Shown in pieces: positions 1-52,284 of a DNA stretch of 52,284 bases. Within the stretch, counting starts at the first letter, position 1. The number at the start of each line of letters is the position of its first letter. The stretch lies in NCBI GenBank assembly GCA_938084455.1, contig CALKDX010000036.1:1-52284 (forward strand), written 5' to 3'. Made by a program: the position numbers and the translations under genes. The notes under the pieces were generated by a model. The model was given only the letters and a program-made list of their open reading frames with translations. It ran no database searches and was not told where the DNA came from. This stretch comes from Candidatus Poseidoniaceae archaeon (lineage in GTDB: Archaea; Thermoplasmatota; Poseidoniia; Poseidoniales; Poseidoniaceae).

Positions 1-1
1 A

Positions 2-103
2 GACAACTGGAACGAGCATCTTGATGGCGACTGGGAAAAACCCAAAGACATTGGATTGAAAGCCGATGTGGAATGGGAAGATGTCATCAACATCGATGAT
101 TAA
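2..103 (+). CDS. 3' end of an unidentified gene (partial)
   Basis: An open frame enters from the left edge and stops at TAA 101-103. The visible 33 residues are acidic and rich in Trp and Asp (for example DNWNEH, DGDWEKP, VINIDD). That suits the C-terminal tail of a larger protein, but no family can be recognised. Its stop codon overlaps the stop of the FtsZ-like gene on the other strand within the shared bases ttaa, so the two genes converge with no spacer. The start and most of the gene lie outside the window. Confidence 0.5.
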   Translation, partial: DNWNEHLDGDWEKPKDIGLKADVEWEDVINIDD

Positions 104-1017
104 TCGGATGGACGAATGCCAGCGAGAAGGGTCACGACGCGAATTGTATCTTCGAGGTCTTCACTGACCCTCGCACCCAAAATCACCTGTGCATCATCGT
201 CCAAAGCATCCGTGAAAATATTGGCCACAGCATCCACTTGACCAATGGTCATGCCAAGCCCACCTTCGACCTGAATCAGACACGCACTTGCGCCACCAAC
301 ATCCAGCGCAGAAAGCGGCGCCATCATCGCAGACTGAAGGATTGATTCAGGATCATCGGGCCGACCGCTGCCCACGAGCATGGTGGCTTCGCCTTCTTGA
401 TCGACAATCGCACGTAAATCCATCAAATCAAGGTTGATGAGGCCCATCTTCATCAGGGTTCGAATCAATCCATCAACCAAATCCTCAATCCATTCTGCAC
501 CCATTTGCCATGTCTGGCCTTGTTGCCTCGCTTGTCGGGCAAGGCGATCGAGGGAAAGGCGAACCGTTACATGAGCAATATGTTCCAACCGCTGAAGACC
601 CAAACGGGCTATTTCTGTGCGTGTTGCCTGAACTTCGAACGGCATGGCAGCAACTGCCAGCACCAACGCCCCTGATTGGCGAGCTTGCCGAGCAAATTCA
701 TGGGCCGCTCCTGTGCCAGTGCCGCCGCCAAGGCCAGTGAGTAAAATCACGAGTTCAACCGGTTCAAGAATGGTGTTAGCAAGGGCAGAATAGCCTCGCA
801 TTCGTTGTTCAGCGAGGGGGGGCAAGGCTGCACATCCCACTGAATCAAGGGTGTGACCTAAGCGCAACAAATGAGCGCCGTCAGCACCTTCAAAACTCAC
901 ATCATCCGCATCGATGAGCAGGACTCCAGCGTCGCTTGAGCAACGCGATTGGGCACCTTTGGCCCAAGCACACCCAAGACCGCCGACACCGGCGATGAGG
1001 ATTTGCTCGGCATCCAT
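100..1017 (-). CDS. Divergent minimal FtsZ/tubulin-superfamily GTPase
   Basis: A 305-residue protein with the tubulin/FtsZ signature GLGGGTGTGAA (T4 glycine-rich loop, about residue 95). The N-terminal nucleotide-binding segment is ILIAGVGGLG, and a T7-like loop NLDLMDLRAI carries the Asn-Asp-Asp pattern that completes the GTPase site of the next subunit. In canonical FtsZ this GTPase polymerises at the division site. The protein ends soon after the C-terminal subdomain and lacks the flexible tail and conserved end peptide that bind FtsA/SepF-type anchors. The N-terminal glycine loop is also poorer than the usual GVGGGGxN. ATG at 1017 was chosen because the glycine loop follows directly; a longer frame to 1116 would overlap the upstream TPR gene. 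A second-copy FtsZ or CetZ-like cytoskeletal protein is possible. Family assignment is strong, division role is inferred. Confidence 0.85.
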   Translation of the reverse strand: MDAEQILIAGVGGLGCAWAKGAQSRCSSDAGVLLIDADDVSFEGADGAHLLRLGHTLDSVGCAALPPLAEQRMRGYSALANTILEPVELVILLTGLGGGTGTGAAHEFARQARQSGALVLAVAAMPFEVQATRTEIARLGLQRLEHIAHVTVRLSLDRLARQARQQGQTWQMGAEWIEDLVDGLIRTLMKMGLINLDLMDLRAIVDQEGEATMLVGSGRPDDPESILQSAMMAPLSALDVGGASACLIQVEGGLGMTIGQVDAVANIFTDALDDDAQVILGARVSEDLEDTIRVVTLLAGIRPSD

Positions 1018-1073
1018 ACACGCTCGTTCAGCCGATGCCACATGAACTTTGGCAACGATTGGCGCTCTGTTGG

Positions 1074-1367
1074 TCAGACATACCGAAGGTAGCGACGACG
1101 AGCATCTCGGGCCCAAGCATTGTCAGGTTCGAGCGCCAGCACACGATCGTAGTATTCGATGGCCGTTTCAAATTCCGACAAGTGACGGCCGTAAAGATGG
1201 CCCAAATTCGACAACACTGGAATGCATTCTTCATCGCTTTTCAGCATCGAGAGGAGGAGTTTTTCAGCAGCACCAAGGTCGTTTCTCAGCATCTTTTCTT
1301 CTGCATCATCAAGCATTTCGAGTTGTTCGGTGCTCAAATCGTAGAGGTTGTCAAAGTTCGTGGACAT
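1074..1367 (-). CDS. Small TPR-repeat protein
   Basis: About 97 residues from ATG 1367. The C-terminal half contains a helical pair resembling one to two tetratricopeptide repeats: ALSNLGHLY-like spacing, then FETAIEYYDRVLALEPDN, which matches the Ala/Tyr/Leu/Pro positions of the TPR consensus. The N-terminal half (STEQLEMLDDAEEKMLRN) looks like a further degenerate helical repeat. TPRs form protein-protein docking surfaces. It lies 56 bp upstream of the FtsZ-like gene on the same strand, so the two may be co-transcribed and the TPR protein could be a partner of that GTPase, which is inference. A longer frame reaches 1535, but its added residues look non-coding. Confidence 0.65.
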   Translation of the reverse strand: MSTNFDNLYDLSTEQLEMLDDAEEKMLRNDLGAAEKLLLSMLKSDEECIPVLSNLGHLYGRHLSEFETAIEYYDRVLALEPDNAWARDARRRYLRYV

Positions 1368-1596
1368 GGGCTCACTGAATGGTTGACAGTGCATCCCCTC
1401 AAAGAACCCTTCTCCCTCTCGACGCCACTTCGGGGGGAAATCCTCGAAACTCTTGGGACTCTGGCCGAAAGCGATACCCTCAATAAGGGGTTCGGAATTC
1501 TTGAAAAAACGGCACACTGCAAGGCCACCAACCATCGATGTTGCTGGTAATGTTTAAGGGGCACTTGCGAGTCGGTCGATTCACATGGGTGAGGCT

Positions 1597-2415
1597 ATGC
1601 TACGCGAGTCGATTTCTTCACGGACCGGACTGGTTGCCGGGCTCATCCTTTTGCTGCTTTTGCCCGGGCTTGTCACATCGTACCACACAGGCATTGGTGG
1701 CGAACAAAGCAACGCTGGCGAAACCATTGACGACGTGGCCAAAGAAGGATGTCTGTGCCACAATGGGGACTCCGATAACTCGGTCCAAGTCATCCTTGAC
1801 GATGTCCCATACGGATGGGTTGGTGGCGAAACATACACCATGACCCTCCAACTGATCGGGGGCCCAGCTGCAACTGGAACCTACACAGCAGGGTTTGCTA
1901 TGCGGGTATCCACCGGCGTGCTCGGCGGCGATGAAGTCCAAAATTGGGAAGAAGACCCAACGACACTCACCCACACCGAGGCATCCTCTGTTGGCGAAGA
2001 ACGCCACTGGGTGATCACATGGCAAGCCCCAGCCTCGGGCGAAGGGACCGTCAACTTCTGGATCACCGGTAACTCGGTGAACGGCGACCAACTCCCCGGC
2101 GTGGAAGACAAGTGGAACCAACTCCTATTTGCCCTCCCAGAGGGTGACGACACCACCGATGCGCTCGGCACCCGCACTTTGTTTGCAGGCGACGGAAATG
2201 TCAGCCCTCCAGAACCCGGGCACCACGGAGTCGATTTGCACCACATGGGTGCAAAACTTCGTGCTCACTGGCTTGGATTGCTCGGATTTGGAGCAGTGTT
2301 GGCTGTTATCGCTTTTGCTGGCTTGCTCCTCAGGTACAGCTTCTCCACCTCCTACGTTGGGCGCTCAAACCAGTTGCGTCTCCGTTACAAATTAATGCGA
2401 CGAGGTGACCAGTGA
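1597..2415 (+). CDS. Membrane-anchored Reeler-like (choice-of-anchor V type) protein with CxCH motif
   Basis: First gene of the bc-type operon. From ATG 1597 (ribosome-binding GGTGAG just upstream; a second ATG at 1585 is less well placed) the protein has a hydrophobic signal/anchor (LVAGLILLLLLPGLVTS). It then has a short segment ending in GCLCHNG and a beta-rich domain beginning VQVILDDVP with GGETYTMTLQL. This arrangement is typical of bacterial/archaeal Reeler-like domains that follow a Cys-His motif. One transmembrane helix near the C terminus (LGLLGFGAVLAVIAFAGLLL) leaves a short basic tail inside. The CxCH motif resembles a contracted CxxCH haem-attachment site, so the protein could replace cytochrome c1 in the complex; haem binding is unproven. 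The gene overlaps the next one by one base (TGATG). Confidence 0.7.
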   Translation: MLRESISSRTGLVAGLILLLLLPGLVTSYHTGIGGEQSNAGETIDDVAKEGCLCHNGDSDNSVQVILDDVPYGWVGGETYTMTLQLIGGPAATGTYTAGFAMRVSTGVLGGDEVQNWEEDPTTLTHTEASSVGEERHWVITWQAPASGEGTVNFWITGNSVNGDQLPGVEDKWNQLLFALPEGDDTTDALGTRTLFAGDGNVSPPEPGHHGVDLHHMGAKLRAHWLGLLGFGAVLAVIAFAGLLLRYSFSTSYVGRSNQLRLRYKLMRRGDQ

Positions 2416-2858
2416 TGGACGATACAATTTCCACCTTACTCCGTGGCGTAGCAAAAGGCAAGATCAGCGTAGAAGACGCTCGTAAGGCCCTCGAAAACGC
2501 CACCCTCACCGAAGAGGAAATGTTCACCGCCATCGACCACGGCGTCTTCAACCCTGCCGAACCAGGCACCATTGTCAGTGCATCACTTGCCCCATCTGGT
2601 GGCTCTTACCTGACCATGATGTTCTTTGTCTGGGGGATCTTTTGGTCTTGCTACTGGACCTTCTCGATGATTTACGGCTTGGCCAAAGGATGGGACCAAC
2701 AACAACTCGCCTATCACCTCGCCATCATGCTCGTAACCCTCTGTATGATGGGCATGGTTTACCTCAAATTCGTCCTGCCTGACACCATCATCGTCAAGCA
2801 CGCTCAAAACAAATTCATTCCAGAGCACACCAAAGATTGGAAGGAGTACAAGTGGTGA
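2415..2858 (+). CDS. Small two-helix membrane protein of the bc-type operon
   Basis: 147 residues from ATG 2415, which shares a base with the preceding stop; GAGGTGA lies just upstream. The N-terminal 50 residues are soluble and helical (LLRGVAKGKISVEDARKALE). Two transmembrane helices follow (MMFFVWGIFWSCYWTFSMI and AIMLVTLCMMGMVYLKFVL). The C-terminal tail is charged. No family is recognised. Position between the Reeler-like protein and the Rieske gene, with single-digit spacing, implies an accessory subunit of the same membrane complex, which is inference from context. Confidence 0.7.
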   Translation: MDDTISTLLRGVAKGKISVEDARKALENATLTEEEMFTAIDHGVFNPAEPGTIVSASLAPSGGSYLTMMFFVWGIFWSCYWTFSMIYGLAKGWDQQQLAYHLAIMLVTLCMMGMVYLKFVLPDTIIVKHAQNKFIPEHTKDWKEYKW

Positions 2859-2864
2859 TCCATC

Positions 2865-3710
2865 ATGGCACGTGAATACAACCTCAAACCCGCCATCATT
2901 GATGGTGCTGTTTCAAACGATGCAGAATCGTCGTACATCAACCGACGTCAATTCCTCCGATACGGGTTCAACACCGCAACCGGTGTCCTTGCAGCGTCTC
3001 TGGGCGTTCTCGGGTTCGCCTCCATCCTCCTCCCCCCTGGTGGCTCAAACGCTGGCGACCTTGGTGTCGTCTATTGGGCTAAAGGCCGTGAAGACGAAGC
3101 ATGGTATGGCGCAAAGCACCTGCAATTGATGACAAAGACCGACTTCGTGGAAGAAGCAGCCAAGTCCAACACCGGAACCGCTGGTGCTGCAGGTATTTGG
3201 AACGGCGTTCCTGTCGTGGTCAACTACGTCAACCACTCCGAAAACAAAGACACACCAGAATCCAGCGGATTAGCCCGCTTCCAATTCATGGAAGGCATCG
3301 ATGAAACTGGAAAGACCATTGGCCACTTCGAAGACCTGAGCGACGCAGACCCACGGATTTTCCCTTCCGAAAACCTCGTGATGATCTTTGGACGCTGCAC
3401 ACACTTGTGTTGCATCCCAGGATGGCAATTGGTGTCCAACTCGTTCACTGAAGACTCATGGACGCCCGGTGGCGGTGACGATGGTGGAACCAAGTTGTTC
3501 TGCATTTGCCACTCCTCCCGATTCGACCCGACGGCGCTTGAGATGAACACCAACCGAAACCGCTCAAACGGTGCCACATTCAACTACGCAGGAATCAGAA
3601 AAGCAGGCGGTCCAGCTCCAGTCGGCTTGCCCTTGATTCCAATTCAACTCAACGGTGATGTCATCGAAGGCATCACCGACTACATCGATTGGTACACATA
3701 CTGCGACTGA
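2865..3710 (+). CDS. Rieske [2Fe-2S] protein of a bc-type complex
   Basis: 281 residues. Near residues 27-32 is a twin-arginine motif (NRRQFLR) followed by a single hydrophobic helix (GVLAASLGVLGFASILL), as in Rieske proteins that are exported folded and stay anchored. The cluster-binding boxes are both present: CTHLCC (about residue 182) and CICHSSRFDP (about residue 211). They supply the two Cys and two His ligands plus the disulfide Cys pair. The insert between the boxes is longer than in mitochondrial proteins. In bc1/b6f complexes this subunit takes one electron from quinol at the Qo site and passes it to a c-type haem or copper protein on the outside of the membrane. GGTGA precedes the start, and the cytochrome b gene follows 9 bp later. 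Confidence 0.95.
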   Translation: MAREYNLKPAIIDGAVSNDAESSYINRRQFLRYGFNTATGVLAASLGVLGFASILLPPGGSNAGDLGVVYWAKGREDEAWYGAKHLQLMTKTDFVEEAAKSNTGTAGAAGIWNGVPVVVNYVNHSENKDTPESSGLARFQFMEGIDETGKTIGHFEDLSDADPRIFPSENLVMIFGRCTHLCCIPGWQLVSNSFTEDSWTPGGGDDGGTKLFCICHSSRFDPTALEMNTNRNRSNGATFNYAGIRKAGGPAPVGLPLIPIQLNGDVIEGITDYIDWYTYCD

Positions 3711-3719
3711 GGTGAAACA

Positions 3720-4586
3720 ATGACAACAATGTTCTGGATTCTTTGGTTCTTTATTGCCTTCGTGATCGTTCTCGTGGCGTTGACGCTGCGAAAAGAAAAC
3801 GACGACCTGCCTCGGCGTGAAATCCTCCGTGCCGTCGAGTCAACCGGTAAGATGGGTTTTGCAGAACGGCTGTTCTTGTGGATCTTTTCGTGGCTTGACA
3901 CTCGGTTCAGGCTACAAGACTACTGGAACATGTCCAAAGGTGCGTATTACAACATGCACCGACAAATGCCATTGACGCACGCTGAGAAGTACAAATTGCG
4001 CATCATTTGGTACTGGTACCCACTTTACTGCCTTGGTGGCATCTCTTTCCTTTCATTCATCATCTTGGTGATCACCGGTACCGTGCTCGGAATCTATTAC
4101 GTTCCAGGTGGTGAAGGCGACCCCTCCCCTGCTTACGCAAGCATGCAATTCATCATGACCGAACTGCCGTTTGGTTACATCATCCGGGCGGTCCACCACT
4201 GGGCGACGCACTTCATGGTGGCAAGCGTGTTCTTGCACATGTGTCGCGTGTACTTTACCGGTGCATACCGCAACCCTCGTGAACTCAACTGGCTCATCGG
4301 TGTTGCGCTCATGGCCCTCACCATCGTCTTCGGCTACTCCGGTTACCTTCTGCCGTGGGACTCGCTCGCATACGGTGCAGCAGTGATTGGAATCAACCTC
4401 GCAAATTCCAGCCCATTGGTTGGAAAGTACATCGCAACCCTCTTGTTCAGCGGGTCTGCGCTCACCCCACGAACCGTGACACGAATGTACTTCATCCACG
4501 TGTTTATTCTCCCAGTGATTGTGACCACTTTGATCATCATTCACTTATTCATTGTCTGGGTACAAGGCATTGCGGAGCCACATTGA
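3720..4586 (+). CDS. Cytochrome b N-terminal half (b6-type)
   Basis: 288 residues: one extra N-terminal transmembrane helix (MFWILWFFIAFVIVLVAL), a loop, then the four-helix di-haem domain of cytochrome b. Haem-ligand histidines are visible in helix B (AVHHWATHF ... FLHMCR) and helix D (YFIHVF ... IIIHLF). The helix-D pair has 14 residues between the histidines, as in cytochrome b6, not 13 as in mitochondrial cytochrome b. The Qo-side motif GYSGYLLPWD is present. The frame stops after helix D, so this is the split b6/subunit-IV layout. The second half is encoded immediately downstream, fused to an Fe-S reductase module. Ribosome-binding GAGGTGA lies 4 bp before the ATG. Confidence 0.95.
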   Translation: MTTMFWILWFFIAFVIVLVALTLRKENDDLPRREILRAVESTGKMGFAERLFLWIFSWLDTRFRLQDYWNMSKGAYYNMHRQMPLTHAEKYKLRIIWYWYPLYCLGGISFLSFIILVITGTVLGIYYVPGGEGDPSPAYASMQFIMTELPFGYIIRAVHHWATHFMVASVFLHMCRVYFTGAYRNPRELNWLIGVALMALTIVFGYSGYLLPWDSLAYGAAVIGINLANSSPLVGKYIATLLFSGSALTPRTVTRMYFIHVFILPVIVTTLIIIHLFIVWVQGIAEPH

Positions 4587-4604
4587 TCTTTGGAGGTATG
4601 AATT

Positions 4605-7433
4605 ATGGGACTTATTGAGAATCTCGGCCGTGTTGCCTCTTCCTACATGGAAGAAAAGGAACAACTCCAAACCGCAGGCGAAAAGCGCGTACGCACCAGA
4701 ACCGGTCACGGTTTCTGGCCGCAAGAAGTGCTTCGTGACTCGATCATATTCGCCTTCATGGGTGCAGTCTTGCTGTTTTACGCTTGGTTGATCCCACCGC
4801 CACTGCACGGTGCTGCAGACCCGTACGCTCAAGCAGGATTCGTCTTCCCAGATTGGTACGTGCTGTTCTCCTATGGTTACCTGCGTTGGGGCGAATACCT
4901 ACCGCAATTTACCGTCCCAACAGGTTTCATTGGTGAGATCGTTGGCCAACCTGTGTTCCCTTGGAACGCTGCATGGTGGGGCGCTGCACTCACCGGCATC
5001 CCAGTCAGCATTCTCGCCCTCCCACCGTTCCTCGGTGGACGTGAGAAGCGACCTGTTGAAGATCCATGGTTTGCGACTGCAGGTGCAGTCTACTTAGCTC
5101 ACATTTGGTTCATCTCTGTCTTTTCGATCAACATCTTCCTCGAGTTGTACGGGAAGAACAGATCAGATTATTGTAAATTAGACAGTCATGGTGACCTGTT
5201 GTGTGGAACCCGGGCACCGTGGTTAGCGGATGCGTTCAATTCAATCCCATGGATGATGACTGGAGTGTTGGCTTGGATTTGTATTTACTTCATCGCTCGC
5301 GCCTTGCTGGTCAAGGCATGGGGTGCTGGATTCACACCAGGTCATGCGAAGCAAATCTTGATTGGCTCGCTGTTGATTTCCACCGCAGGAACCGTTGCCA
5401 CATGGGACACCTATGATGATGGATTCTGGGACCAAGGCGGTCTTTTGACCATCAAAGGCCTGACGCATGATCTCTACCCCGAACTCGAAGCGATGAGGGG
5501 TCAACCGACCGATGTTCATGTCCATGACGTCAACGAATTTACCGATGACCGAGGATGGAGCGAGGATGGTATTGTCCCAACCACAGCATGGTTGGACTGG
5601 AGCATCTACCAGCCAGCACGGTACATCATTACCGATTTCACCGACGCCAACGGCCATCAAAACGCTGAGTATGGCATCAACGCTGCTGCAAATTCAACAT
5701 CGTTTAACGGCGGTGCTGGATGGGTCACAGCAGGGACTTTCACCGTCACTGAAGACCTCAGCCACTTCCCCGAAGGCCACCACGAGAGCGTTGAAGCCCT
5801 CACCACAGACCTATCTTGCGAATACCGAGCATCGGAGCGAAAAATCAACGACATCAACACCGTGAGTATGATTTCTTCGACATTGGTCCTCAGCGACAGC
5901 AACGGCAAGACCGTGACAAGTTTCGATGATTGTGCTGGCGCCACGCTCGACCTCTCTGTTGGAGAATACGCATACGAATACACCGTAAGCGTCAGCGGTG
6001 CGTTGGCCTACAACGACAGCATTGTCACTGAAACGTCATTCGCTATTGCAAGCTTCCAACCCCTGCTTGTGTGGAACGAAGATGCACCAGCCGCTCTCGC
6101 TGGACGAACCGTGGACCTCACCAACGACAGCCAGATGGCTCTCGGAGGCACGGCGTTTGCATCGATTGAGAACCCAACTTACCACACCAATCCAAAGGCA
6201 CTTGACGCAAAACTCACCTATGCAATGTTCATTCCTTGTCTGACCTTTGGTGCAGTTGTCTTTGTGCTCCTGCGATCGATGGCTCGTGGCTATGAATTCG
6301 AGATGAACAAGTGCTACGGCTGCGATTTGTGCGACGATGCATGCCCTGTCCGTTTGTTCAACGGTGGTGACAAACTCAACATCATCTACAACTCATGGAA
6401 CAATGAAGACGACGGAGTACCGCTGTATTCGTGTTTGACCTGTACTGCGTGCACCAATGCGTGCCCACAACTCGTGAACTACGACTCCTATGTTGACATC
6501 CGCCGATCGCTCATCGTTGGCGGTCCACAAGCGGAAATCCCTCACACAGTCCTCCAGGCTGTGCTCGCTGCGGAAGCAGAAGAAGCAGCAGACGAGGACT
6601 TCATCGCAACCGAAGACTACCCAATCACCTCAAACATCGGCTACTACCCAGGCTGCGTCGACTACCTCGACCAAGAGATGGTCTTCTCTCACGTCAATGA
6701 AGGCGAGATGAACCTCGGCGATGCAACCACATCGGCGTTCACCTTGTTTGATGACATGAACGTCGACGTCAACTACCTTGGCCGTGACTTCCTCAAGTGC
6801 TGTGGCCACGACCAAAAGTGGCAAGGCCTCGATGAAGTGTTCGAGAAGCTCAAGGCGTACAACCAGAAGAAGATCGAGCAATCAGGTATTGACACGCTCG
6901 TATCTTCATGTGCTGAGTGCTTCCGAACCTTTGCCCGTGATTACGAACTCGAAGGCGTCAAGGTCATGCACACCACCGAATTCTTGGTGGAGAACGGCTT
7001 TGACATGAACCTCAAGGCAGAAGAAGAAACCACGGTCACTTACCACGACCCTTGTCGACTCGGACGCCAAATGGGCGTCTACGAAGAACCTCGTGAACTC
7101 ATTGCTGGAGTCGAAGGTGTTGAAATCGTCGAGATGGAACACAGCGGCGAAGACGCCATGTGCTGTGGTGTATCGAGCATGATGTCATGCAACGAGAACG
7201 CCCGTGCCCTGCGTGTGACCCGCATGGAAGAAATCCGTGCAACCGGTGCTGACACCATGTTGACCTCCTGCCCGAAGTGTGTTTCTCACTTCGAGTGCTT
7301 GAAGTTCGAAGGCGATGAGCGGTACGCAGACATCGAAATCCTCGACGTCGTTTCCTTCCTCGCTCGACAAGTCGAAGCAAAGAAGGCAAAGGCAAGTGCA
7401 GCAGTTCAACCTTCAACTGGTATCGAAGCTTGA
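4605..7433 (+). CDS. Fusion of cytochrome b C-half (subunit IV-like) to an HdrD-like Fe-S reductase
   Basis: One uninterrupted 942-residue frame preceded by GGAGG. Residues 1-260 resemble the C-terminal half of cytochrome b: several transmembrane helices, and the Qo motif PDWY (82-85) in place of PEWY. Residues about 265-535 form a large domain, predicted outside, with no recognised family. A transmembrane helix at about 538-557 brings the chain back inside. Two ferredoxin-type sites follow: C570xxC573xxC576xxxC580P and C610xxC613xxC616xxxC620P. Two complete CCG domains end the protein: C684, C732C733G, C769xxC772, and C817, C853C854G, C889xxC892. That order matches HdrD/GlpC-type subunits, whose CCG cysteines bind non-cubane [4Fe-4S] clusters in heterodisulfide reductase. 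The fusion implies direct electron flow between a cytosolic Fe-S/CCG oxidoreductase and the quinone-linked b haems. Substrate is unknown. Confidence 0.9.
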   Translation: MGLIENLGRVASSYMEEKEQLQTAGEKRVRTRTGHGFWPQEVLRDSIIFAFMGAVLLFYAWLIPPPLHGAADPYAQAGFVFPDWYVLFSYGYLRWGEYLPQFTVPTGFIGEIVGQPVFPWNAAWWGAALTGIPVSILALPPFLGGREKRPVEDPWFATAGAVYLAHIWFISVFSINIFLELYGKNRSDYCKLDSHGDLLCGTRAPWLADAFNSIPWMMTGVLAWICIYFIARALLVKAWGAGFTPGHAKQILIGSLLISTAGTVATWDTYDDGFWDQGGLLTIKGLTHDLYPELEAMRGQPTDVHVHDVNEFTDDRGWSEDGIVPTTAWLDWSIYQPARYIITDFTDANGHQNAEYGINAAANSTSFNGGAGWVTAGTFTVTEDLSHFPEGHHESVEALTTDLSCEYRASERKINDINTVSMISSTLVLSDSNGKTVTSFDDCAGATLDLSVGEYAYEYTVSVSGALAYNDSIVTETSFAIASFQPLLVWNEDAPAALAGRTVDLTNDSQMALGGTAFASIENPTYHTNPKALDAKLTYAMFIPCLTFGAVVFVLLRSMARGYEFEMNKCYGCDLCDDACPVRLFNGGDKLNIIYNSWNNEDDGVPLYSCLTCTACTNACPQLVNYDSYVDIRRSLIVGGPQAEIPHTVLQAVLAAEAEEAADEDFIATEDYPITSNIGYYPGCVDYLDQEMVFSHVNEGEMNLGDATTSAFTLFDDMNVDVNYLGRDFLKCCGHDQKWQGLDEVFEKLKAYNQKKIEQSGIDTLVSSCAECFRTFARDYELEGVKVMHTTEFLVENGFDMNLKAEEETTVTYHDPCRLGRQMGVYEEPRELIAGVEGVEIVEMEHSGEDAMCCGVSSMMSCNENARALRVTRMEEIRATGADTMLTSCPKCVSHFECLKFEGDERYADIEILDVVSFLARQVEAKKAKASAAVQPSTGIEA

Positions 7434-7526
7434 ACAATCATTCACAACCTCCCATAGGGAGACGTGTGATGGGCTTGAACACGAACATTGGGGCCTTGTT
7501 GCTCAAGGTCCTCAAACGGTGAGATC

Positions 7527-8438
7527 ATGAAGAAAATTGGAATCAAATGGAAAGCAGAACACATGCCAAGCCAAGTTGGTAAAACTGTGATTGTCACAGG
7601 AGCCAACACAGGTATTGGATACCACATGGTGAAGGCGTTGGCTTCCAAAGGTGCAAATGTAATCATGGCGTGCAGAAACCTCGACAAAGCCAACACGGCA
7701 CGCACGAAAATCCTCCAAGCAGTGCCTGAAGCATCCATTGCCGTAGAAGAACTTGATTTGGCAAATCTTGGTAACATCGAATCTTTTGGCCAACGAATCA
7801 CTAAAAATCACGGCCATATTGACATATTGATCAACAATGCAGGCGTGATGATTCCACCACAATCAACCACTGTTGATGGGTTTGAACTGCAGATTGGCAC
7901 CAATCACTTTGGCCATTTTGCGCTGACATCTCACCTCATGCCGCTGCTTACAGCAGCACCACAGCCAAGAGTGGTTACCCTTTCCAGCATCGCACACTGG
8001 GCGGGTCAGATTGATCTTGAAGACATCAATGGTAAGGAGAAAAAATACGACAAGTGGGCGATGTACAGCCAAAGCAAGTTGGCAAACTTGTTGTTTGCGC
8101 TCGAACTGGATCGCAAACTCAAAGCCGCAGGTTCTCACATCGAATCCTTCGGCAGCCATCCAGGATATTCAAACACAGATTTGCAACGGTATTCTCTGGC
8201 ATGGCGATGCCTCAACCCGCTGTTTGGCATGAAGGCTGTAAAGGGCGCTGCTGCGACCCTCTATGCCGCAACAGAACCTAACGCTATCGATCATCGTTAT
8301 TGGGGGCCGATTGGAATGTTAGAAGCGCGTGGATGGACTGGAAAAGCCAAGATTACTCCCCGAGCGGCTGATGAAGAAATCGCTCGTCAATTGTGGGAAC
8401 ACACCGAAGCCCTCACGGGAATCAAGTTCCAACTTTGA
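7527..8438 (+). CDS. Short-chain dehydrogenase/reductase (retinol dehydrogenase-like)
   Basis: About 303 residues from ATG 7527, with GGTGAG 3 bp upstream; an in-frame codon at 7488 gives an unlikely Cys-rich extension. It has the classical SDR set: the dinucleotide motif TGANTGIG near the N terminus, NNAG, a catalytic Ser in TLSSIAHW, and YSQSK as the YxxxK pair. The arrangement around HFGHFALT and the loop after SHPGYSNT resembles the retinol dehydrogenase/WW-oxidoreductase branch, which reduces or oxidises hydrophobic alcohols and aldehydes with NADP(H). The substrate cannot be read from the sequence. It follows the bc-Hdr fusion gene after 93 bp and could be read through from that operon. 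Confidence 0.85.
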   Translation: MKKIGIKWKAEHMPSQVGKTVIVTGANTGIGYHMVKALASKGANVIMACRNLDKANTARTKILQAVPEASIAVEELDLANLGNIESFGQRITKNHGHIDILINNAGVMIPPQSTTVDGFELQIGTNHFGHFALTSHLMPLLTAAPQPRVVTLSSIAHWAGQIDLEDINGKEKKYDKWAMYSQSKLANLLFALELDRKLKAAGSHIESFGSHPGYSNTDLQRYSLAWRCLNPLFGMKAVKGAAATLYAATEPNAIDHRYWGPIGMLEARGWTGKAKITPRAADEEIARQLWEHTEALTGIKFQL

Positions 8439-8454
8439 GCCAAATAAGCCTAAT

Positions 8455-9126
8455 TCACTTGTCCCAAACAGACTGGGAATCTGACTTCATGTTCTCCGGT
8501 GCCGCAGGTGCTACATCCCAAACACTTGTGGGTGCAGAAGGTGAAGTTGATTTTGTTGGTTGTGGAGTTGTATCCCATACGGTCGTGCTCGGAGGAGAAG
8601 ATGGCATTGCTGGGCGTTCGCTGGTCGCCGGGGTGGAACCTGGTACCTCGTAGGATGGAGGAACCGTGGCGCCCCCAATACCTGTGAGAAAAGCATTGAT
8701 TTGATCCCGATACACATCGGATGGCCCGTAACTGAGCGACCAGGTGTGGGTTGTTCCATCTTTGAACATGAAGTCGATCCAACTGTTCATTGCCTCCCCA
8801 TCTTCGCTGCTGGATTTTCGTCGTTTGACAAAATGGATGTCAGAGAGTTTGCCGAGTTCTGTCCACTCTGTAGAGCGCGAAAAGTAAAGTCTCCGCTTTT
8901 TCAGCATGTCCCTCGATGAATCAAGAACGTACTGTTGGCCACATGTCAGAACAATGGACAATAGAAATGCAATACAAAAGAAAAACCATGCACCTGTCCC
9001 TTGAATCAGCGAGAGCAAGGGAACCATGGCCGATGCAAACATGGTGATTTTACCTGCAAGAATCCGTTCTTTCCCTGGGTTTAAACCAACCACAAGGACC
9101 GATGGATCGGGTTGTGTGTCTTCCAC
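8455..9126 (-). CDS. Hypothetical two-helix membrane protein with VWD-repeat tail
   Basis: 223 residues from a GTG start at 9126; an in-frame stop lies two codons upstream and no ATG offers a better start. It has two adjacent hydrophobic helices (ITMFASAMVPLLSL and WFFFCIAFLLSIVLTCG) with a tight turn. A basic soluble domain with alternating beta-like stretches (WTELGKLSDIHFVKRRK, WIDFMFKDGTTHTW) may be PH-like. The tail is Pro/Ser/Thr-rich and repeats a VWD motif three times: TTVWDTTP, TSVWDVAP and QSVWDK. No family is recognised. The gene starts 22 bp after the stop of the repeat surface protein on the same strand, so the two are probably co-transcribed. Confidence 0.65.
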   Translation of the reverse strand: MEDTQPDPSVLVVGLNPGKERILAGKITMFASAMVPLLSLIQGTGAWFFFCIAFLLSIVLTCGQQYVLDSSRDMLKKRRLYFSRSTEWTELGKLSDIHFVKRRKSSSEDGEAMNSWIDFMFKDGTTHTWSLSYGPSDVYRDQINAFLTGIGGATVPPSYEVPGSTPATSERPAMPSSPPSTTVWDTTPQPTKSTSPSAPTSVWDVAPAAPENMKSDSQSVWDK

Positions 9127-9148
9127 GCTTCATCACACCGTGCTGTGC

Positions 9149-12100
9149 TCATTGCTCATAGGCCAGCCAAGAAGCCGAGGCTTCGTCGTAGTAGGAGAGT
9201 GTTCCATCGGCTGCTTTCGACCAGTTCACTCCATTTTCTTCCCATTGTTGAGCTTCTTCAATTTCTGGAACTGACTTCGAATCTTGAGGCATGTTGTTGT
9301 CGGTCATAGCATCTGCATAGTTCGCTTCTGCAAAGGCCGAACCCATTTCGACTCCAGCCTCATTTCGCCTGACCACCAAGAGTGCGGCAAGTCCACACAA
9401 GACAAGCAATGCAATGATGGCGTAAACAAGACCGCCTCCGCCTTGCTCAACAACTTCAGCTTCTGAGCGTGAGGCGTCGAATGGAGCGTCATCGTAGCGA
9501 TCGGGGACGCCGTCTCCATCACTGTCGAGGCTTTCGTTGGCATCGAACACAAAGTCGTCTTCCTCATCGTTCACACCATCACCGTCGGTATCGATTTGAT
9601 TCAACCCACATCCCTCATCGTCAATGACAGTTTGATTTGCTTCTGTGTTCTTGCAGCGATCTGCAACGTTGAACACCCCGTCGTTATCATCGTCTTTCTG
9701 ATGTTCAGAACATCCTTCAAGATCCGGGCCATGACCCGCTGCGGTGTCTCGACATAGGTCGTAAGCGTCCTTGATGCCGTCGCTGTCTTGGTCTGTTTGA
9801 GTTGACGAACACCCATCAGAATTCACTTGCTCACCCAGTGGAGTTGCTGGACAAAGATCGATGGTGTTGTCAATCAAATCAGCATCGTCATCGTATTGAT
9901 CACTCGAGCAACCGACTGTATCTGGTGTCGCCTCCAAAGCGGTGTTTGGACACTGGTCGATATCGTTGGTAAAGCCATCATTATCGTCATCGCGTTGTGA
10001 ATTTGAACAGCCAGTGTCATCGGCTTGTTCACCCGTTGGCGTCATGTCGCAGAAGTCATCGGCGTCCATCACGCCGTCCATGTCAGAATCTCGTTCGTCA
10101 GCTGCACATCCCTGTCCATTAACAGGCACATCCCTCGAGGTCATTGGGCACTCATCAAGATCGTTGGTGATGCCATCTTCATCTGAATCCAATTGGGAAT
10201 CAGCGCATCCTGCAGCATCGATGGTTGCACCAAGCGGAGTTTGCGGGCACAAATCGAACAAATCCATCACACCGTCGTTGTCGGTGTCTTCTTGAGAACC
10301 TGAACAGCCAGAGGCATCCACATCTTCTCCAGCAGGTGTCGAGGGGCATGCGTCCTGGTTGTTGGTGACCCCATCAAGGTCGTCATCCAGTTGGGAAGCG
10401 CTGCAGCCTGTGCTGTCGACTGCTTCGCCAGCAGGTGTGTTCAAGCATTGATCGCCGTTGTTGCCCATGGCGTTATCGCCAAAGCCATCAAGGTCACCAT
10501 CCATCCATTGAGTGGCGTCAGCAGGGAAGGCATCAGGGGCGTTTCCAGTTGGGTTGTCACCGTAGCCATCTCCGTCTTGATCAAGCCATTGAGTGCCATC
10601 GGTTGGGAAGGCGTCTGGCGAAGTTCCTGCTTGATTATCGCCAAATCCATCACCGTCTTGATCAGACCATTGACTGGAGTCATCAGGGAACGCATCGCCG
10701 TTGTTGCCGCCAATGTTGTCACCGTAGCCGTCTCCATCGCTGTCGGCCCATTGGGTTGAATCTGTAGGGAAAGCATCCGGATCATTTCCACCGGCATTGT
10801 CTCCGTATCCATCACCGTCTTGGTCGCTCCACTGGGTTCCATCGTTCGGGAATTGGTCGCCGTTGGTTCCTGTTGGGTTGTCACCGTAGCCATCACCATC
10901 TGCATCGACCCATTGGGAGGCATCGGTTGGATATGCATCTGGATAACTGCCCGATGCATTGTCACCATAGCCGTCACCATCGACGTCAGCCCATTGAGAG
11001 GGGTCGTAGGGGAAAGCATCTGAGTTGTTGCCTTGAGTGTTGTCCCCGTATCCATCTCCATCGATGTCAGACCATTGGGAACTGTCGTTCGGGAAAGCGT
11101 CAGGTGAGTTTCCATTCGGGTTGTCACCAAATCCATCGCCATCCATGTCAGAGTATTGGCTGGCATCGGTTGGGAAGGCGTCTACCGAATCGTTGTAGCC
11201 GTCGTTGTCCGTGTCTTTCTGTGTCAGTGCACAGCCGTCTAGGTCCACAAAAGCACCAGCGGTTGTGTTGGGGCACAAATCGTATTCATTCGCGACCCCA
11301 TCGTTGTCGTCATCCAGAACGAGGTTGAAGCATGCGCTATCTCCAATGAGTTGCACATACGCATCCGAATAGAGCAACGCCTCAGCACAGTAAAGACCGG
11401 ACATGTTTGGAGTTGTGTAACTGAAGGTCGGTTGGCTCATGTTTTGTGCTGTTGCAGTGAAGTTGAGCAAGCCAGTAGAAGCAAGGTTAGCACCTGCTGC
11501 ATCGGTCACCTTTACGGTGTAGTGGTAATCATCCCCAACGACCAAATCCAGACCTTTGACGTTGACATTGTTCGTCGCTGCCGTGCTGCTTGATGAGTAT
11601 GAGTCAATCACCAAGGATGGCAACTGTGGAACAAAGAGATCATCATGGATTCCGATAAAGCCAGTGCTGTTATCGAAATCAATGGTCGATGTTGGGTAAT
11701 AGAGGACTGAAATCAACAGATGGTCGTTCATTGTCGTGATGCCCGTCCAGTTCACCATCCAACTTTGAGAGGTGGAGGTGGAGGTGAAGTTCACGGTTGC
11801 TTCGTCGACGATGGAGAGAGCCACTGCAGAATCAAGGTCGTTTGTCGTCATGTAATTGTTAAGGAAGGTATTCTCTTCCATCACGAACCACCACAGCGTG
11901 TAATCCGTGTTGATTGTGAGGTTCGTGGCTTGATGGGTTCCTGTTGTTGAAGAGGTCGCTGTCGATTGGAGCAATTCGATGTAGGTGCACTCGGCATCAA
12001 AATCAAGGTATCCTGATGCTTCTGTGAGTTCAACATCAACGCAGTATTCGGATTCAATCAGAATAGGGGTTGGTAGTTGTATTGTCGTATTGAATGTTGT

Positions 12101-13237
12101 GCCGTTAGCTGTGAAGTTGATTGTGCTCGATGCCCCTAGGGTTGTGGAGCCGTTCAGGAAGGACTGTGAGGGGGTCACCGTGATGCTGTAATTTGTCCCA
12201 GAGGTGATGCCGGTCACTTCGATTGATGAATTTGTTGCGTTATTGGCAACCACGTCAATGCTCTCGAAGGATTGACCTCCACCCGGAAGATCCGTTGTGA
12301 TTTCGATGGCGTAGACGTTTGTTGCACCAGAATAACCGTACACATCGATGTACGTAGTTTGGTTGGTGGAGGCGAGACTCGACATCGATTCGATGTTACC
12401 AGTGCTTCCAGAACTGCTGATGTAGCCACCGCTTGCATCGTCCCAACCAACATCAATGTCTCCACTCGCATGGCTGAATGTAATGTTCACGTAATAAGTC
12501 ACTCCCGAAATCATGGACACCTCAAAGTAATCAACATCGATTGTTGAATCGATGGAAAGACCCGTGCAATACAGGGGAAGAGCAGAGGCCATGGTCGCTG
12601 TGGAGGTTGAATCATTTGGCTCTAGAATATCTGAATTCAATGTCCCGTTACCAGTACAATTCGATGGAGGCGATGTTCCGTTCCCTCCACCAGTTGAACC
12701 AGTGGTGAACAACCAAAAGTCAAGTGTATAACTTCCATATCCAGCATAGCGGACAATTTGAAAGAACACAGTGCCACCATGCGGGCCAGTTGATGCGTTC
12801 GTAGAGACGACCTCCGGATTATTATTGATTGAAACTTGGATTGTGTTCATCGATGAATCATAAATCCACAATTCAAAATCATTGGTGTAGGATGAACCAT
12901 TTGGTGAAGTGAACGTCGTGTTGTACGCAATCTGGAGCGTCACCCCTTCGTTGGCGTTCAGGGTCATTGCAAACCAATCTTCGTCATCACCGACATCCAA
13001 TTCCCCGTAGAGGGATCCTGACGCCATTGGTGCATTTCCACTCATGTTCATCACAGCTTGACTGCTGCTGATCGATGTCGAATTGTCTGGTAGGTCCATA
13101 TTGGAGCCTAAATCGTTTTGATTTGGGCCTACAGCGGAGACTGCGGGAGCCGTCAAGGTCACTGATACTAAAGCCAACAGAAGGGCTAAAAATCCAGCGG
13201 AAAACTTTCTTGGAACTGTTCCTTTCGGGGTGTTCAT
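9149..13237 (-). CDS. Large surface protein with thrombospondin type 3-like Ca-binding repeats
   Basis: 1,362 residues. An N-terminal signal peptide (FLALLLALVSVTLTAPAVSA) is followed by beta-rich extracellular domains with many Asn-Xaa-Ser/Thr sites; an early one resembles pre-peptidase C-terminal domains. From about residue 695 to 911 come eight 27-residue Asp-rich units (DGDGYGDN ... DAFP ... QW). Residues 911-1250 are canonical thrombospondin type 3-like repeats (DxDxDG ... DxCP) that would bind Ca2+ along the chain. A transmembrane helix at about 1266-1291 and a 70-residue cytoplasmic tail end the protein. The tail closes with an aromatic motif, NGVNWSKAADG then LSYYDEASASW, resembling small WW/OCRE-like units. 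It is an outward, calcium-stiffened adhesin or envelope protein by architecture; the ligand is unknown. A TATA-like GATAAG about 25 bp before the ATG suits a leaderless transcript. Confidence 0.85.
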   Translation of the reverse strand: MNTPKGTVPRKFSAGFLALLLALVSVTLTAPAVSAVGPNQNDLGSNMDLPDNSTSISSSQAVMNMSGNAPMASGSLYGELDVGDDEDWFAMTLNANEGVTLQIAYNTTFTSPNGSSYTNDFELWIYDSSMNTIQVSINNNPEVVSTNASTGPHGGTVFFQIVRYAGYGSYTLDFWLFTTGSTGGGNGTSPPSNCTGNGTLNSDILEPNDSTSTATMASALPLYCTGLSIDSTIDVDYFEVSMISGVTYYVNITFSHASGDIDVGWDDASGGYISSSGSTGNIESMSSLASTNQTTYIDVYGYSGATNVYAIEITTDLPGGGQSFESIDVVANNATNSSIEVTGITSGTNYSITVTPSQSFLNGSTTLGASSTINFTANGTTFNTTIQLPTPILIESEYCVDVELTEASGYLDFDAECTYIELLQSTATSSTTGTHQATNLTINTDYTLWWFVMEENTFLNNYMTTNDLDSAVALSIVDEATVNFTSTSTSQSWMVNWTGITTMNDHLLISVLYYPTSTIDFDNSTGFIGIHDDLFVPQLPSLVIDSYSSSSTAATNNVNVKGLDLVVGDDYHYTVKVTDAAGANLASTGLLNFTATAQNMSQPTFSYTTPNMSGLYCAEALLYSDAYVQLIGDSACFNLVLDDDNDGVANEYDLCPNTTAGAFVDLDGCALTQKDTDNDGYNDSVDAFPTDASQYSDMDGDGFGDNPNGNSPDAFPNDSSQWSDIDGDGYGDNTQGNNSDAFPYDPSQWADVDGDGYGDNASGSYPDAYPTDASQWVDADGDGYGDNPTGTNGDQFPNDGTQWSDQDGDGYGDNAGGNDPDAFPTDSTQWADSDGDGYGDNIGGNNGDAFPDDSSQWSDQDGDGFGDNQAGTSPDAFPTDGTQWLDQDGDGYGDNPTGNAPDAFPADATQWMDGDLDGFGDNAMGNNGDQCLNTPAGEAVDSTGCSASQLDDDLDGVTNNQDACPSTPAGEDVDASGCSGSQEDTDNDGVMDLFDLCPQTPLGATIDAAGCADSQLDSDEDGITNDLDECPMTSRDVPVNGQGCAADERDSDMDGVMDADDFCDMTPTGEQADDTGCSNSQRDDDNDGFTNDIDQCPNTALEATPDTVGCSSDQYDDDADLIDNTIDLCPATPLGEQVNSDGCSSTQTDQDSDGIKDAYDLCRDTAAGHGPDLEGCSEHQKDDDNDGVFNVADRCKNTEANQTVIDDEGCGLNQIDTDGDGVNDEEDDFVFDANESLDSDGDGVPDRYDDAPFDASRSEAEVVEQGGGGLVYAIIALLVLCGLAALLVVRRNEAGVEMGSAFAEANYADAMTDNNMPQDSKSVPEIEEAQQWEENGVNWSKAADGTLSYYDEASASWLAYEQ
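10505..11153 (-). repeat. Tandem 81-bp coding repeat array (eight units)
   Basis: Inside the surface-protein gene, the pattern encoding QW at the end of each unit recurs exactly every 81 bp (for example near 10505, 10586 and 10667) for about eight units. Each unit encodes 27 residues with the core DGDGYGDN, a variable Gly/Asn stretch, DAFP and a closing QW. Units are similar but not identical at the DNA level, so they look old and maintained by selection, not freshly amplified. Such arrays commonly vary in copy number between strains. Confidence 0.85.
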
Positions 13238-13283
13238 AGTTCACGGAGGGTGTGACCGCTTATCAGCATCTCGCCCAGAGACC

Positions 13284-13523
13284 TTAGATGGCAGTTGGTG
13301 CAACATGGCCATCTTGCTTGTCGTCGGGCTTACGAACCCTTGACCAAACGCCACCCATCAACTCATCATGATGTGCGGTGCAGTAGTGGAAGCGTCGGTA
13401 GGCCTCCCTGAAGGAATAGGCTTTCTTGCCGGTGGCAACGAGGTAACCCTCAGGCGAGAGTCGCGACACGATGGTGCCCTCCTCTCCACAGCCTGGAAAA
13501 TCACACACTGGAGCACCGCCCAT
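13284..13523 (-). CDS. Small Cys/His protein, possible zinc-binding
   Basis: 79 residues from ATG 13523. Two clusters could coordinate a metal: CDFPGC near the N terminus and YCTAHHDEL in the C-terminal half, giving C-x4-C ... C-x2-HH. The rest is basic and short. An AGGTG ribosome-binding sequence sits before a TTG codon three positions upstream (about 13535), so the true start may be there; a further ATG exists at 13580. No family is recognised. It lies 46 bp upstream of the surface-protein gene on the same strand. Function unknown. Confidence 0.55.
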   Translation of the reverse strand: MGGAPVCDFPGCGEEGTIVSRLSPEGYLVATGKKAYSFREAYRRFHYCTAHHDELMGGVWSRVRKPDDKQDGHVAPTAI

Positions 13524-13604
13524 ATCCAAAGACAAAGGCTGACACCTCTTTAATGGTCGTACATCACCTAGCAAAAACATCGTGTTTTCAAACAGTTGGC
13601 CGAA

Positions 13605-14012
13605 TCATTCAGCCTCGGGTTCAGCCACTGGTTCGATCACAACAAGTGGGATATTGGCTTCAATGGCTTGTCCTTCTTCACATTGCACTGAGACAACTTT
13701 TCCGCTCACCGGTGCTTGAATCTCGTTCTGCATTTTCATCGCTTCAAGGATCAAAATCACTTGACCTTCAACGACTTCATCGCCCACGCTGACCTCAACG
13801 GTCACAACTTTCCCGGGAATGTTAGCAGAAACTGTGCCTGATTTTTTCTTCTTTCCGCCACCAGATCGCTTCTTTTTCGACACAGGGGCTGCATCCGGAA
13901 TCTGGATGGAAAAGGTCTGGCCTTCGACCGTTGCCTTCCATTCAGTCCCTTCGCCTTCAAGTTGGACTTCAAATTCCACACCATCGACGATTACTTTTCG
14001 AGTTTCAGACAT
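13605..14012 (-). CDS. Biotin carboxyl carrier protein of acyl-CoA carboxylase
   Basis: About 135 residues from ATG 14012, which has AAGTGA just upstream. The N-terminal part (RKVIVDGVEFEVQLEG) is a carrier-subunit leader, and a Lys-rich linker (KKKRSGGGKKKK) separates it from the biotinyl domain. The biotin attachment motif EAMKM is intact, framed by IPGKVVTVEVSVGDEV and APVSGKV half-repeats. The lysine carries biotin between the carboxylase and carboxyltransferase sites. It is the last gene of a minus-strand operon with the carboxyltransferase; the biotin carboxylase subunit is not in the window. A long upstream in-frame extension to 14135 overlaps the small gene and is not favoured. Confidence 0.93.
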   Translation of the reverse strand: MSETRKVIVDGVEFEVQLEGEGTEWKATVEGQTFSIQIPDAAPVSKKKRSGGGKKKKSGTVSANIPGKVVTVEVSVGDEVVEGQVILILEAMKMQNEIQAPVSGKVVSVQCEEGQAIEANIPLVVIEPVAEPEAE

Positions 14013-14016
14013 TGAT

Positions 14017-14211
14017 TCACTTCCATGGAGAGCGGCTCGCTCTGCGGTGCATGAGGCTTGATTGCCCAGTGTTGATTCTGCGGTGATCTTGAGACCACGC
14101 AAGGCCCGGTTGACGAGCGATTTGCCCAGGGTCATCGCCCTGTTGAGTCACTTCGGCAATGACAGCAGCAATGGCTGCCATGCGGAGGGTTGCTTGATCT
14201 GTTTTCGACAT
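14017..14211 (-). CDS. Small protein of the acyl-CoA carboxylase operon
   Basis: 64 residues from ATG 14211, starting 9 bp after the carboxyltransferase stop and ending 4 bp before the biotin carrier start. This spacing strongly suggests translation in the operon. The N terminus is one hydrophobic-faced helix (LRMAAIAAVIAEVTQQ). The C terminus is basic with Trp residues (AWSQDHRRINTG, MHRRASRSPWK). Short proteins with this order, an Ala/Ile-rich helix then a basic Trp-containing tail, accompany carboxyltransferase genes elsewhere as gamma/epsilon-like accessory subunits; that comparison is from memory of the pattern, not an alignment. It may help assemble the complex. Confidence 0.6.
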   Translation of the reverse strand: MSKTDQATLRMAAIAAVIAEVTQQGDDPGQIARQPGLAWSQDHRRINTGQSSLMHRRASRSPWK

Positions 14212-14220
14212 TGTAAACCC

Positions 14221-15774
14221 TCACAATGGAATGTTACCGTGCTTTCGAGCAGGGCGAAGTTCCTCTTTGTCCAACAGCATTTCAAGAGCACGGGCAAGGC
14301 GACGTCGCGTTTCGTTTGGTTCGATCACATCGTCGAGGTAACCCAGTGCGGCTGCTTTGTAGGGGTTGGCGAACTTTTCATTGAAATCTTCAGTGAGTCG
14401 AGCCCGTTCTTGTTCGGCGTTGCGGGCGTGAGCAATGCGGCGCTTGTGGATGATTTCCACCGCACCGTCAGCGCCCATGACGGCCAGTTCACCTGTTGGC
14501 CATGCCACGTTGTAATCGCCCCGAATGTGTTTGGAGGACATGACATCGTAAGCGCCACCGTACGCCTTGCGCAGAATAACAGTCAACTTAGGAACCGTGG
14601 CTTCAGCGAAAGCATAGAGCAGTTTTGCTCCGTGACGTATGATGCCACCCCATTCTTGATTGGTCCCTGGTAGGAATCCGGGGACATCCTCAAGGGTGAT
14701 GATTGGAATGTTGAACGCATCACAAAATCGAACGAATCGAGCAGCCTTATCGCTTGCATCGATGTCTAAGCAGCCAGCAAGGACCTTTGGTTGATTGGCA
14801 ACAACGCCGACCGTATGGCTTCCAAGATGGCCGAATCCGATGACGATGTTCTGCGCCCAATCCGCTTGGACTTCAAGGAAGGCTCCATCGTCCAATATTT
14901 CGCTGATGACATCAAGCACATCGTACGGCTTGGTGGCCACATCTGGGATGATGGTATCCAGAGCATCGCACATTCGGTCGATCGGGTCTGAAGTTTTCTT
15001 GTCGGGAGGCCGCTCGAGGTTGTTTTGAGGCAACAGGTCTGCCAGTTCTCGAGCCAACATAATCGCGCCTTCATCGTCTGATGCGGTGAAGTGAGACACG
15101 CCAGATTTACTGCCGTGGGTCATTGCCCCACCAAGGTCCTCAAAGCTGACAACTTCATTGGTGACCGTTTTGATGACCTCCGGGCCAGTGATGAACATGT
15201 GAGCCGTTTGGTCGACCATGATGACAAAGTCGGTGATGGCAGGCGAATAGACTGCACCGCCAGCGCACGGACCCATGATGACTGAAATTTGGGGGACGAC
15301 ACCAGAGGCTCGAACATTTCGGAAGAAAATTTCTGCATAGCTGCCGAGCGAAGCAACCCCTTCCTGAATCCTTGCACCACCGGAATCGTTCATTCCAATG
15401 ACAGGGCGGCCGGTTTTCAGCGCCATATCAAGAACTTTGCAAATCTTCAGACCGTGCATTTCTCCAAGAGAGCCACCATACACGGTGAAATCCTGAGCGA
15501 AAGCAAAGACTTCTCGGCCGTTGATGGTTCCATGACCGGTCACAACGCCATCACCGGGAATAATGTTCGTGTCCATGTTGAAATCTCGACAGCGGTGTTC
15601 AACCAATGCGTCGATCTCTTGGAAAGAACCCTCGTCAAGGAGCATTTCCATGCGCTCTCGTGCGGTCATCTTGCCCCGATTATGCTGAGCATCAACCCTC
15701 GCTTGGCCACCTCCTGCCTCACTGCGGGCCTTCCGATTGCGCAAATCTTGGAGTCGTTGCTCTGTCGATGACAT
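14221..15774 (-). CDS. pccB: Propionyl-CoA/acyl-CoA carboxylase carboxyltransferase subunit
   Basis: 517 residues, the usual length for PccB/MmdA. It consists of two crotonase-fold halves. The N half has [22 protein letters not shown] and [13 protein letters not shown], whose glycine-rich turns form the first oxyanion hole and acyl-CoA site. The C half has DVPGFLPG and [11 protein letters not shown], the biotin side with the second oxyanion hole. The enzyme moves the carboxyl group from carboxybiotin to propionyl-CoA (or acetyl-CoA), giving (S)-methylmalonyl-CoA. Linkage to a biotin carrier and, divergently, to methylmalonyl-CoA mutase parts points to propionyl-CoA use. No membrane decarboxylase beta subunit is present here, so a sodium-pump role is less likely. 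Confidence 0.93.
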
Positions 15775-15945
15775 AGGCTTCCCATGCTATGGGACGGAAA
15801 ACCCGCCCTTATGCGTTGCCACTCAACGCCTGTGATTCATTCGGTTCTCAATCCGCCCACGAACTTCATCCAAACCATCGCTTTCGAGGTCACACTGCTC
15901 GATGGGAGGGGTTTTGTTGATAGGGAAGCAACCATTCCTCAGCGC

Positions 15946-16392
15946 ATGGGCGAACCTCTGCGCGTTGTGGTTGCAAAACCCGGCCTTGACGGCCATGACC
16001 GTGGTGCTAAAGTGGTTGCACGCGCCTTGAGGGACGCTGGCCACGAAGTCATTTACACTGGATTGAGGCGAAGCGCCCAACAAATCGTCGACACCGTACG
16101 GGACGAAGACGCAAGGTTCCTCGGCCTATCCTCGCTTTCCGGCGCGCACGGCCATTTGTTTCCAAAGGTCTGTGAGTTACTCCGAACCGAAGGTCTGAAC
16201 GACGTCATTGTGTTCGGTGGAGGCATCATTCCAGAAGACGATCGACAGGCGTTGTACGAATGCAAGATTCGTGCAATATTCGGACCCGGAACCCCAACTT
16301 CAGAAATCCTCGAATTCATTCAAGCGTCGAATGGAATGGATGACGCTGGCATCGGTCAAGCAAGTGAATGGCATTGGTCACCAACCGCATGA
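15946..16392 (+). CDS. Methylmalonyl-CoA mutase, B12-binding subunit
   Basis: 148 residues from ATG 15946; the upstream frame to 15784 looks non-coding. It is a free-standing cobalamin-binding domain: VVVAKPGLDGHDRGAKVVA contains the DxHxxG motif whose His replaces the lower ligand of the corrinoid. SSLSGAHGHLF and FGGGIIPEDD supply the SxL and GG loops. The partner catalytic TIM-barrel subunit is not in the window, a split seen in many archaea. With it, the enzyme converts (R)-methylmalonyl-CoA to succinyl-CoA. The MeaB chaperone gene follows after 12 bp, which supports the identification. Confidence 0.93.
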   Translation: MGEPLRVVVAKPGLDGHDRGAKVVARALRDAGHEVIYTGLRRSAQQIVDTVRDEDARFLGLSSLSGAHGHLFPKVCELLRTEGLNDVIVFGGGIIPEDDRQALYECKIRAIFGPGTPTSEILEFIQASNGMDDAGIGQASEWHWSPTA

Positions 16393-16404
16393 GGTGAACA
16401 ACCG

Positions 16405-17310
16405 ATGCAAGACCTCATACGAGCAGCAAAGAATGGCGATCGTCGTTCACTGGCGAGAACCTTGAGTGCGCTTGAAAACAGAACCCTCACGCTTGCTGAA
16501 TTGTGGGATGTGATTGAACCGAAATTGCCCGATGGGCAACATTGGCACTCGCTTGCCATAACAGGGGCCCCTGGTGTTGGAAAATCTTGCCTCCTCGATG
16601 GACTGTTGACTTCTTGGGCGGACAAGGGGCTTCGAGTTGCCTTACTGGCTGTTGACCCGTCATCACCCCGTTCAGGTGGAGCCCTGCTCGGCGACCGTGT
16701 TCGAATGACGGTCGTGGATCACCCGGTGTTCAAGGAACGGATTTACCTTCGCTCAATCGCCACGAGGAAAGCCTCCGGAAGCGTTCCCTTGATCGTTGCA
16801 GACATGACTCAATTCTTACTCGCCATCGGATGGGACCGTGTGGTCATTGAAACGGTCGGTGCTGGGCAAGCTGAAGTTCGCTGTGCCGCTATTGCCGATC
16901 GAATCGTGGTCGTCGAAGGTCCGGCAAGAGGGGATGGAGTGCAGGCAGAAAAGGCTGGACTGCTCGAACTGGCCGACGCTGTGATCGTCAACAAGTGTGA
17001 CATGCCCGGCGCTCAACGCCATGCTGATGAATTGCGTGAGTCCTATGAATTGGGAACTGGAATCTCACCACCGGTTCATTTGACCTCAGCCCTTCACGGC
17101 ACTGGAGTCGAAGAAGCAGCAGAACTGCTGTTGAATCTGAATGCCTCAGGACGTTCAGAACGGGCACGTTGGCGTGAACGCTTGTTAGGCCACCATGAAC
17201 GAATCATCCTCGAGTCACCAAAACTCGATGGATTGCTCGAACAGTTGGCGGCAGGTTCAATGACACTCGATGACGCCATTTACGCCATAGGAGCCGACAA
17301 AGATGAGTGA
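16405..17310 (+). CDS. meaB: MeaB/ArgK-type G3E GTPase, mutase chaperone
   Basis: 301 residues preceded by GAGGTGA. Motifs: Walker A GAPGVGKS (about residue 53), the conserved LAVDPSSPRSGGALLGDR stretch of the family, ETVGAGQAEV as the Walker B/switch region, and NKCD for guanine recognition. MeaB proteins use GTP hydrolysis to load adenosylcobalamin into methylmalonyl-CoA mutase and to protect it from inactivation. Its place immediately after the B12 subunit fits that role. The last 8 bp overlap the next gene (ATGAGTGA). Confidence 0.95.
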   Translation: MQDLIRAAKNGDRRSLARTLSALENRTLTLAELWDVIEPKLPDGQHWHSLAITGAPGVGKSCLLDGLLTSWADKGLRVALLAVDPSSPRSGGALLGDRVRMTVVDHPVFKERIYLRSIATRKASGSVPLIVADMTQFLLAIGWDRVVIETVGAGQAEVRCAAIADRIVVVEGPARGDGVQAEKAGLLELADAVIVNKCDMPGAQRHADELRESYELGTGISPPVHLTSALHGTGVEEAAELLLNLNASGRSERARWRERLLGHHERIILESPKLDGLLEQLAAGSMTLDDAIYAIGADKDE

Positions 17311-17929
17311 AAACGTGGAATTGACAAACCCTGTTGACCTTTCTGTTGGTGGCATGAGTGGCCATGTGTTCCGCCGCGCCATCCATATCGGCATGAGTGC
17401 CGTTCCAATCGTCTTTTTCGAATTTGGCGATAGCATTGCTGATGCATTCAATTCAACAACACAACAGGCGGTCTCAATCATCATTTTGACCGTGCTTGCC
17501 GTCGAGGGACTGAGGTTAAAATTAGGCTTTACGATCTTCGGTCAACGGGAGTATGAAGCTCACCAAGTTTCCGCCCTCGCATGGGGTTCTTTTGCTGTTG
17601 GAATGGTGTTCTTGCTTGCGCCACATGAAGCCTATGCTTGGCCAATTGTGTTGTCCTTGTCGTTAGGCGACCCATTTATGGGCGAGTTGCGGCGGAGAGG
17701 AATGAACAGCCGCAATGTCATCATGTATTCCTGCGTGTTTTTGATTTCGATTTGGCTGGCCTGCTGGCATTTCTTCGCCACACCATTTTGGTTGGCGTTC
17801 CTTCTCGGCCCGTTGTGCGTGGCCTCTGAGTGGCCCCGTTTGCGCTACATTGACGACAATGCAACGATGGTTTTGATTCCCTTGGGAGCGGTGTTGTTGC
17901 TCGAACCATTCCTTTTGGTAATGGCGTGA
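17303..17929 (+). CDS. Polytopic membrane protein, possibly dolichol/phytol kinase-like
   Basis: 208 residues, overlapping the end of meaB by 8 bp, with about six hydrophobic helices. An early RRAIHIGMSAVPIVFF resembles the Arg-x-x-x-His start of CTP-dependent lipid kinases and cytidylyltransferases (dolichol/phytol kinases). LSLGDPFMGELRRRG resembles their Gly-Asp loop, though the usual Thr/Ala residues after GD differ. If correct, it phosphorylates isoprenoid alcohols for glycan carriers or lipid synthesis. The match is partial and judged by eye, so an unknown membrane protein is the safe reading. Overlap with meaB shows shared transcription but not shared function. Confidence 0.55.
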   Translation: MSENVELTNPVDLSVGGMSGHVFRRAIHIGMSAVPIVFFEFGDSIADAFNSTTQQAVSIIILTVLAVEGLRLKLGFTIFGQREYEAHQVSALAWGSFAVGMVFLLAPHEAYAWPIVLSLSLGDPFMGELRRRGMNSRNVIMYSCVFLISIWLACWHFFATPFWLAFLLGPLCVASEWPRLRYIDDNATMVLIPLGAVLLLEPFLLVMA

Positions 17930-17992
17930 GAGCACCAAACCGGCTCAATATGTTCAAATGATGGCGGCCTGTGGAGCGGATTGGTGACGTCA

Positions 17993-18103
17993 ATGAGCGA
18001 CGAGACAAACAGTTCTGAACCCCCCCAAATCACCTACTTCGTTGGCTTCTCAATCGCCATCATTCTCATGGCTGTCGTCATGGTCCAATACCCCGTCTGG
18101 TGA
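17993..18103 (+). CDS. 36-residue single-helix membrane microprotein
   Basis: A short frame from ATG 17993 to TGA 18101-18103 with a well-placed GGTGA 5 bp upstream, the ribosome-binding pattern used by its neighbours. It encodes a polar N terminus (MSDETNSSEPPQ) then one hydrophobic helix (FVGFSIAIILMAVVMV) ending YPVW. The Asp/Glu/Ser head with no basic residues suggests the N terminus stays outside. It sits between the kinase-like membrane protein and asparagine synthetase. Such proteins are often small subunits of membrane complexes. No homology can be claimed. Confidence 0.55.
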   Translation: MSDETNSSEPPQITYFVGFSIAIILMAVVMVQYPVW

Positions 18104-18152
18104 AGCATTTCTCCGGAATGGGTTGAAGAAGGGTGCGACCCGAGCCGAAATT

Positions 18153-19937
18153 ATGTGCGGAATCGCAGGTATGTTTGGCCATCCAGACATCGCAGTGATT
18201 CACCGCATGAATCAGGTTCAGCACCACCGTGGCCCTGATGGAAACGACGCATGGCATGATGATCGAATCGCCCTTGGCCATACCCGCTTAGCCATTGTCG
18301 ACCGAGCAGGTGGCGATCAGCCATTGTTTGGGCCGAAAGGTGAGGTCCTCATCGCAAACGGGGAAATCTACAACCATGTAGCGTTGCGTTCGAAGCACAC
18401 TTCCTACCCTTACACAACCAATGTGGATTCCGAAGCTATTCTGGCTCTGCACGCACAAACGAAGGCGAACTGCACCACTGGAACCATGACTGCAAGTGAC
18501 CATGCCCGTTGGATTTCGCACCTTGATGGCATGTACGCATTCAGCCTGTGGGATGCTGAACTTGGACAACTGATTCTCTCTCGAGACCCACTGGGGATCA
18601 AACCAATGGTCAGAACCATCGTCGACGGAAGCCTTCTTTTTGCCAGTGAAGCAAAGGCGCTCCGCGCCCACGAAAGTCATGTCCCTGCCTTCGATGAACT
18701 TGCTCTTGTTGCTAGGCTTGCATGGGAATACCCATTGGACGGAACCACCCTTCTGAAGGGCGTTCATCATGTCCGCCCTGGCACCGTGGAGGTGTGGGAA
18801 TTGCACCATGGAAAAGCCACACTTGTCAGTCGATCTGATGTTGAGCGTCAAGTCCTCTCTCCGGAACTCCATTGGAACAGCGAAACACAGGCGGAAGCCC
18901 TGCTCGAATCTTTTGTCGATGGCGTGAGTCAACGGTTGATGGGAGAAGTCCCGATGGGCATTGTGCTATCCGGTGGGCTTGATTCCTCCCTTGTAGCCGC
19001 CGTCGCCCATGAAGCGGCAGAGCGCGCCGGTCAACCGGTGCCTGCGTGTTGGACGGTTGCCGAAAGCGAAGACAATCCCGATTGGGTCGCCGCTGAAACG
19101 GTGGCATCAGCGCTTGACCTCGAACACCACCAACACGTGCTTGAAGCAGATGCGTTCGATCAAAAATTACCAGACCTCACATGGCATGGCGAAGACTTTG
19201 ACGTCACCGTTTTGTTCTTCCAACCTCTGTTTCAAAAAATGGCTGATAAGGTCACTGTAGGGTTGTGCGGTCAGGGAGCGGATGAACTGCATGCTGGCTA
19301 TCCAAGGTACCGGAACTTGGCTGAGCATGCCGCATTGATTGACGCAAGACTCGCTGCAATCGAACACCCCGCAGCACGGCAAATTGAACAGGGACAACTG
19401 CCGGTTGGCGATGCATGGTACACCGAAAACCACAGCGGAGGTGCCCATACCGAGTCACTAGAATCCTTCCTAAATTTTGAATTGGAGCATGGGCAATTGA
19501 GCAACTTTCAGTTGCGCTTGGTCGACCGTCATTCGATGGCTCATTCACTTGAAGTCCGAGTTCCTTTCCTCGGAAGCGCTCATCGAAAAGTCTCGAACGC
19601 CTTGCCGATGAACTGGCGCCTTCCTGAATCGCTGGAAGAAAAGGCAGCATTGAGGGCCGCTGCAGACCACACCCGCCTCCCAAGCGAAATCGTTCGCCGG
19701 CCAAAACTACCTGCTGGTCGCGCCACATCCCCGACGTTGATTGATTCAATGATTGAGGAACTTCGGCCGCGAGGTGATGCCATCTTGAAGCGACATCCAT
19801 TGTTGAGTGGAGCGTTCAAAGGTCAGCCAGAATTGGCCATTGGCATTGGATTGTTTGAAGCAATTCATATACTCGACCGAGGAGTATCAAAACCTAACAA
19901 GAGCGCAATCTCTCTGTTGGACGAGGTGATTGGATGA
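18153..19937 (+). CDS. asnB: Asparagine synthetase (glutamine-hydrolysing)
   Basis: 594 residues from ATG 18153, chosen because the second residue must be the nucleophilic Cys (MCGIAGMFG). The N-terminal Ntn glutaminase domain has RGPDG and the conserved RLAIVD. The C-terminal synthetase domain begins with the ATP PP-loop SGGLDSS at about residue 280. It continues with GQGADELHAGYPRY and the EVRVPFL aspartate-site segment. It releases ammonia from glutamine and channels it to an AMP-activated aspartate. AsnB-like enzymes with other amide acceptors exist, so the substrate is not certain. Its stop overlaps the next start (ATGA), tying it to the glutamate-cysteine ligase gene. Confidence 0.9.
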   Translation: MCGIAGMFGHPDIAVIHRMNQVQHHRGPDGNDAWHDDRIALGHTRLAIVDRAGGDQPLFGPKGEVLIANGEIYNHVALRSKHTSYPYTTNVDSEAILALHAQTKANCTTGTMTASDHARWISHLDGMYAFSLWDAELGQLILSRDPLGIKPMVRTIVDGSLLFASEAKALRAHESHVPAFDELALVARLAWEYPLDGTTLLKGVHHVRPGTVEVWELHHGKATLVSRSDVERQVLSPELHWNSETQAEALLESFVDGVSQRLMGEVPMGIVLSGGLDSSLVAAVAHEAAERAGQPVPACWTVAESEDNPDWVAAETVASALDLEHHQHVLEADAFDQKLPDLTWHGEDFDVTVLFFQPLFQKMADKVTVGLCGQGADELHAGYPRYRNLAEHAALIDARLAAIEHPAARQIEQGQLPVGDAWYTENHSGGAHTESLESFLNFELEHGQLSNFQLRLVDRHSMAHSLEVRVPFLGSAHRKVSNALPMNWRLPESLEEKAALRAAADHTRLPSEIVRRPKLPAGRATSPTLIDSMIEELRPRGDAILKRHPLLSGAFKGQPELAIGIGLFEAIHILDRGVSKPNKSAISLLDEVIG

Positions 19938-21166
19938 ACAAGTTACATTCGATGAGTGAGCACCTTGAAGCGAACCGGGAAACAATCACAGCCTGGATGG
20001 AGAAAAAACGCGCTGAAGTACCGATTCCATTCTATGGAAGCGTGGACGTGAGGGACGCTGGATGGAAGATTGCAGTGGTTGATGCCAACCATTTTCCTGC
20101 CGGATTCAACAACATCGCAGATCAAGACCTCCCTTCAATCTCACAATTGATGGGCAATCATATCAAGCGCAATTACGGAGAATGCTCATGGATTCATCTT
20201 TACCCTGAAGCACACACACGAAACAAGGGCTATACCGAAAACATTGGCACCATCAAAAAGCTCCTAGAGATGGCTGGCTACCGTTGCACCGTCGGCTCAC
20301 CCCTTTTCGAAGAGCGTGGATGGCTTGATGGATTGTCAGGTCCGGTCGAATTGACTCCCGTGGAAGTGGAAATCCATGAAGGACAAGAGCGACTGGTGGT
20401 TGGCGGCGAAGTGCCATGCCTTACCCTGCTCAACAACGATTTGACGGAAGGTGTGCTACCTGGATTGGGTGCTGATGTGTTTCCCCCGAAAGAAATGGGA
20501 TGGCACCGCCGCAAAAAATCAGAACATTTCATTCAATTGCAACTATACGTCGACGAAATGGCTGAACTCTTAGGCATTGATCCGTGGCACCTCATGAGCG
20601 AATGGTTCGTTTCTGAAAACAAATGCCTCGAAAAAGAAGCGTGCCGAGTGCGTTTGGCAGAAGAAGTCAATGAGTTTCTCCAAGGCTTGGCGGAAAAATA
20701 CGCTGCTCATGGAATCGAACGACAGCCGGTTGCATTCATCAAAAACGATCGTGGCACCTACGGCTTAGGCATCATGGTCGTAACCAAGGGTGAACAATTG
20801 CTTGAACTCTCAAACCGGAAAATGAAGAAGCTGATGTACTCTAAGGGAGGCGTCGATGTCGAAAACTTCCTCATACAAGAGGGGGTTCCCACGAGCCTTC
20901 AGACTGAAGAAGGTTCACCTGTTGAACCGGTGGTCTACCTCGTTGATGGCCAAGCAGCATCATGGTTTTACAGAATCAATCCAAAGAAAGGGGATAACGA
21001 GAACCTCAATTCCCCAAGTGCTAGGTTCGAATCAATCCATGAAGTTGGAGAAAAGTACGGCGAGCATGCCCGAGGGTGGCACGCTCTTGTGGCAGAACTC
21101 TCAATGTTGGCCATGGGAAGGGAGTTGCTCGCTTACCAAGAGAATGAAAACGGCGTTCCTGCTTAA
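19934..21166 (+). CDS. gshA: Glutamate-cysteine ligase, GshA proteobacterial/Acidithiobacillus type
   Basis: 410 residues, translationally coupled to asnB; GAGGTGA precedes the ATG. Recognised from the order of conserved blocks in the GshA family first described in Acidithiobacillus ferrooxidans: FYGSVDVRDAGWK, VDANHFPAGFNN, EAHTRNKGYTEN, LLNNDLTEG, HRRKKSEHF, the ATP-grasp-like KNDRGTYGLGIM and the late VEPVVYLVDG. It would join glutamate to cysteine, making gamma-glutamylcysteine. This type is unrelated in sequence to the E. coli and plant enzymes. No glutathione synthetase is visible nearby, so gamma-glutamylcysteine itself could be the cellular thiol, as in haloarchaea. Assignment is by remembered motifs, without a search. 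Confidence 0.8.
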   Translation: MNKLHSMSEHLEANRETITAWMEKKRAEVPIPFYGSVDVRDAGWKIAVVDANHFPAGFNNIADQDLPSISQLMGNHIKRNYGECSWIHLYPEAHTRNKGYTENIGTIKKLLEMAGYRCTVGSPLFEERGWLDGLSGPVELTPVEVEIHEGQERLVVGGEVPCLTLLNNDLTEGVLPGLGADVFPPKEMGWHRRKKSEHFIQLQLYVDEMAELLGIDPWHLMSEWFVSENKCLEKEACRVRLAEEVNEFLQGLAEKYAAHGIERQPVAFIKNDRGTYGLGIMVVTKGEQLLELSNRKMKKLMYSKGGVDVENFLIQEGVPTSLQTEEGSPVEPVVYLVDGQAASWFYRINPKKGDNENLNSPSARFESIHEVGEKYGEHARGWHALVAELSMLAMGRELLAYQENENGVPA

Positions 21167-21172
21167 GTGAAC

Positions 21173-21865
21173 ATGCCCCCTCGGCCAACCATGCACAGGG
21201 CATGGGTGTACGTACTCACCATCGCCATAGGGCTCTGGGTGTCAGCAACCGGTGCCAATGGCTTGCTCTCTGATGAGTTTGCAGAATGGCCAGTGAACAT
21301 TTGGTGCTGGGGTCTGTTTGCTTATTTTTACCTCAATGCTTCTCGCAAAGTCCGCATTGAAATGATCACTGTTGTGGCTATTGCAACGCCTATGGAATTG
21401 TACTTCAGCGAGGTATGGAAAATCTACGAATATCAGCGTGATTTCATGCCGCTGTTCGTCCCTGCAGGTCATTATTTCCTGTTTGACTTAGGTCGCATAA
21501 TCGCTGAGAAAATGAAAGAATCGTGGTCGATGCCAGCGCTCATGCCCTTTGTCCCCCTTGTGGCTTATGGGGCCATCACTGGCGGCGATACTTCAGCCGT
21601 GTTCCTGCTGGTGCTCGTCCTTGGATTCACCAAGTATGGACCACAACCCCGGCTCTATGCCGCAATGGCTTGGGCCGCCCTTGGCATGGAAATCTTAGGC
21701 ACACAACTGCAAAATTGGACATGGGCAAATGAAGTGCCTTGGACCGGCCTCACAGCATGGAATCCTCCACTTTTGGTTGGAGCATTCTACTGCTTTGGTG
21801 ATCTTTTGGTCAACATGGCGGTCGTCAAGTTTGAAGGGAAGGAGCATGTGGAGGTTTCCGTATGA
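21173..21865 (+). CDS. Polytopic membrane protein of unknown function
   Basis: About 230 residues and six to seven hydrophobic helices. The start is ATG 21173 with AAGTGA 2 bp before it; GTG 21167 is an alternative. Polar residues lie inside or next to helices: PMELYFSEVWKIYEYQ, FVPAGHYFLFDLGR, and near the end LGMEILGTQLQNWTWAN and AWNPPLLVGAFYCFGDLLVN. Paired Glu, His, Asp and Trp residues within the membrane suggest a catalytic or metal/cofactor site, not a simple transporter. No family is recognised. It overlaps the ferredoxin gene by 4 bp, so an electron-consuming membrane reaction is a reasonable guess. Confidence 0.7.
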   Translation: MPPRPTMHRAWVYVLTIAIGLWVSATGANGLLSDEFAEWPVNIWCWGLFAYFYLNASRKVRIEMITVVAIATPMELYFSEVWKIYEYQRDFMPLFVPAGHYFLFDLGRIIAEKMKESWSMPALMPFVPLVAYGAITGGDTSAVFLLVLVLGFTKYGPQPRLYAAMAWAALGMEILGTQLQNWTWANEVPWTGLTAWNPPLLVGAFYCFGDLLVNMAVVKFEGKEHVEVSV

Positions 21866-22194
21866 CCTCCTCCGAGGACCTGAGAAAGCGCAGAGAGGCA
21901 GAGGCCTTGCGCATTCGAAGTTCGCTGAATCGGTTGCGTACAGAACAGCACGCCGCTGCAAAAGGAGGGGAAACCGCTGTCGCATTTGTCGAAGAGCGCT
22001 TGTGCATTGGTTGTGACCAGTGCACGATTGTATGCGACGATGATGCCATTGACCTGTACAAGGTAGCGATGGCAAGTCCACTGATCAAGGTCGAATCAAA
22101 TCGGAAAGCACGAATCATCCGTGATGCGTGCACTGGGTGCCGTTTGTGTGTGCTAGCATGCCCAACCGACGCCATAACCATGATTGATCGCTGA
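21862..22194 (+). CDS. 2[4Fe-4S] ferredoxin-like protein
   Basis: 110 residues. After a charged helical N terminus (EDLRKRREAEALRIRSSLNRL) there are two complete cluster motifs: CIGCDQCTIVC (about residues 48-58) and CTGCRLCVLACP (about residues 91-102). They are separated by a longer spacer than in clostridial ferredoxins. It would carry low-potential electrons in the cytoplasm. GGAGG lies upstream and the start overlaps the membrane-protein stop (ATGA), so the two should be made together. The first motif lacks the usual Pro after its fourth Cys. Confidence 0.88.
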   Translation: MTSSEDLRKRREAEALRIRSSLNRLRTEQHAAAKGGETAVAFVEERLCIGCDQCTIVCDDDAIDLYKVAMASPLIKVESNRKARIIRDACTGCRLCVLACPTDAITMIDR

Positions 22195-22204
22195 GGGAAA
22201 GACG

Positions 22205-22495
22205 ATGTCAAAGAAAGGAAAGGAAGACACTGCCCAACGGTTTGGTGGTGAATTTGGACCATATCGAAAGCCAGGAACGCCTGGGGTAACCCTTTCGACG
22301 TTCAAATCATTGGTTTGGATTTCAAACATCGGCGGTCTGCTGCTGGTGGTCATCGCTCTAGAGATGCTGTTCGTTCGCCAGATGTTTGGATGGGGTCTGT
22401 TCTGCCTCATGCTTGGTGTTGGTGTGGCCTTGTTTCCTTCGAATTACGAAATCGTCGGTATGGATGAGAAAGCAGAAGCCCCTGCAACCGAGTAA
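22205..22495 (+). CDS. Small two-helix membrane protein
   Basis: 96 residues from ATG 22205 with GAGG 9 bp upstream. A hydrophilic N terminus (SKKGKEDTAQRFGGEFGPY) is followed by two hydrophobic helices (LVWISNIGGLLLVVIALEMLFV and GWGLFCLMLGVGVALF) and an acidic tail. No family is recognised. It is the last gene of the cluster that starts with the microprotein and asnB, 10 bp after the ferredoxin gene. It could anchor the ferredoxin or assist the membrane protein upstream, which is inference from order only. Confidence 0.65.
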   Translation: MSKKGKEDTAQRFGGEFGPYRKPGTPGVTLSTFKSLVWISNIGGLLLVVIALEMLFVRQMFGWGLFCLMLGVGVALFPSNYEIVGMDEKAEAPATE

Positions 22496-22515
22496 GGTTC
22501 GGACTGAATCCCGCT

Positions 22516-23058
22516 TCAGTTGCCTTTGGCAAAGTCAATCATACTGTCAATCGATAGGTGGTCAACAGTGTCCTTGCAGTAGTGCGCCTTGGCAATGGTA
22601 CCATCTGCATTGATCAGAATGTCAGCAGGAAGGGTTGAAAGTTTGGCGGGTGAAAGCGTCAATGGCACATAGCCTCTAAACTGTGACTCTAAAAACGACA
22701 GTGGAGCTTTGATTGGAGTGATCATAGCACGGAAGAAGGATTTGCGCACCCCATTGTCTTGGAAGGTTTGGTAGGTCTCATCAGCAACGAGCGTGAATGG
22801 TACGTTATGCTTCTTCATTCGCTTTTGCAGTGCGGGCAGCGCAGCATCAAAAACGCCAATCATGACCGTGTCTTCTGGAAATTCATTCCACCGCTTGACC
22901 AAACGGCGAATTCGTAAATTGCAAAATGGACATGAATCGAACCTGAAAAAGGTCAGAATGACCCGCTTCCCCTTGTGGGTAGAGAGATCCATCGTGGTTC
23001 CATCGACAGCAGGAAGAACGATCGCTGGTGCTTGATCGCCAGTCTTTAATTGAGGCAT
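22516..23058 (-). CDS. Peroxiredoxin-like thioredoxin-fold protein
   Basis: 180 residues from ATG 23058. It has the AhpC/TSA fold order: GDQAPAIVLPAVDG at the start, RVILTFFRFDSCPFCNLR with a CxxC active site at the end of the first strand, and the late ILINADGTIAKAHY strand. In classical peroxiredoxins the motif is PxxxTxxC. Here the CPFC pair and the missing Thr make it closer to the peroxiredoxin-like or thioredoxin-like oxidoreductases. A role in peroxide or disulfide reduction is inferred. It converges with the ferredoxin cluster and may draw on the gshA-derived thiol, which is speculative. Confidence 0.78.
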   Translation of the reverse strand: MPQLKTGDQAPAIVLPAVDGTTMDLSTHKGKRVILTFFRFDSCPFCNLRIRRLVKRWNEFPEDTVMIGVFDAALPALQKRMKKHNVPFTLVADETYQTFQDNGVRKSFFRAMITPIKAPLSFLESQFRGYVPLTLSPAKLSTLPADILINADGTIAKAHYCKDTVDHLSIDSMIDFAKGN

Positions 23059-23156
23059 GATTAACCCAATGGCGCGCCGCTTATAGACCAATGTGCGGTT
23101 CTTAATTGCGAAACAAACGGCAGGGCAAAGTGCCTGTGACGTTTGCTAATACCGAA

Positions 23157-24563
<1,407 letters not shown>

Positions 24564-24623
24564 CTAAGCCTTACCTCGGCGTGCGCTTCGCACACTACCT
24601 TTTGTTGAATGAATGAGAACAAA

Positions 24624-25070
24624 TCAGTATGGGCAAACGGTGTTGAAACGGTTAAGCCGCTCAACCCGACGGTAACCATCCTCATCCACTTCTGCCATCG
24701 AACGAATCGCTTCCTCAATCATGGTGTGCTGATCTTCTTGAATGCCGATGATGGTGCGCAATGAGTTCAACATGGACCATTCGTCCTCGGTGATGATTTC
24801 ATCATCCAAAGCGGCGATGAGTGCGGCTTGGTAAGTGGCCACATCACCCATCCTGTGACCAGAATAGTCTTCCTCTAAATCATCGAAAGGATTGTGTTCT
24901 TCGCCTCTGGCGACAGAGATGCATTCTGCGGTATCACTTGGGCGAACGCCCAGAGCGCTGGCCATCACGTGCAGAATTTGAGCTTCATCATCGGTGATGA
25001 TTTCATCACCCAGTGCTTCGTTAAGGACTCGAAGATACAAGTACAATCCACGCGATGGTTCAAGGGCCAT
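24624..25070 (-). CDS. TerB-like tandem-repeat protein
   Basis: 148 residues formed by two related helical units. The first contains LNEALGDEIITDDEAQILHVMASALGV, the second LIAALDDEIITEDEWSMLNSL. The repeated D/G-DEIIT-D/E-DE core is typical of acidic, metal-binding-like TerB/tellurite-resistance-type helical domains. An internal duplication is therefore likely. Function is unknown; related domains are linked to stress and membrane surveillance. The ATG has no ribosome-binding site but a TATA-like box lies about 25 bp upstream, as expected for a leaderless archaeal mRNA. Confidence 0.65.
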   Translation of the reverse strand: MALEPSRGLYLYLRVLNEALGDEIITDDEAQILHVMASALGVRPSDTAECISVARGEEHNPFDDLEEDYSGHRMGDVATYQAALIAALDDEIITEDEWSMLNSLRTIIGIQEDQHTMIEEAIRSMAEVDEDGYRRVERLNRFNTVCPY

Positions 25071-25091
25071 GTGGAGACCAGCGGGTGGCGG

Positions 25092-25099
25092 TATTTAGA
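25092..25099 (-). promoter_or_regulatory. TATA-like box for the TerB-like gene
   Basis: On the minus strand the sequence TCTAAATA lies about 25 bp before the ATG at 25070. That spacing would put the transcription start at the first codon, explaining why no ribosome-binding sequence is seen. Confidence 0.45.
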
Positions 25100-25261
25100 G
25101 ACATAACGGACCATTTTATGGCAGATACGCCGTATACGCTCGAATTTATCTTTAGGAAGATCCCCTCCTCCCTCCCACCTGCTTATCGAGGCACTGCGCG
25201 TGATTTTATCAGCATCCATGCTTCGTCATCGCTTGTAATACATTTCGTCATCAAAACGAAT

Positions 25262-25270
25262 ACTTTATAG
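25262..25270 (+). promoter_or_regulatory. TATA-like box for the RHH regulator gene
   Basis: ACTTTATAG stands about 40 bp before ATG 25309 in a short AT-rich patch. A start about 25 bp downstream would leave a 5' leader of roughly 15 bases containing GGAG. The rest of 25071-25261 holds no gene that can be supported. Confidence 0.45.
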
Positions 25271-25308
25271 TCCCCTGGGCATACGACAGGGCACAGGAGC
25301 CACCCACG

Positions 25309-25683
25309 ATGACCGCACCAAGCAACCTCGTATCCCTCAGAATCACTGAGGATGATCTGATGATGCTTGACGCACGTGTTGGCCTCGATGGCGCTCGAAA
25401 CCGTTCGGACGTCATTCGTCAAGCGATTCAGCAATTCCTCAACGGGCAGCCGTTGGTCCAAGGCATGGATTCGGTTCGAATCCCATTGGGCCATGGCGAC
25501 AAGAAATCCCTCGGTATCCTCTACGAACTTCAAGGCACAACGCCTGAGATCGCCGCCCAAGAAGGGCTTTCACTTTACATTGCAAGCGCTACAAAAGCGC
25601 TTGCTCAACGAAACGACCAACTCGAAGATTTGCTGGCTGACGCCAAAGAATCTACGATGCGACACAAAGAATACCACGAGTGA
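25309..25683 (+). CDS. Ribbon-helix-helix transcription regulator
   Basis: 124 residues. The first 45 residues match the ribbon-helix-helix fold: a beta strand LVSLRITEDD, helix MMLDARVGL, then NRSDVIRQAIQQFL with the typical R-S-D/E-x-I-R motif. Such proteins bind operator DNA as dimers through the strand pair. The C-terminal 75 residues (LSLYIASATKALAQRNDQLEDLLADAKES) look helical and may sense a ligand or drive oligomerisation. It is transcribed away from the TerB-like gene, from a separate TATA-like box. Its targets are unknown; the divergent promoter region is a natural candidate for self-regulation. Confidence 0.85.
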   Translation: MTAPSNLVSLRITEDDLMMLDARVGLDGARNRSDVIRQAIQQFLNGQPLVQGMDSVRIPLGHGDKKSLGILYELQGTTPEIAAQEGLSLYIASATKALAQRNDQLEDLLADAKESTMRHKEYHE

Positions 25684-25710
25684 GTGGGTGAGAGTGCTGG
25701 AGGGGATGGA

Positions 25711-25899
25711 ATGAATTGGCAAAACGAAACGGATGAAAGTCGTGGCGCCACCTTCGATGCTGTACAAGAAAAGTCCAACTTGTACGGATTAGCCGCTTTG
25801 TGTCTGCGTGCCCGTCTTGCGCGCAACGGACAAAACAACCCAACACACCTCCCCCCGAAAGACGGGCGGGGGGACTTCGATTCCACCCCAGCTAGCTGA
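25711..25899 (+). CDS. Possible small hypothetical protein (62 residues)
   Basis: ATG 25711 follows a good ribosome-binding run (GGAGGGG, 5 bp spacing) 28 bp after the RHH stop. The frame runs to TGA 25897-25899. The first 40 residues look normal (MNWQNETDES, LYGLAALCLRARLARNG); the end is Pro/Gly/Asp-rich over a GC-rich segment. The same bases can form several strong RNA helices, so this may be a transcribed RNA and not a protein gene. No family is recognised. Confidence 0.35.
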   Translation: MNWQNETDESRGATFDAVQEKSNLYGLAALCLRARLARNGQNNPTHLPPKDGRGDFDSTPAS

Positions 25900-25976
25900 G
25901 TTGGTGGTTCCCACGTGCCCAGGCCCCCCACATTCCTGGGCACAATGATGCTCAACAGTGCAACCGCTGGCTGTTG
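25762..25976. ncRNA. Candidate structured RNA segment
   Basis: The 337-bp gap between the RHH and helicase genes is dense in complementarity. A hairpin pairs GTACAAG (25762) with CTTGTAC (25779), and its loop AAGTCC (25771) also matches GGACTT (25872). GCCCGTCTT (25810) is complementary to AAGACGGGC (25859). The latter lies in the loop of a TCCCCCC/GGGGGGA stem (25850/25868), so a pseudoknot is possible. A perfect 9-bp hairpin, GTGCCCAGG/CCTGGGCAC, spans 25915-25943, and CAACAG/CTGTTG spans 25953-25976. Strand cannot be fixed. It does not fit RNase P, SRP or tRNA signatures. Part of it overlaps the possible small gene. Confidence 0.3.
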
Positions 25977-26020
25977 CCTCGCCCCCAATCCTTTAGAGGG
26001 GTCGACTGTCATGTGCGGGT

Positions 26021-28129
26021 ATGTCAACAGGGGGAGAACTCGATTCGAGTGAAGAATTCCCCTATCTAGCCCATGCAAAACCAAGGCCTGGCCAAATTGA
26101 CATGATCCGTGAATGTCGAGAAGCGCTTCGCTCAGGTGGTTTTCACCTTGCTGCAGCCCCAACAGGAATTGGAAAAACCGCAGCTGCACTTGCAGCAGCG
26201 CTCGAGATTGCAGAGGCCACGCCGAATAAGAAAACTATTTTCTTTCTTACCTCAAGACAATCCCAGCACCGCATCGTGGTTGACACCGTTCGTCGAATCA
26301 ACGCCTTACGACGTGAACAAGACCCTGTGACCCTCGTGGACATGATCGGGCAGTCCGGCATGTGCGTCCAACCCTTTGCCAAGGAATCCTCGCATGTGTT
26401 CTCCATGTTGTGCAGCGGAGCACGCAGGGAAAAAACCTGCAAGCCATGGTTAACCAAGGCACCCGGACTAACAAAGCGCATTCTTGACAGCCCTCTGCAT
26501 GTTGACGAACTCGTCGATTTAGCCAAAATACACCGAGTTGACGGGCAAATTGCGCAAACTTGCCCTTGGAAAGCAGCGAGGGAAGCGGCCAATCATGCAG
26601 ATGTGTTTGTTGGCGATTACAACCACCTCTTTGACGAAGGGGTGCGCAGCTCCAGCCTCGAAGCGATGGGCCTACCAATGGAAGACATCATCATCATCGT
26701 TGATGAAGCACACAACCTTCCCGACCGAATTCGAATGACGATGGAGCGTGTGATCACACCCACCATTGCCCGCAATGCCACAATGGAACTGGAAGAATAC
26801 ACTGGAGCCCTTACTGCAATGTACCAAACGACGGGTGCAGATTCAACCGGTCTCGAGTTGGATTTGGCCACATGGGCTCTTGGTGTGATGAAAATTGTAC
26901 GGCAAAAGACGGCCGATTTATTCCGTCAACTTCACAATGACCTCACGGGGGATGTGAACGAACTGAATGTTGAGGTTGATCGCTTCAATGAACTCTTTCA
27001 CAGATCATGCGATGAATACGAAGGAATCTCGGGTCAGCAAACACTTTCCGAAGAACAGGTTCAATCCACAGCCCGACACACCGTCAAGAAGGAACACAGG
27101 ATGCAACTTCTCGCTGACGTATTGAACAGATGCGATATTGACTTGGATGTCGGAGAAGGCGAAGATCCTATGGAGCCTGACTCACATCGTTTGGGCCATA
27201 TCCTTGATTGCGTCAACGGCTTTGGGTCCACAACGGCACTTTGCCTTGTGTTCAGTGCGAAAGGCAAGGAAGGAAAAATCACATCGCACCTCTTGGATCC
27301 GGGATTGGTTTCCGGACCGGTGTTCGAGGGCACCGCTGGAGCGATTTTGATGTCTGGCACATTGTACCCGCCACAAATGTATGCTGATATGCTCGCTCTA
27401 CCCGCTCAAAAGACCACAAAAACGGCTTATGACTCACCCTTCGCTGGTGAACGGCGACCTGTGTTGGTCGCTGGAGACGTCTCGACCAAGTACACACAGC
27501 GGTCTCCTGCGATGTGGGATAAAATCCGCAGCCATATCCAGGCGCTGATCGAAGGTACACCGGGCCACATTGCTGTGTTTGCTCCGTCCTACAAAATGAT
27601 GGAGGAAATCCTTGCCAACAGCCACTTTCAAGGTGTTCGAAAAATCATAGAAAGCCGAGAATGGAGTAAAAACGACATTGACCGCCTCGTTGAAGACCTT
27701 CGAAGCGAACGAAGCGCTGGAAAACGAATCCTGCTTTGTGGCGTGTATGGCGCACGCTTGTCAGAGGGCATCGATTACAATGGCGGCATCTTGGATGCTG
27801 TGGCCTGCATTGGCATACCAAACGCACCCCCGTCGGTGCTTTCGAGTGCGCTCAAGGACTACGCAAGCGACCGGTTTGGAGCCAACAATGCATGGCGATA
27901 CACAGTGACGCAGCCAGCGATCAATGCGATTCTGCAAGCGATGGGGAGGCCAATTCGTTCCATTGGAGACCGTGCATTAATTCTCCTGCTCGATCAACGA
28001 CACACCGACCGCACCTACGCTACCTGTTACCCAAAAGACCTGAGGATGAACGCCACCAACACGCCAATGACAACGGCAAGTTTTGCAAGACGCTTCTTTT
28101 CGAGGGTCCACACCATTGATGAAGGGTGA
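26021..28129 (+). CDS. XPD/Rad3/DinG-family Fe-S DNA helicase
   Basis: 702 residues. Superfamily 2 motifs are visible: Walker A AAPTGIGKTAA (about residue 45), DEAH box VDEAHN (about residue 228), and the late motif with GRPIRS. Four cysteines between motif Ia and the DEAH box (GMCVQPF, SMLCSGARREKTC, QTCPW) have the spacing of the XPD Fe-S domain. These enzymes unwind DNA 5' to 3' and act in repair or in removing structures at forks. It differs from typical XPD in having CPW in place of CPY at the last cysteine. ATG 26021 is the only reasonable start. It is preceded by the structured segment and has no clear ribosome-binding site. Confidence 0.9.
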   Translation: MSTGGELDSSEEFPYLAHAKPRPGQIDMIRECREALRSGGFHLAAAPTGIGKTAAALAAALEIAEATPNKKTIFFLTSRQSQHRIVVDTVRRINALRREQDPVTLVDMIGQSGMCVQPFAKESSHVFSMLCSGARREKTCKPWLTKAPGLTKRILDSPLHVDELVDLAKIHRVDGQIAQTCPWKAAREAANHADVFVGDYNHLFDEGVRSSSLEAMGLPMEDIIIIVDEAHNLPDRIRMTMERVITPTIARNATMELEEYTGALTAMYQTTGADSTGLELDLATWALGVMKIVRQKTADLFRQLHNDLTGDVNELNVEVDRFNELFHRSCDEYEGISGQQTLSEEQVQSTARHTVKKEHRMQLLADVLNRCDIDLDVGEGEDPMEPDSHRLGHILDCVNGFGSTTALCLVFSAKGKEGKITSHLLDPGLVSGPVFEGTAGAILMSGTLYPPQMYADMLALPAQKTTKTAYDSPFAGERRPVLVAGDVSTKYTQRSPAMWDKIRSHIQALIEGTPGHIAVFAPSYKMMEEILANSHFQGVRKIIESREWSKNDIDRLVEDLRSERSAGKRILLCGVYGARLSEGIDYNGGILDAVACIGIPNAPPSVLSSALKDYASDRFGANNAWRYTVTQPAINAILQAMGRPIRSIGDRALILLLDQRHTDRTYATCYPKDLRMNATNTPMTTASFARRFFSRVHTIDEG

Positions 28130-28159
28130 ACACATTCATCGCTTGGAGGACGAAGGTTC

Positions 28160-28660
28160 ATGGAGGCCGCACATAACCCCAACAGCATGGCGTCATGGGA
28201 ACCCCTCGATGTTGACACTAAAACAGGCCCTGTATTGCCTCTTCAAGATGAAGTGGCTAACATCGAAGGCCTCAATCCTTCAGTCGAAGCGTTGCATGCT
28301 TCATTCCATGATGCTGCAGACCACCTCAACGAAGTGCAATCAATGCACACCCAAGTGCTCATCTCCGCTGGTATGCTCCCAGAATCTCACCTCGCAGAAA
28401 CCGAGCCGGACCGACAACTCAAGTGGATGGTCGAGGCCCTTCATGGAACGATCAACCCGGACGGATTGACCATACCGCTCCTTGGCGTCACCGCCGAAGA
28501 CGTAGCGGTGTTCACAAAGAAGGAAGGAGAGAGCACATTGCTTCGCTTAGTCATCGCCGATGGTGAAAACGAACCACTCGAGCGAGAAATGCCCTTACCC
28601 GATTCAAGCGAAGACATCAGTGCTCACTACATCAACGGGCGCTTGCACCTTCGCTGGTGA
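28160..28660 (+). CDS. Hypothetical protein with Hsp20-like C terminus
   Basis: 166 residues; GGAGG is about 10 bp before the ATG. The N-terminal two thirds are acidic and partly helical (LHASFHDAADHLNEVQSMH). The C-terminal end, EREMPLPDSSEDISAHYINGRLHLRW, follows the pattern of the alpha-crystallin/Hsp20 core end (x-LP-x-x-V/D ... I-x-A-x-Y-x-N-G-x-L). The preceding strands (GVTAEDVAVFTKKEG, LLRLVIADGEN) could complete a small beta sandwich. It may be a divergent small chaperone or a CS-domain protein. The gene follows the helicase by 30 bp. The match is by eye. Confidence 0.55.
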   Translation: MEAAHNPNSMASWEPLDVDTKTGPVLPLQDEVANIEGLNPSVEALHASFHDAADHLNEVQSMHTQVLISAGMLPESHLAETEPDRQLKWMVEALHGTINPDGLTIPLLGVTAEDVAVFTKKEGESTLLRLVIADGENEPLEREMPLPDSSEDISAHYINGRLHLRW

Positions 28661-28716
28661 GACTCCGTCCACCAGTCGTTGACCCTTGTCTGAGTCACGT
28701 CGGGCTTTCGTTTCAT

Positions 28717-31700
28717 TCAACGTGCTGGAACCTTGGTTAGCGTTGCGATCTCTTGTCCCATTCGCTCCAAAGCTTGCTGGGCAGCAGCTTGGTGTTGAGA
28801 ACCAAGTTCTTCCCTGCTGTACCTTGCTTGCTCGAAGACGTTGTCAAGAGCGACCAATGCCTCATCGGAGATTTGTGGCATTGCTTGGCGAATGGCCATT
28901 TCGAATTCACGAACAGTTTCGAAGTCTCGGCGGAGGAACCCATGTTCTTGGAATGCAGCACAGAGGCTCTGATAGCATGTGAAAATCGCTTCACGGATGG
29001 AATCGCCAGCAGCCAAGAGTTCTGCGGTGTAGGCAAAGATTTCCGCTGCTTCTTCAAGCAACTCCTGTGACTTCTTTCTGCGATAGAGCACGGTTCCTGC
29101 TGCTGCACCTGCAGCGATCAAGAGCGCGAGGATGTAGACCCATGTTGGAACAGGTTCGGTGACCTCAGCGTATTGGTAGTCAGGAGCCCATGGTGAATCA
29201 GCAGCCAGCGCATCGAAGTCAGCCCGGCTTTGATCCGAAAGTCGTGGGTCATCAACCAAGATTTCGAAGTACACTTCGCCCCATTCGTCCACATCACCGT
29301 ATGGTGGGTCAGAGTTGAACTCGAACGAAGCAATACCATTTTCATCAGTCAATGGTTGAATTGGTGTGGAAAGTTGTGTCCCGTTTTCGTTGTACAGGTA
29401 AATCGTCACTTGGATTCCAGAGATGCCTTGATCGGTGTCTTGAGCGGTGATGATGACATTGCCAGCAACATCCTCTTGTTCGTTCTCAATGATGTCATTG
29501 ATTGACACGTCGATGTCAGCGTTGACCTTGACATAGATCAGATGACTTTGAGTCGCCCCGTTGAGGTACAAAGCATCGTTTCGTGGAGCATCGATGTGAA
29601 GGTATTGACCTCCAGCATTGAGCCATGCTGGTGCTTTCCCACTCATTGAGAAGTTTCCGTTGTTCCAAGCAACCTGGATGTCATCCAAACAGCGAGCACC
29701 TTCACGCTTGGAAACGCAATCTGAACCGTTACCCAGGTACAGGGTGAGGTTGTTGAAGACTTCACCTTGACCACCAATTTCGGCCACTGAACCAGTGAGG
29801 ATGATTGGGGCAAAGACATCATCGCTTCGCACAATGATGTTCGAGGAGGTGCCATCAATCGTGATTATGGTGTTGGACCAAACGAGTGCCGTTGCGCTTG
29901 TGGACGCTTCGAGGTGAGCACTTGTGCCGGCAAAGGCTACAGTGAACGTATGTTCGCCTCGGGCCAGTTCCATGGTTGCAGGAATGATTGCGCTCCAAGT
30001 TCCGTCACCAAGGGTTGTTGCTGTTGCAACCTCCACATCATCGAGACGGATGCTGACCATCATTGATGGTAGGCCGTCGTTGTTGACGGTGTCAATGTCA
30101 AACAAGCGACCTGAAAGCGACCAAGTGTCTCCACGGGTTGCATCTCGACCTTCATCGAAGACAAGCGTGATGTCAGAACGGTGGGCTAAGAAGAAGGTCG
30201 TATTGCCTGCATTTGAGCGGTAGTATCCTTGTGCCTCAGCTCGAGCTTCAAGCGTGTGGTTGCCAAAGGAGAAAATGTCGGTCACGGTCCAATCGAAGGT
30301 GAAATCCCCGTTTTGGTCGGTAAGGACACTCGCCAACAGAACGCCTTCAACGGTGAGGTCCACAACATGGCCTTCAATTCCAAGCAGTTGATTGTCAACC
30401 ACTGAACCGGAGATCATGATGTTTTCTGCCACTGCAACCGGGCTTTCCATGCTCACAGTAACTTGAATTGGACTGTATACAGTCCACGTACCCATGGACT
30501 CACTTGGGAGGTAAAAGGTCGTTCCAATGAACCTCGTTTCCAGAGTCACGGGGCCAAGAGCAGCGTCAGCTGGAACTGGATACACCGCAGTGAATGTGCC
30601 GTTTTCATCGGTTGTAACGTTGGTCATCCATTGGCCATCAAGCCAAACTTCCACGGTGAGGCCCGGCAACGGCGTATCCACCAAGTCAAGCAGGCGACCT
30701 TGGATGGTCATGGTGTCTTCCCGATCGACGTTCCCGCCGGGGGTCAAGAGCAAGATCTTGGTTGGAACGCTTACATTGAACTCAACTTGATCCATGCTTG
30801 GCATGTAGTATTCTGGATTGATTTGGTCGCCGACGCCGATTGGCTCGACCCAATCCCTTCCGCCAAGGAAGCGAACCTCAATCAAGTGAGGACCAGCGCT
30901 TGTGTCTTCTGGTAAGGTCCATCCAATGGTGAACGCACCTGTTTGAGCATCGGTTTCGATGCTGGACACAGGCACCCCATCAACGAGCAGGTGAACTACA
31001 GCAATCGAAGGGACCCCATTGGTCATCAATGGGAGGCCAAGGTCATCGACAAGTGAACCATTGACGATGAATGAGTCACCAGCAGTTAGCGTCGAGGGGG
31101 CTTCGCTGATGGTCAAATCCGTTTGACCAAGAACCACAAACTGGGTTGTGGCGTTTGAGCCAATGAGACCGGTAGTACCAGATATTCCACCAAATTCCAC
31201 ATGGATGTCAGACGGACCGACTGAGAGGTTGAAGGGCACGGCAATCGTACCCGCTGCGGTACCGTTAGCGAAGGTCGTGAAGGTCGAAGGCGTGAGTCCT
31301 GGTAGACTCACCAAGAGGGTTTGGTTTCCAATTGGAGTATCCGTATTGTCCCTCAGAAGCACTTGGAAGGACACATTCGTTCCGCGTTCTGTGCGGTCGT
31401 TGAGCGAGGGTGCACCAATTCCATCAAGGGCTGGCTTGACGAACAGCAGCGTTGTGAATCCTCTGCTGTCAAACGTCTCATTCGCTGTTGAACCAACATA
31501 GTAGTTGACGTTCGGAATGTAGGTGGCGGCGATGGTGTTGTTGCCTGCTGGGAAGCTTGCTCCAAGCGTAATGGTAGCGCTCCAAACTCCACCGACGCCA
31601 ACGGTTCCACCGTTCACCGTGAAGCCAACTGGCTGGTCGTTCACGGCAAACAGGATGTTCGCAGGAAGCAGCGATCCATCCCGTTGTTCTAGGCCGGAGT

Positions 31701-34700
31701 TGTTGTCACTGAGCACTGTTCCGCTGACGTTGAACGAAGTACCAGCAACTGGATTTGCCGCAATTGGGTCAACGACCAAGATGGTGGTTGACCGGATGGT
31801 AATCGATGAAAGATTGACGTTGGTCGCCAGAAGGTCTGACGAACCGTTGAACACCAAGTTCACGTTGATCAGTCCAAGCGGATGGCTTGTCGGAATCAAG
31901 TAGGTGAAATTGGCAAACCCTCCGCCATCGGTTTGTGTTCCGGGCAACCAAGTTTCATGGAATTCAATGTCCACATCATAGGACCCTAACGGGAGGAAGA
32001 GGTTGGACGATTCAACAAGTCGAGCGCTGATGTTCACCTCATCGCCACGGTTGACGAGGATTGGATTGAGTGGTTGTATGTTTTCAAACCGAGAGACACC
32101 CATGACCAAGATGCCATTTTGTGTGCTTGCGGTGAGGTAGAACGGTGAAGAGCCTTCAACAACCGAGAGCACAAGCACCTTGTTTCCACGGACGGTTCCG
32201 TTTCCAGAAGTATCGGTTGGGATGCTCATGTTGAATGTACCATTTGGAGAGGTCTGGTAATTTGGAACCAACAATTCATCAGGATTGCTGAGCCAAAAGG
32301 CGCTCATTTGAACCGGAGCGATTAACGGACGAGAGGCGTCGTCACCATCGAGCACTTGCCCTAGGACATTGAAGTTTAATCCCGCAGTGACGGTGCTTGG
32401 AACGCTATCAATTCTGAAATCACTCGGCACCTGGACGGTGAGGTTGACCAGTGTGGAATTCCCTGTTCGTCTTGAATTACCGGTTGCCAACGGGTCGGTG
32501 AGGTCGTCGTAGACAATCATCAGGACGTCGTAATAACCAGGTGCAATTCCAGATGCGGTCCAGCCCACGCCTGCAAATCCAGCAGCATCGCTGATCGCTG
32601 TGCCTATGGAGACGTTGGTATTGCCATAGTCGAAGATGAACTCCACTGATGCATCACTCACGTTGGAATCGTCCGCAACATCGGTGATGGTCGCGTTGAA
32701 ATCAATTGTACCGTTAACTTCCACAATGAGATTTCTCCGTTCGGTTGAGACGACGAATTCAGATTCAAACCCGACAAGGGTCCCAGGAGGAATCGGAAGT
32801 GCCGGTGGGACCGTTGTGTCAACATAGCGATAGTACGCTCCTCCAATAGGTGCCTGTGAGTCGAAATCCATGTCCAGGATAAAGTCGTAGGCGTTCGAAG
32901 CGCTGGTGGTTGGCACGGTAAAGCTCAGGTTGTATTCGCTCGTAGTGTTGTTCAACAGACCTTGAGACAAGTCAATTGGAGCACCCTCAAGGGTGGTCAT
33001 GAACAATGAAAGCATGGTGATGTTGTCGCCAAGCACCTTACGGTTGGTGTGAACAGCATCGAAAATATCTCCGAAAATGTAGGAAGAATTGCCAATGTGA
33101 GTCCAATCTTGCGCTAACGTGATGTTCCAATCCACTTCAGCAGCAACCCGTACAGACCCTTGCCCAATCGAGGCCTGGTACAAGTCTGAACCGTTGAAAC
33201 TGATGTCAAGGAGGTAGTCGCCAGCATACATGTCAGCATCGAGGAACCAGTTCAAGGTGATGGTTTCACTTTCTGGGTCGACGGTCGTGTTGACCCAAGT
33301 CCCGTTGAAGGTGAAGTCGAAGTTGCCTGAAGCAAGCAAATCAGTGTCAACCCCTCGGTGATCGGTCATCGAAACCAGAACCACTGATTCTGTGCCTCTC
33401 AATTGAGACACTGATTGAGTGCTGAATTGAAGCCAACCTCGCAAGAGATACGGGGCGCCTGAAGACATGTTAGCGTCGTCTGTTGCTTCGATTGAGTCCG
33501 GGAAGAAGCGAACTTGCAATTCGATTTCACCCGCACTGATTTGAGCGACACCCGCTGTAAGGAAGTGCTGTACAGAGAAGGTGCCGTTTACCGTTTGGTT
33601 GAAAATTTCGATCCAATCGGTTCCGCTGCCATTTGAACGCATCGAGAACGAGAGGTTCCCAAGCATCGACACAGGATTTGCGCCGGAGGTCACTGCTGAA
33701 CCATTGACCCAAATGTTGTCGTCGATGAGGATGATGCTGTTGTTGGAGAGCGGCCCTTCAAGCGTAGCCGTGAGGGTTGGTGCGTCACGCACATCCAGTA
33801 CAATCGCCTTCGTGGAAGGCAACAAGTGGAACTGAATTGGGGTAATCGATGGCTCTGATGTGTCTTGCCAGCCTGAGAAACCAAGGGTGGCTGAAAGATT
33901 GGTTTTTGTTTCCAAAGGATCCAACTCAACTTCGAAACTCCATTCCCCACCAAATCCTATGCTGGTGGTCATGTTCACGAGTCCTTCGACCGAAGAGGTG
34001 TAGGTCAACCAGACCTCAGGCACCGTGTCTTGGCCTGCAATCGAGGCGATGACATTCATTGGGGCATTCTCCAGAGAGAGGGTTCCCGTGATGATTGTGG
34101 TCGCACCAGCACCTACAACAGGAGCGTCGATGGCGTTTGGCCCCGTATGGTTGATGAGGGAATCATCGGTGACGTTGATGAAGCCATCAAAGATGATACC
34201 GTCTTCAGAAACATACCCTGATTGGAGGTGCTTGATGACAATCCGATGGATACCTGGTGCACCCGGTTCGAGTGGATTGCCAATGATTTCGAAGGTACCG
34301 TTTTCATCGGTAATCACGGCGCCCATCTCGTAACCTGGAACCGCTGCAGGTCCGGGTACGCCGCCAGCTTCAGCGAGCGGTACGAGGTAGCCGACCATCG
34401 GCAAGTCAGGAATTGGTGTTCCATTTTCGACAAAACGCAGTTGGCCTGTCACGTTGAGGGAGGAAGTGAGGTCTCGGTCCCACACAAGCGAGGAGATGGT
34501 CTGATTGACAATCTCAATCTCTTCCGCAGGTGGGCATGCGTCAAACGCAATCCAACCGAGGTCAGTGTTTCCGTTAGCGCTGTTCTGCTGCAGGCGAACT
34601 TCACCCCAAGTGGTTCGATCTTCTGGGAAGACTGCATAGCCATCACCGTTCCAAGTGCCGCCAGCAAATCCGCTGACATAGCGTGCAGGAAGTCCAGCAA

Positions 34701-37677
34701 GGCGGGCCATGGTGACGAACGCGGTGTTGAATTCATTGCATGTTCCTTGTTTGGCTGCTTCGATGAGAACAACGCTAAGGTCTTCCGAGGATGGAATTCC
34801 TGAACCGTTGTAATTGCGCTTGAATTCTGTTGTTGCGTTTCCGTCTGTGAGGAAGGTCTGCAAGGCCAAAGCGCTGTCATACGCATTGGTTGCTCCGGCT
34901 TCCGTGATCACGGCGTTGGTGACGTTGAACAACGAGGAAAGCGGGTTACTCAAATTGCTCATTTGTGGAGGGGTCGCCAATTCATAGGCGAAGCCTTGTC
35001 CGGGAACTGTGGTTGAAGCGAGCGTGGCCCAATCAAAGTAAAACTCAGGTTGTTGAATGAAGATTTCTTGAATCGGTCCAGCGATGATGTTGACATTGTG
35101 CGTGTCATTGGAACGATCGAGTTCTCCGGCCGGGTCGACATAAAACGACATGTTCGACCATGAAGCGGGCAGTGCCAGCCCTCCTGTGACTGGCGGATTG
35201 TTGTAGGTGATGATCCATTCGACCGTGTCGTTGGCGAAGGCCATGTCTGCGAGATGGGTGAAGTTGGAAGAAGGCAAAATCACAGTTTCAGCAGGGTGCA
35301 CCTCAGCGATGTGAGCATAGGCGGTACCTGTGTAGAAGTCGTTGGTGTATTGTCGCCAGCGTTGAGTGGCGTCCAAATCGACCACACCGGTGCTGTTGTT
35401 GGCCCAGAAGACGACTTCAGAAGCGACCAAATCGTCGCTTGGATCGAAGGGGTCAAACGGACTTCCGAGGCAGTTAATGACCCAGAATTCCTGTGTGCAT
35501 TCCAATCCATCAATCATACCTCCACCGTCGGTATCTGGGTTGGTCCAATCTGTCCCAGTCTGGTTTTCAACTGCATCAGGAATGGTGTCGCCATCGAAGT
35601 CGGACGGGAGAAGGTCGTCGGCGGGATCGTTTTCGGGGTTGGTGCCATCGAAGTATTCGGTCCGGTCTGCCACACCACCAGAATCGGTGTCTGCTTGAGC
35701 GTCATCAGTGACCCACACATCGGTTGATCCGTTGTTAATACCGATGTACACAAGGTCACATCCCGTGCTTGTTTCGAAGTAATTGTTCAACCCATCTTCG
35801 TCATCATCAAGCAGATTTGTACACGGCTCGTTTGGATCCGTGTTGCCAAAGACTTCATCGAAATCATTTGCACCGTCACCATCGCTGTCAACAAGCGTAG
35901 GGTTGGAGAACCAACCAAAGGTGCCGAGCAGTTCTTGCCAATCCGCAAGACCGTCACCGTCGCTGTCTGCATAATCATCGTCACAGTATTGACGGGTGTT
36001 GGCGATGCTTCCGTCTGCTGTCGCAGCGGTGTGGCAGAACGAACCATTGCGGTTCGAAACTTGAGTTGCTGTGCCTGGGGAGATTGAGACCCCTTGGACA
36101 ACGTCGTTGACAACCGTCGAATAGGCGAACGGCGTCCATGTACCCGATATGTTGAACCAACCCACACCTCCTGCTGGATTGAATCCACTGCCGTCTGCAA
36201 CGTCAAGTTGGCCATTGCCGTTGTTGAAGGTGACAATTGTGGTTTCGAAATTCACCAGTGAATCACAAGGGTCGGTTCCGTGAGAGACGTTTCGCTCATC
36301 ACCATCATTGATGCCGCCGAAATCTGTATCTGCGATGTCCCATAAGGTGCAAGAGAGGTTTTCTTCCCAATTTTGAATGCCGTCGTTGTCTTCATCACCA
36401 GAATCTTCTCGTCGAGTCGGGTCTGTTTCACCAGGGTCGACCACGCCGTTTGAGTTGAGGTCTTCTTCCCCGTCATCGAAAGCGTCACCATCGGTGTTGT
36501 TGTTTCGTGGGTCGGTTGCTTGAGCAGGGTTTCCGTATTGACCATAAACTTCGACACCGTCGTTGATGCCGTCGCCGTCTGTATCTGATGAAGTTGGATC
36601 GGTAAGCAGGGTCAACGCTTCCAAAGAATCGTTCAGCCCGTCACCATCTGTATCTGCCCGTTGCGGGTTGGTTGAGGTGATGCCGTCAACTTCGGCCGTG
36701 AAGGTCGCACAACCACCCGGTCCAACACCATTGACTGGGTCACAGGGTGAAGTGGTTTCAGTCACCAAGCCATCAGGCCCGTTGCGGAAACAGGGTGATG
36801 CACCACACATTGTGGTCCATGTAGGGTTGACGTATTCCATCAAGTTGGTCAGCCCATCGCCATCGGGGTCGCCGTTTGGCCCGTCATCGTTGGTTGGATT
36901 TGTTGCGTTGAGGCCATTTGCAGCTTCCCAGCCATCGTCCATACCATCGCCGTCTGTGTCCCATCCAGCAACGTCTTCGTCTTCGATGCCGTCCCCGTCG
37001 TCGTCGTTGGATGAACAATCTGCATCGCCATCGTTGTCTGGGTCGGCCGAGTCGACAAAGCCGTCCTTGTCATCATCAAAGCCGTTGGTGCAGATGTTTC
37101 CGACTGGATCTTCATCGCAAAGAATCACTGAACCGGTTCCGTCGTTTCCGCTGTCACCACAGCCGGGCCGGTTGTATTGAAGGGCGTTTTCTTCGTCCCA
37201 GTCATTGACTGGCACAGTGCCGTTCCACCAGACACCGTTGTCAAGCACACCTGAGGTGCTTGCAATGTCCCATGAAGTGGGTTGGAGGTAGGTGTATTCC
37301 TGAAGATTGGACATGCCATCACCGTCGGGGTCACCGACAGCACCGTCGCCACCCGAACTCGAAAGGGGGTCAAGACCGTACTGCCATTCCCACCCATCGG
37401 GCAGGCCGTCGTTATCGGAATCGGGATCGTTGGGTTGTGTGTTCATGAGGTACTCGAGACCGTAAGTGAGGCCGTCCCCATCCTGGTCACTCGCCGCAAG
37501 GGCATCGTACGTACCGTACTGAATTGAAGCAAAAGTTGAGAACAACATCAGAGCAACGAGCGCCACAGATTTGATGCTGTCGCGGTGCTCCAAAATTTGC
37601 CATTGAGAGTGCGGCTTCGAGGGGGAAGAAGGCGTACGCATGGTTGTCACAGATGTCGGGCTGTTTTGATGCCTCAT
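28717..37677 (-). CDS. Giant surface protein: Ca-binding repeats, transglutaminase-like domain, Ig-like repeats, DUF4129-like tail
   Basis: About 2,986 residues from ATG 37677; a later ATG at 37641 is also possible. A poly-A-rich TATA-like run lies about 30 bp upstream. A signal/anchor helix (SVALVALMLFSTFASIQYG) comes first. Up to about residue 750 are Asp-rich thrombospondin type 3-like motifs (DSDNDGLPDGWE and similar). A transglutaminase-like core follows: the nucleophile in GTCNEFN (C980), LAGLPARYVSGFAGG, then GWIAFDACPP (D1046). The His of the expected HAWxE motif is replaced by T1022 (TTWGE). About 1,700 residues of repeated beta-sandwich domains follow, with recurring Asp-Glu-Asn-Gly-Thr-Phe turns. 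A transmembrane helix (about 2842-2868) and a cytoplasmic helical domain close the protein. The latter has LRRDFETVREFEMAIRQ and EQARYS, the pattern of DUF4129, which commonly follows transglutaminase domains. It is likely a long envelope or adhesion protein. Confidence 0.82.
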   Translation of the reverse strand: MRHQNSPTSVTTMRTPSSPSKPHSQWQILEHRDSIKSVALVALMLFSTFASIQYGTYDALAASDQDGDGLTYGLEYLMNTQPNDPDSDNDGLPDGWEWQYGLDPLSSSGGDGAVGDPDGDGMSNLQEYTYLQPTSWDIASTSGVLDNGVWWNGTVPVNDWDEENALQYNRPGCGDSGNDGTGSVILCDEDPVGNICTNGFDDDKDGFVDSADPDNDGDADCSSNDDDGDGIEDEDVAGWDTDGDGMDDGWEAANGLNATNPTNDDGPNGDPDGDGLTNLMEYVNPTWTTMCGASPCFRNGPDGLVTETTSPCDPVNGVGPGGCATFTAEVDGITSTNPQRADTDGDGLNDSLEALTLLTDPTSSDTDGDGINDGVEVYGQYGNPAQATDPRNNNTDGDAFDDGEEDLNSNGVVDPGETDPTRREDSGDEDNDGIQNWEENLSCTLWDIADTDFGGINDGDERNVSHGTDPCDSLVNFETTIVTFNNGNGQLDVADGSGFNPAGGVGWFNISGTWTPFAYSTVVNDVVQGVSISPGTATQVSNRNGSFCHTAATADGSIANTRQYCDDDYADSDGDGLADWQELLGTFGWFSNPTLVDSDGDGANDFDEVFGNTDPNEPCTNLLDDDEDGLNNYFETSTGCDLVYIGINNGSTDVWVTDDAQADTDSGGVADRTEYFDGTNPENDPADDLLPSDFDGDTIPDAVENQTGTDWTNPDTDGGGMIDGLECTQEFWVINCLGSPFDPFDPSDDLVASEVVFWANNSTGVVDLDATQRWRQYTNDFYTGTAYAHIAEVHPAETVILPSSNFTHLADMAFANDTVEWIITYNNPPVTGGLALPASWSNMSFYVDPAGELDRSNDTHNVNIIAGPIQEIFIQQPEFYFDWATLASTTVPGQGFAYELATPPQMSNLSNPLSSLFNVTNAVITEAGATNAYDSALALQTFLTDGNATTEFKRNYNGSGIPSSEDLSVVLIEAAKQGTCNEFNTAFVTMARLAGLPARYVSGFAGGTWNGDGYAVFPEDRTTWGEVRLQQNSANGNTDLGWIAFDACPPAEEIEIVNQTISSLVWDRDLTSSLNVTGQLRFVENGTPIPDLPMVGYLVPLAEAGGVPGPAAVPGYEMGAVITDENGTFEIIGNPLEPGAPGIHRIVIKHLQSGYVSEDGIIFDGFINVTDDSLINHTGPNAIDAPVVGAGATTIITGTLSLENAPMNVIASIAGQDTVPEVWLTYTSSVEGLVNMTTSIGFGGEWSFEVELDPLETKTNLSATLGFSGWQDTSEPSITPIQFHLLPSTKAIVLDVRDAPTLTATLEGPLSNNSIILIDDNIWVNGSAVTSGANPVSMLGNLSFSMRSNGSGTDWIEIFNQTVNGTFSVQHFLTAGVAQISAGEIELQVRFFPDSIEATDDANMSSGAPYLLRGWLQFSTQSVSQLRGTESVVLVSMTDHRGVDTDLLASGNFDFTFNGTWVNTTVDPESETITLNWFLDADMYAGDYLLDISFNGSDLYQASIGQGSVRVAAEVDWNITLAQDWTHIGNSSYIFGDIFDAVHTNRKVLGDNITMLSLFMTTLEGAPIDLSQGLLNNTTSEYNLSFTVPTTSASNAYDFILDMDFDSQAPIGGAYYRYVDTTVPPALPIPPGTLVGFESEFVVSTERRNLIVEVNGTIDFNATITDVADDSNVSDASVEFIFDYGNTNVSIGTAISDAAGFAGVGWTASGIAPGYYDVLMIVYDDLTDPLATGNSRRTGNSTLVNLTVQVPSDFRIDSVPSTVTAGLNFNVLGQVLDGDDASRPLIAPVQMSAFWLSNPDELLVPNYQTSPNGTFNMSIPTDTSGNGTVRGNKVLVLSVVEGSSPFYLTASTQNGILVMGVSRFENIQPLNPILVNRGDEVNISARLVESSNLFLPLGSYDVDIEFHETWLPGTQTDGGGFANFTYLIPTSHPLGLINVNLVFNGSSDLLATNVNLSSITIRSTTILVVDPIAANPVAGTSFNVSGTVLSDNNSGLEQRDGSLLPANILFAVNDQPVGFTVNGGTVGVGGVWSATITLGASFPAGNNTIAATYIPNVNYYVGSTANETFDSRGFTTLLFVKPALDGIGAPSLNDRTERGTNVSFQVLLRDNTDTPIGNQTLLVSLPGLTPSTFTTFANGTAAGTIAVPFNLSVGPSDIHVEFGGISGTTGLIGSNATTQFVVLGQTDLTISEAPSTLTAGDSFIVNGSLVDDLGLPLMTNGVPSIAVVHLLVDGVPVSSIETDAQTGAFTIGWTLPEDTSAGPHLIEVRFLGGRDWVEPIGVGDQINPEYYMPSMDQVEFNVSVPTKILLLTPGGNVDREDTMTIQGRLLDLVDTPLPGLTVEVWLDGQWMTNVTTDENGTFTAVYPVPADAALGPVTLETRFIGTTFYLPSESMGTWTVYSPIQVTVSMESPVAVAENIMISGSVVDNQLLGIEGHVVDLTVEGVLLASVLTDQNGDFTFDWTVTDIFSFGNHTLEARAEAQGYYRSNAGNTTFFLAHRSDITLVFDEGRDATRGDTWSLSGRLFDIDTVNNDGLPSMMVSIRLDDVEVATATTLGDGTWSAIIPATMELARGEHTFTVAFAGTSAHLEASTSATALVWSNTIITIDGTSSNIIVRSDDVFAPIILTGSVAEIGGQGEVFNNLTLYLGNGSDCVSKREGARCLDDIQVAWNNGNFSMSGKAPAWLNAGGQYLHIDAPRNDALYLNGATQSHLIYVKVNADIDVSINDIIENEQEDVAGNVIITAQDTDQGISGIQVTIYLYNENGTQLSTPIQPLTDENGIASFEFNSDPPYGDVDEWGEVYFEILVDDPRLSDQSRADFDALAADSPWAPDYQYAEVTEPVPTWVYILALLIAAGAAAGTVLYRRKKSQELLEEAAEIFAYTAELLAAGDSIREAIFTCYQSLCAAFQEHGFLRRDFETVREFEMAIRQAMPQISDEALVALDNVFEQARYSREELGSQHQAAAQQALERMGQEIATLTKVPAR

Positions 37678-37796
37678 AAGGGAAATGGTACGATGTTCAT
37701 ACAATGCTCTTTTTTTAGCGGTGAAATGGGCATCCGTCGCGCAGAGAAAACAACTCGCAGTCGCCCGAAAAGTGAGCGGTTTTGAACGCTAAGAAC

Positions 37797-40733
37797 TCAA
37801 AGGGAGTCGAGTTCGTCCAAAAGTTCCAGATCGTCGTCCTCTTCTTCTTCAAGAACCACTGGTGGAATGTCCTTTTCGACCGTTGCATCAATGTCCTCTT
37901 CAAAGGGTTGGAATTCCTCATCTTCGTATATGTTTCCAGAGAGTTGGCCTCGTCGGTAGACAGCGAAGATGAACACGGCAGCAAGACCTGCGCCAAGTGC
38001 GAGCGTTTGCTTCTCAGGGTTGACGATTTCATTCAGCAGGCATGATGCCCCTTCACACGCCGTGCTGAAGATGTGCTTGCTGCTCTGAGTGTATTCCACA
38101 TCGTAAGGCACTTCTTCATCCATTGGTGTCACAATGAGGTTGAACTCAATCGTTTCTCCGTTCTTGAGGTTGTTTGGAGGGGTGATGGCCAGTGAGAAAT
38201 CCTTGCTCGAATAGGCTGGAAGGGTGAGCAAGAGGAAACTGCCACCCGTTTGGTCTGAGGAGGCGCGAATCAATGCATCCCATCCCAATGGTTCTTCGAG
38301 GGTGATCACGACATCAAGCGGGATATTGTTCTCATTTTCAATGATAAATTCAACAGTTTGGAATTCAGCAGAGGTGAAGCGAACCAAAGAGCTGCTCGCA
38401 TCAGTGATCACGAGGCGCCCTGGTTGGACATCTTCGCGAACTTGAACGGTAACGGGGAGGTCAAAGTAACGAGCATCTTGAGCATCAACACCCTCTTCGA
38501 CCACTCGTACGTAGACTGTATGGTTGCCGGCCTCGACGTTATCACCGAGTTCTAAACTCAGTTTGAGATCGGCGTATTGGTCCGATTCAAGATAAACAAC
38601 CACGATATCAGATTCTGAGCCGTTGGAAATTGTGTAATCCCAAGAGGAATAATCCGTGTCTTGTTCCTTATTGCGGTCAAGGTCTGACGGGTTGATGATT
38701 CGCCAAGTGGTTTGACCAAGGGTGTCGCTTGAATCGGTGATGCGAAGGTTGTACCACAATTCCGTGCCTGGACTGACCGGGCCCACATTTCCAAGCGTTC
38801 CGCTGTCTGAATCAGCAATCACTTCCACGAGGACGCCAAAGGTGCGATGAACAGTAAACTGAACGTTGGTGGTCAGTTCTGAATCGCCTTGGCTTGAAAT
38901 TGTAATGTCGACCATGCCGATGTCTTGGGCGCTGCGCTCTGAAGGTGGGAACACATCCATCCGCACGGTGAGAATTTGGTGCGACCCAACGTCAGGAGTC
39001 AAGAAAAGGATGCCTTCTGATTCAAGTTCCAAACCAGTTTCATTGTCGTAGAACTTGTACTGCCAAGCATCAGGAATATCGGTTACGCGCAACTTGAAAC
39101 TGTCAGTGACGAATCCTGCGTTGAAAATATCAATGAAGAAATCCCCGCTCACATCGCCTGAATCGACGTAATGCGAAAGCGTTTCGTCATAGGCTTCTGG
39201 TCGGGTTGAGTCTGCGATTTGTTTTTGATGCTCATCGTCTTCAAAGACTGCGATTCGAGGTGGAGCGTTGACATCTGATTCTTCGATATCAAGGATGATC
39301 GTTTCAACCTCGACTTCGACCATAATGCCCTCATTGTTTTCAGCGTAAACCCGTGCTTCAATCTCGAGGGTGTTTGGGGCAGAGGTCAAGTCACCGTCTG
39401 GAACTTCGATGGACAACTGTGGACGGTAGAAATCGCCGCCACCGGACAATGGGTAATTCTTGTCCGTACGGTCCCATACTGGGTCAGACCATGTTGAAGG
39501 GAGAGAGCGAGCAAGGTCGAACCTCACTTCAAGTTGCGATGAGCTTGCACCCGTGTGTTCGATTAAGAACTCAATAATCGAAGTTTGGCCCGGTGCAATC
39601 AACACAACATCAGGCTGAGTGTTTGGCAAAGTGAGGTAAATATCGTGCTCAACGAATTCAAGCCCGCTGTGTTCAAACACCAAGGTGTGGCCTTGTACGT
39701 CGCTGATTTCAAGTTGCACTGGATACTCACCAGCGTCAATTCCCGCTTCGTATGTGTAGGTAAAGTTCCCGACAAGGCCGTTGTTATCGAGTTTCAAATC
39801 ATCATCATCGAAGGACTTGGAAAAGACTGTTCCTGCGCCGTTTGGCGTTGTCATCACGAGATCGACGCCTTGGATGTCGTCGCGTCCGAAGGCATCTCGA
39901 ACATCAACCGAGAACTGCATGTCACGGAACTCAGGGCGATGATTCGGCGACCATTCTGTCACTTCTGGGTCAAGGAAACCGCCACCAGGCTTGTGGACTT
40001 TCACGACCGAGTTTGCGAGGGCGTTTGCCTTCATCTCAAGTTTTGAGTAACCACTGGTTTGTTCAACATCACCGTAGGCGACATTGACTTCGCAATTTCC
40101 TCCACCAATGCCACCGCCTCCGCTGCCTTCGCATGTGGCTTGAGCATCGACGGTAAGGCGGATTTGTTTTCCGTTGGCAACGGTGAATCCGTCGGATGGG
40201 ACGTCAAAATCAATGATGGTTTGCGTCCATGAACAGGAACTTGTTCCAAAGGTGCCCCCGGTGCATGGATCGTCAAAAGTTTCGGAAACTGAATCGATTT
40301 CTGAGTCACCCGATTTCAACGAGTAGGTCACATCGGCTGTGGAACCTTGTGTGCCCTTGAATTGTAAAAAGAGGTTCAATGTCACCTTATCGGTGTTGTC
40401 TCGACCGTAGACAAGCAGGTCAGAAATCATTTCTGCGCTGCGGAATTCAAGCCCTCCGAGGGCGCTTTCCTCTTGGTGAGCACCGGCCGGTTCGAGTGTG
40501 GTGATGGATCCGTCGCCACCGTTTTCTGAATTCATCTCATCGAGATAGAGGTCGTAGGATTGGCAAGTAAAGCAGGAAGATGCTGAGTTCATTGGCTCAA
40601 CAGGTTCTTCGAGCACTTCCTCGCTTGGAAATGCCGGAACCGGGTTGGATCCAAGCGGTGCCAGACCGCCAAGCATGATGACAGTGAGCAAAAGGGCCAA
40701 AAATCGACCGGATGTGGAAGAGTGAGAGGTCAT
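37797..40733 (-). CDS. Large membrane-anchored surface protein with beta-sandwich repeats and acidic tail
   Basis: 978 residues from ATG 40733, with GGTGA 9 bp upstream (a GTG at 40745 is in frame). The N terminus is a signal peptide (FLALLLTVIMLGGLAPLG). Most of the protein consists of repeated beta-sandwich, CARDB/Ig-like domains: segments such as QTSIIEFLIEHTG, TVEFIIENENNIPLDVVIT and LTVRMDVFPPSE recur. A C-terminal helix (LALGAGLAAVFIFAVYRRG) anchors it, leaving a short acidic cytoplasmic tail (LEEEEDDDLELLDELDSL). An early Cys pair (SSCFTCQ) may form a disulfide. No enzymatic motif is seen. The giant surface gene lies 119 bp downstream on the same strand, so both may be envelope components produced together. 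Confidence 0.78.
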   Translation of the reverse strand: MTSHSSTSGRFLALLLTVIMLGGLAPLGSNPVPAFPSEEVLEEPVEPMNSASSCFTCQSYDLYLDEMNSENGGDGSITTLEPAGAHQEESALGGLEFRSAEMISDLLVYGRDNTDKVTLNLFLQFKGTQGSTADVTYSLKSGDSEIDSVSETFDDPCTGGTFGTSSCSWTQTIIDFDVPSDGFTVANGKQIRLTVDAQATCEGSGGGGIGGGNCEVNVAYGDVEQTSGYSKLEMKANALANSVVKVHKPGGGFLDPEVTEWSPNHRPEFRDMQFSVDVRDAFGRDDIQGVDLVMTTPNGAGTVFSKSFDDDDLKLDNNGLVGNFTYTYEAGIDAGEYPVQLEISDVQGHTLVFEHSGLEFVEHDIYLTLPNTQPDVVLIAPGQTSIIEFLIEHTGASSSQLEVRFDLARSLPSTWSDPVWDRTDKNYPLSGGGDFYRPQLSIEVPDGDLTSAPNTLEIEARVYAENNEGIMVEVEVETIILDIEESDVNAPPRIAVFEDDEHQKQIADSTRPEAYDETLSHYVDSGDVSGDFFIDIFNAGFVTDSFKLRVTDIPDAWQYKFYDNETGLELESEGILFLTPDVGSHQILTVRMDVFPPSERSAQDIGMVDITISSQGDSELTTNVQFTVHRTFGVLVEVIADSDSGTLGNVGPVSPGTELWYNLRITDSSDTLGQTTWRIINPSDLDRNKEQDTDYSSWDYTISNGSESDIVVVYLESDQYADLKLSLELGDNVEAGNHTVYVRVVEEGVDAQDARYFDLPVTVQVREDVQPGRLVITDASSSLVRFTSAEFQTVEFIIENENNIPLDVVITLEEPLGWDALIRASSDQTGGSFLLLTLPAYSSKDFSLAITPPNNLKNGETIEFNLIVTPMDEEVPYDVEYTQSSKHIFSTACEGASCLLNEIVNPEKQTLALGAGLAAVFIFAVYRRGQLSGNIYEDEEFQPFEEDIDATVEKDIPPVVLEEEEDDDLELLDELDSL

Positions 40734-40801
40734 CAAGGTGTTCACCGGGTTGCCCTGCCCGACCGAGTGTTAAACGGTTTTGCATTGTTTGTTCACACAA
40801 A

Positions 40802-40818
40802 CCCCCTCTACGAGGGGG
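40802..40818. other. Short perfect hairpin between tRNA-Leu and surface gene
   Basis: CCCCCTC (40802-40808) pairs with GAGGGGG (40812-40818) over a 3-base loop. It lies in the 5' region of the 978-residue surface-protein gene and downstream of tRNA-Leu. It may be a leader structure or part of tRNA transcript termination. Confidence 0.35.
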
Positions 40819-40831
40819 AGAATATCTGAAG

Positions 40832-40838
40832 AAAAAAA
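40832..40838 (-). terminator. Oligo-T terminator of tRNA-Leu
   Basis: On the minus strand seven consecutive T residues stand 4-5 bases after the tRNA 3' end, the usual archaeal signal for ending a tRNA transcript. Confidence 0.6.
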
Positions 40839-40842
40839 GGAG

Positions 40843-40926
40843 TGCAGGGGGTGGGATACGAACCCACGAACCCATACGGGACCGGATCTTAAGCCCGGCG
40901 CCTTTGACCACCTCAGCCACCCCTGC
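40843..40926 (-). tRNA. tRNA-Leu (anticodon UAA)
   Basis: An 84-base class II tRNA. Acceptor strands GCAGGGG and CCCCTGC pair perfectly, with discriminator A and no encoded CCA. The anticodon stem CCGGG/TCCGG encloses loop CTTAAGA, giving anticodon TAA for UUA (and wobble UUG). The D arm is GGCTGAGGTGGTCAAAGGC-like. A long variable arm with a CCC/GGG stem marks it as leucine. The T arm is GTGGG-TTCGTAT-CCCAC. No intron interrupts it. Confidence 0.95.
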
Positions 40927-40978
40927 ACCTCAGCCGAGCAAACCACATGTTTTGAAGAAAACCCCTAGCAAGCATGGC

Positions 40979-41725
40979 TTAAGGAGCAACGGACCAGCCG
41001 CCATCGACGTTGATGACTTGGCCTGAGAGATACGCTGATTCTGTCAAAAACATCACGGCCTTCGCCACATCCTCTGGGGCACCACCCCGGCCGAGCGGCA
41101 CCCGTTCGATCACAGAAGCGAAATGTTCGGCCTCCCAATCAGCGGCCAAAACAGCACCAGGGGCAACACAGTTCACTCGAACATCAGGTGCTAAATCGCC
41201 TGCGAGGTTCATCATCAACTGACGCAATCCTGCTTTTGTTGAGGTGTAATGGGAAAGTCCGTCCCAAGCTCGTCCGAGCGATGTGTCAATCATGCCAATG
41301 ACACAACCTGAACCTGTCTTTAATTGGGCGGTCAGCCCTTGGGTCAAAAGGAAAGGTACCTCGAGATGGATTCGAATGTTTAATCGCAACTCTTCCAGCG
41401 AAACAGACTCGTAGTCTTTCGTTGTATAGATTGAGGCGTTGTGGACAAGCACGCCTAGACCTTGGGCGTTTTGCTCTGAAATAACCCTCTTTGCACCCTC
41501 GATGAGATCGGCTAATCCTTCATCGGTTGAGAGGTCTGCAACCAACACCTCGCCTGCGGGTTGTTCGGCGGAATGGGTTTGTTCATCTGCTAGCAATTCA
41601 AGAGCGTCGTCTTTTGATGAACGAACATGAATCAGCACGTACCAATCGGCACGGATCAATGAGCGAACAATTTCCGCCCCAATGCGGCGTCCACCTCCGG
41701 TCACGAGCGCAACACCTTTCGCCAT
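40979..41725 (-). CDS. Short-chain dehydrogenase/reductase (FolM/pteridine reductase-like)
   Basis: 248 residues from ATG 41725. Motifs: TGGGRRIGAEI near the N terminus, HNAS in place of NNAG, and the catalytic YTSTK. The C-terminal stretch VRVNCVAPGAV ends with GQVINVDGGW. The double Arg in the glycine loop (GGRRIG) and HNAS are typical of FolM/pteridine reductase-type SDRs, which reduce dihydropteridines with NADPH. A different oxo-acyl reductase role is possible. It is divergent from lipA with a 150-bp spacer that should hold both promoters. The tRNA-Leu gene lies downstream. Confidence 0.82.
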   Translation of the reverse strand: MAKGVALVTGGGRRIGAEIVRSLIRADWYVLIHVRSSKDDALELLADEQTHSAEQPAGEVLVADLSTDEGLADLIEGAKRVISEQNAQGLGVLVHNASIYTTKDYESVSLEELRLNIRIHLEVPFLLTQGLTAQLKTGSGCVIGMIDTSLGRAWDGLSHYTSTKAGLRQLMMNLAGDLAPDVRVNCVAPGAVLAADWEAEHFASVIERVPLGRGGAPEDVAKAVMFLTESAYLSGQVINVDGGWSVAP

Positions 41726-41875
41726 ACCCACGCCTTACGCTCATTGCTCATCAATGCTCGTTCATTGCCAAAACGGATATGCGTCTGGTAAACATTCAGC
41801 AGAACAGGCGATACAGCCTTGACGGCGCACCTTTTTGATGGGCAAGGCGTGGGCAAAACCAGAGGGGAGAGCGGA

Positions 41876-42904
41876 ATGTCTGGAAAACCACTCCCGATGG
41901 CCGAACGATTGCCTCCTGCTGCCCGTCCAAAAGCAAAGCGAGAACGGCTGCCTCCATGGTTCAGAACGGCTCTGCCATCTGGCGAGCAGCAGGCCATTTA
42001 CAACAGCACAAAAGCGGCTGTCAAAGACAACACCCTACACACCGTATGCCAAGAAGCACGGTGCCCAAACATACACGACTGCTGGGCAAGCGGGGATGCA
42101 ACCTTCATGATCGCCGGCCAAGAATGCACCCGAGGGTGCCGATTCTGTGCGGTTGGCACCATCAAAACGCCGCCTGCGCTCGACCTTGAAGAGCCCGAAA
42201 ACCTGGCCAATGCTGTGGAATCGATGAACTTGCGTCACGCCGTCATCACCGTGGTCAACCGAGACGATTTACCCGACAGCGGAGCAGACCACTACAAGCA
42301 ATGCATACAAGCGGTCAACGATCGACAACCCAACGTCACCCTCGAACTGCTGTGCTCAGACCTTGCTGGAGATCACGAAGCCCTTGCTCACCTTCTCGAT
42401 GGCAGCCCTCTTTCCGTGTTTGCTCACAACGTCGAATGTGTGCCACGGCTGGATGCAACGGTCAGAGACCACCGAGCATCATTTTCCCAATCGCTTGAAA
42501 TCCTTCGTGCAGCCAAGCAACTGCGACCAGACATTTTGACAAAATCCTCGATTATGGTTGGCGTCGGTGAAACGGATGAAGAGATCACCGAAGCACTCGA
42601 TTTGTTGCGAAGTGCTGGTGTCGACCTTGTCACCATTGGCCAATACCTCGCACCCTCAGAGCGGCACTTGACCGTCGACCGCTTTCCCGAGCCAGAAATG
42701 TATGACTTATGGGCCCAACACGCCATCAGCATCGGATTTTCAGGCATAGCCAGCGGACCACTTGTCCGTTCATCCTTCAAAGCCGGCCTTCTGCTGCGCA
42801 AAACGCAAGACCCCAACAACACGGAATCAATGCCCGGTGCCTATGTCTACGTTGCCAACCAAGCAGACGAAGCACCGGCACACCTTAAGAGCGGGATGGA
42901 ATGA
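41876..42904 (+). CDS. lipA: Lipoyl synthase
   Basis: 342 residues from ATG 41876 preceded by GAGGGGAG. It carries both Fe-S motifs of LipA: the auxiliary-cluster CQEARCPNIHDC and the radical-SAM CTRGCRFC. MVGVGETDEEI and IGQYLAPS are further family blocks, and the C-terminal GPLVRSSFKA matches the RSSY-type end that ligates the auxiliary cluster. It inserts two sulfurs into octanoyl groups on lipoyl domains. It is 9 bp upstream of the 2-oxoacid dehydrogenase genes, whose E2 carries the lipoyl domain it would modify. No octanoyltransferase or lipoate ligase is visible in the window. Confidence 0.96.
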   Translation: MSGKPLPMAERLPPAARPKAKRERLPPWFRTALPSGEQQAIYNSTKAAVKDNTLHTVCQEARCPNIHDCWASGDATFMIAGQECTRGCRFCAVGTIKTPPALDLEEPENLANAVESMNLRHAVITVVNRDDLPDSGADHYKQCIQAVNDRQPNVTLELLCSDLAGDHEALAHLLDGSPLSVFAHNVECVPRLDATVRDHRASFSQSLEILRAAKQLRPDILTKSSIMVGVGETDEEITEALDLLRSAGVDLVTIGQYLAPSERHLTVDRFPEPEMYDLWAQHAISIGFSGIASGPLVRSSFKAGLLLRKTQDPNNTESMPGAYVYVANQADEAPAHLKSGME

Positions 42905-42913
42905 GGTGAACCA

Positions 42914-44155
42914 ATGACCGAGAGAGTGACAGCCACCACCACGCCGTACACCATCGGGCGACCTCCGTTCCGACCGGGTGACGAAGCGGATTTTGGCGGT
43001 AAATTCAAGGAACAACCGGGCGATTTGAATCGACCTGACCCCTTGTCGTGCTCGGCACAAGACACCGTGCCACATGCCGTCGGTTTGGTGCGGGTGCTCG
43101 ATGACAACGGCATCGCCAGTGGCGAATGGGACCCTAACCTCGATGCTGAGACCCTCATCCAGGGCCTCGAATACATGATGCGTCTGCGTATTTTTGACGA
43201 TCGAATGATCAAGATGCAGCGAACTGGGAAACTCTCATTCTACATGCGATCCTTCGGTGAAGAAGCCATTGCCATCGCTCAAACTATGGCGCTCGAAACT
43301 CAAGATTGGGTCTTTCCCTCCTACCGTCAACCCGGCGCACAATTCGTCCGTGGACGAGACATGGTCAGTATGATTTGCCATTGCATCGGCAACACCGAAG
43401 ACAACGTCAAAGGACGCCAAATGCCGGTCCACTACACCTGGAAAGAAGGACGGTTCATCTCCATCTCTTCACCTGTTGGAACCCAATTCTCTCAAGCCGT
43501 TGGTGTGGCTATGGCAAGTGCATACAAGGGCGATGATGAAGTCTGTATTTCTTGGCTCGGTGATGGAACCTCCGCACAGGGCGATTACCATTACGCACTC
43601 AACTTTGCATCCACATTCAAACCCCCGGTGATCCTCAATGTGGTCAACAATCAATGGGCGATTTCGACCCACGCCAACCTTGCCACCGGAGGCCGCACCT
43701 TCGCAGAGCGTGGTTTGGCCTACGACATTCCATCCATTCGGGTGGATGGAAACGATTTCCTTGCCCTTTACAGCGTTACAAAGTGGGCTCGCGACCGAGG
43801 CGCCGCTGGTCTTGGCGCCACCCACATCGAAGTCTACACCTATCGAGCTGGTGCACACTCCTCTTCCGATGACCCCTCAGCCTACCGTCCAAGTGACGAA
43901 TTCGAACGCTGGCCTGGTGGCGACCCAATCGCTCGATTGAAGAATCACCTCATCCAGAACAAGATGTGGGACGAAGAGCGCGATGCGGCCTTGGCTCAGA
44001 AAATCGACGATGAAGTCATGACCTCCTACAAGGCTGCTTGTGAATTTGGCGACTTGGCCAGCGGACCATACCCGCCTGCCTCAACCATCTTCACTGAAGT
44101 CTACGAGACTGTGCCTTGGCACGTCCAAGAACAACGAGAGGAACTCGGCAAGTGA
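42914..44155 (+). CDS. 2-oxoacid dehydrogenase E1 alpha (branched-chain type)
   Basis: 413 residues with GAGGTGA before the ATG. The thiamine-diphosphate motif GDG is at SWLGDGTSAQGDYH, closing with NNQW about 27 residues later. QRTGKLSFYM and SFGEEAIAIA resemble branched-chain E1 alpha more than pyruvate E1 alpha. The phosphorylation-loop region YRAGAHSSSDD is conserved. With E1 beta it decarboxylates 2-oxoacids (leucine, isoleucine and valine oxoacids most likely) and reductively acylates the lipoyl arm. An N-terminal extension of about 80 residues, present in branched-chain enzymes, is seen. First E1-E3 gene of a four-gene operon. Confidence 0.92.
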   Translation: MTERVTATTTPYTIGRPPFRPGDEADFGGKFKEQPGDLNRPDPLSCSAQDTVPHAVGLVRVLDDNGIASGEWDPNLDAETLIQGLEYMMRLRIFDDRMIKMQRTGKLSFYMRSFGEEAIAIAQTMALETQDWVFPSYRQPGAQFVRGRDMVSMICHCIGNTEDNVKGRQMPVHYTWKEGRFISISSPVGTQFSQAVGVAMASAYKGDDEVCISWLGDGTSAQGDYHYALNFASTFKPPVILNVVNNQWAISTHANLATGGRTFAERGLAYDIPSIRVDGNDFLALYSVTKWARDRGAAGLGATHIEVYTYRAGAHSSSDDPSAYRPSDEFERWPGGDPIARLKNHLIQNKMWDEERDAALAQKIDDEVMTSYKAACEFGDLASGPYPPASTIFTEVYETVPWHVQEQREELGK

Positions 44156-44162
44156 GGTGACC

Positions 44163-45176
44163 ATGATGGCAGACATGAACATGATCAAAGCACTCAACTC
44201 AGCGCTCGAGGTCCAACTTGAGAAGGACCCTAACATCGTCATCTTTGGGGAAGACGTCGGGTTCTTTGGCGGTGTGTTCCGAGTCACAGATGGTTTGCAA
44301 AAGAAGTTCGGCGAACACCGAGTCTTCGACTCACCTCTCGCAGAAGGTGGCATCGCTGCCATCGCCATGGGCATGGGACTCAACGGTCTTCGCCCTGTTG
44401 CAGAAATTCAATTCGCAGACTACATCTTCCCTGCATACGACCAAATCGTCAACGAGATTGCAAAGGTTCGGCACCGCTCCGGTGGCGAGTTCACCGCACC
44501 GTTGACCTTCCGCACACCTGCTGGAGGCGGCATCAAAGGTGGACACCACCACTCCCAATCTCCAGAAGCACAATTCACCCACACACCTGGATTGAAAGTG
44601 GTCTATTGCTCAACGCCATACAACGCTAAGGGACTGTTGACCGCAGCGATTGAATGCAACGACCCAGTAATTTTCTTTGAGCCAAAGCGATGCTACCGTG
44701 GACCGTTCTACGGCGACCCACACAACGTACCGACATGGAGCGGCCACCCAGATGCTGAAGTGCCAGAAGGCCACTTTGTCGTCCCGCTCGAAGAAGCACG
44801 GATTGTTCGTGAAGGCGAAGCCTGCACCGTCATCGCCTGGGGAACCATGGTCCACGTTTGTGAACAAGCCATCAAGGATTCAGGCGTGGATTGCGAACTG
44901 ATTGATCTTCAAACGCTCGTGCCTTGGGACCGCGACACCGTGGTCAACTCGATCAAGAAAACAGGCCGATGCGTCATCGTCCATGAAGCCCCAAAGACAA
45001 GTGGATTTGGTGCTGAAATGAGCGCATCAATCCAAGAACGATGCTTCTACCACCTCGAAGCACCAATCACTCGAGTGACCGGATGGGACACACCCTTCCC
45101 TCACACCACGGAATGGGATTACCTTCCCAGTCCAGAACGAATTGCCGCAGCAATAAAGAAAACACAGGAGGAATGA
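44163..45176 (+). CDS. 2-oxoacid dehydrogenase E1 beta (branched-chain type)
   Basis: 337 residues from ATG 44163, with GAGGTGA 2 bp upstream, 7 bp after E1 alpha. VIFGEDVGFFGGVFRVTDGL and RVFDSPLAEGGI are the conserved E1 beta N-terminal blocks. FADYIFPAYDQIVNEIAK resembles the branched-chain beta subunit. The His pair in GGIKGGHHHSQ is part of the active-site channel. It pairs with E1 alpha as alpha2-beta2. It overlaps the possible start of E2, so the operon is compact. Confidence 0.93.
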   Translation: MMADMNMIKALNSALEVQLEKDPNIVIFGEDVGFFGGVFRVTDGLQKKFGEHRVFDSPLAEGGIAAIAMGMGLNGLRPVAEIQFADYIFPAYDQIVNEIAKVRHRSGGEFTAPLTFRTPAGGGIKGGHHHSQSPEAQFTHTPGLKVVYCSTPYNAKGLLTAAIECNDPVIFFEPKRCYRGPFYGDPHNVPTWSGHPDAEVPEGHFVVPLEEARIVREGEACTVIAWGTMVHVCEQAIKDSGVDCELIDLQTLVPWDRDTVVNSIKKTGRCVIVHEAPKTSGFGAEMSASIQERCFYHLEAPITRVTGWDTPFPHTTEWDYLPSPERIAAAIKKTQEE

Positions 45177-45178
45177 AT

Positions 45179-46462
45179 ATGGGAACATTTGCATTTAAAA
45201 TGCCAGATATCGGAGAAGGCGTCGTCGAAGGCGAAGTTGTAGAATGGATGGTCGCCGTTGGTGACGTCGTCAAAGAAGACGATCCAATTCTATCCGTAAT
45301 GACCGACAAAGCAACCGTCGAAATCCCATCACCAGTGGATGGTAAGGTCACCAAGGTGATTGGTGAAGCTGGCGATATTCTCCCCGTTGGCGTTGTCTGC
45401 ATTGAATTCGAAGTCGATGGTGCTGGAAACGCATCAGCTTCTGAAGAAGCACCCGCTAAGAAGGAAGAAGCCCCTGCAAAGGAAGAAGCAGCACCTGCTC
45501 CAACGCCTGCACCAAAGGCAGCACAGGCACCTGCCCCAGCCCCTGCACCAGCAGCGGCTGCTGTCGCTCGTGCACCCGGCACCAAAGCACTGGCAAGTCC
45601 TGCTGTGCGTCAACGAGCCCGTGAAGCAAACATCAGTTTGGACCATGTCGCTGGCTCCGGCCCAGCAGGTCGAATCAGCCACGCTGACTTGGACACCCAC
45701 ATTGCCGGCGGCGCATCAGGCGCAAGCCGCTCCTCACCAGTGGGCGGGCGTGCGCGAACTGAACTGAACGGAACAGAGGCCATGAAGGTCATTGGATTGC
45801 GACGAAAGATTGCAGACTCAATGATTGCCTCGTACTCGACCATTCCTCACTTCTCTTACTTTGAAGAAGTCGATGTCACCGCTTTGGAAGAACTTCGACA
45901 GCACCTCAACGCAACCCGTCCTGAAGGAGCACCAAAACTCACCTACTTGCCTTTCATCATGCAAGCACTTGTCAAGGCACTCGCTGAACGCCCAGAGTGC
46001 AACGCACTGTACGACGATGAAGCCAATGTCGTGACCCGACACGAAGCCATCAACCTCGGCATCGCAACGCAAACTGACCGTGGACTGTTTGTCCCTGTTG
46101 TCAAACACGTTGAAGCAATGGACATTTGGCAATCCGCTACAGAAATGGGGCGTGTCACGAGCGCAACCCGAGACGGAAAAGCAGGCGTTGAAGACCTGAC
46201 TGGTTCCACCTTCACGATCACCAGCCTCGGCCGCCTTGGTGGCCTTGGTGCAACGCCAATCATCAACAAGCCAGAAGTCGGCATTCTCGGTGTTCACAAC
46301 GCCAAAGACCGAGCAGTGGTCCGCAACGGAGCAGTCGTGATTCGCCGAATGATGAACCTCTCTTCATCTTGGGACCACCGAGTGGTCGATGGACACGATG
46401 GCGCAAGTCTGGTTCAATTGGTCAAAACCTACCTCGAGAACCCAGCGACCATCTTCATGTGA
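45179..46462 (+). CDS. Dihydrolipoyl acyltransferase E2
   Basis: 427 residues. ATG 45179 is chosen because AGGAGG lies 7 bp upstream; an ATG at 45173 would have almost no spacing. The lipoyl domain is first, with the lysine in MTDKATVEIPS (about residue 43). A Pro/Ala-rich flexible linker follows at about 90-140. The subunit-binding domain is ALASPAVRQRAREANISL with GSGPAGRI. The catalytic acyltransferase domain ends with DHRVVDGHDG, which has the active-site His and Asp. It transfers the acyl group from the lipoyl arm to CoA. DKATVEI matches the branched-chain E2 pattern. Thermoplasma has a functional complex of this type, so archaeal use is known. Confidence 0.95.
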   Translation: MGTFAFKMPDIGEGVVEGEVVEWMVAVGDVVKEDDPILSVMTDKATVEIPSPVDGKVTKVIGEAGDILPVGVVCIEFEVDGAGNASASEEAPAKKEEAPAKEEAAPAPTPAPKAAQAPAPAPAPAAAAVARAPGTKALASPAVRQRAREANISLDHVAGSGPAGRISHADLDTHIAGGASGASRSSPVGGRARTELNGTEAMKVIGLRRKIADSMIASYSTIPHFSYFEEVDVTALEELRQHLNATRPEGAPKLTYLPFIMQALVKALAERPECNALYDDEANVVTRHEAINLGIATQTDRGLFVPVVKHVEAMDIWQSATEMGRVTSATRDGKAGVEDLTGSTFTITSLGRLGGLGATPIINKPEVGILGVHNAKDRAVVRNGAVVIRRMMNLSSSWDHRVVDGHDGASLVQLVKTYLENPATIFM

Positions 46463-46474
46463 GGCCTGATTGAT

Positions 46475-47905
46475 ATGGAGACAAAGAAGTGTCAAGTTCT
46501 CGTCATCGGCGCTGGCCCAGGTGGCTATGTCGCTGCAATTCGTGCAGGCCAACTTGGCCTCAAAACCATCATCGTAGAGGGTGAAAAAGCCGGAGGCACC
46601 TGCCTTATCCGTGGTTGCATTCCTTCCAAAGCCCTCATTCATGCAGCGCACAGGTTCCACGACCTGGCCAAGCACGCTGCCAAAGAAGGTCACATGGGCA
46701 TCTCGATTCCAGGCCCTGCTGAACTCAACATGGCAGACCTTGTTGGATGGAAGGAAAACATCGTCACCCGACTCAACAAGGGTGTTGAACATCTGCTCAA
46801 GAACGCAGGAGCCGAACTCATCAACGGATGGGCTGAATTCCAAGACGCAAAGACCGTCAAAATTGGCGAAGGTAAAGATGCAATCATTGTCCAAGCAGAA
46901 CATGTCATCCTTGCCAACGGCTCTGTCCCAATCGAATTGCCATTCATGCCTTATGATGAACATGTCATTTCCTCCCGAGAAGCACTCTCGCTCGAGACGC
47001 TTCCAAAGCATGTGGCGATTGTCGGTGGCGGCTACATTGGCCTCGAACTTGGCATCACCTTCCGCATGCTCGGGTCCGAGGTGACTGTGGTCGAAGCAAT
47101 GGACAGTGTCCTGCCAATCTTCGATAAAGAGATCCGACGGCCTCTCGAGATTTCCATCAAGAAGCAGAAGATCAAGACGCACCTCGGTGTGTTCGCGAAA
47201 GGCGCAGAACCAACCAAAGACGGACGAATTCAGCTCAACTTCATCGACAAGAACGAGAAGGATGAGAAAAAGATGCAGAACGTCGTGGTCGACAAGGTGC
47301 TTGTCACGGTTGGTCGCAAACCAAACTCCGCATCCCTCGCACCAACCGGTGTGGCGCTCGATGAGCGTGGTTTTGTCAAGGTGAACGAACGCTGTGAAAC
47401 CAACATGAAGGGCGTCTATGCCATTGGCGATGTGTGTGATTCAGGAGAAATGCTTGCTCACGTGGCGAGCTTCCAAGGCGAGATGGTTGCTGAAATCATT
47501 GCTGGTAAGAAGCGAGCCTACGACCCAGTTGCCGTTCCCGCCATCGTGTTCACCGAACCAGAAATCGTCTCAGTGGGTCTGTCACCAGAAGAGGCTGAAG
47601 CCGCTGGCCATCCGGTCATCGTTGGAAAGTTCCCTCTCGGTGCAAACGGACGAGCCCTCACTCAAGAGGCTGAGAAGTCGGCTGGATTCATTCGAATCTG
47701 CGCTCGAGAAGACGATCATCGAATCCTTGGTATCCAAGGCGTTGGAACTCACATCAGTGAGTTGGTTGGTGAATGGACCCTTGCTCTCGAAATGGGAGCA
47801 TTGCTCGAAGATGTTGCTGGCACCATCCACGCTCATCCAACCATGACCGAGATGACCCACGAGGGTGTCTTAGCCACCTTGGGCCACGCAATACACACTG
47901 CTTGA
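46475..47905 (+). CDS. lpdA: Dihydrolipoamide dehydrogenase E3
   Basis: 476 residues; GAGG is about 10 bp before the ATG. FAD motif VIGAGPGGYVAA is at the N terminus. The redox disulfide GGTCLIRGCIPSK has the two Cys four residues apart. The NAD motif is GGGYIGLELG, and the C-terminal HAHPTMTEM holds the catalytic His-Glu pair of the partner subunit. It reoxidises the lipoyl arm of E2 and reduces NAD+. It is the last gene of the lipA-E1-E2-E3 run and serves any lipoyl complex in the cell. Confidence 0.96.
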   Translation: METKKCQVLVIGAGPGGYVAAIRAGQLGLKTIIVEGEKAGGTCLIRGCIPSKALIHAAHRFHDLAKHAAKEGHMGISIPGPAELNMADLVGWKENIVTRLNKGVEHLLKNAGAELINGWAEFQDAKTVKIGEGKDAIIVQAEHVILANGSVPIELPFMPYDEHVISSREALSLETLPKHVAIVGGGYIGLELGITFRMLGSEVTVVEAMDSVLPIFDKEIRRPLEISIKKQKIKTHLGVFAKGAEPTKDGRIQLNFIDKNEKDEKKMQNVVVDKVLVTVGRKPNSASLAPTGVALDERGFVKVNERCETNMKGVYAIGDVCDSGEMLAHVASFQGEMVAEIIAGKKRAYDPVAVPAIVFTEPEIVSVGLSPEEAEAAGHPVIVGKFPLGANGRALTQEAEKSAGFIRICAREDDHRILGIQGVGTHISELVGEWTLALEMGALLEDVAGTIHAHPTMTEMTHEGVLATLGHAIHTA

Positions 47906-47975
47906 GGCAATAGCATGCTGGACTTGATGTCCGGCCTAATCTTTAACATTCAATCCTCTGTCTAAGAATCATGAG

Positions 47976-48050
47976 AAAAAAACGGGGTTTCATCAGGAGA
48001 ATGATTTGGAGAATCATAGATTTATTCTTCTAGATTTATTCTCATTTACT
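47976..48050. other. AT-rich convergent terminator region with short direct repeats
   Basis: The 261-bp gap between two converging operons (47906-48166) carries seven T residues on the minus strand at 47976-47982, suitable to end nrdA transcription. On the plus strand are T-rich stretches, TTTATTCTTC and TTTATTCTC. Two small direct repeats overlap here: GGAGAATGAT/GGAGAATCAT (47996 and 48008) and TAGATTTATTCT twice (48017 and 48031). Inverted GAGAAT/ATTCTC also occurs. No gene is supported in this gap. Confidence 0.45.
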
Positions 48051-48166
48051 TGCCAATGAACAAAATCTATGTTCATCACCAGTTCAATCAAACGAAACAA
48101 TCCTACGGCCGGAAGCAAATGGTCGCAACGGAGCACCGCACAAAGCGGGCACGCATCATCAAGGGC

Positions 48167-50560
48167 TCATGAACCGCAGCTTAGGCAGTCATCAGGGGTG
48201 TCAAGAGAGCAGGCAATCGCTTCGAGACTGGAGATTTCTTCAGCACGGTCAGCAAGGCCACCAACGGTTTGATCTTCGCCCTTCTTGGCTTCAACAGTGA
48301 ACTGAATCGCGTCTGCTGCTGCCTTAGTTCGCAAGTAGTACATACCTGTCTTGAGCCCTTGCTTCCATCCGTAAAAGTGCATTGAAGTCACCTTTGCAGG
48401 GTTGGCATCCACCATGTGGATGTTCATGGATTGGCTTTGGTCGACGTAAGCACCACGGTCAGCAGCCATGTCGAGGACGTGGCGTTGCTTGATTTCCCAG
48501 GTGGTCTTGTAGAGGGCCTTGATGTGATCAGGAATTCCTTCAATGGCTTGGATGGAACCTTTGTGTCGGAGGATTTCATCCTTCATGTTTAGGCTCCAAA
48601 GGTCAAGCGCAATCAAATCCCGAACAAGGTGCTTGTTGAGAACGATGAACTCGCCAGAGAGGGTTCGTCGGACATAGAGGTTCGAGGTGAAGGCTTCGAA
48701 GCATTCGTTGTTTCCAAGAATTTGCGAGGTTGACGCAGTTGGCATTGGAGCCAAGAGCAGCGAGTTTCGCATGCCGTGTTCGATGATTTCACTCTTGAGG
48801 GTGGTCCAGTCCCAGCGACCGCTGTGATCGTTCATACCCCACAGGTCGAATTGAAGTTCGCCCTTGCTGGCTGGTGATCCTTTGAACGTCGAATATGCAC
48901 CTTCTGCGATGGCCGCATCCTTAGAAGCGGTGCATGCTGCAAAGTAGATTGTCTCAAAAATTTCCTTGTTGAGTTTGCGTGCTTCTGGACTTTCAAACGG
49001 AAGCTGGAGCAGGGCAAAAGTATCGGCTAAACCTTGGACACCGAGACCAATTGGGCGGTGACGCATGTTGGAATTACGTGCTTCTGGAACTGGGTAGTAG
49101 TTCACATCGATGACACGGTTAAGGTTGCCAGTTGCGTGGTAAGTGACGTCATAGAGCAATTGATGGTTGAAACTGTGGTTCTCCATGTCGACGTACTTGT
49201 TGAGCGCAATCGAGGCGAGGTTGCACACTGCAACTTCGTCCTTTGCGGTGTATTCCATGATCTCTGTGCAGAGGTTGGATGAACGGATGGTTCCCAAGTT
49301 CTTCTGGTTCGACTTTTCGTTCGCTGCGTCTTTGTAGAGCATGTATGGCGTACCTGTCTCAATCTGTGATTCGACAACCTTGTCCCAAACGGTTCGGGCT
49401 GGCAGAGTTTCACGGGCGAGGCCAGCAGATTCGTACTTCTCGTAGAGGGCCTTGAAGTCTGCACCGTATGCGTCTTGGAGACCTGGGCATTCATTCGGGC
49501 AGAAGAAGGACCAGTCGGCGTTTTGCTCAACCCGTTCCATGAACAAGTCTGGAGTCCAGAGCGCATAGAACAAGTCACGTGCCCGGAGTTCTTCCTTACC
49601 GTGGTTCTTCTTGAGGTCGAGGAAGGCGAGAATATCTGGGTGCCATGGTTCGAGGTAGATGGCGATCGAACCTTTTCGCTTGCCGCCGCCTTGGTCGACG
49701 TAGCGGGCGGTGTCGTTGAACACTCGAAGCATTGGGACGATCCCGTTGCTTTCTCCGTTGGTGCCCTTGATGTAGGAACCCTTGGACCGGATGTGGTGGA
49801 TGGACAGACCGATTCCACCTGCAGACTTGGAAATCAAAGCGCACTGCTTGAGTGTGTCGTAGATTCCATCGAGGGAATCATCTTGCATGGTCAACAAGAA
49901 GCATGACGACATTTGAGGCGTAGGTGTGCCTGAATTGAACAATGTCGGTGTGGCGTGGGTGAAGTACCCTTGGCTCATCAAATCGTATGTTTCGAGGGCC
50001 TTGGTGATGTTTGCATGGTGAATTCCAACAGCGACACGAAGCAACATGTGCTGTGGGCGTTCTGCAATCTCACCGTTCAAGCGGAGAAGGTAAGAGCGTT
50101 CGAGGGTCTTGAATCCAAAATAATCGTAATTGTGGTCTCGGCTGTAATCGATGTGGTTGTTGAGGATCTCAGCGTTTTCCATGATGATTCCATAGACTTC
50201 TTCTGAAATCAGCGGAGCGTGCTTTCCAGACTCAGGGTCGATGTAATCACGCAGGTCGGTGATGACATCGGTGAAGGTGTCCTTGGTTGAACGATGGAGG
50301 TCGTCAACGCAAATGCGAGCTGCCAATCGGCTGTAATCAGGGTGCTGGGACGCAAGGGAGGCTGCCGTCTCTGCTGCAAGTTGGTCGAGTTCTCGTGTGG
50401 TTACACCGTCGTACAATCCTTCGATGGTCAACTTGGTCACGTGACCTGGGTCAACCCAAACTGGGTCCAACCCGTGTGAGAGGGATCGCAACTTCTCGTG
50501 AATTGCATCGAATCGAACATCCTCTCGTTCTCCTTTCCTGTTTACTACTTGCATGGTCAT
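48167..50560 (-). CDS. nrdA: Ribonucleoside-diphosphate reductase large subunit (class I, eukaryote-like)
   Basis: 797 residues; GGAGG is 9 bp before the ATG. An N-terminal ATP-cone-like region ([20 protein letters not shown]) suggests allosteric control by ATP/dATP. Active-site blocks: [15 protein letters not shown] with the catalytic Cys, and [16 protein letters not shown]. The C-terminal CLSCG pair passes reducing equivalents from thioredoxin. The two Tyr of the radical path appear in the late RVGYYLR-like segment ([10 protein letters not shown]). Length and motifs match eukaryotic/virus R1, not the class II enzymes usual in many archaea. It makes deoxynucleoside diphosphates with NrdB, whose gene lies 62 bp upstream. 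Confidence 0.95.
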
Positions 50561-50622
50561 ATTTTTTCCTCCAGTTCTCCATTTGTGTGATTGCGCAGTA
50601 ACTTCTCTTCATCGCGTACGGT

Positions 50623-51675
50623 TCAAAAGTCTTCGTCAACTGAGAAGCGTTGTTGGACGCTTCCAAGCGATGCATTGTCCATAACGCCGGCCTTTTGGTA
50701 TTCGGCGACGCGCTTTTCGAAGAAGTTGGTCTTGCCTTGCATAGAAATCATTTCCATCCAAGGGAAAGGATTGACAACGTTGTAGATTTTACTTGCGCCA
50801 AGAGCGACCAAAAGACGGTCTGCGACGAATTGGATGTACTGTTCCATTAAGATTGAATTCATACCGATCAGCGACACAGGCAGTGCACTGGTGACGAATT
50901 CGATTTCGATTTCAACGGCTTCTGCGATAATGCGGGTGATTTTGGCTGCACCTGCACCACGCAAGAGTTTGTTGTGAAGCAAACAGGCGAAGTCACAATG
51001 AAGGCCTTCATCTCGGGAAATCAATTCGTTGGAGAAGGTGAGCCCTGGCATGAGACCGCGCTTCTTCAACCAGAAGATAGCGCAGAACGAACCGGAGAAA
51101 AAGATCCCTTCTACAGCTGCGAAAGCGACAAGTCGCTCGGCGAAGGAGCCCTTCTTGCGAGACAACCAGCGCATGGCCCAGTCGCCCTTGCGCTTGACCG
51201 ATGGTACGGTTTCAAGAGCCTTAAACAGGTGATCCTTTTCTTGCTCGTCCTTGATGTAGGTGTCAATGAGAAGGGAGTAAGTTTCCGCGTGGATGTTCTC
51301 CATCATAATTTGGAATCCATAGAAAGCACGTGCTTCTGGCCAGCAGACTTCGTTCGAGAAGTTAACGCCCAGGTTTTCGTTGACAATACCGTCGCTTGCG
51401 GCAAAGAAAGCGAGAATGTGCTTGAGGAAATGTTGCTCGTCCCCGTTGAGGTTTTGCCAGTCCTTGAGGTCTTCAGCCAAATCAATTTCTTCGGCAGTCC
51501 AGAAGCAGGCCATTTGTTGCTTGTACATCTCCCAAATATCAGAGTGTTGAATCGGGAACAATACGAATCGATCGAGGTTCTCTTGAAGCATGGGTTCAAG
51601 ATGCTCTTGACTCAAGTCAACCTCAAATCCGTCATTAGGCGTGTTGGTATTACTGTGTTCGATGACCATTTGCAT
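50623..51675 (-). CDS. nrdB: Ribonucleoside-diphosphate reductase small subunit (class I, eukaryote-like)
   Basis: 350 residues with GAGGGGG before the ATG. Di-iron ligands and radical Tyr are visible: [14 protein letters not shown](I)[12 protein letters not shown] with the Tyr in [14 protein letters not shown] and [10 protein letters not shown]. The C-terminal FSVDEDF matches the R1-docking tail of eukaryotic R2 proteins (…DxDF). It forms the tyrosyl radical needed by NrdA. The conserved Tyr speaks for class Ia, not the Tyr-less class Ic. A TATA-like box lies about 55 bp upstream. Confidence 0.95.
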
Positions 51676-51726
51676 ATCCCCCTCGTTTCTTTCACGCGCT
51701 GGATTTTATTGGCCTTCCGATAGAGT

Positions 51727-51737
51727 GTATAATATAT
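51727..51737 (-). promoter_or_regulatory. TATA-like box of the nrdB-nrdA operon
   Basis: The minus strand reads ATATATTATAC about 55 bp before the nrdB ATG, the strongest TATA match in this gap. Initiation about 25 bp downstream would leave a leader with the GAGGGGG ribosome-binding site. A second TTTATAGTA lies near 51840 with no gene assigned to it. The rest of 51676-51908 holds nothing else I can support. Confidence 0.55.
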
Positions 51738-51908
51738 CCCCTTGCCAAGCGTGGAGTGAGGTCGTTTTGGCAAGTTAAATTGGCAGGCAGAAAAGTGGCG
51801 CAGTGCATCATTAAAGTTGATTTTCAGCCGGATACTATAAAGGCCGGTTTTTGAATGTAAATTTCACACCTTCGCTAGGCCCGTTTCCGGTCGAGACTCG
51901 GAAAAGTT

Positions 51909-52247
51909 TCACTTCCCCTCGGGATTTTCCGAAGCCGAACTTTCAACCCAATCTGAATAATCTAAATTTGCCTCAACGCTCCAAGTCAAAATTTGTGGCA
52001 CATCATAGGGATGGTGAGCGTGAAGGGATTCAAGGACACCCTCAAGAACCCTCGAACTCAGAGTTGCGCTGACCCTCCATTCGTGCTGTGATTGAACCGA
52101 TCCGTCCCAACTGTACATCGAATGAATGCGTTCATGCTCCACACATGCAGCACCAGCTTGCAGCAAATTCAACTTGAACGCCCCCACAAGCGCCTCAATC
52201 CAATCACCCGGCAAAGTTGTTTGCAACCGGAGAACTTGGTGAGTCAT
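51909..52247 (-). CDS. cutA: CutA1-like protein
   Basis: 112 residues, the usual CutA1 size. LLQAGAACVEHERIHSMYSWDG matches the region around the conserved Ala-Cys-Val and Y-x-W-x-G of CutA. The C-terminal HHPYDVPQI matches its HPYEVPE block, with Tyr/Asp-Trp (YSDWV) near the end. CutA1 forms very stable trimers; a role in divalent-metal tolerance is reported in bacteria, but its function in archaea is unclear. It is preceded by no ribosome-binding site and may be leaderless. Confidence 0.82.
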   Translation of the reverse strand: MTHQVLRLQTTLPGDWIEALVGAFKLNLLQAGAACVEHERIHSMYSWDGSVQSQHEWRVSATLSSRVLEGVLESLHAHHPYDVPQILTWSVEANLDYSDWVESSASENPEGK

Positions 52248-52284
52248 GTACTGTGTTGAGGTGAACGGGCATAAGAATGCACCT

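Follow-up and report, generated by a model that had tools for sequence, protein, structure and literature searches.

Organization of the locus

The window is the whole stretch of DNA analysed, 52,284 nucleotides of contig CALKDX010000036.1 (GCA_938084455.1) from a Candidatus Poseidoniaceae archaeon. It holds genes of a Rieske/cytochrome b complex in which the C-terminal half of cytochrome b continues into an HdrD-like arm, and, farther downstream, a gene for a small ferredoxin. The features are listed below, in positions of the window.

1585..2415, + strand: choice-of-anchor V protein, 276 aa (NCBIfam choice_anch_V, E 2.1e-23)
2412..2858, + strand: DUF7318-like small membrane protein, 148 aa (Pfam DUF7318, E 2.5e-4, below the cut-off)
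2865..3710, + strand: Rieske [2Fe-2S] protein, 281 aa (NCBIfam Rieske_proteo, E 2.6e-9, below the cut-off)
3720..4586, + strand: cytochrome b6 (PetB) with four heme-b histidines (Pfam Cytochrome_B, E 1.3e-41)
4605..7433, + strand: fusion of PetD, outside domain, Fer4, CCG and CCG, 942 aa, a single ORF
4605..5159, + strand: PetD (subunit IV) half, fusion residues 1-185, with PDWY at 82-85 (profile match 2e74_B)
5460..6197, + strand: outside (p-side) beta domain, fusion residues 286-531 (model pLDDT 87.3)
6210..6272, + strand: last membrane helix, fusion residues 536-556 (by hydropathy; helix 532-560 in the model)
6300..6470, + strand: two [4Fe-4S] motifs, fusion residues 566-622 (Pfam Fer4_8/Fer4_9, 4Fe-4S dicluster)
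6654..6920, + strand: ligand region of CCG domain 1, fusion residues 684-772 (C684, C732, C733, C769, C772; Glu771)
7035..7298, + strand: CCG domain 2, fusion residues 811-898 (C817, C853, C854, C889, C892; Pfam CCG 811-896)
21862..22194, + strand: partner 2x[4Fe-4S] ferredoxin, 110 aa, ~14 kb from the fusion
22184..22495, + strand: one-helix membrane protein, 103 aa, directly after the partner ferredoxin

Cytochrome b6f-type core

The Rieske protein carries the motifs CTHLCC (at 178) and CICHSS (at 213), which follow the patterns C-T-H-x-x-C and C-x-C-H-x-S. At E<=0.1, Pfam gave no match for the Rieske gene or for the PetD half, and the latter was recognized by profile alone (b6f subunit IV, 2e74_B, E 2.2e-5). 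PetB matches cytochrome b6 (1vf5_A) with an E value of 1.4e-43, and its heme-b positions H159/H173 and H260/H275 show b6 spacing. The separate PetB with its four heme-b histidines, together with PetD, makes the core b6f-type. With cytochrome b6f it shares the split cytochrome b, the spacing of the histidines, the subunit-IV half and a cysteine at the place of b6 Cys35; it differs in having PDWY instead of PEWY and in the outside domain and Hdr-like arm borne by PetD. The sign of cytochrome f, CxxCH, is absent from the seven window proteins checked.

The cysteine in question is PetB Cys104 (bases 4029-4031), which aligns with b6 Cys35, at the heme-c(n) position. It is present in all 70 PetB proteins matched to named loci (the best 80 of 493 confirmed loci). 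Sorted by operon type, it is found in 11/11 fused, 3/7 split and 1/8 plain operons. Four of the seven MGIII-like genomes have serine at this site and keep the arm, and one plain-PetD lineage has the cysteine and lacks the arm.

The fusion protein

The ORF at 4605-7433 encodes the C-terminal half of cytochrome b, the outside domain, two ferredoxin-type sites and two CCG domains (Pfam, E 3.5e-23) in one chain of 942 residues, with the Rieske gene (2865-3710) and the b6-type N-terminal half of cytochrome b (3720-4586) next door, as the earlier note had described from the sequence; the covalent joining of an HdrD-like module to a b6-type Rieske/cytochrome b complex, also claimed there, is borne out by this architecture. 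Some match to the fusion at E<=1e-5 is found in all 145 genomes of the order (Poseidoniales) and one at E<=1e-130 in 141 of them, some of these being pieces at contig ends; in G015, G039, G054 and G100 the matches are weaker than 1e-46. In the scan of named genomes, the best 80 of 493 confirmed loci all come from Poseidoniales-type or CSMAG/nzgw66 bins, and 72 of these 80 have PDWY and CCG[VI][SA][SA]MM within one ORF. The 141 genomes and the 72 one-ORF loci rule out an assembly join or a frameshift as the origin of the fusion.

The same domain order, which the note had proposed to seek in Thermoplasmatota genomes, occurs across the order and in two other families of the phylum, where the fusion is present and the outside domain absent. 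Separate genes in homologues, which the note had counted against its observation when paired with a frameshift or assembly join, do exist: all seven MGIII-like genomes encode PetD-Fer4 and CCG in two adjoining genes, which reflects gene fission or fusion and not a faulty sequence. Six plain PetD tails end in '..LN.xYYKVR' at the point where the first [4Fe-4S] motif of the fused forms starts, a hint that plain PetD may descend from a fused form that lost its arm; the PetB tree does not settle the nodes at issue.

The HdrD-like arm is predicted to lie on the cytosolic side of the membrane, and the domain between PetD and the last helix on the outside. Cys405 and Cys443 of the outside domain are invariant in 44/44 MGII rows. 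A redox function of this domain (cupredoxin or cytochrome) was rejected, as it has no CxxCH and no Pfam match, and its only Foldseek matches are weak ones to GOLD- or jelly-roll-like folds, with 9-10% identity and a TM by target that reaches ~0.6 at most. The model of the whole chain is poor, with a mean pLDDT of 66.8, a pTM of 0.41 and values <50 for Fer4 and most of the N-terminal part of PetD.

Cluster cysteines of the arm

All 20 cysteines after residue 556 are invariant in the 46 aligned fusions. They include the 8 cysteines of the two [4Fe-4S] motifs and five cluster cysteines in each of the two CCG domains (46/46), the HdrB/HdrD pattern; CCG domain 2 has in addition the invariant C862 and C898, to which nothing corresponds in the alignments with EtfD and HdrB. 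HdrDE, HdrBC, QmoC and DsrMK likewise combine CCG domains of five cysteines each with a dicluster ferredoxin domain, and HdrB and HdrC are among the matches of the fusion. The membrane part of the fusion differs from these systems in being PetD, not of the HdrE/NarI type, and methanogenic cofactors are not implied. The conservation of CCG cysteines that the earlier note had asked for is thus complete among the fusions; it fails in the MGIII-like genomes, none of which (0/7) keeps five cysteines in both CCG domains. In three of them (genus g22) Cys772 is lost (CAEG) and in four (g23) Cys733 (CSG), so that one cysteine of CCG domain 1 is missing from both sampled MGIII-like genera, and one genus thereby shows the EtfD pattern. 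In g23, serine stands at both PetB 104 and CCG 733, a coincidence that, in one lineage, proves little.

The note had inferred that the complex links quinol oxidation to a cytosolic disulfide, thiol or other substrate. Catalysis of disulfide/thiol reduction or oxidation by the CCG clusters would fit the ten cluster cysteines kept in MGII, five per domain as in HdrB and unlike EtfD, and the two further invariant cysteines 862 and 898. The losses in g22 and g23 argue against it, since two-cluster chemistry is expected to keep such cysteines. The partner gene encodes a ferredoxin, the nearest structure is EtfD, and the hosts are aerobic; noncubane clusters open to solvent should be sensitive to oxygen (PMC13083937). 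The proposed link is weak, and we consider such chemistry, which the MGII cysteines would still allow, improbable.

In EtfD a b-type cytochrome of five helices, carrying a single b heme, is fused to an HdrD-like module (PMC13083937). EtfD/FadF and the fusion have in common a membrane cytochrome covalently joined to two [4Fe-4S] sites and two CCG domains (Foldseek E 3.9e-11). In place of the five-helix, single-heme domain the fusion has a PetD-like half with a PetB partner, while EtfD lacks a Rieske/b partner; EtfD has Thr539 at the second position of CCG domain 1 and His583 capping cluster D2, where the fusion has Cys733 and Glu771. An EtfD-like role, in which a flavoprotein dehydrogenase (ETF, lactate- or glycolate-type) would feed the arm and the arm would pass electrons to the quinone pool, gains from EtfD being the top match in both structure and sequence, and from the scores of the CCG subunits LdhH, GlpC, GlcF, TmcB and DsrK. 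The residue differences just given speak against it, as does the lack of a flavoprotein gene among those seen in the MGII operon. The window's own genome moreover encodes, separately, an EtfD/FadF-like CCG protein of 678 aa whose N-terminal part is a membrane domain, and an acceptor function for ETF was therefore demoted as first choice. Altogether the EtfD-like role appears improbable.

Ferredoxin partner and redox gene setting

A homologue of the partner ferredoxin is present in 59/60 genomes of the order, and in 62 of 70 MGII fusion loci the gene lies downstream in the same orientation, at a distance of <1 kb; the window's own species, with a distance of 14 kb, departs from this arrangement. 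A related ferredoxin follows the CCG gene in all five MGIII-like loci with room for it, and also the fusion of G168, and no such gene was found in the seven plain-PetD operons scanned. In L067 a zinc-ferredoxin-like half precedes the ferredoxin in one chain (ZFX_Thplmales, E 1.3e-16, below the cut-off); ferredoxins of the zinc kind take electrons from 2-oxoacid:ferredoxin oxidoreductase, according to PMC2946596. The top NCBIfam match of the partner is rnfB, with a score of 49.5 below the cut-off of 68.7, and RnfACDEG is given as absent from MGII in Tully 2019 (PMC6336850). The 2-oxoacid:ferredoxin oxidoreductase domain POR_N is found in 30/30 genomes, a NuoD-type subunit in 29/30 and copper proteins in 27/30; NuoF is found in 6/60 and missing from 54/60. 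An oxidase in MGII is also reported by Tully 2019.

In G176 and G181 the fusion is followed, in place of the ferredoxin, by an HdrA-like gene with an FlpD C-terminus (HdrA2 E 1.9e-37, FlpD E 1.4e-17), and this branch is the deepest in the PetB tree. The arm might accordingly be the HdrBC part of an HdrABC-like flavin-bifurcating machine, with quinone replacing the heterodisulfide as the high-potential acceptor. FlpD is present in 0/60 MGII genomes (control rings 2/14), and the node supports near the branch (83/78) leave its position open; we give this reading a very slender chance.

Proposed electron route

At roughly even confidence, we propose that the locus encodes a b6f-type complex with a built-in wire between ferredoxin and quinone. 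The cluster types, the electron route, its direction and the carriers would then be as follows. 2-Oxoacid:ferredoxin oxidoreductases would make reduced ferredoxin, from which electrons would reach the ferredoxin of the operon (21862-22194), docked on the HdrD-like arm. By way of the CCG and [4Fe-4S] clusters they would arrive at the hemes c(n)/b(n) on the n side, and quinone would be reduced at the site there. Re-oxidation of the quinol would take place on the p side, at PDWY; one of its electrons would pass through Rieske to a copper protein and the oxidase, and the second would be recycled. The wire is suggested by the ferredoxin gene adjoining the fusion or split arm and missing from the seven plain operons scanned, by POR_N in all 30 genomes alongside the mostly missing NuoF, by the heme-c(n) cysteine kept in every fused PetB checked, and by EtfD, itself an electron wire to quinone, as the nearest structure. 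The potentials quoted in two papers, -280 mV for cluster I of zinc ferredoxin (PMC2946596) and -70 mV for menaquinone (PMC12954380), would make the transfer downhill, taking menaquinone as the quinone.

Several observations count against the wire. Synteny with the ferredoxin indicates association and not direction, and the partner is replaced by HdrA-FlpD in G176/G181 and lies 14 kb off in the window species. Heme-c(n) serine in arm-bearing MGIII-like genomes (4/7) and cysteine in an arm-less plain lineage break the pairing of arm and heme-c(n) cysteine. Direct transfer from ferredoxin to quinone would also waste energy that complex I could conserve.

The ferredoxin partner is compatible with either direction. 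In the opposite one, quinol would bifurcate on the p side, the O2-linked Rieske branch would pay, and the b hemes and the arm would reduce ferredoxin. The copper proteins and the reported oxidase (PMC6336850) could provide the high-potential branch, and the anammox complexes a precedent, with an n-side Fe-S arm beside heme c(n). According to PMC12954380, Kuste4569-4574 and Kustd1480-1485, like the complex described here, have a b6-like split cytochrome b and an Fe-S arm on the cytoplasmic side close to heme c(n), and are proposed to produce NAD(P)H by a quinol-driven route; their arm is an NAD(P) reductase of separate subunits, whereas that of the fusion is HdrD-like, fused and partnered by ferredoxin. 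Among the annotated operon genes there is none for an n-side reductase of the NAD(P)/FAD type. Electrons moving from b(p) to b(n) and on to a low-potential carrier have the membrane potential against them, and POR_N already supplies reduced ferredoxin in 30/30 genomes, which leaves this direction unlikely. More speculatively, and with rather little likelihood, the complex could bifurcate from quinone and push electrons into ferredoxin through the fused Hdr arm, paid by the O2-linked branch, and thereby supply aerobic archaea with electrons of low potential, or conversely be the missing respiratory ferredoxin oxidase of aerobic archaea; in both cases heme c(n) would be a hard-wired port, not a free quinone site.

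Relation to described complexes

The earlier note knew of no complex with this covalent arrangement. Literature searches found no description of the fusion, and the main text of an archaeal fusion survey (PMC11237513) mentions neither Rieske nor cytochrome b; the claim has to be qualified by the near relatives EtfD and the anammox Rieske/b complexes. Tully 2019 (PMC6336850) lists an 'MGII-specific complex III' of cytochrome b and Rieske as well as an orphan 'RnfB'; these are very likely the genes described here, and two loose ends of MGII physiology would thus be joined; the available text of that paper makes no mention of the fusion, of an Hdr-like module or of a link between complex III and RnfB. 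As a wire, the Hdr-like arm of this ocean-archaeal complex could help explain ferredoxin re-oxidation in aerobic archaea, and the operon offers a specific candidate, open to experiment, in archaea that are among the most abundant in the sea. It would also serve as a natural example of n-side wiring in a b6f-type complex, an issue that likewise concerns the anammox complexes and the entry of electrons from ferredoxin into cyclic electron flow.

Accompanying membrane proteins

The choice-of-anchor V protein has a C-terminal membrane helix, recognized by eye, and a GCLCH motif; its CxCH is present in 79/81 homologues, and the gene is common to plain, split and fused operons. The DUF7318-like gene is syntenic in relatives, and the 103-aa protein that follows the partner ferredoxin resembles the membrane protein closing the MGIII-like operon (E 2e-6).

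The fusion gene and its operon

The locus encodes a b6f-type complex to which an Hdr arm is fused; complexes of the b6f type are known, and the fused arm is new within the open-access literature, where no description of it was found (subscription papers lay mostly outside the search), in agreement with an earlier note that knew of no complex with this covalent arrangement. The same note took the fusion for a real gene with a single chain, and this is borne out: its 942 residues are read without a stop, and both ends (PDWY and CCG[VI][SA][SA]MM) lie within one ORF in 72 of the best 80 of 493 loci. The genes concerned are:

1585-2415: choice-of-anchor V gene, upstream of the fusion
DUF7318-like gene, upstream of the fusion
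Rieske gene, upstream of the fusion, both cluster motifs present
Cytochrome b6 (PetB) gene, upstream of the fusion, E 1.4e-43 to 1vf5_A
4605-7433 (+): fusion gene
21862-22194: partner ferredoxin, 14 kb beyond the fusion

The CCG pair and the ferredoxin dicluster of the fusion score above the Pfam cut-offs. Residues 1-185 gave no Pfam match at E<=0.1, but a profile built from eight fusions matched b6f subunit IV (2e74_B) at E 2.2e-5. The choice-of-anchor V protein and its homologues keep a GC-x-CH motif (CxCH in 79/81, CxxCH in one, neither in one), possibly a heme-like site standing in for cytochrome f/c1.

Membrane end and fold

Hydropathy indicates six helices in the fusion, five clear and the fifth (248-266) below the threshold used; the helices are also seen in the structure model. 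If the N-terminus is inside, the predicted topology puts the PDWY loop on the p side together with the outside domain, while the Fe-S arm faces inward. The outside domain was modelled confidently as a beta sandwich (pLDDT 87.3), with no clear relative in a fold search. EtfD was the top match by fold (E 3.9e-11), and HdrB the next kind of protein to match (5odc_B, E 1.4e-6). In the alignment, Cys104 of PetB stands at the place of cytochrome b6 Cys35, the covalent heme c(n) site. A cysteine is found here in all 70 pattern-matched PetB from the best 80 of 493 loci; by type, it is present in 11/11 fused, 3/7 split and 1/8 plain rows (PetD without the arm). The association of this cysteine with the arm is suggestive only, since the rows compared are related.

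Distribution

The fusion is conserved across the whole order Poseidoniales (Marine Group II, MGII). All 145 order genomes scanned (75-97% complete, some matches being contig-end pieces) match it at E<=1e-5, 141 of them at 1.1e-131 or better and four only weakly (2.1e-28 to 1.3e-47). Judged by the named loci (the best 80 of 493), the relatives belong to Candidatus Poseidoniales and Thalassarchaeaceae. The CCG cysteines, whose conservation the earlier note proposed to check, are conserved: every one of the 20 cysteines after residue 556 is invariant in 46/46 aligned fusions.

Outside the order, 389 phylum genomes were surveyed and 19 looked at more closely; the PetB search covered 105 non-order genomes. 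The PetD-arm idea recurs in three other forms. G168 (Thermoplasmata isolate nzgw66) has a fusion of 789 aa that lacks the outside domain. The domain is also lacking in G176 and G181 (bins CSMAG_327 and CSMAG_707), where the fusion is 606 aa long in the former and broken into pieces in the latter. The third form, in the MGIII-like family, is split, with PetD-Fer4 and CCG in two adjoining genes in 7/7 genomes (in G273 the CCG gene runs off the locus). The remaining genomes of the 19 gave free-standing HdrD-like matches only. Plain PetD occupies the same operon in eight further lineages (fragment G183 left out).

The PetB of G176 (L063:986-3610) forms the rear part of a longer chain, preceded by four Big_5 Ig-like domains (E 1.3e-61) and by an N-terminal stretch that contains a CHG motif; by eye, PetB of G168 has an Ig-like N-terminal region as well. 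One plain-lineage PetD (579-aa ORF, L186:5997-7733) has a long insertion of its own in the outside loop where MGII has its domain; by eye the two do not look alike. In G145 the plain PetD is followed by a membrane protein that carries a glutaredoxin-like domain (L188:9338-9856, PF05768 E 8e-13).

The ferredoxin partner

The partner of the fusion is a ferredoxin, as read from gene order and homology. In Thalassarchaeaceae a 110-aa 2x[4Fe-4S] ferredoxin directly follows the fusion, and then a one-helix protein; ferredoxin homologues are present in 59/60 order genomes. In 62 of 70 MGII fusion loci (from the best 80 of 493) the ferredoxin gene follows the fusion within 1 kb and in the same orientation; it is elsewhere nearby in five (two upstream, two convergent, one at 7.6 kb), and three loci end too soon. 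A longer ferredoxin follows CCG in 5/5 MGIII-like loci having room; the N-half of one (L067) resembles the Thermoplasmatales zinc ferredoxin (E 1.3e-16, below cut-off), and the last protein of the MGIII-like locus resembles the MGII one-helix protein (E 2e-6). A polyferredoxin lies directly 3' of the fusion in G168, and HdrA-FlpD takes the place of the ferredoxin in G176/G181. No such ferredoxin was found in the seven plain operons whose flanks were long enough for the scan (an eighth, L202, had too little flank). FlpD was found in 0/60 MGII genomes; in a cold-seep bin (L064:757-2289) an HdrA-like protein with an FlpD C-terminus is encoded directly 3' of the fusion.

PMC6336850 reports an orphan 'RnfB' in MGII. 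This is very probably the partner ferredoxin, because the best NCBIfam match of the latter is rnfB (49.5 bits, below the cut-off of 68.7).

Electron wire or disulfide chemistry

In EtfD, Thr539 takes the position of a cysteine, which makes cluster D1 a linear [3Fe-4S], and His583 caps D2; bridging cysteines serve disulfide chemistry in Hdr (PMC13083937). The corresponding positions are Cys733 and Glu771 in MGII fusions, which therefore have ten cluster cysteines, as in HdrB. In the MGIII-like genera, Cys772 is lost in g22 (CAEG, 3 genomes) and Cys733 in g23 (CSG, 4 genomes), the latter matching the D1 ligand pattern of EtfD. Because of these losses, two-cluster disulfide chemistry is unlikely to be the function that survives in both genera, and the cysteine patterns speak for the arm as an electron wire. 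The MGII arm itself might still, with low probability, act on a disulfide or thiol, which are among the substrates proposed in the earlier note: it keeps the ten cluster cysteines, and Cys862 and Cys898 of CCG domain 2, absent from the EtfD and HdrB alignments, are invariant (46/46).

Electron donor and direction of flow

Zinc ferredoxins accept electrons from 2-oxoacid:ferredoxin oxidoreductase (PMC2946596), and POR_N is present in 30/30 MGII genomes. The NADH subunit of complex I, NuoF (PF01512), was found in 6/60 order genomes (1/26 among the most complete; 9/14 in the control rings), while the NuoD-type subunit is present in 29/30, a pattern that favours ferredoxin as the probable respiratory donor. 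The scarcity of NuoF departs from the 'canonical NADH dehydrogenases' of which PMC6336850 speaks for MGII.

With zinc-ferredoxin cluster I at -280 mV (PMC2946596) and menaquinone at -70 mV (PMC12954380), transfer from ferredoxin to menaquinone is downhill, so electron input to the quinone is the simpler reading. Bifurcation has been argued to drive electrons outward in the anammox Rieske/b complexes, whose cytoplasmic Fe-S/NAD(P) arm lies close to heme c(n) (PMC12954380), and the MGII complex may run in that direction instead.

Neighbouring genes

A Tubulin/FtsZ-family protein is encoded upstream in divergent orientation (100-1116, minus strand; PF12327 E 1.6e-16), and by eye its gene stays near the operon in related loci. 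Genes for biotin-carrier, carboxyltransferase, B12-binding and MeaB-like proteins (13605-17310, by eye) suggest a propionyl/methylmalonyl-CoA route; the group lies close to the fusion in other MGII loci too.
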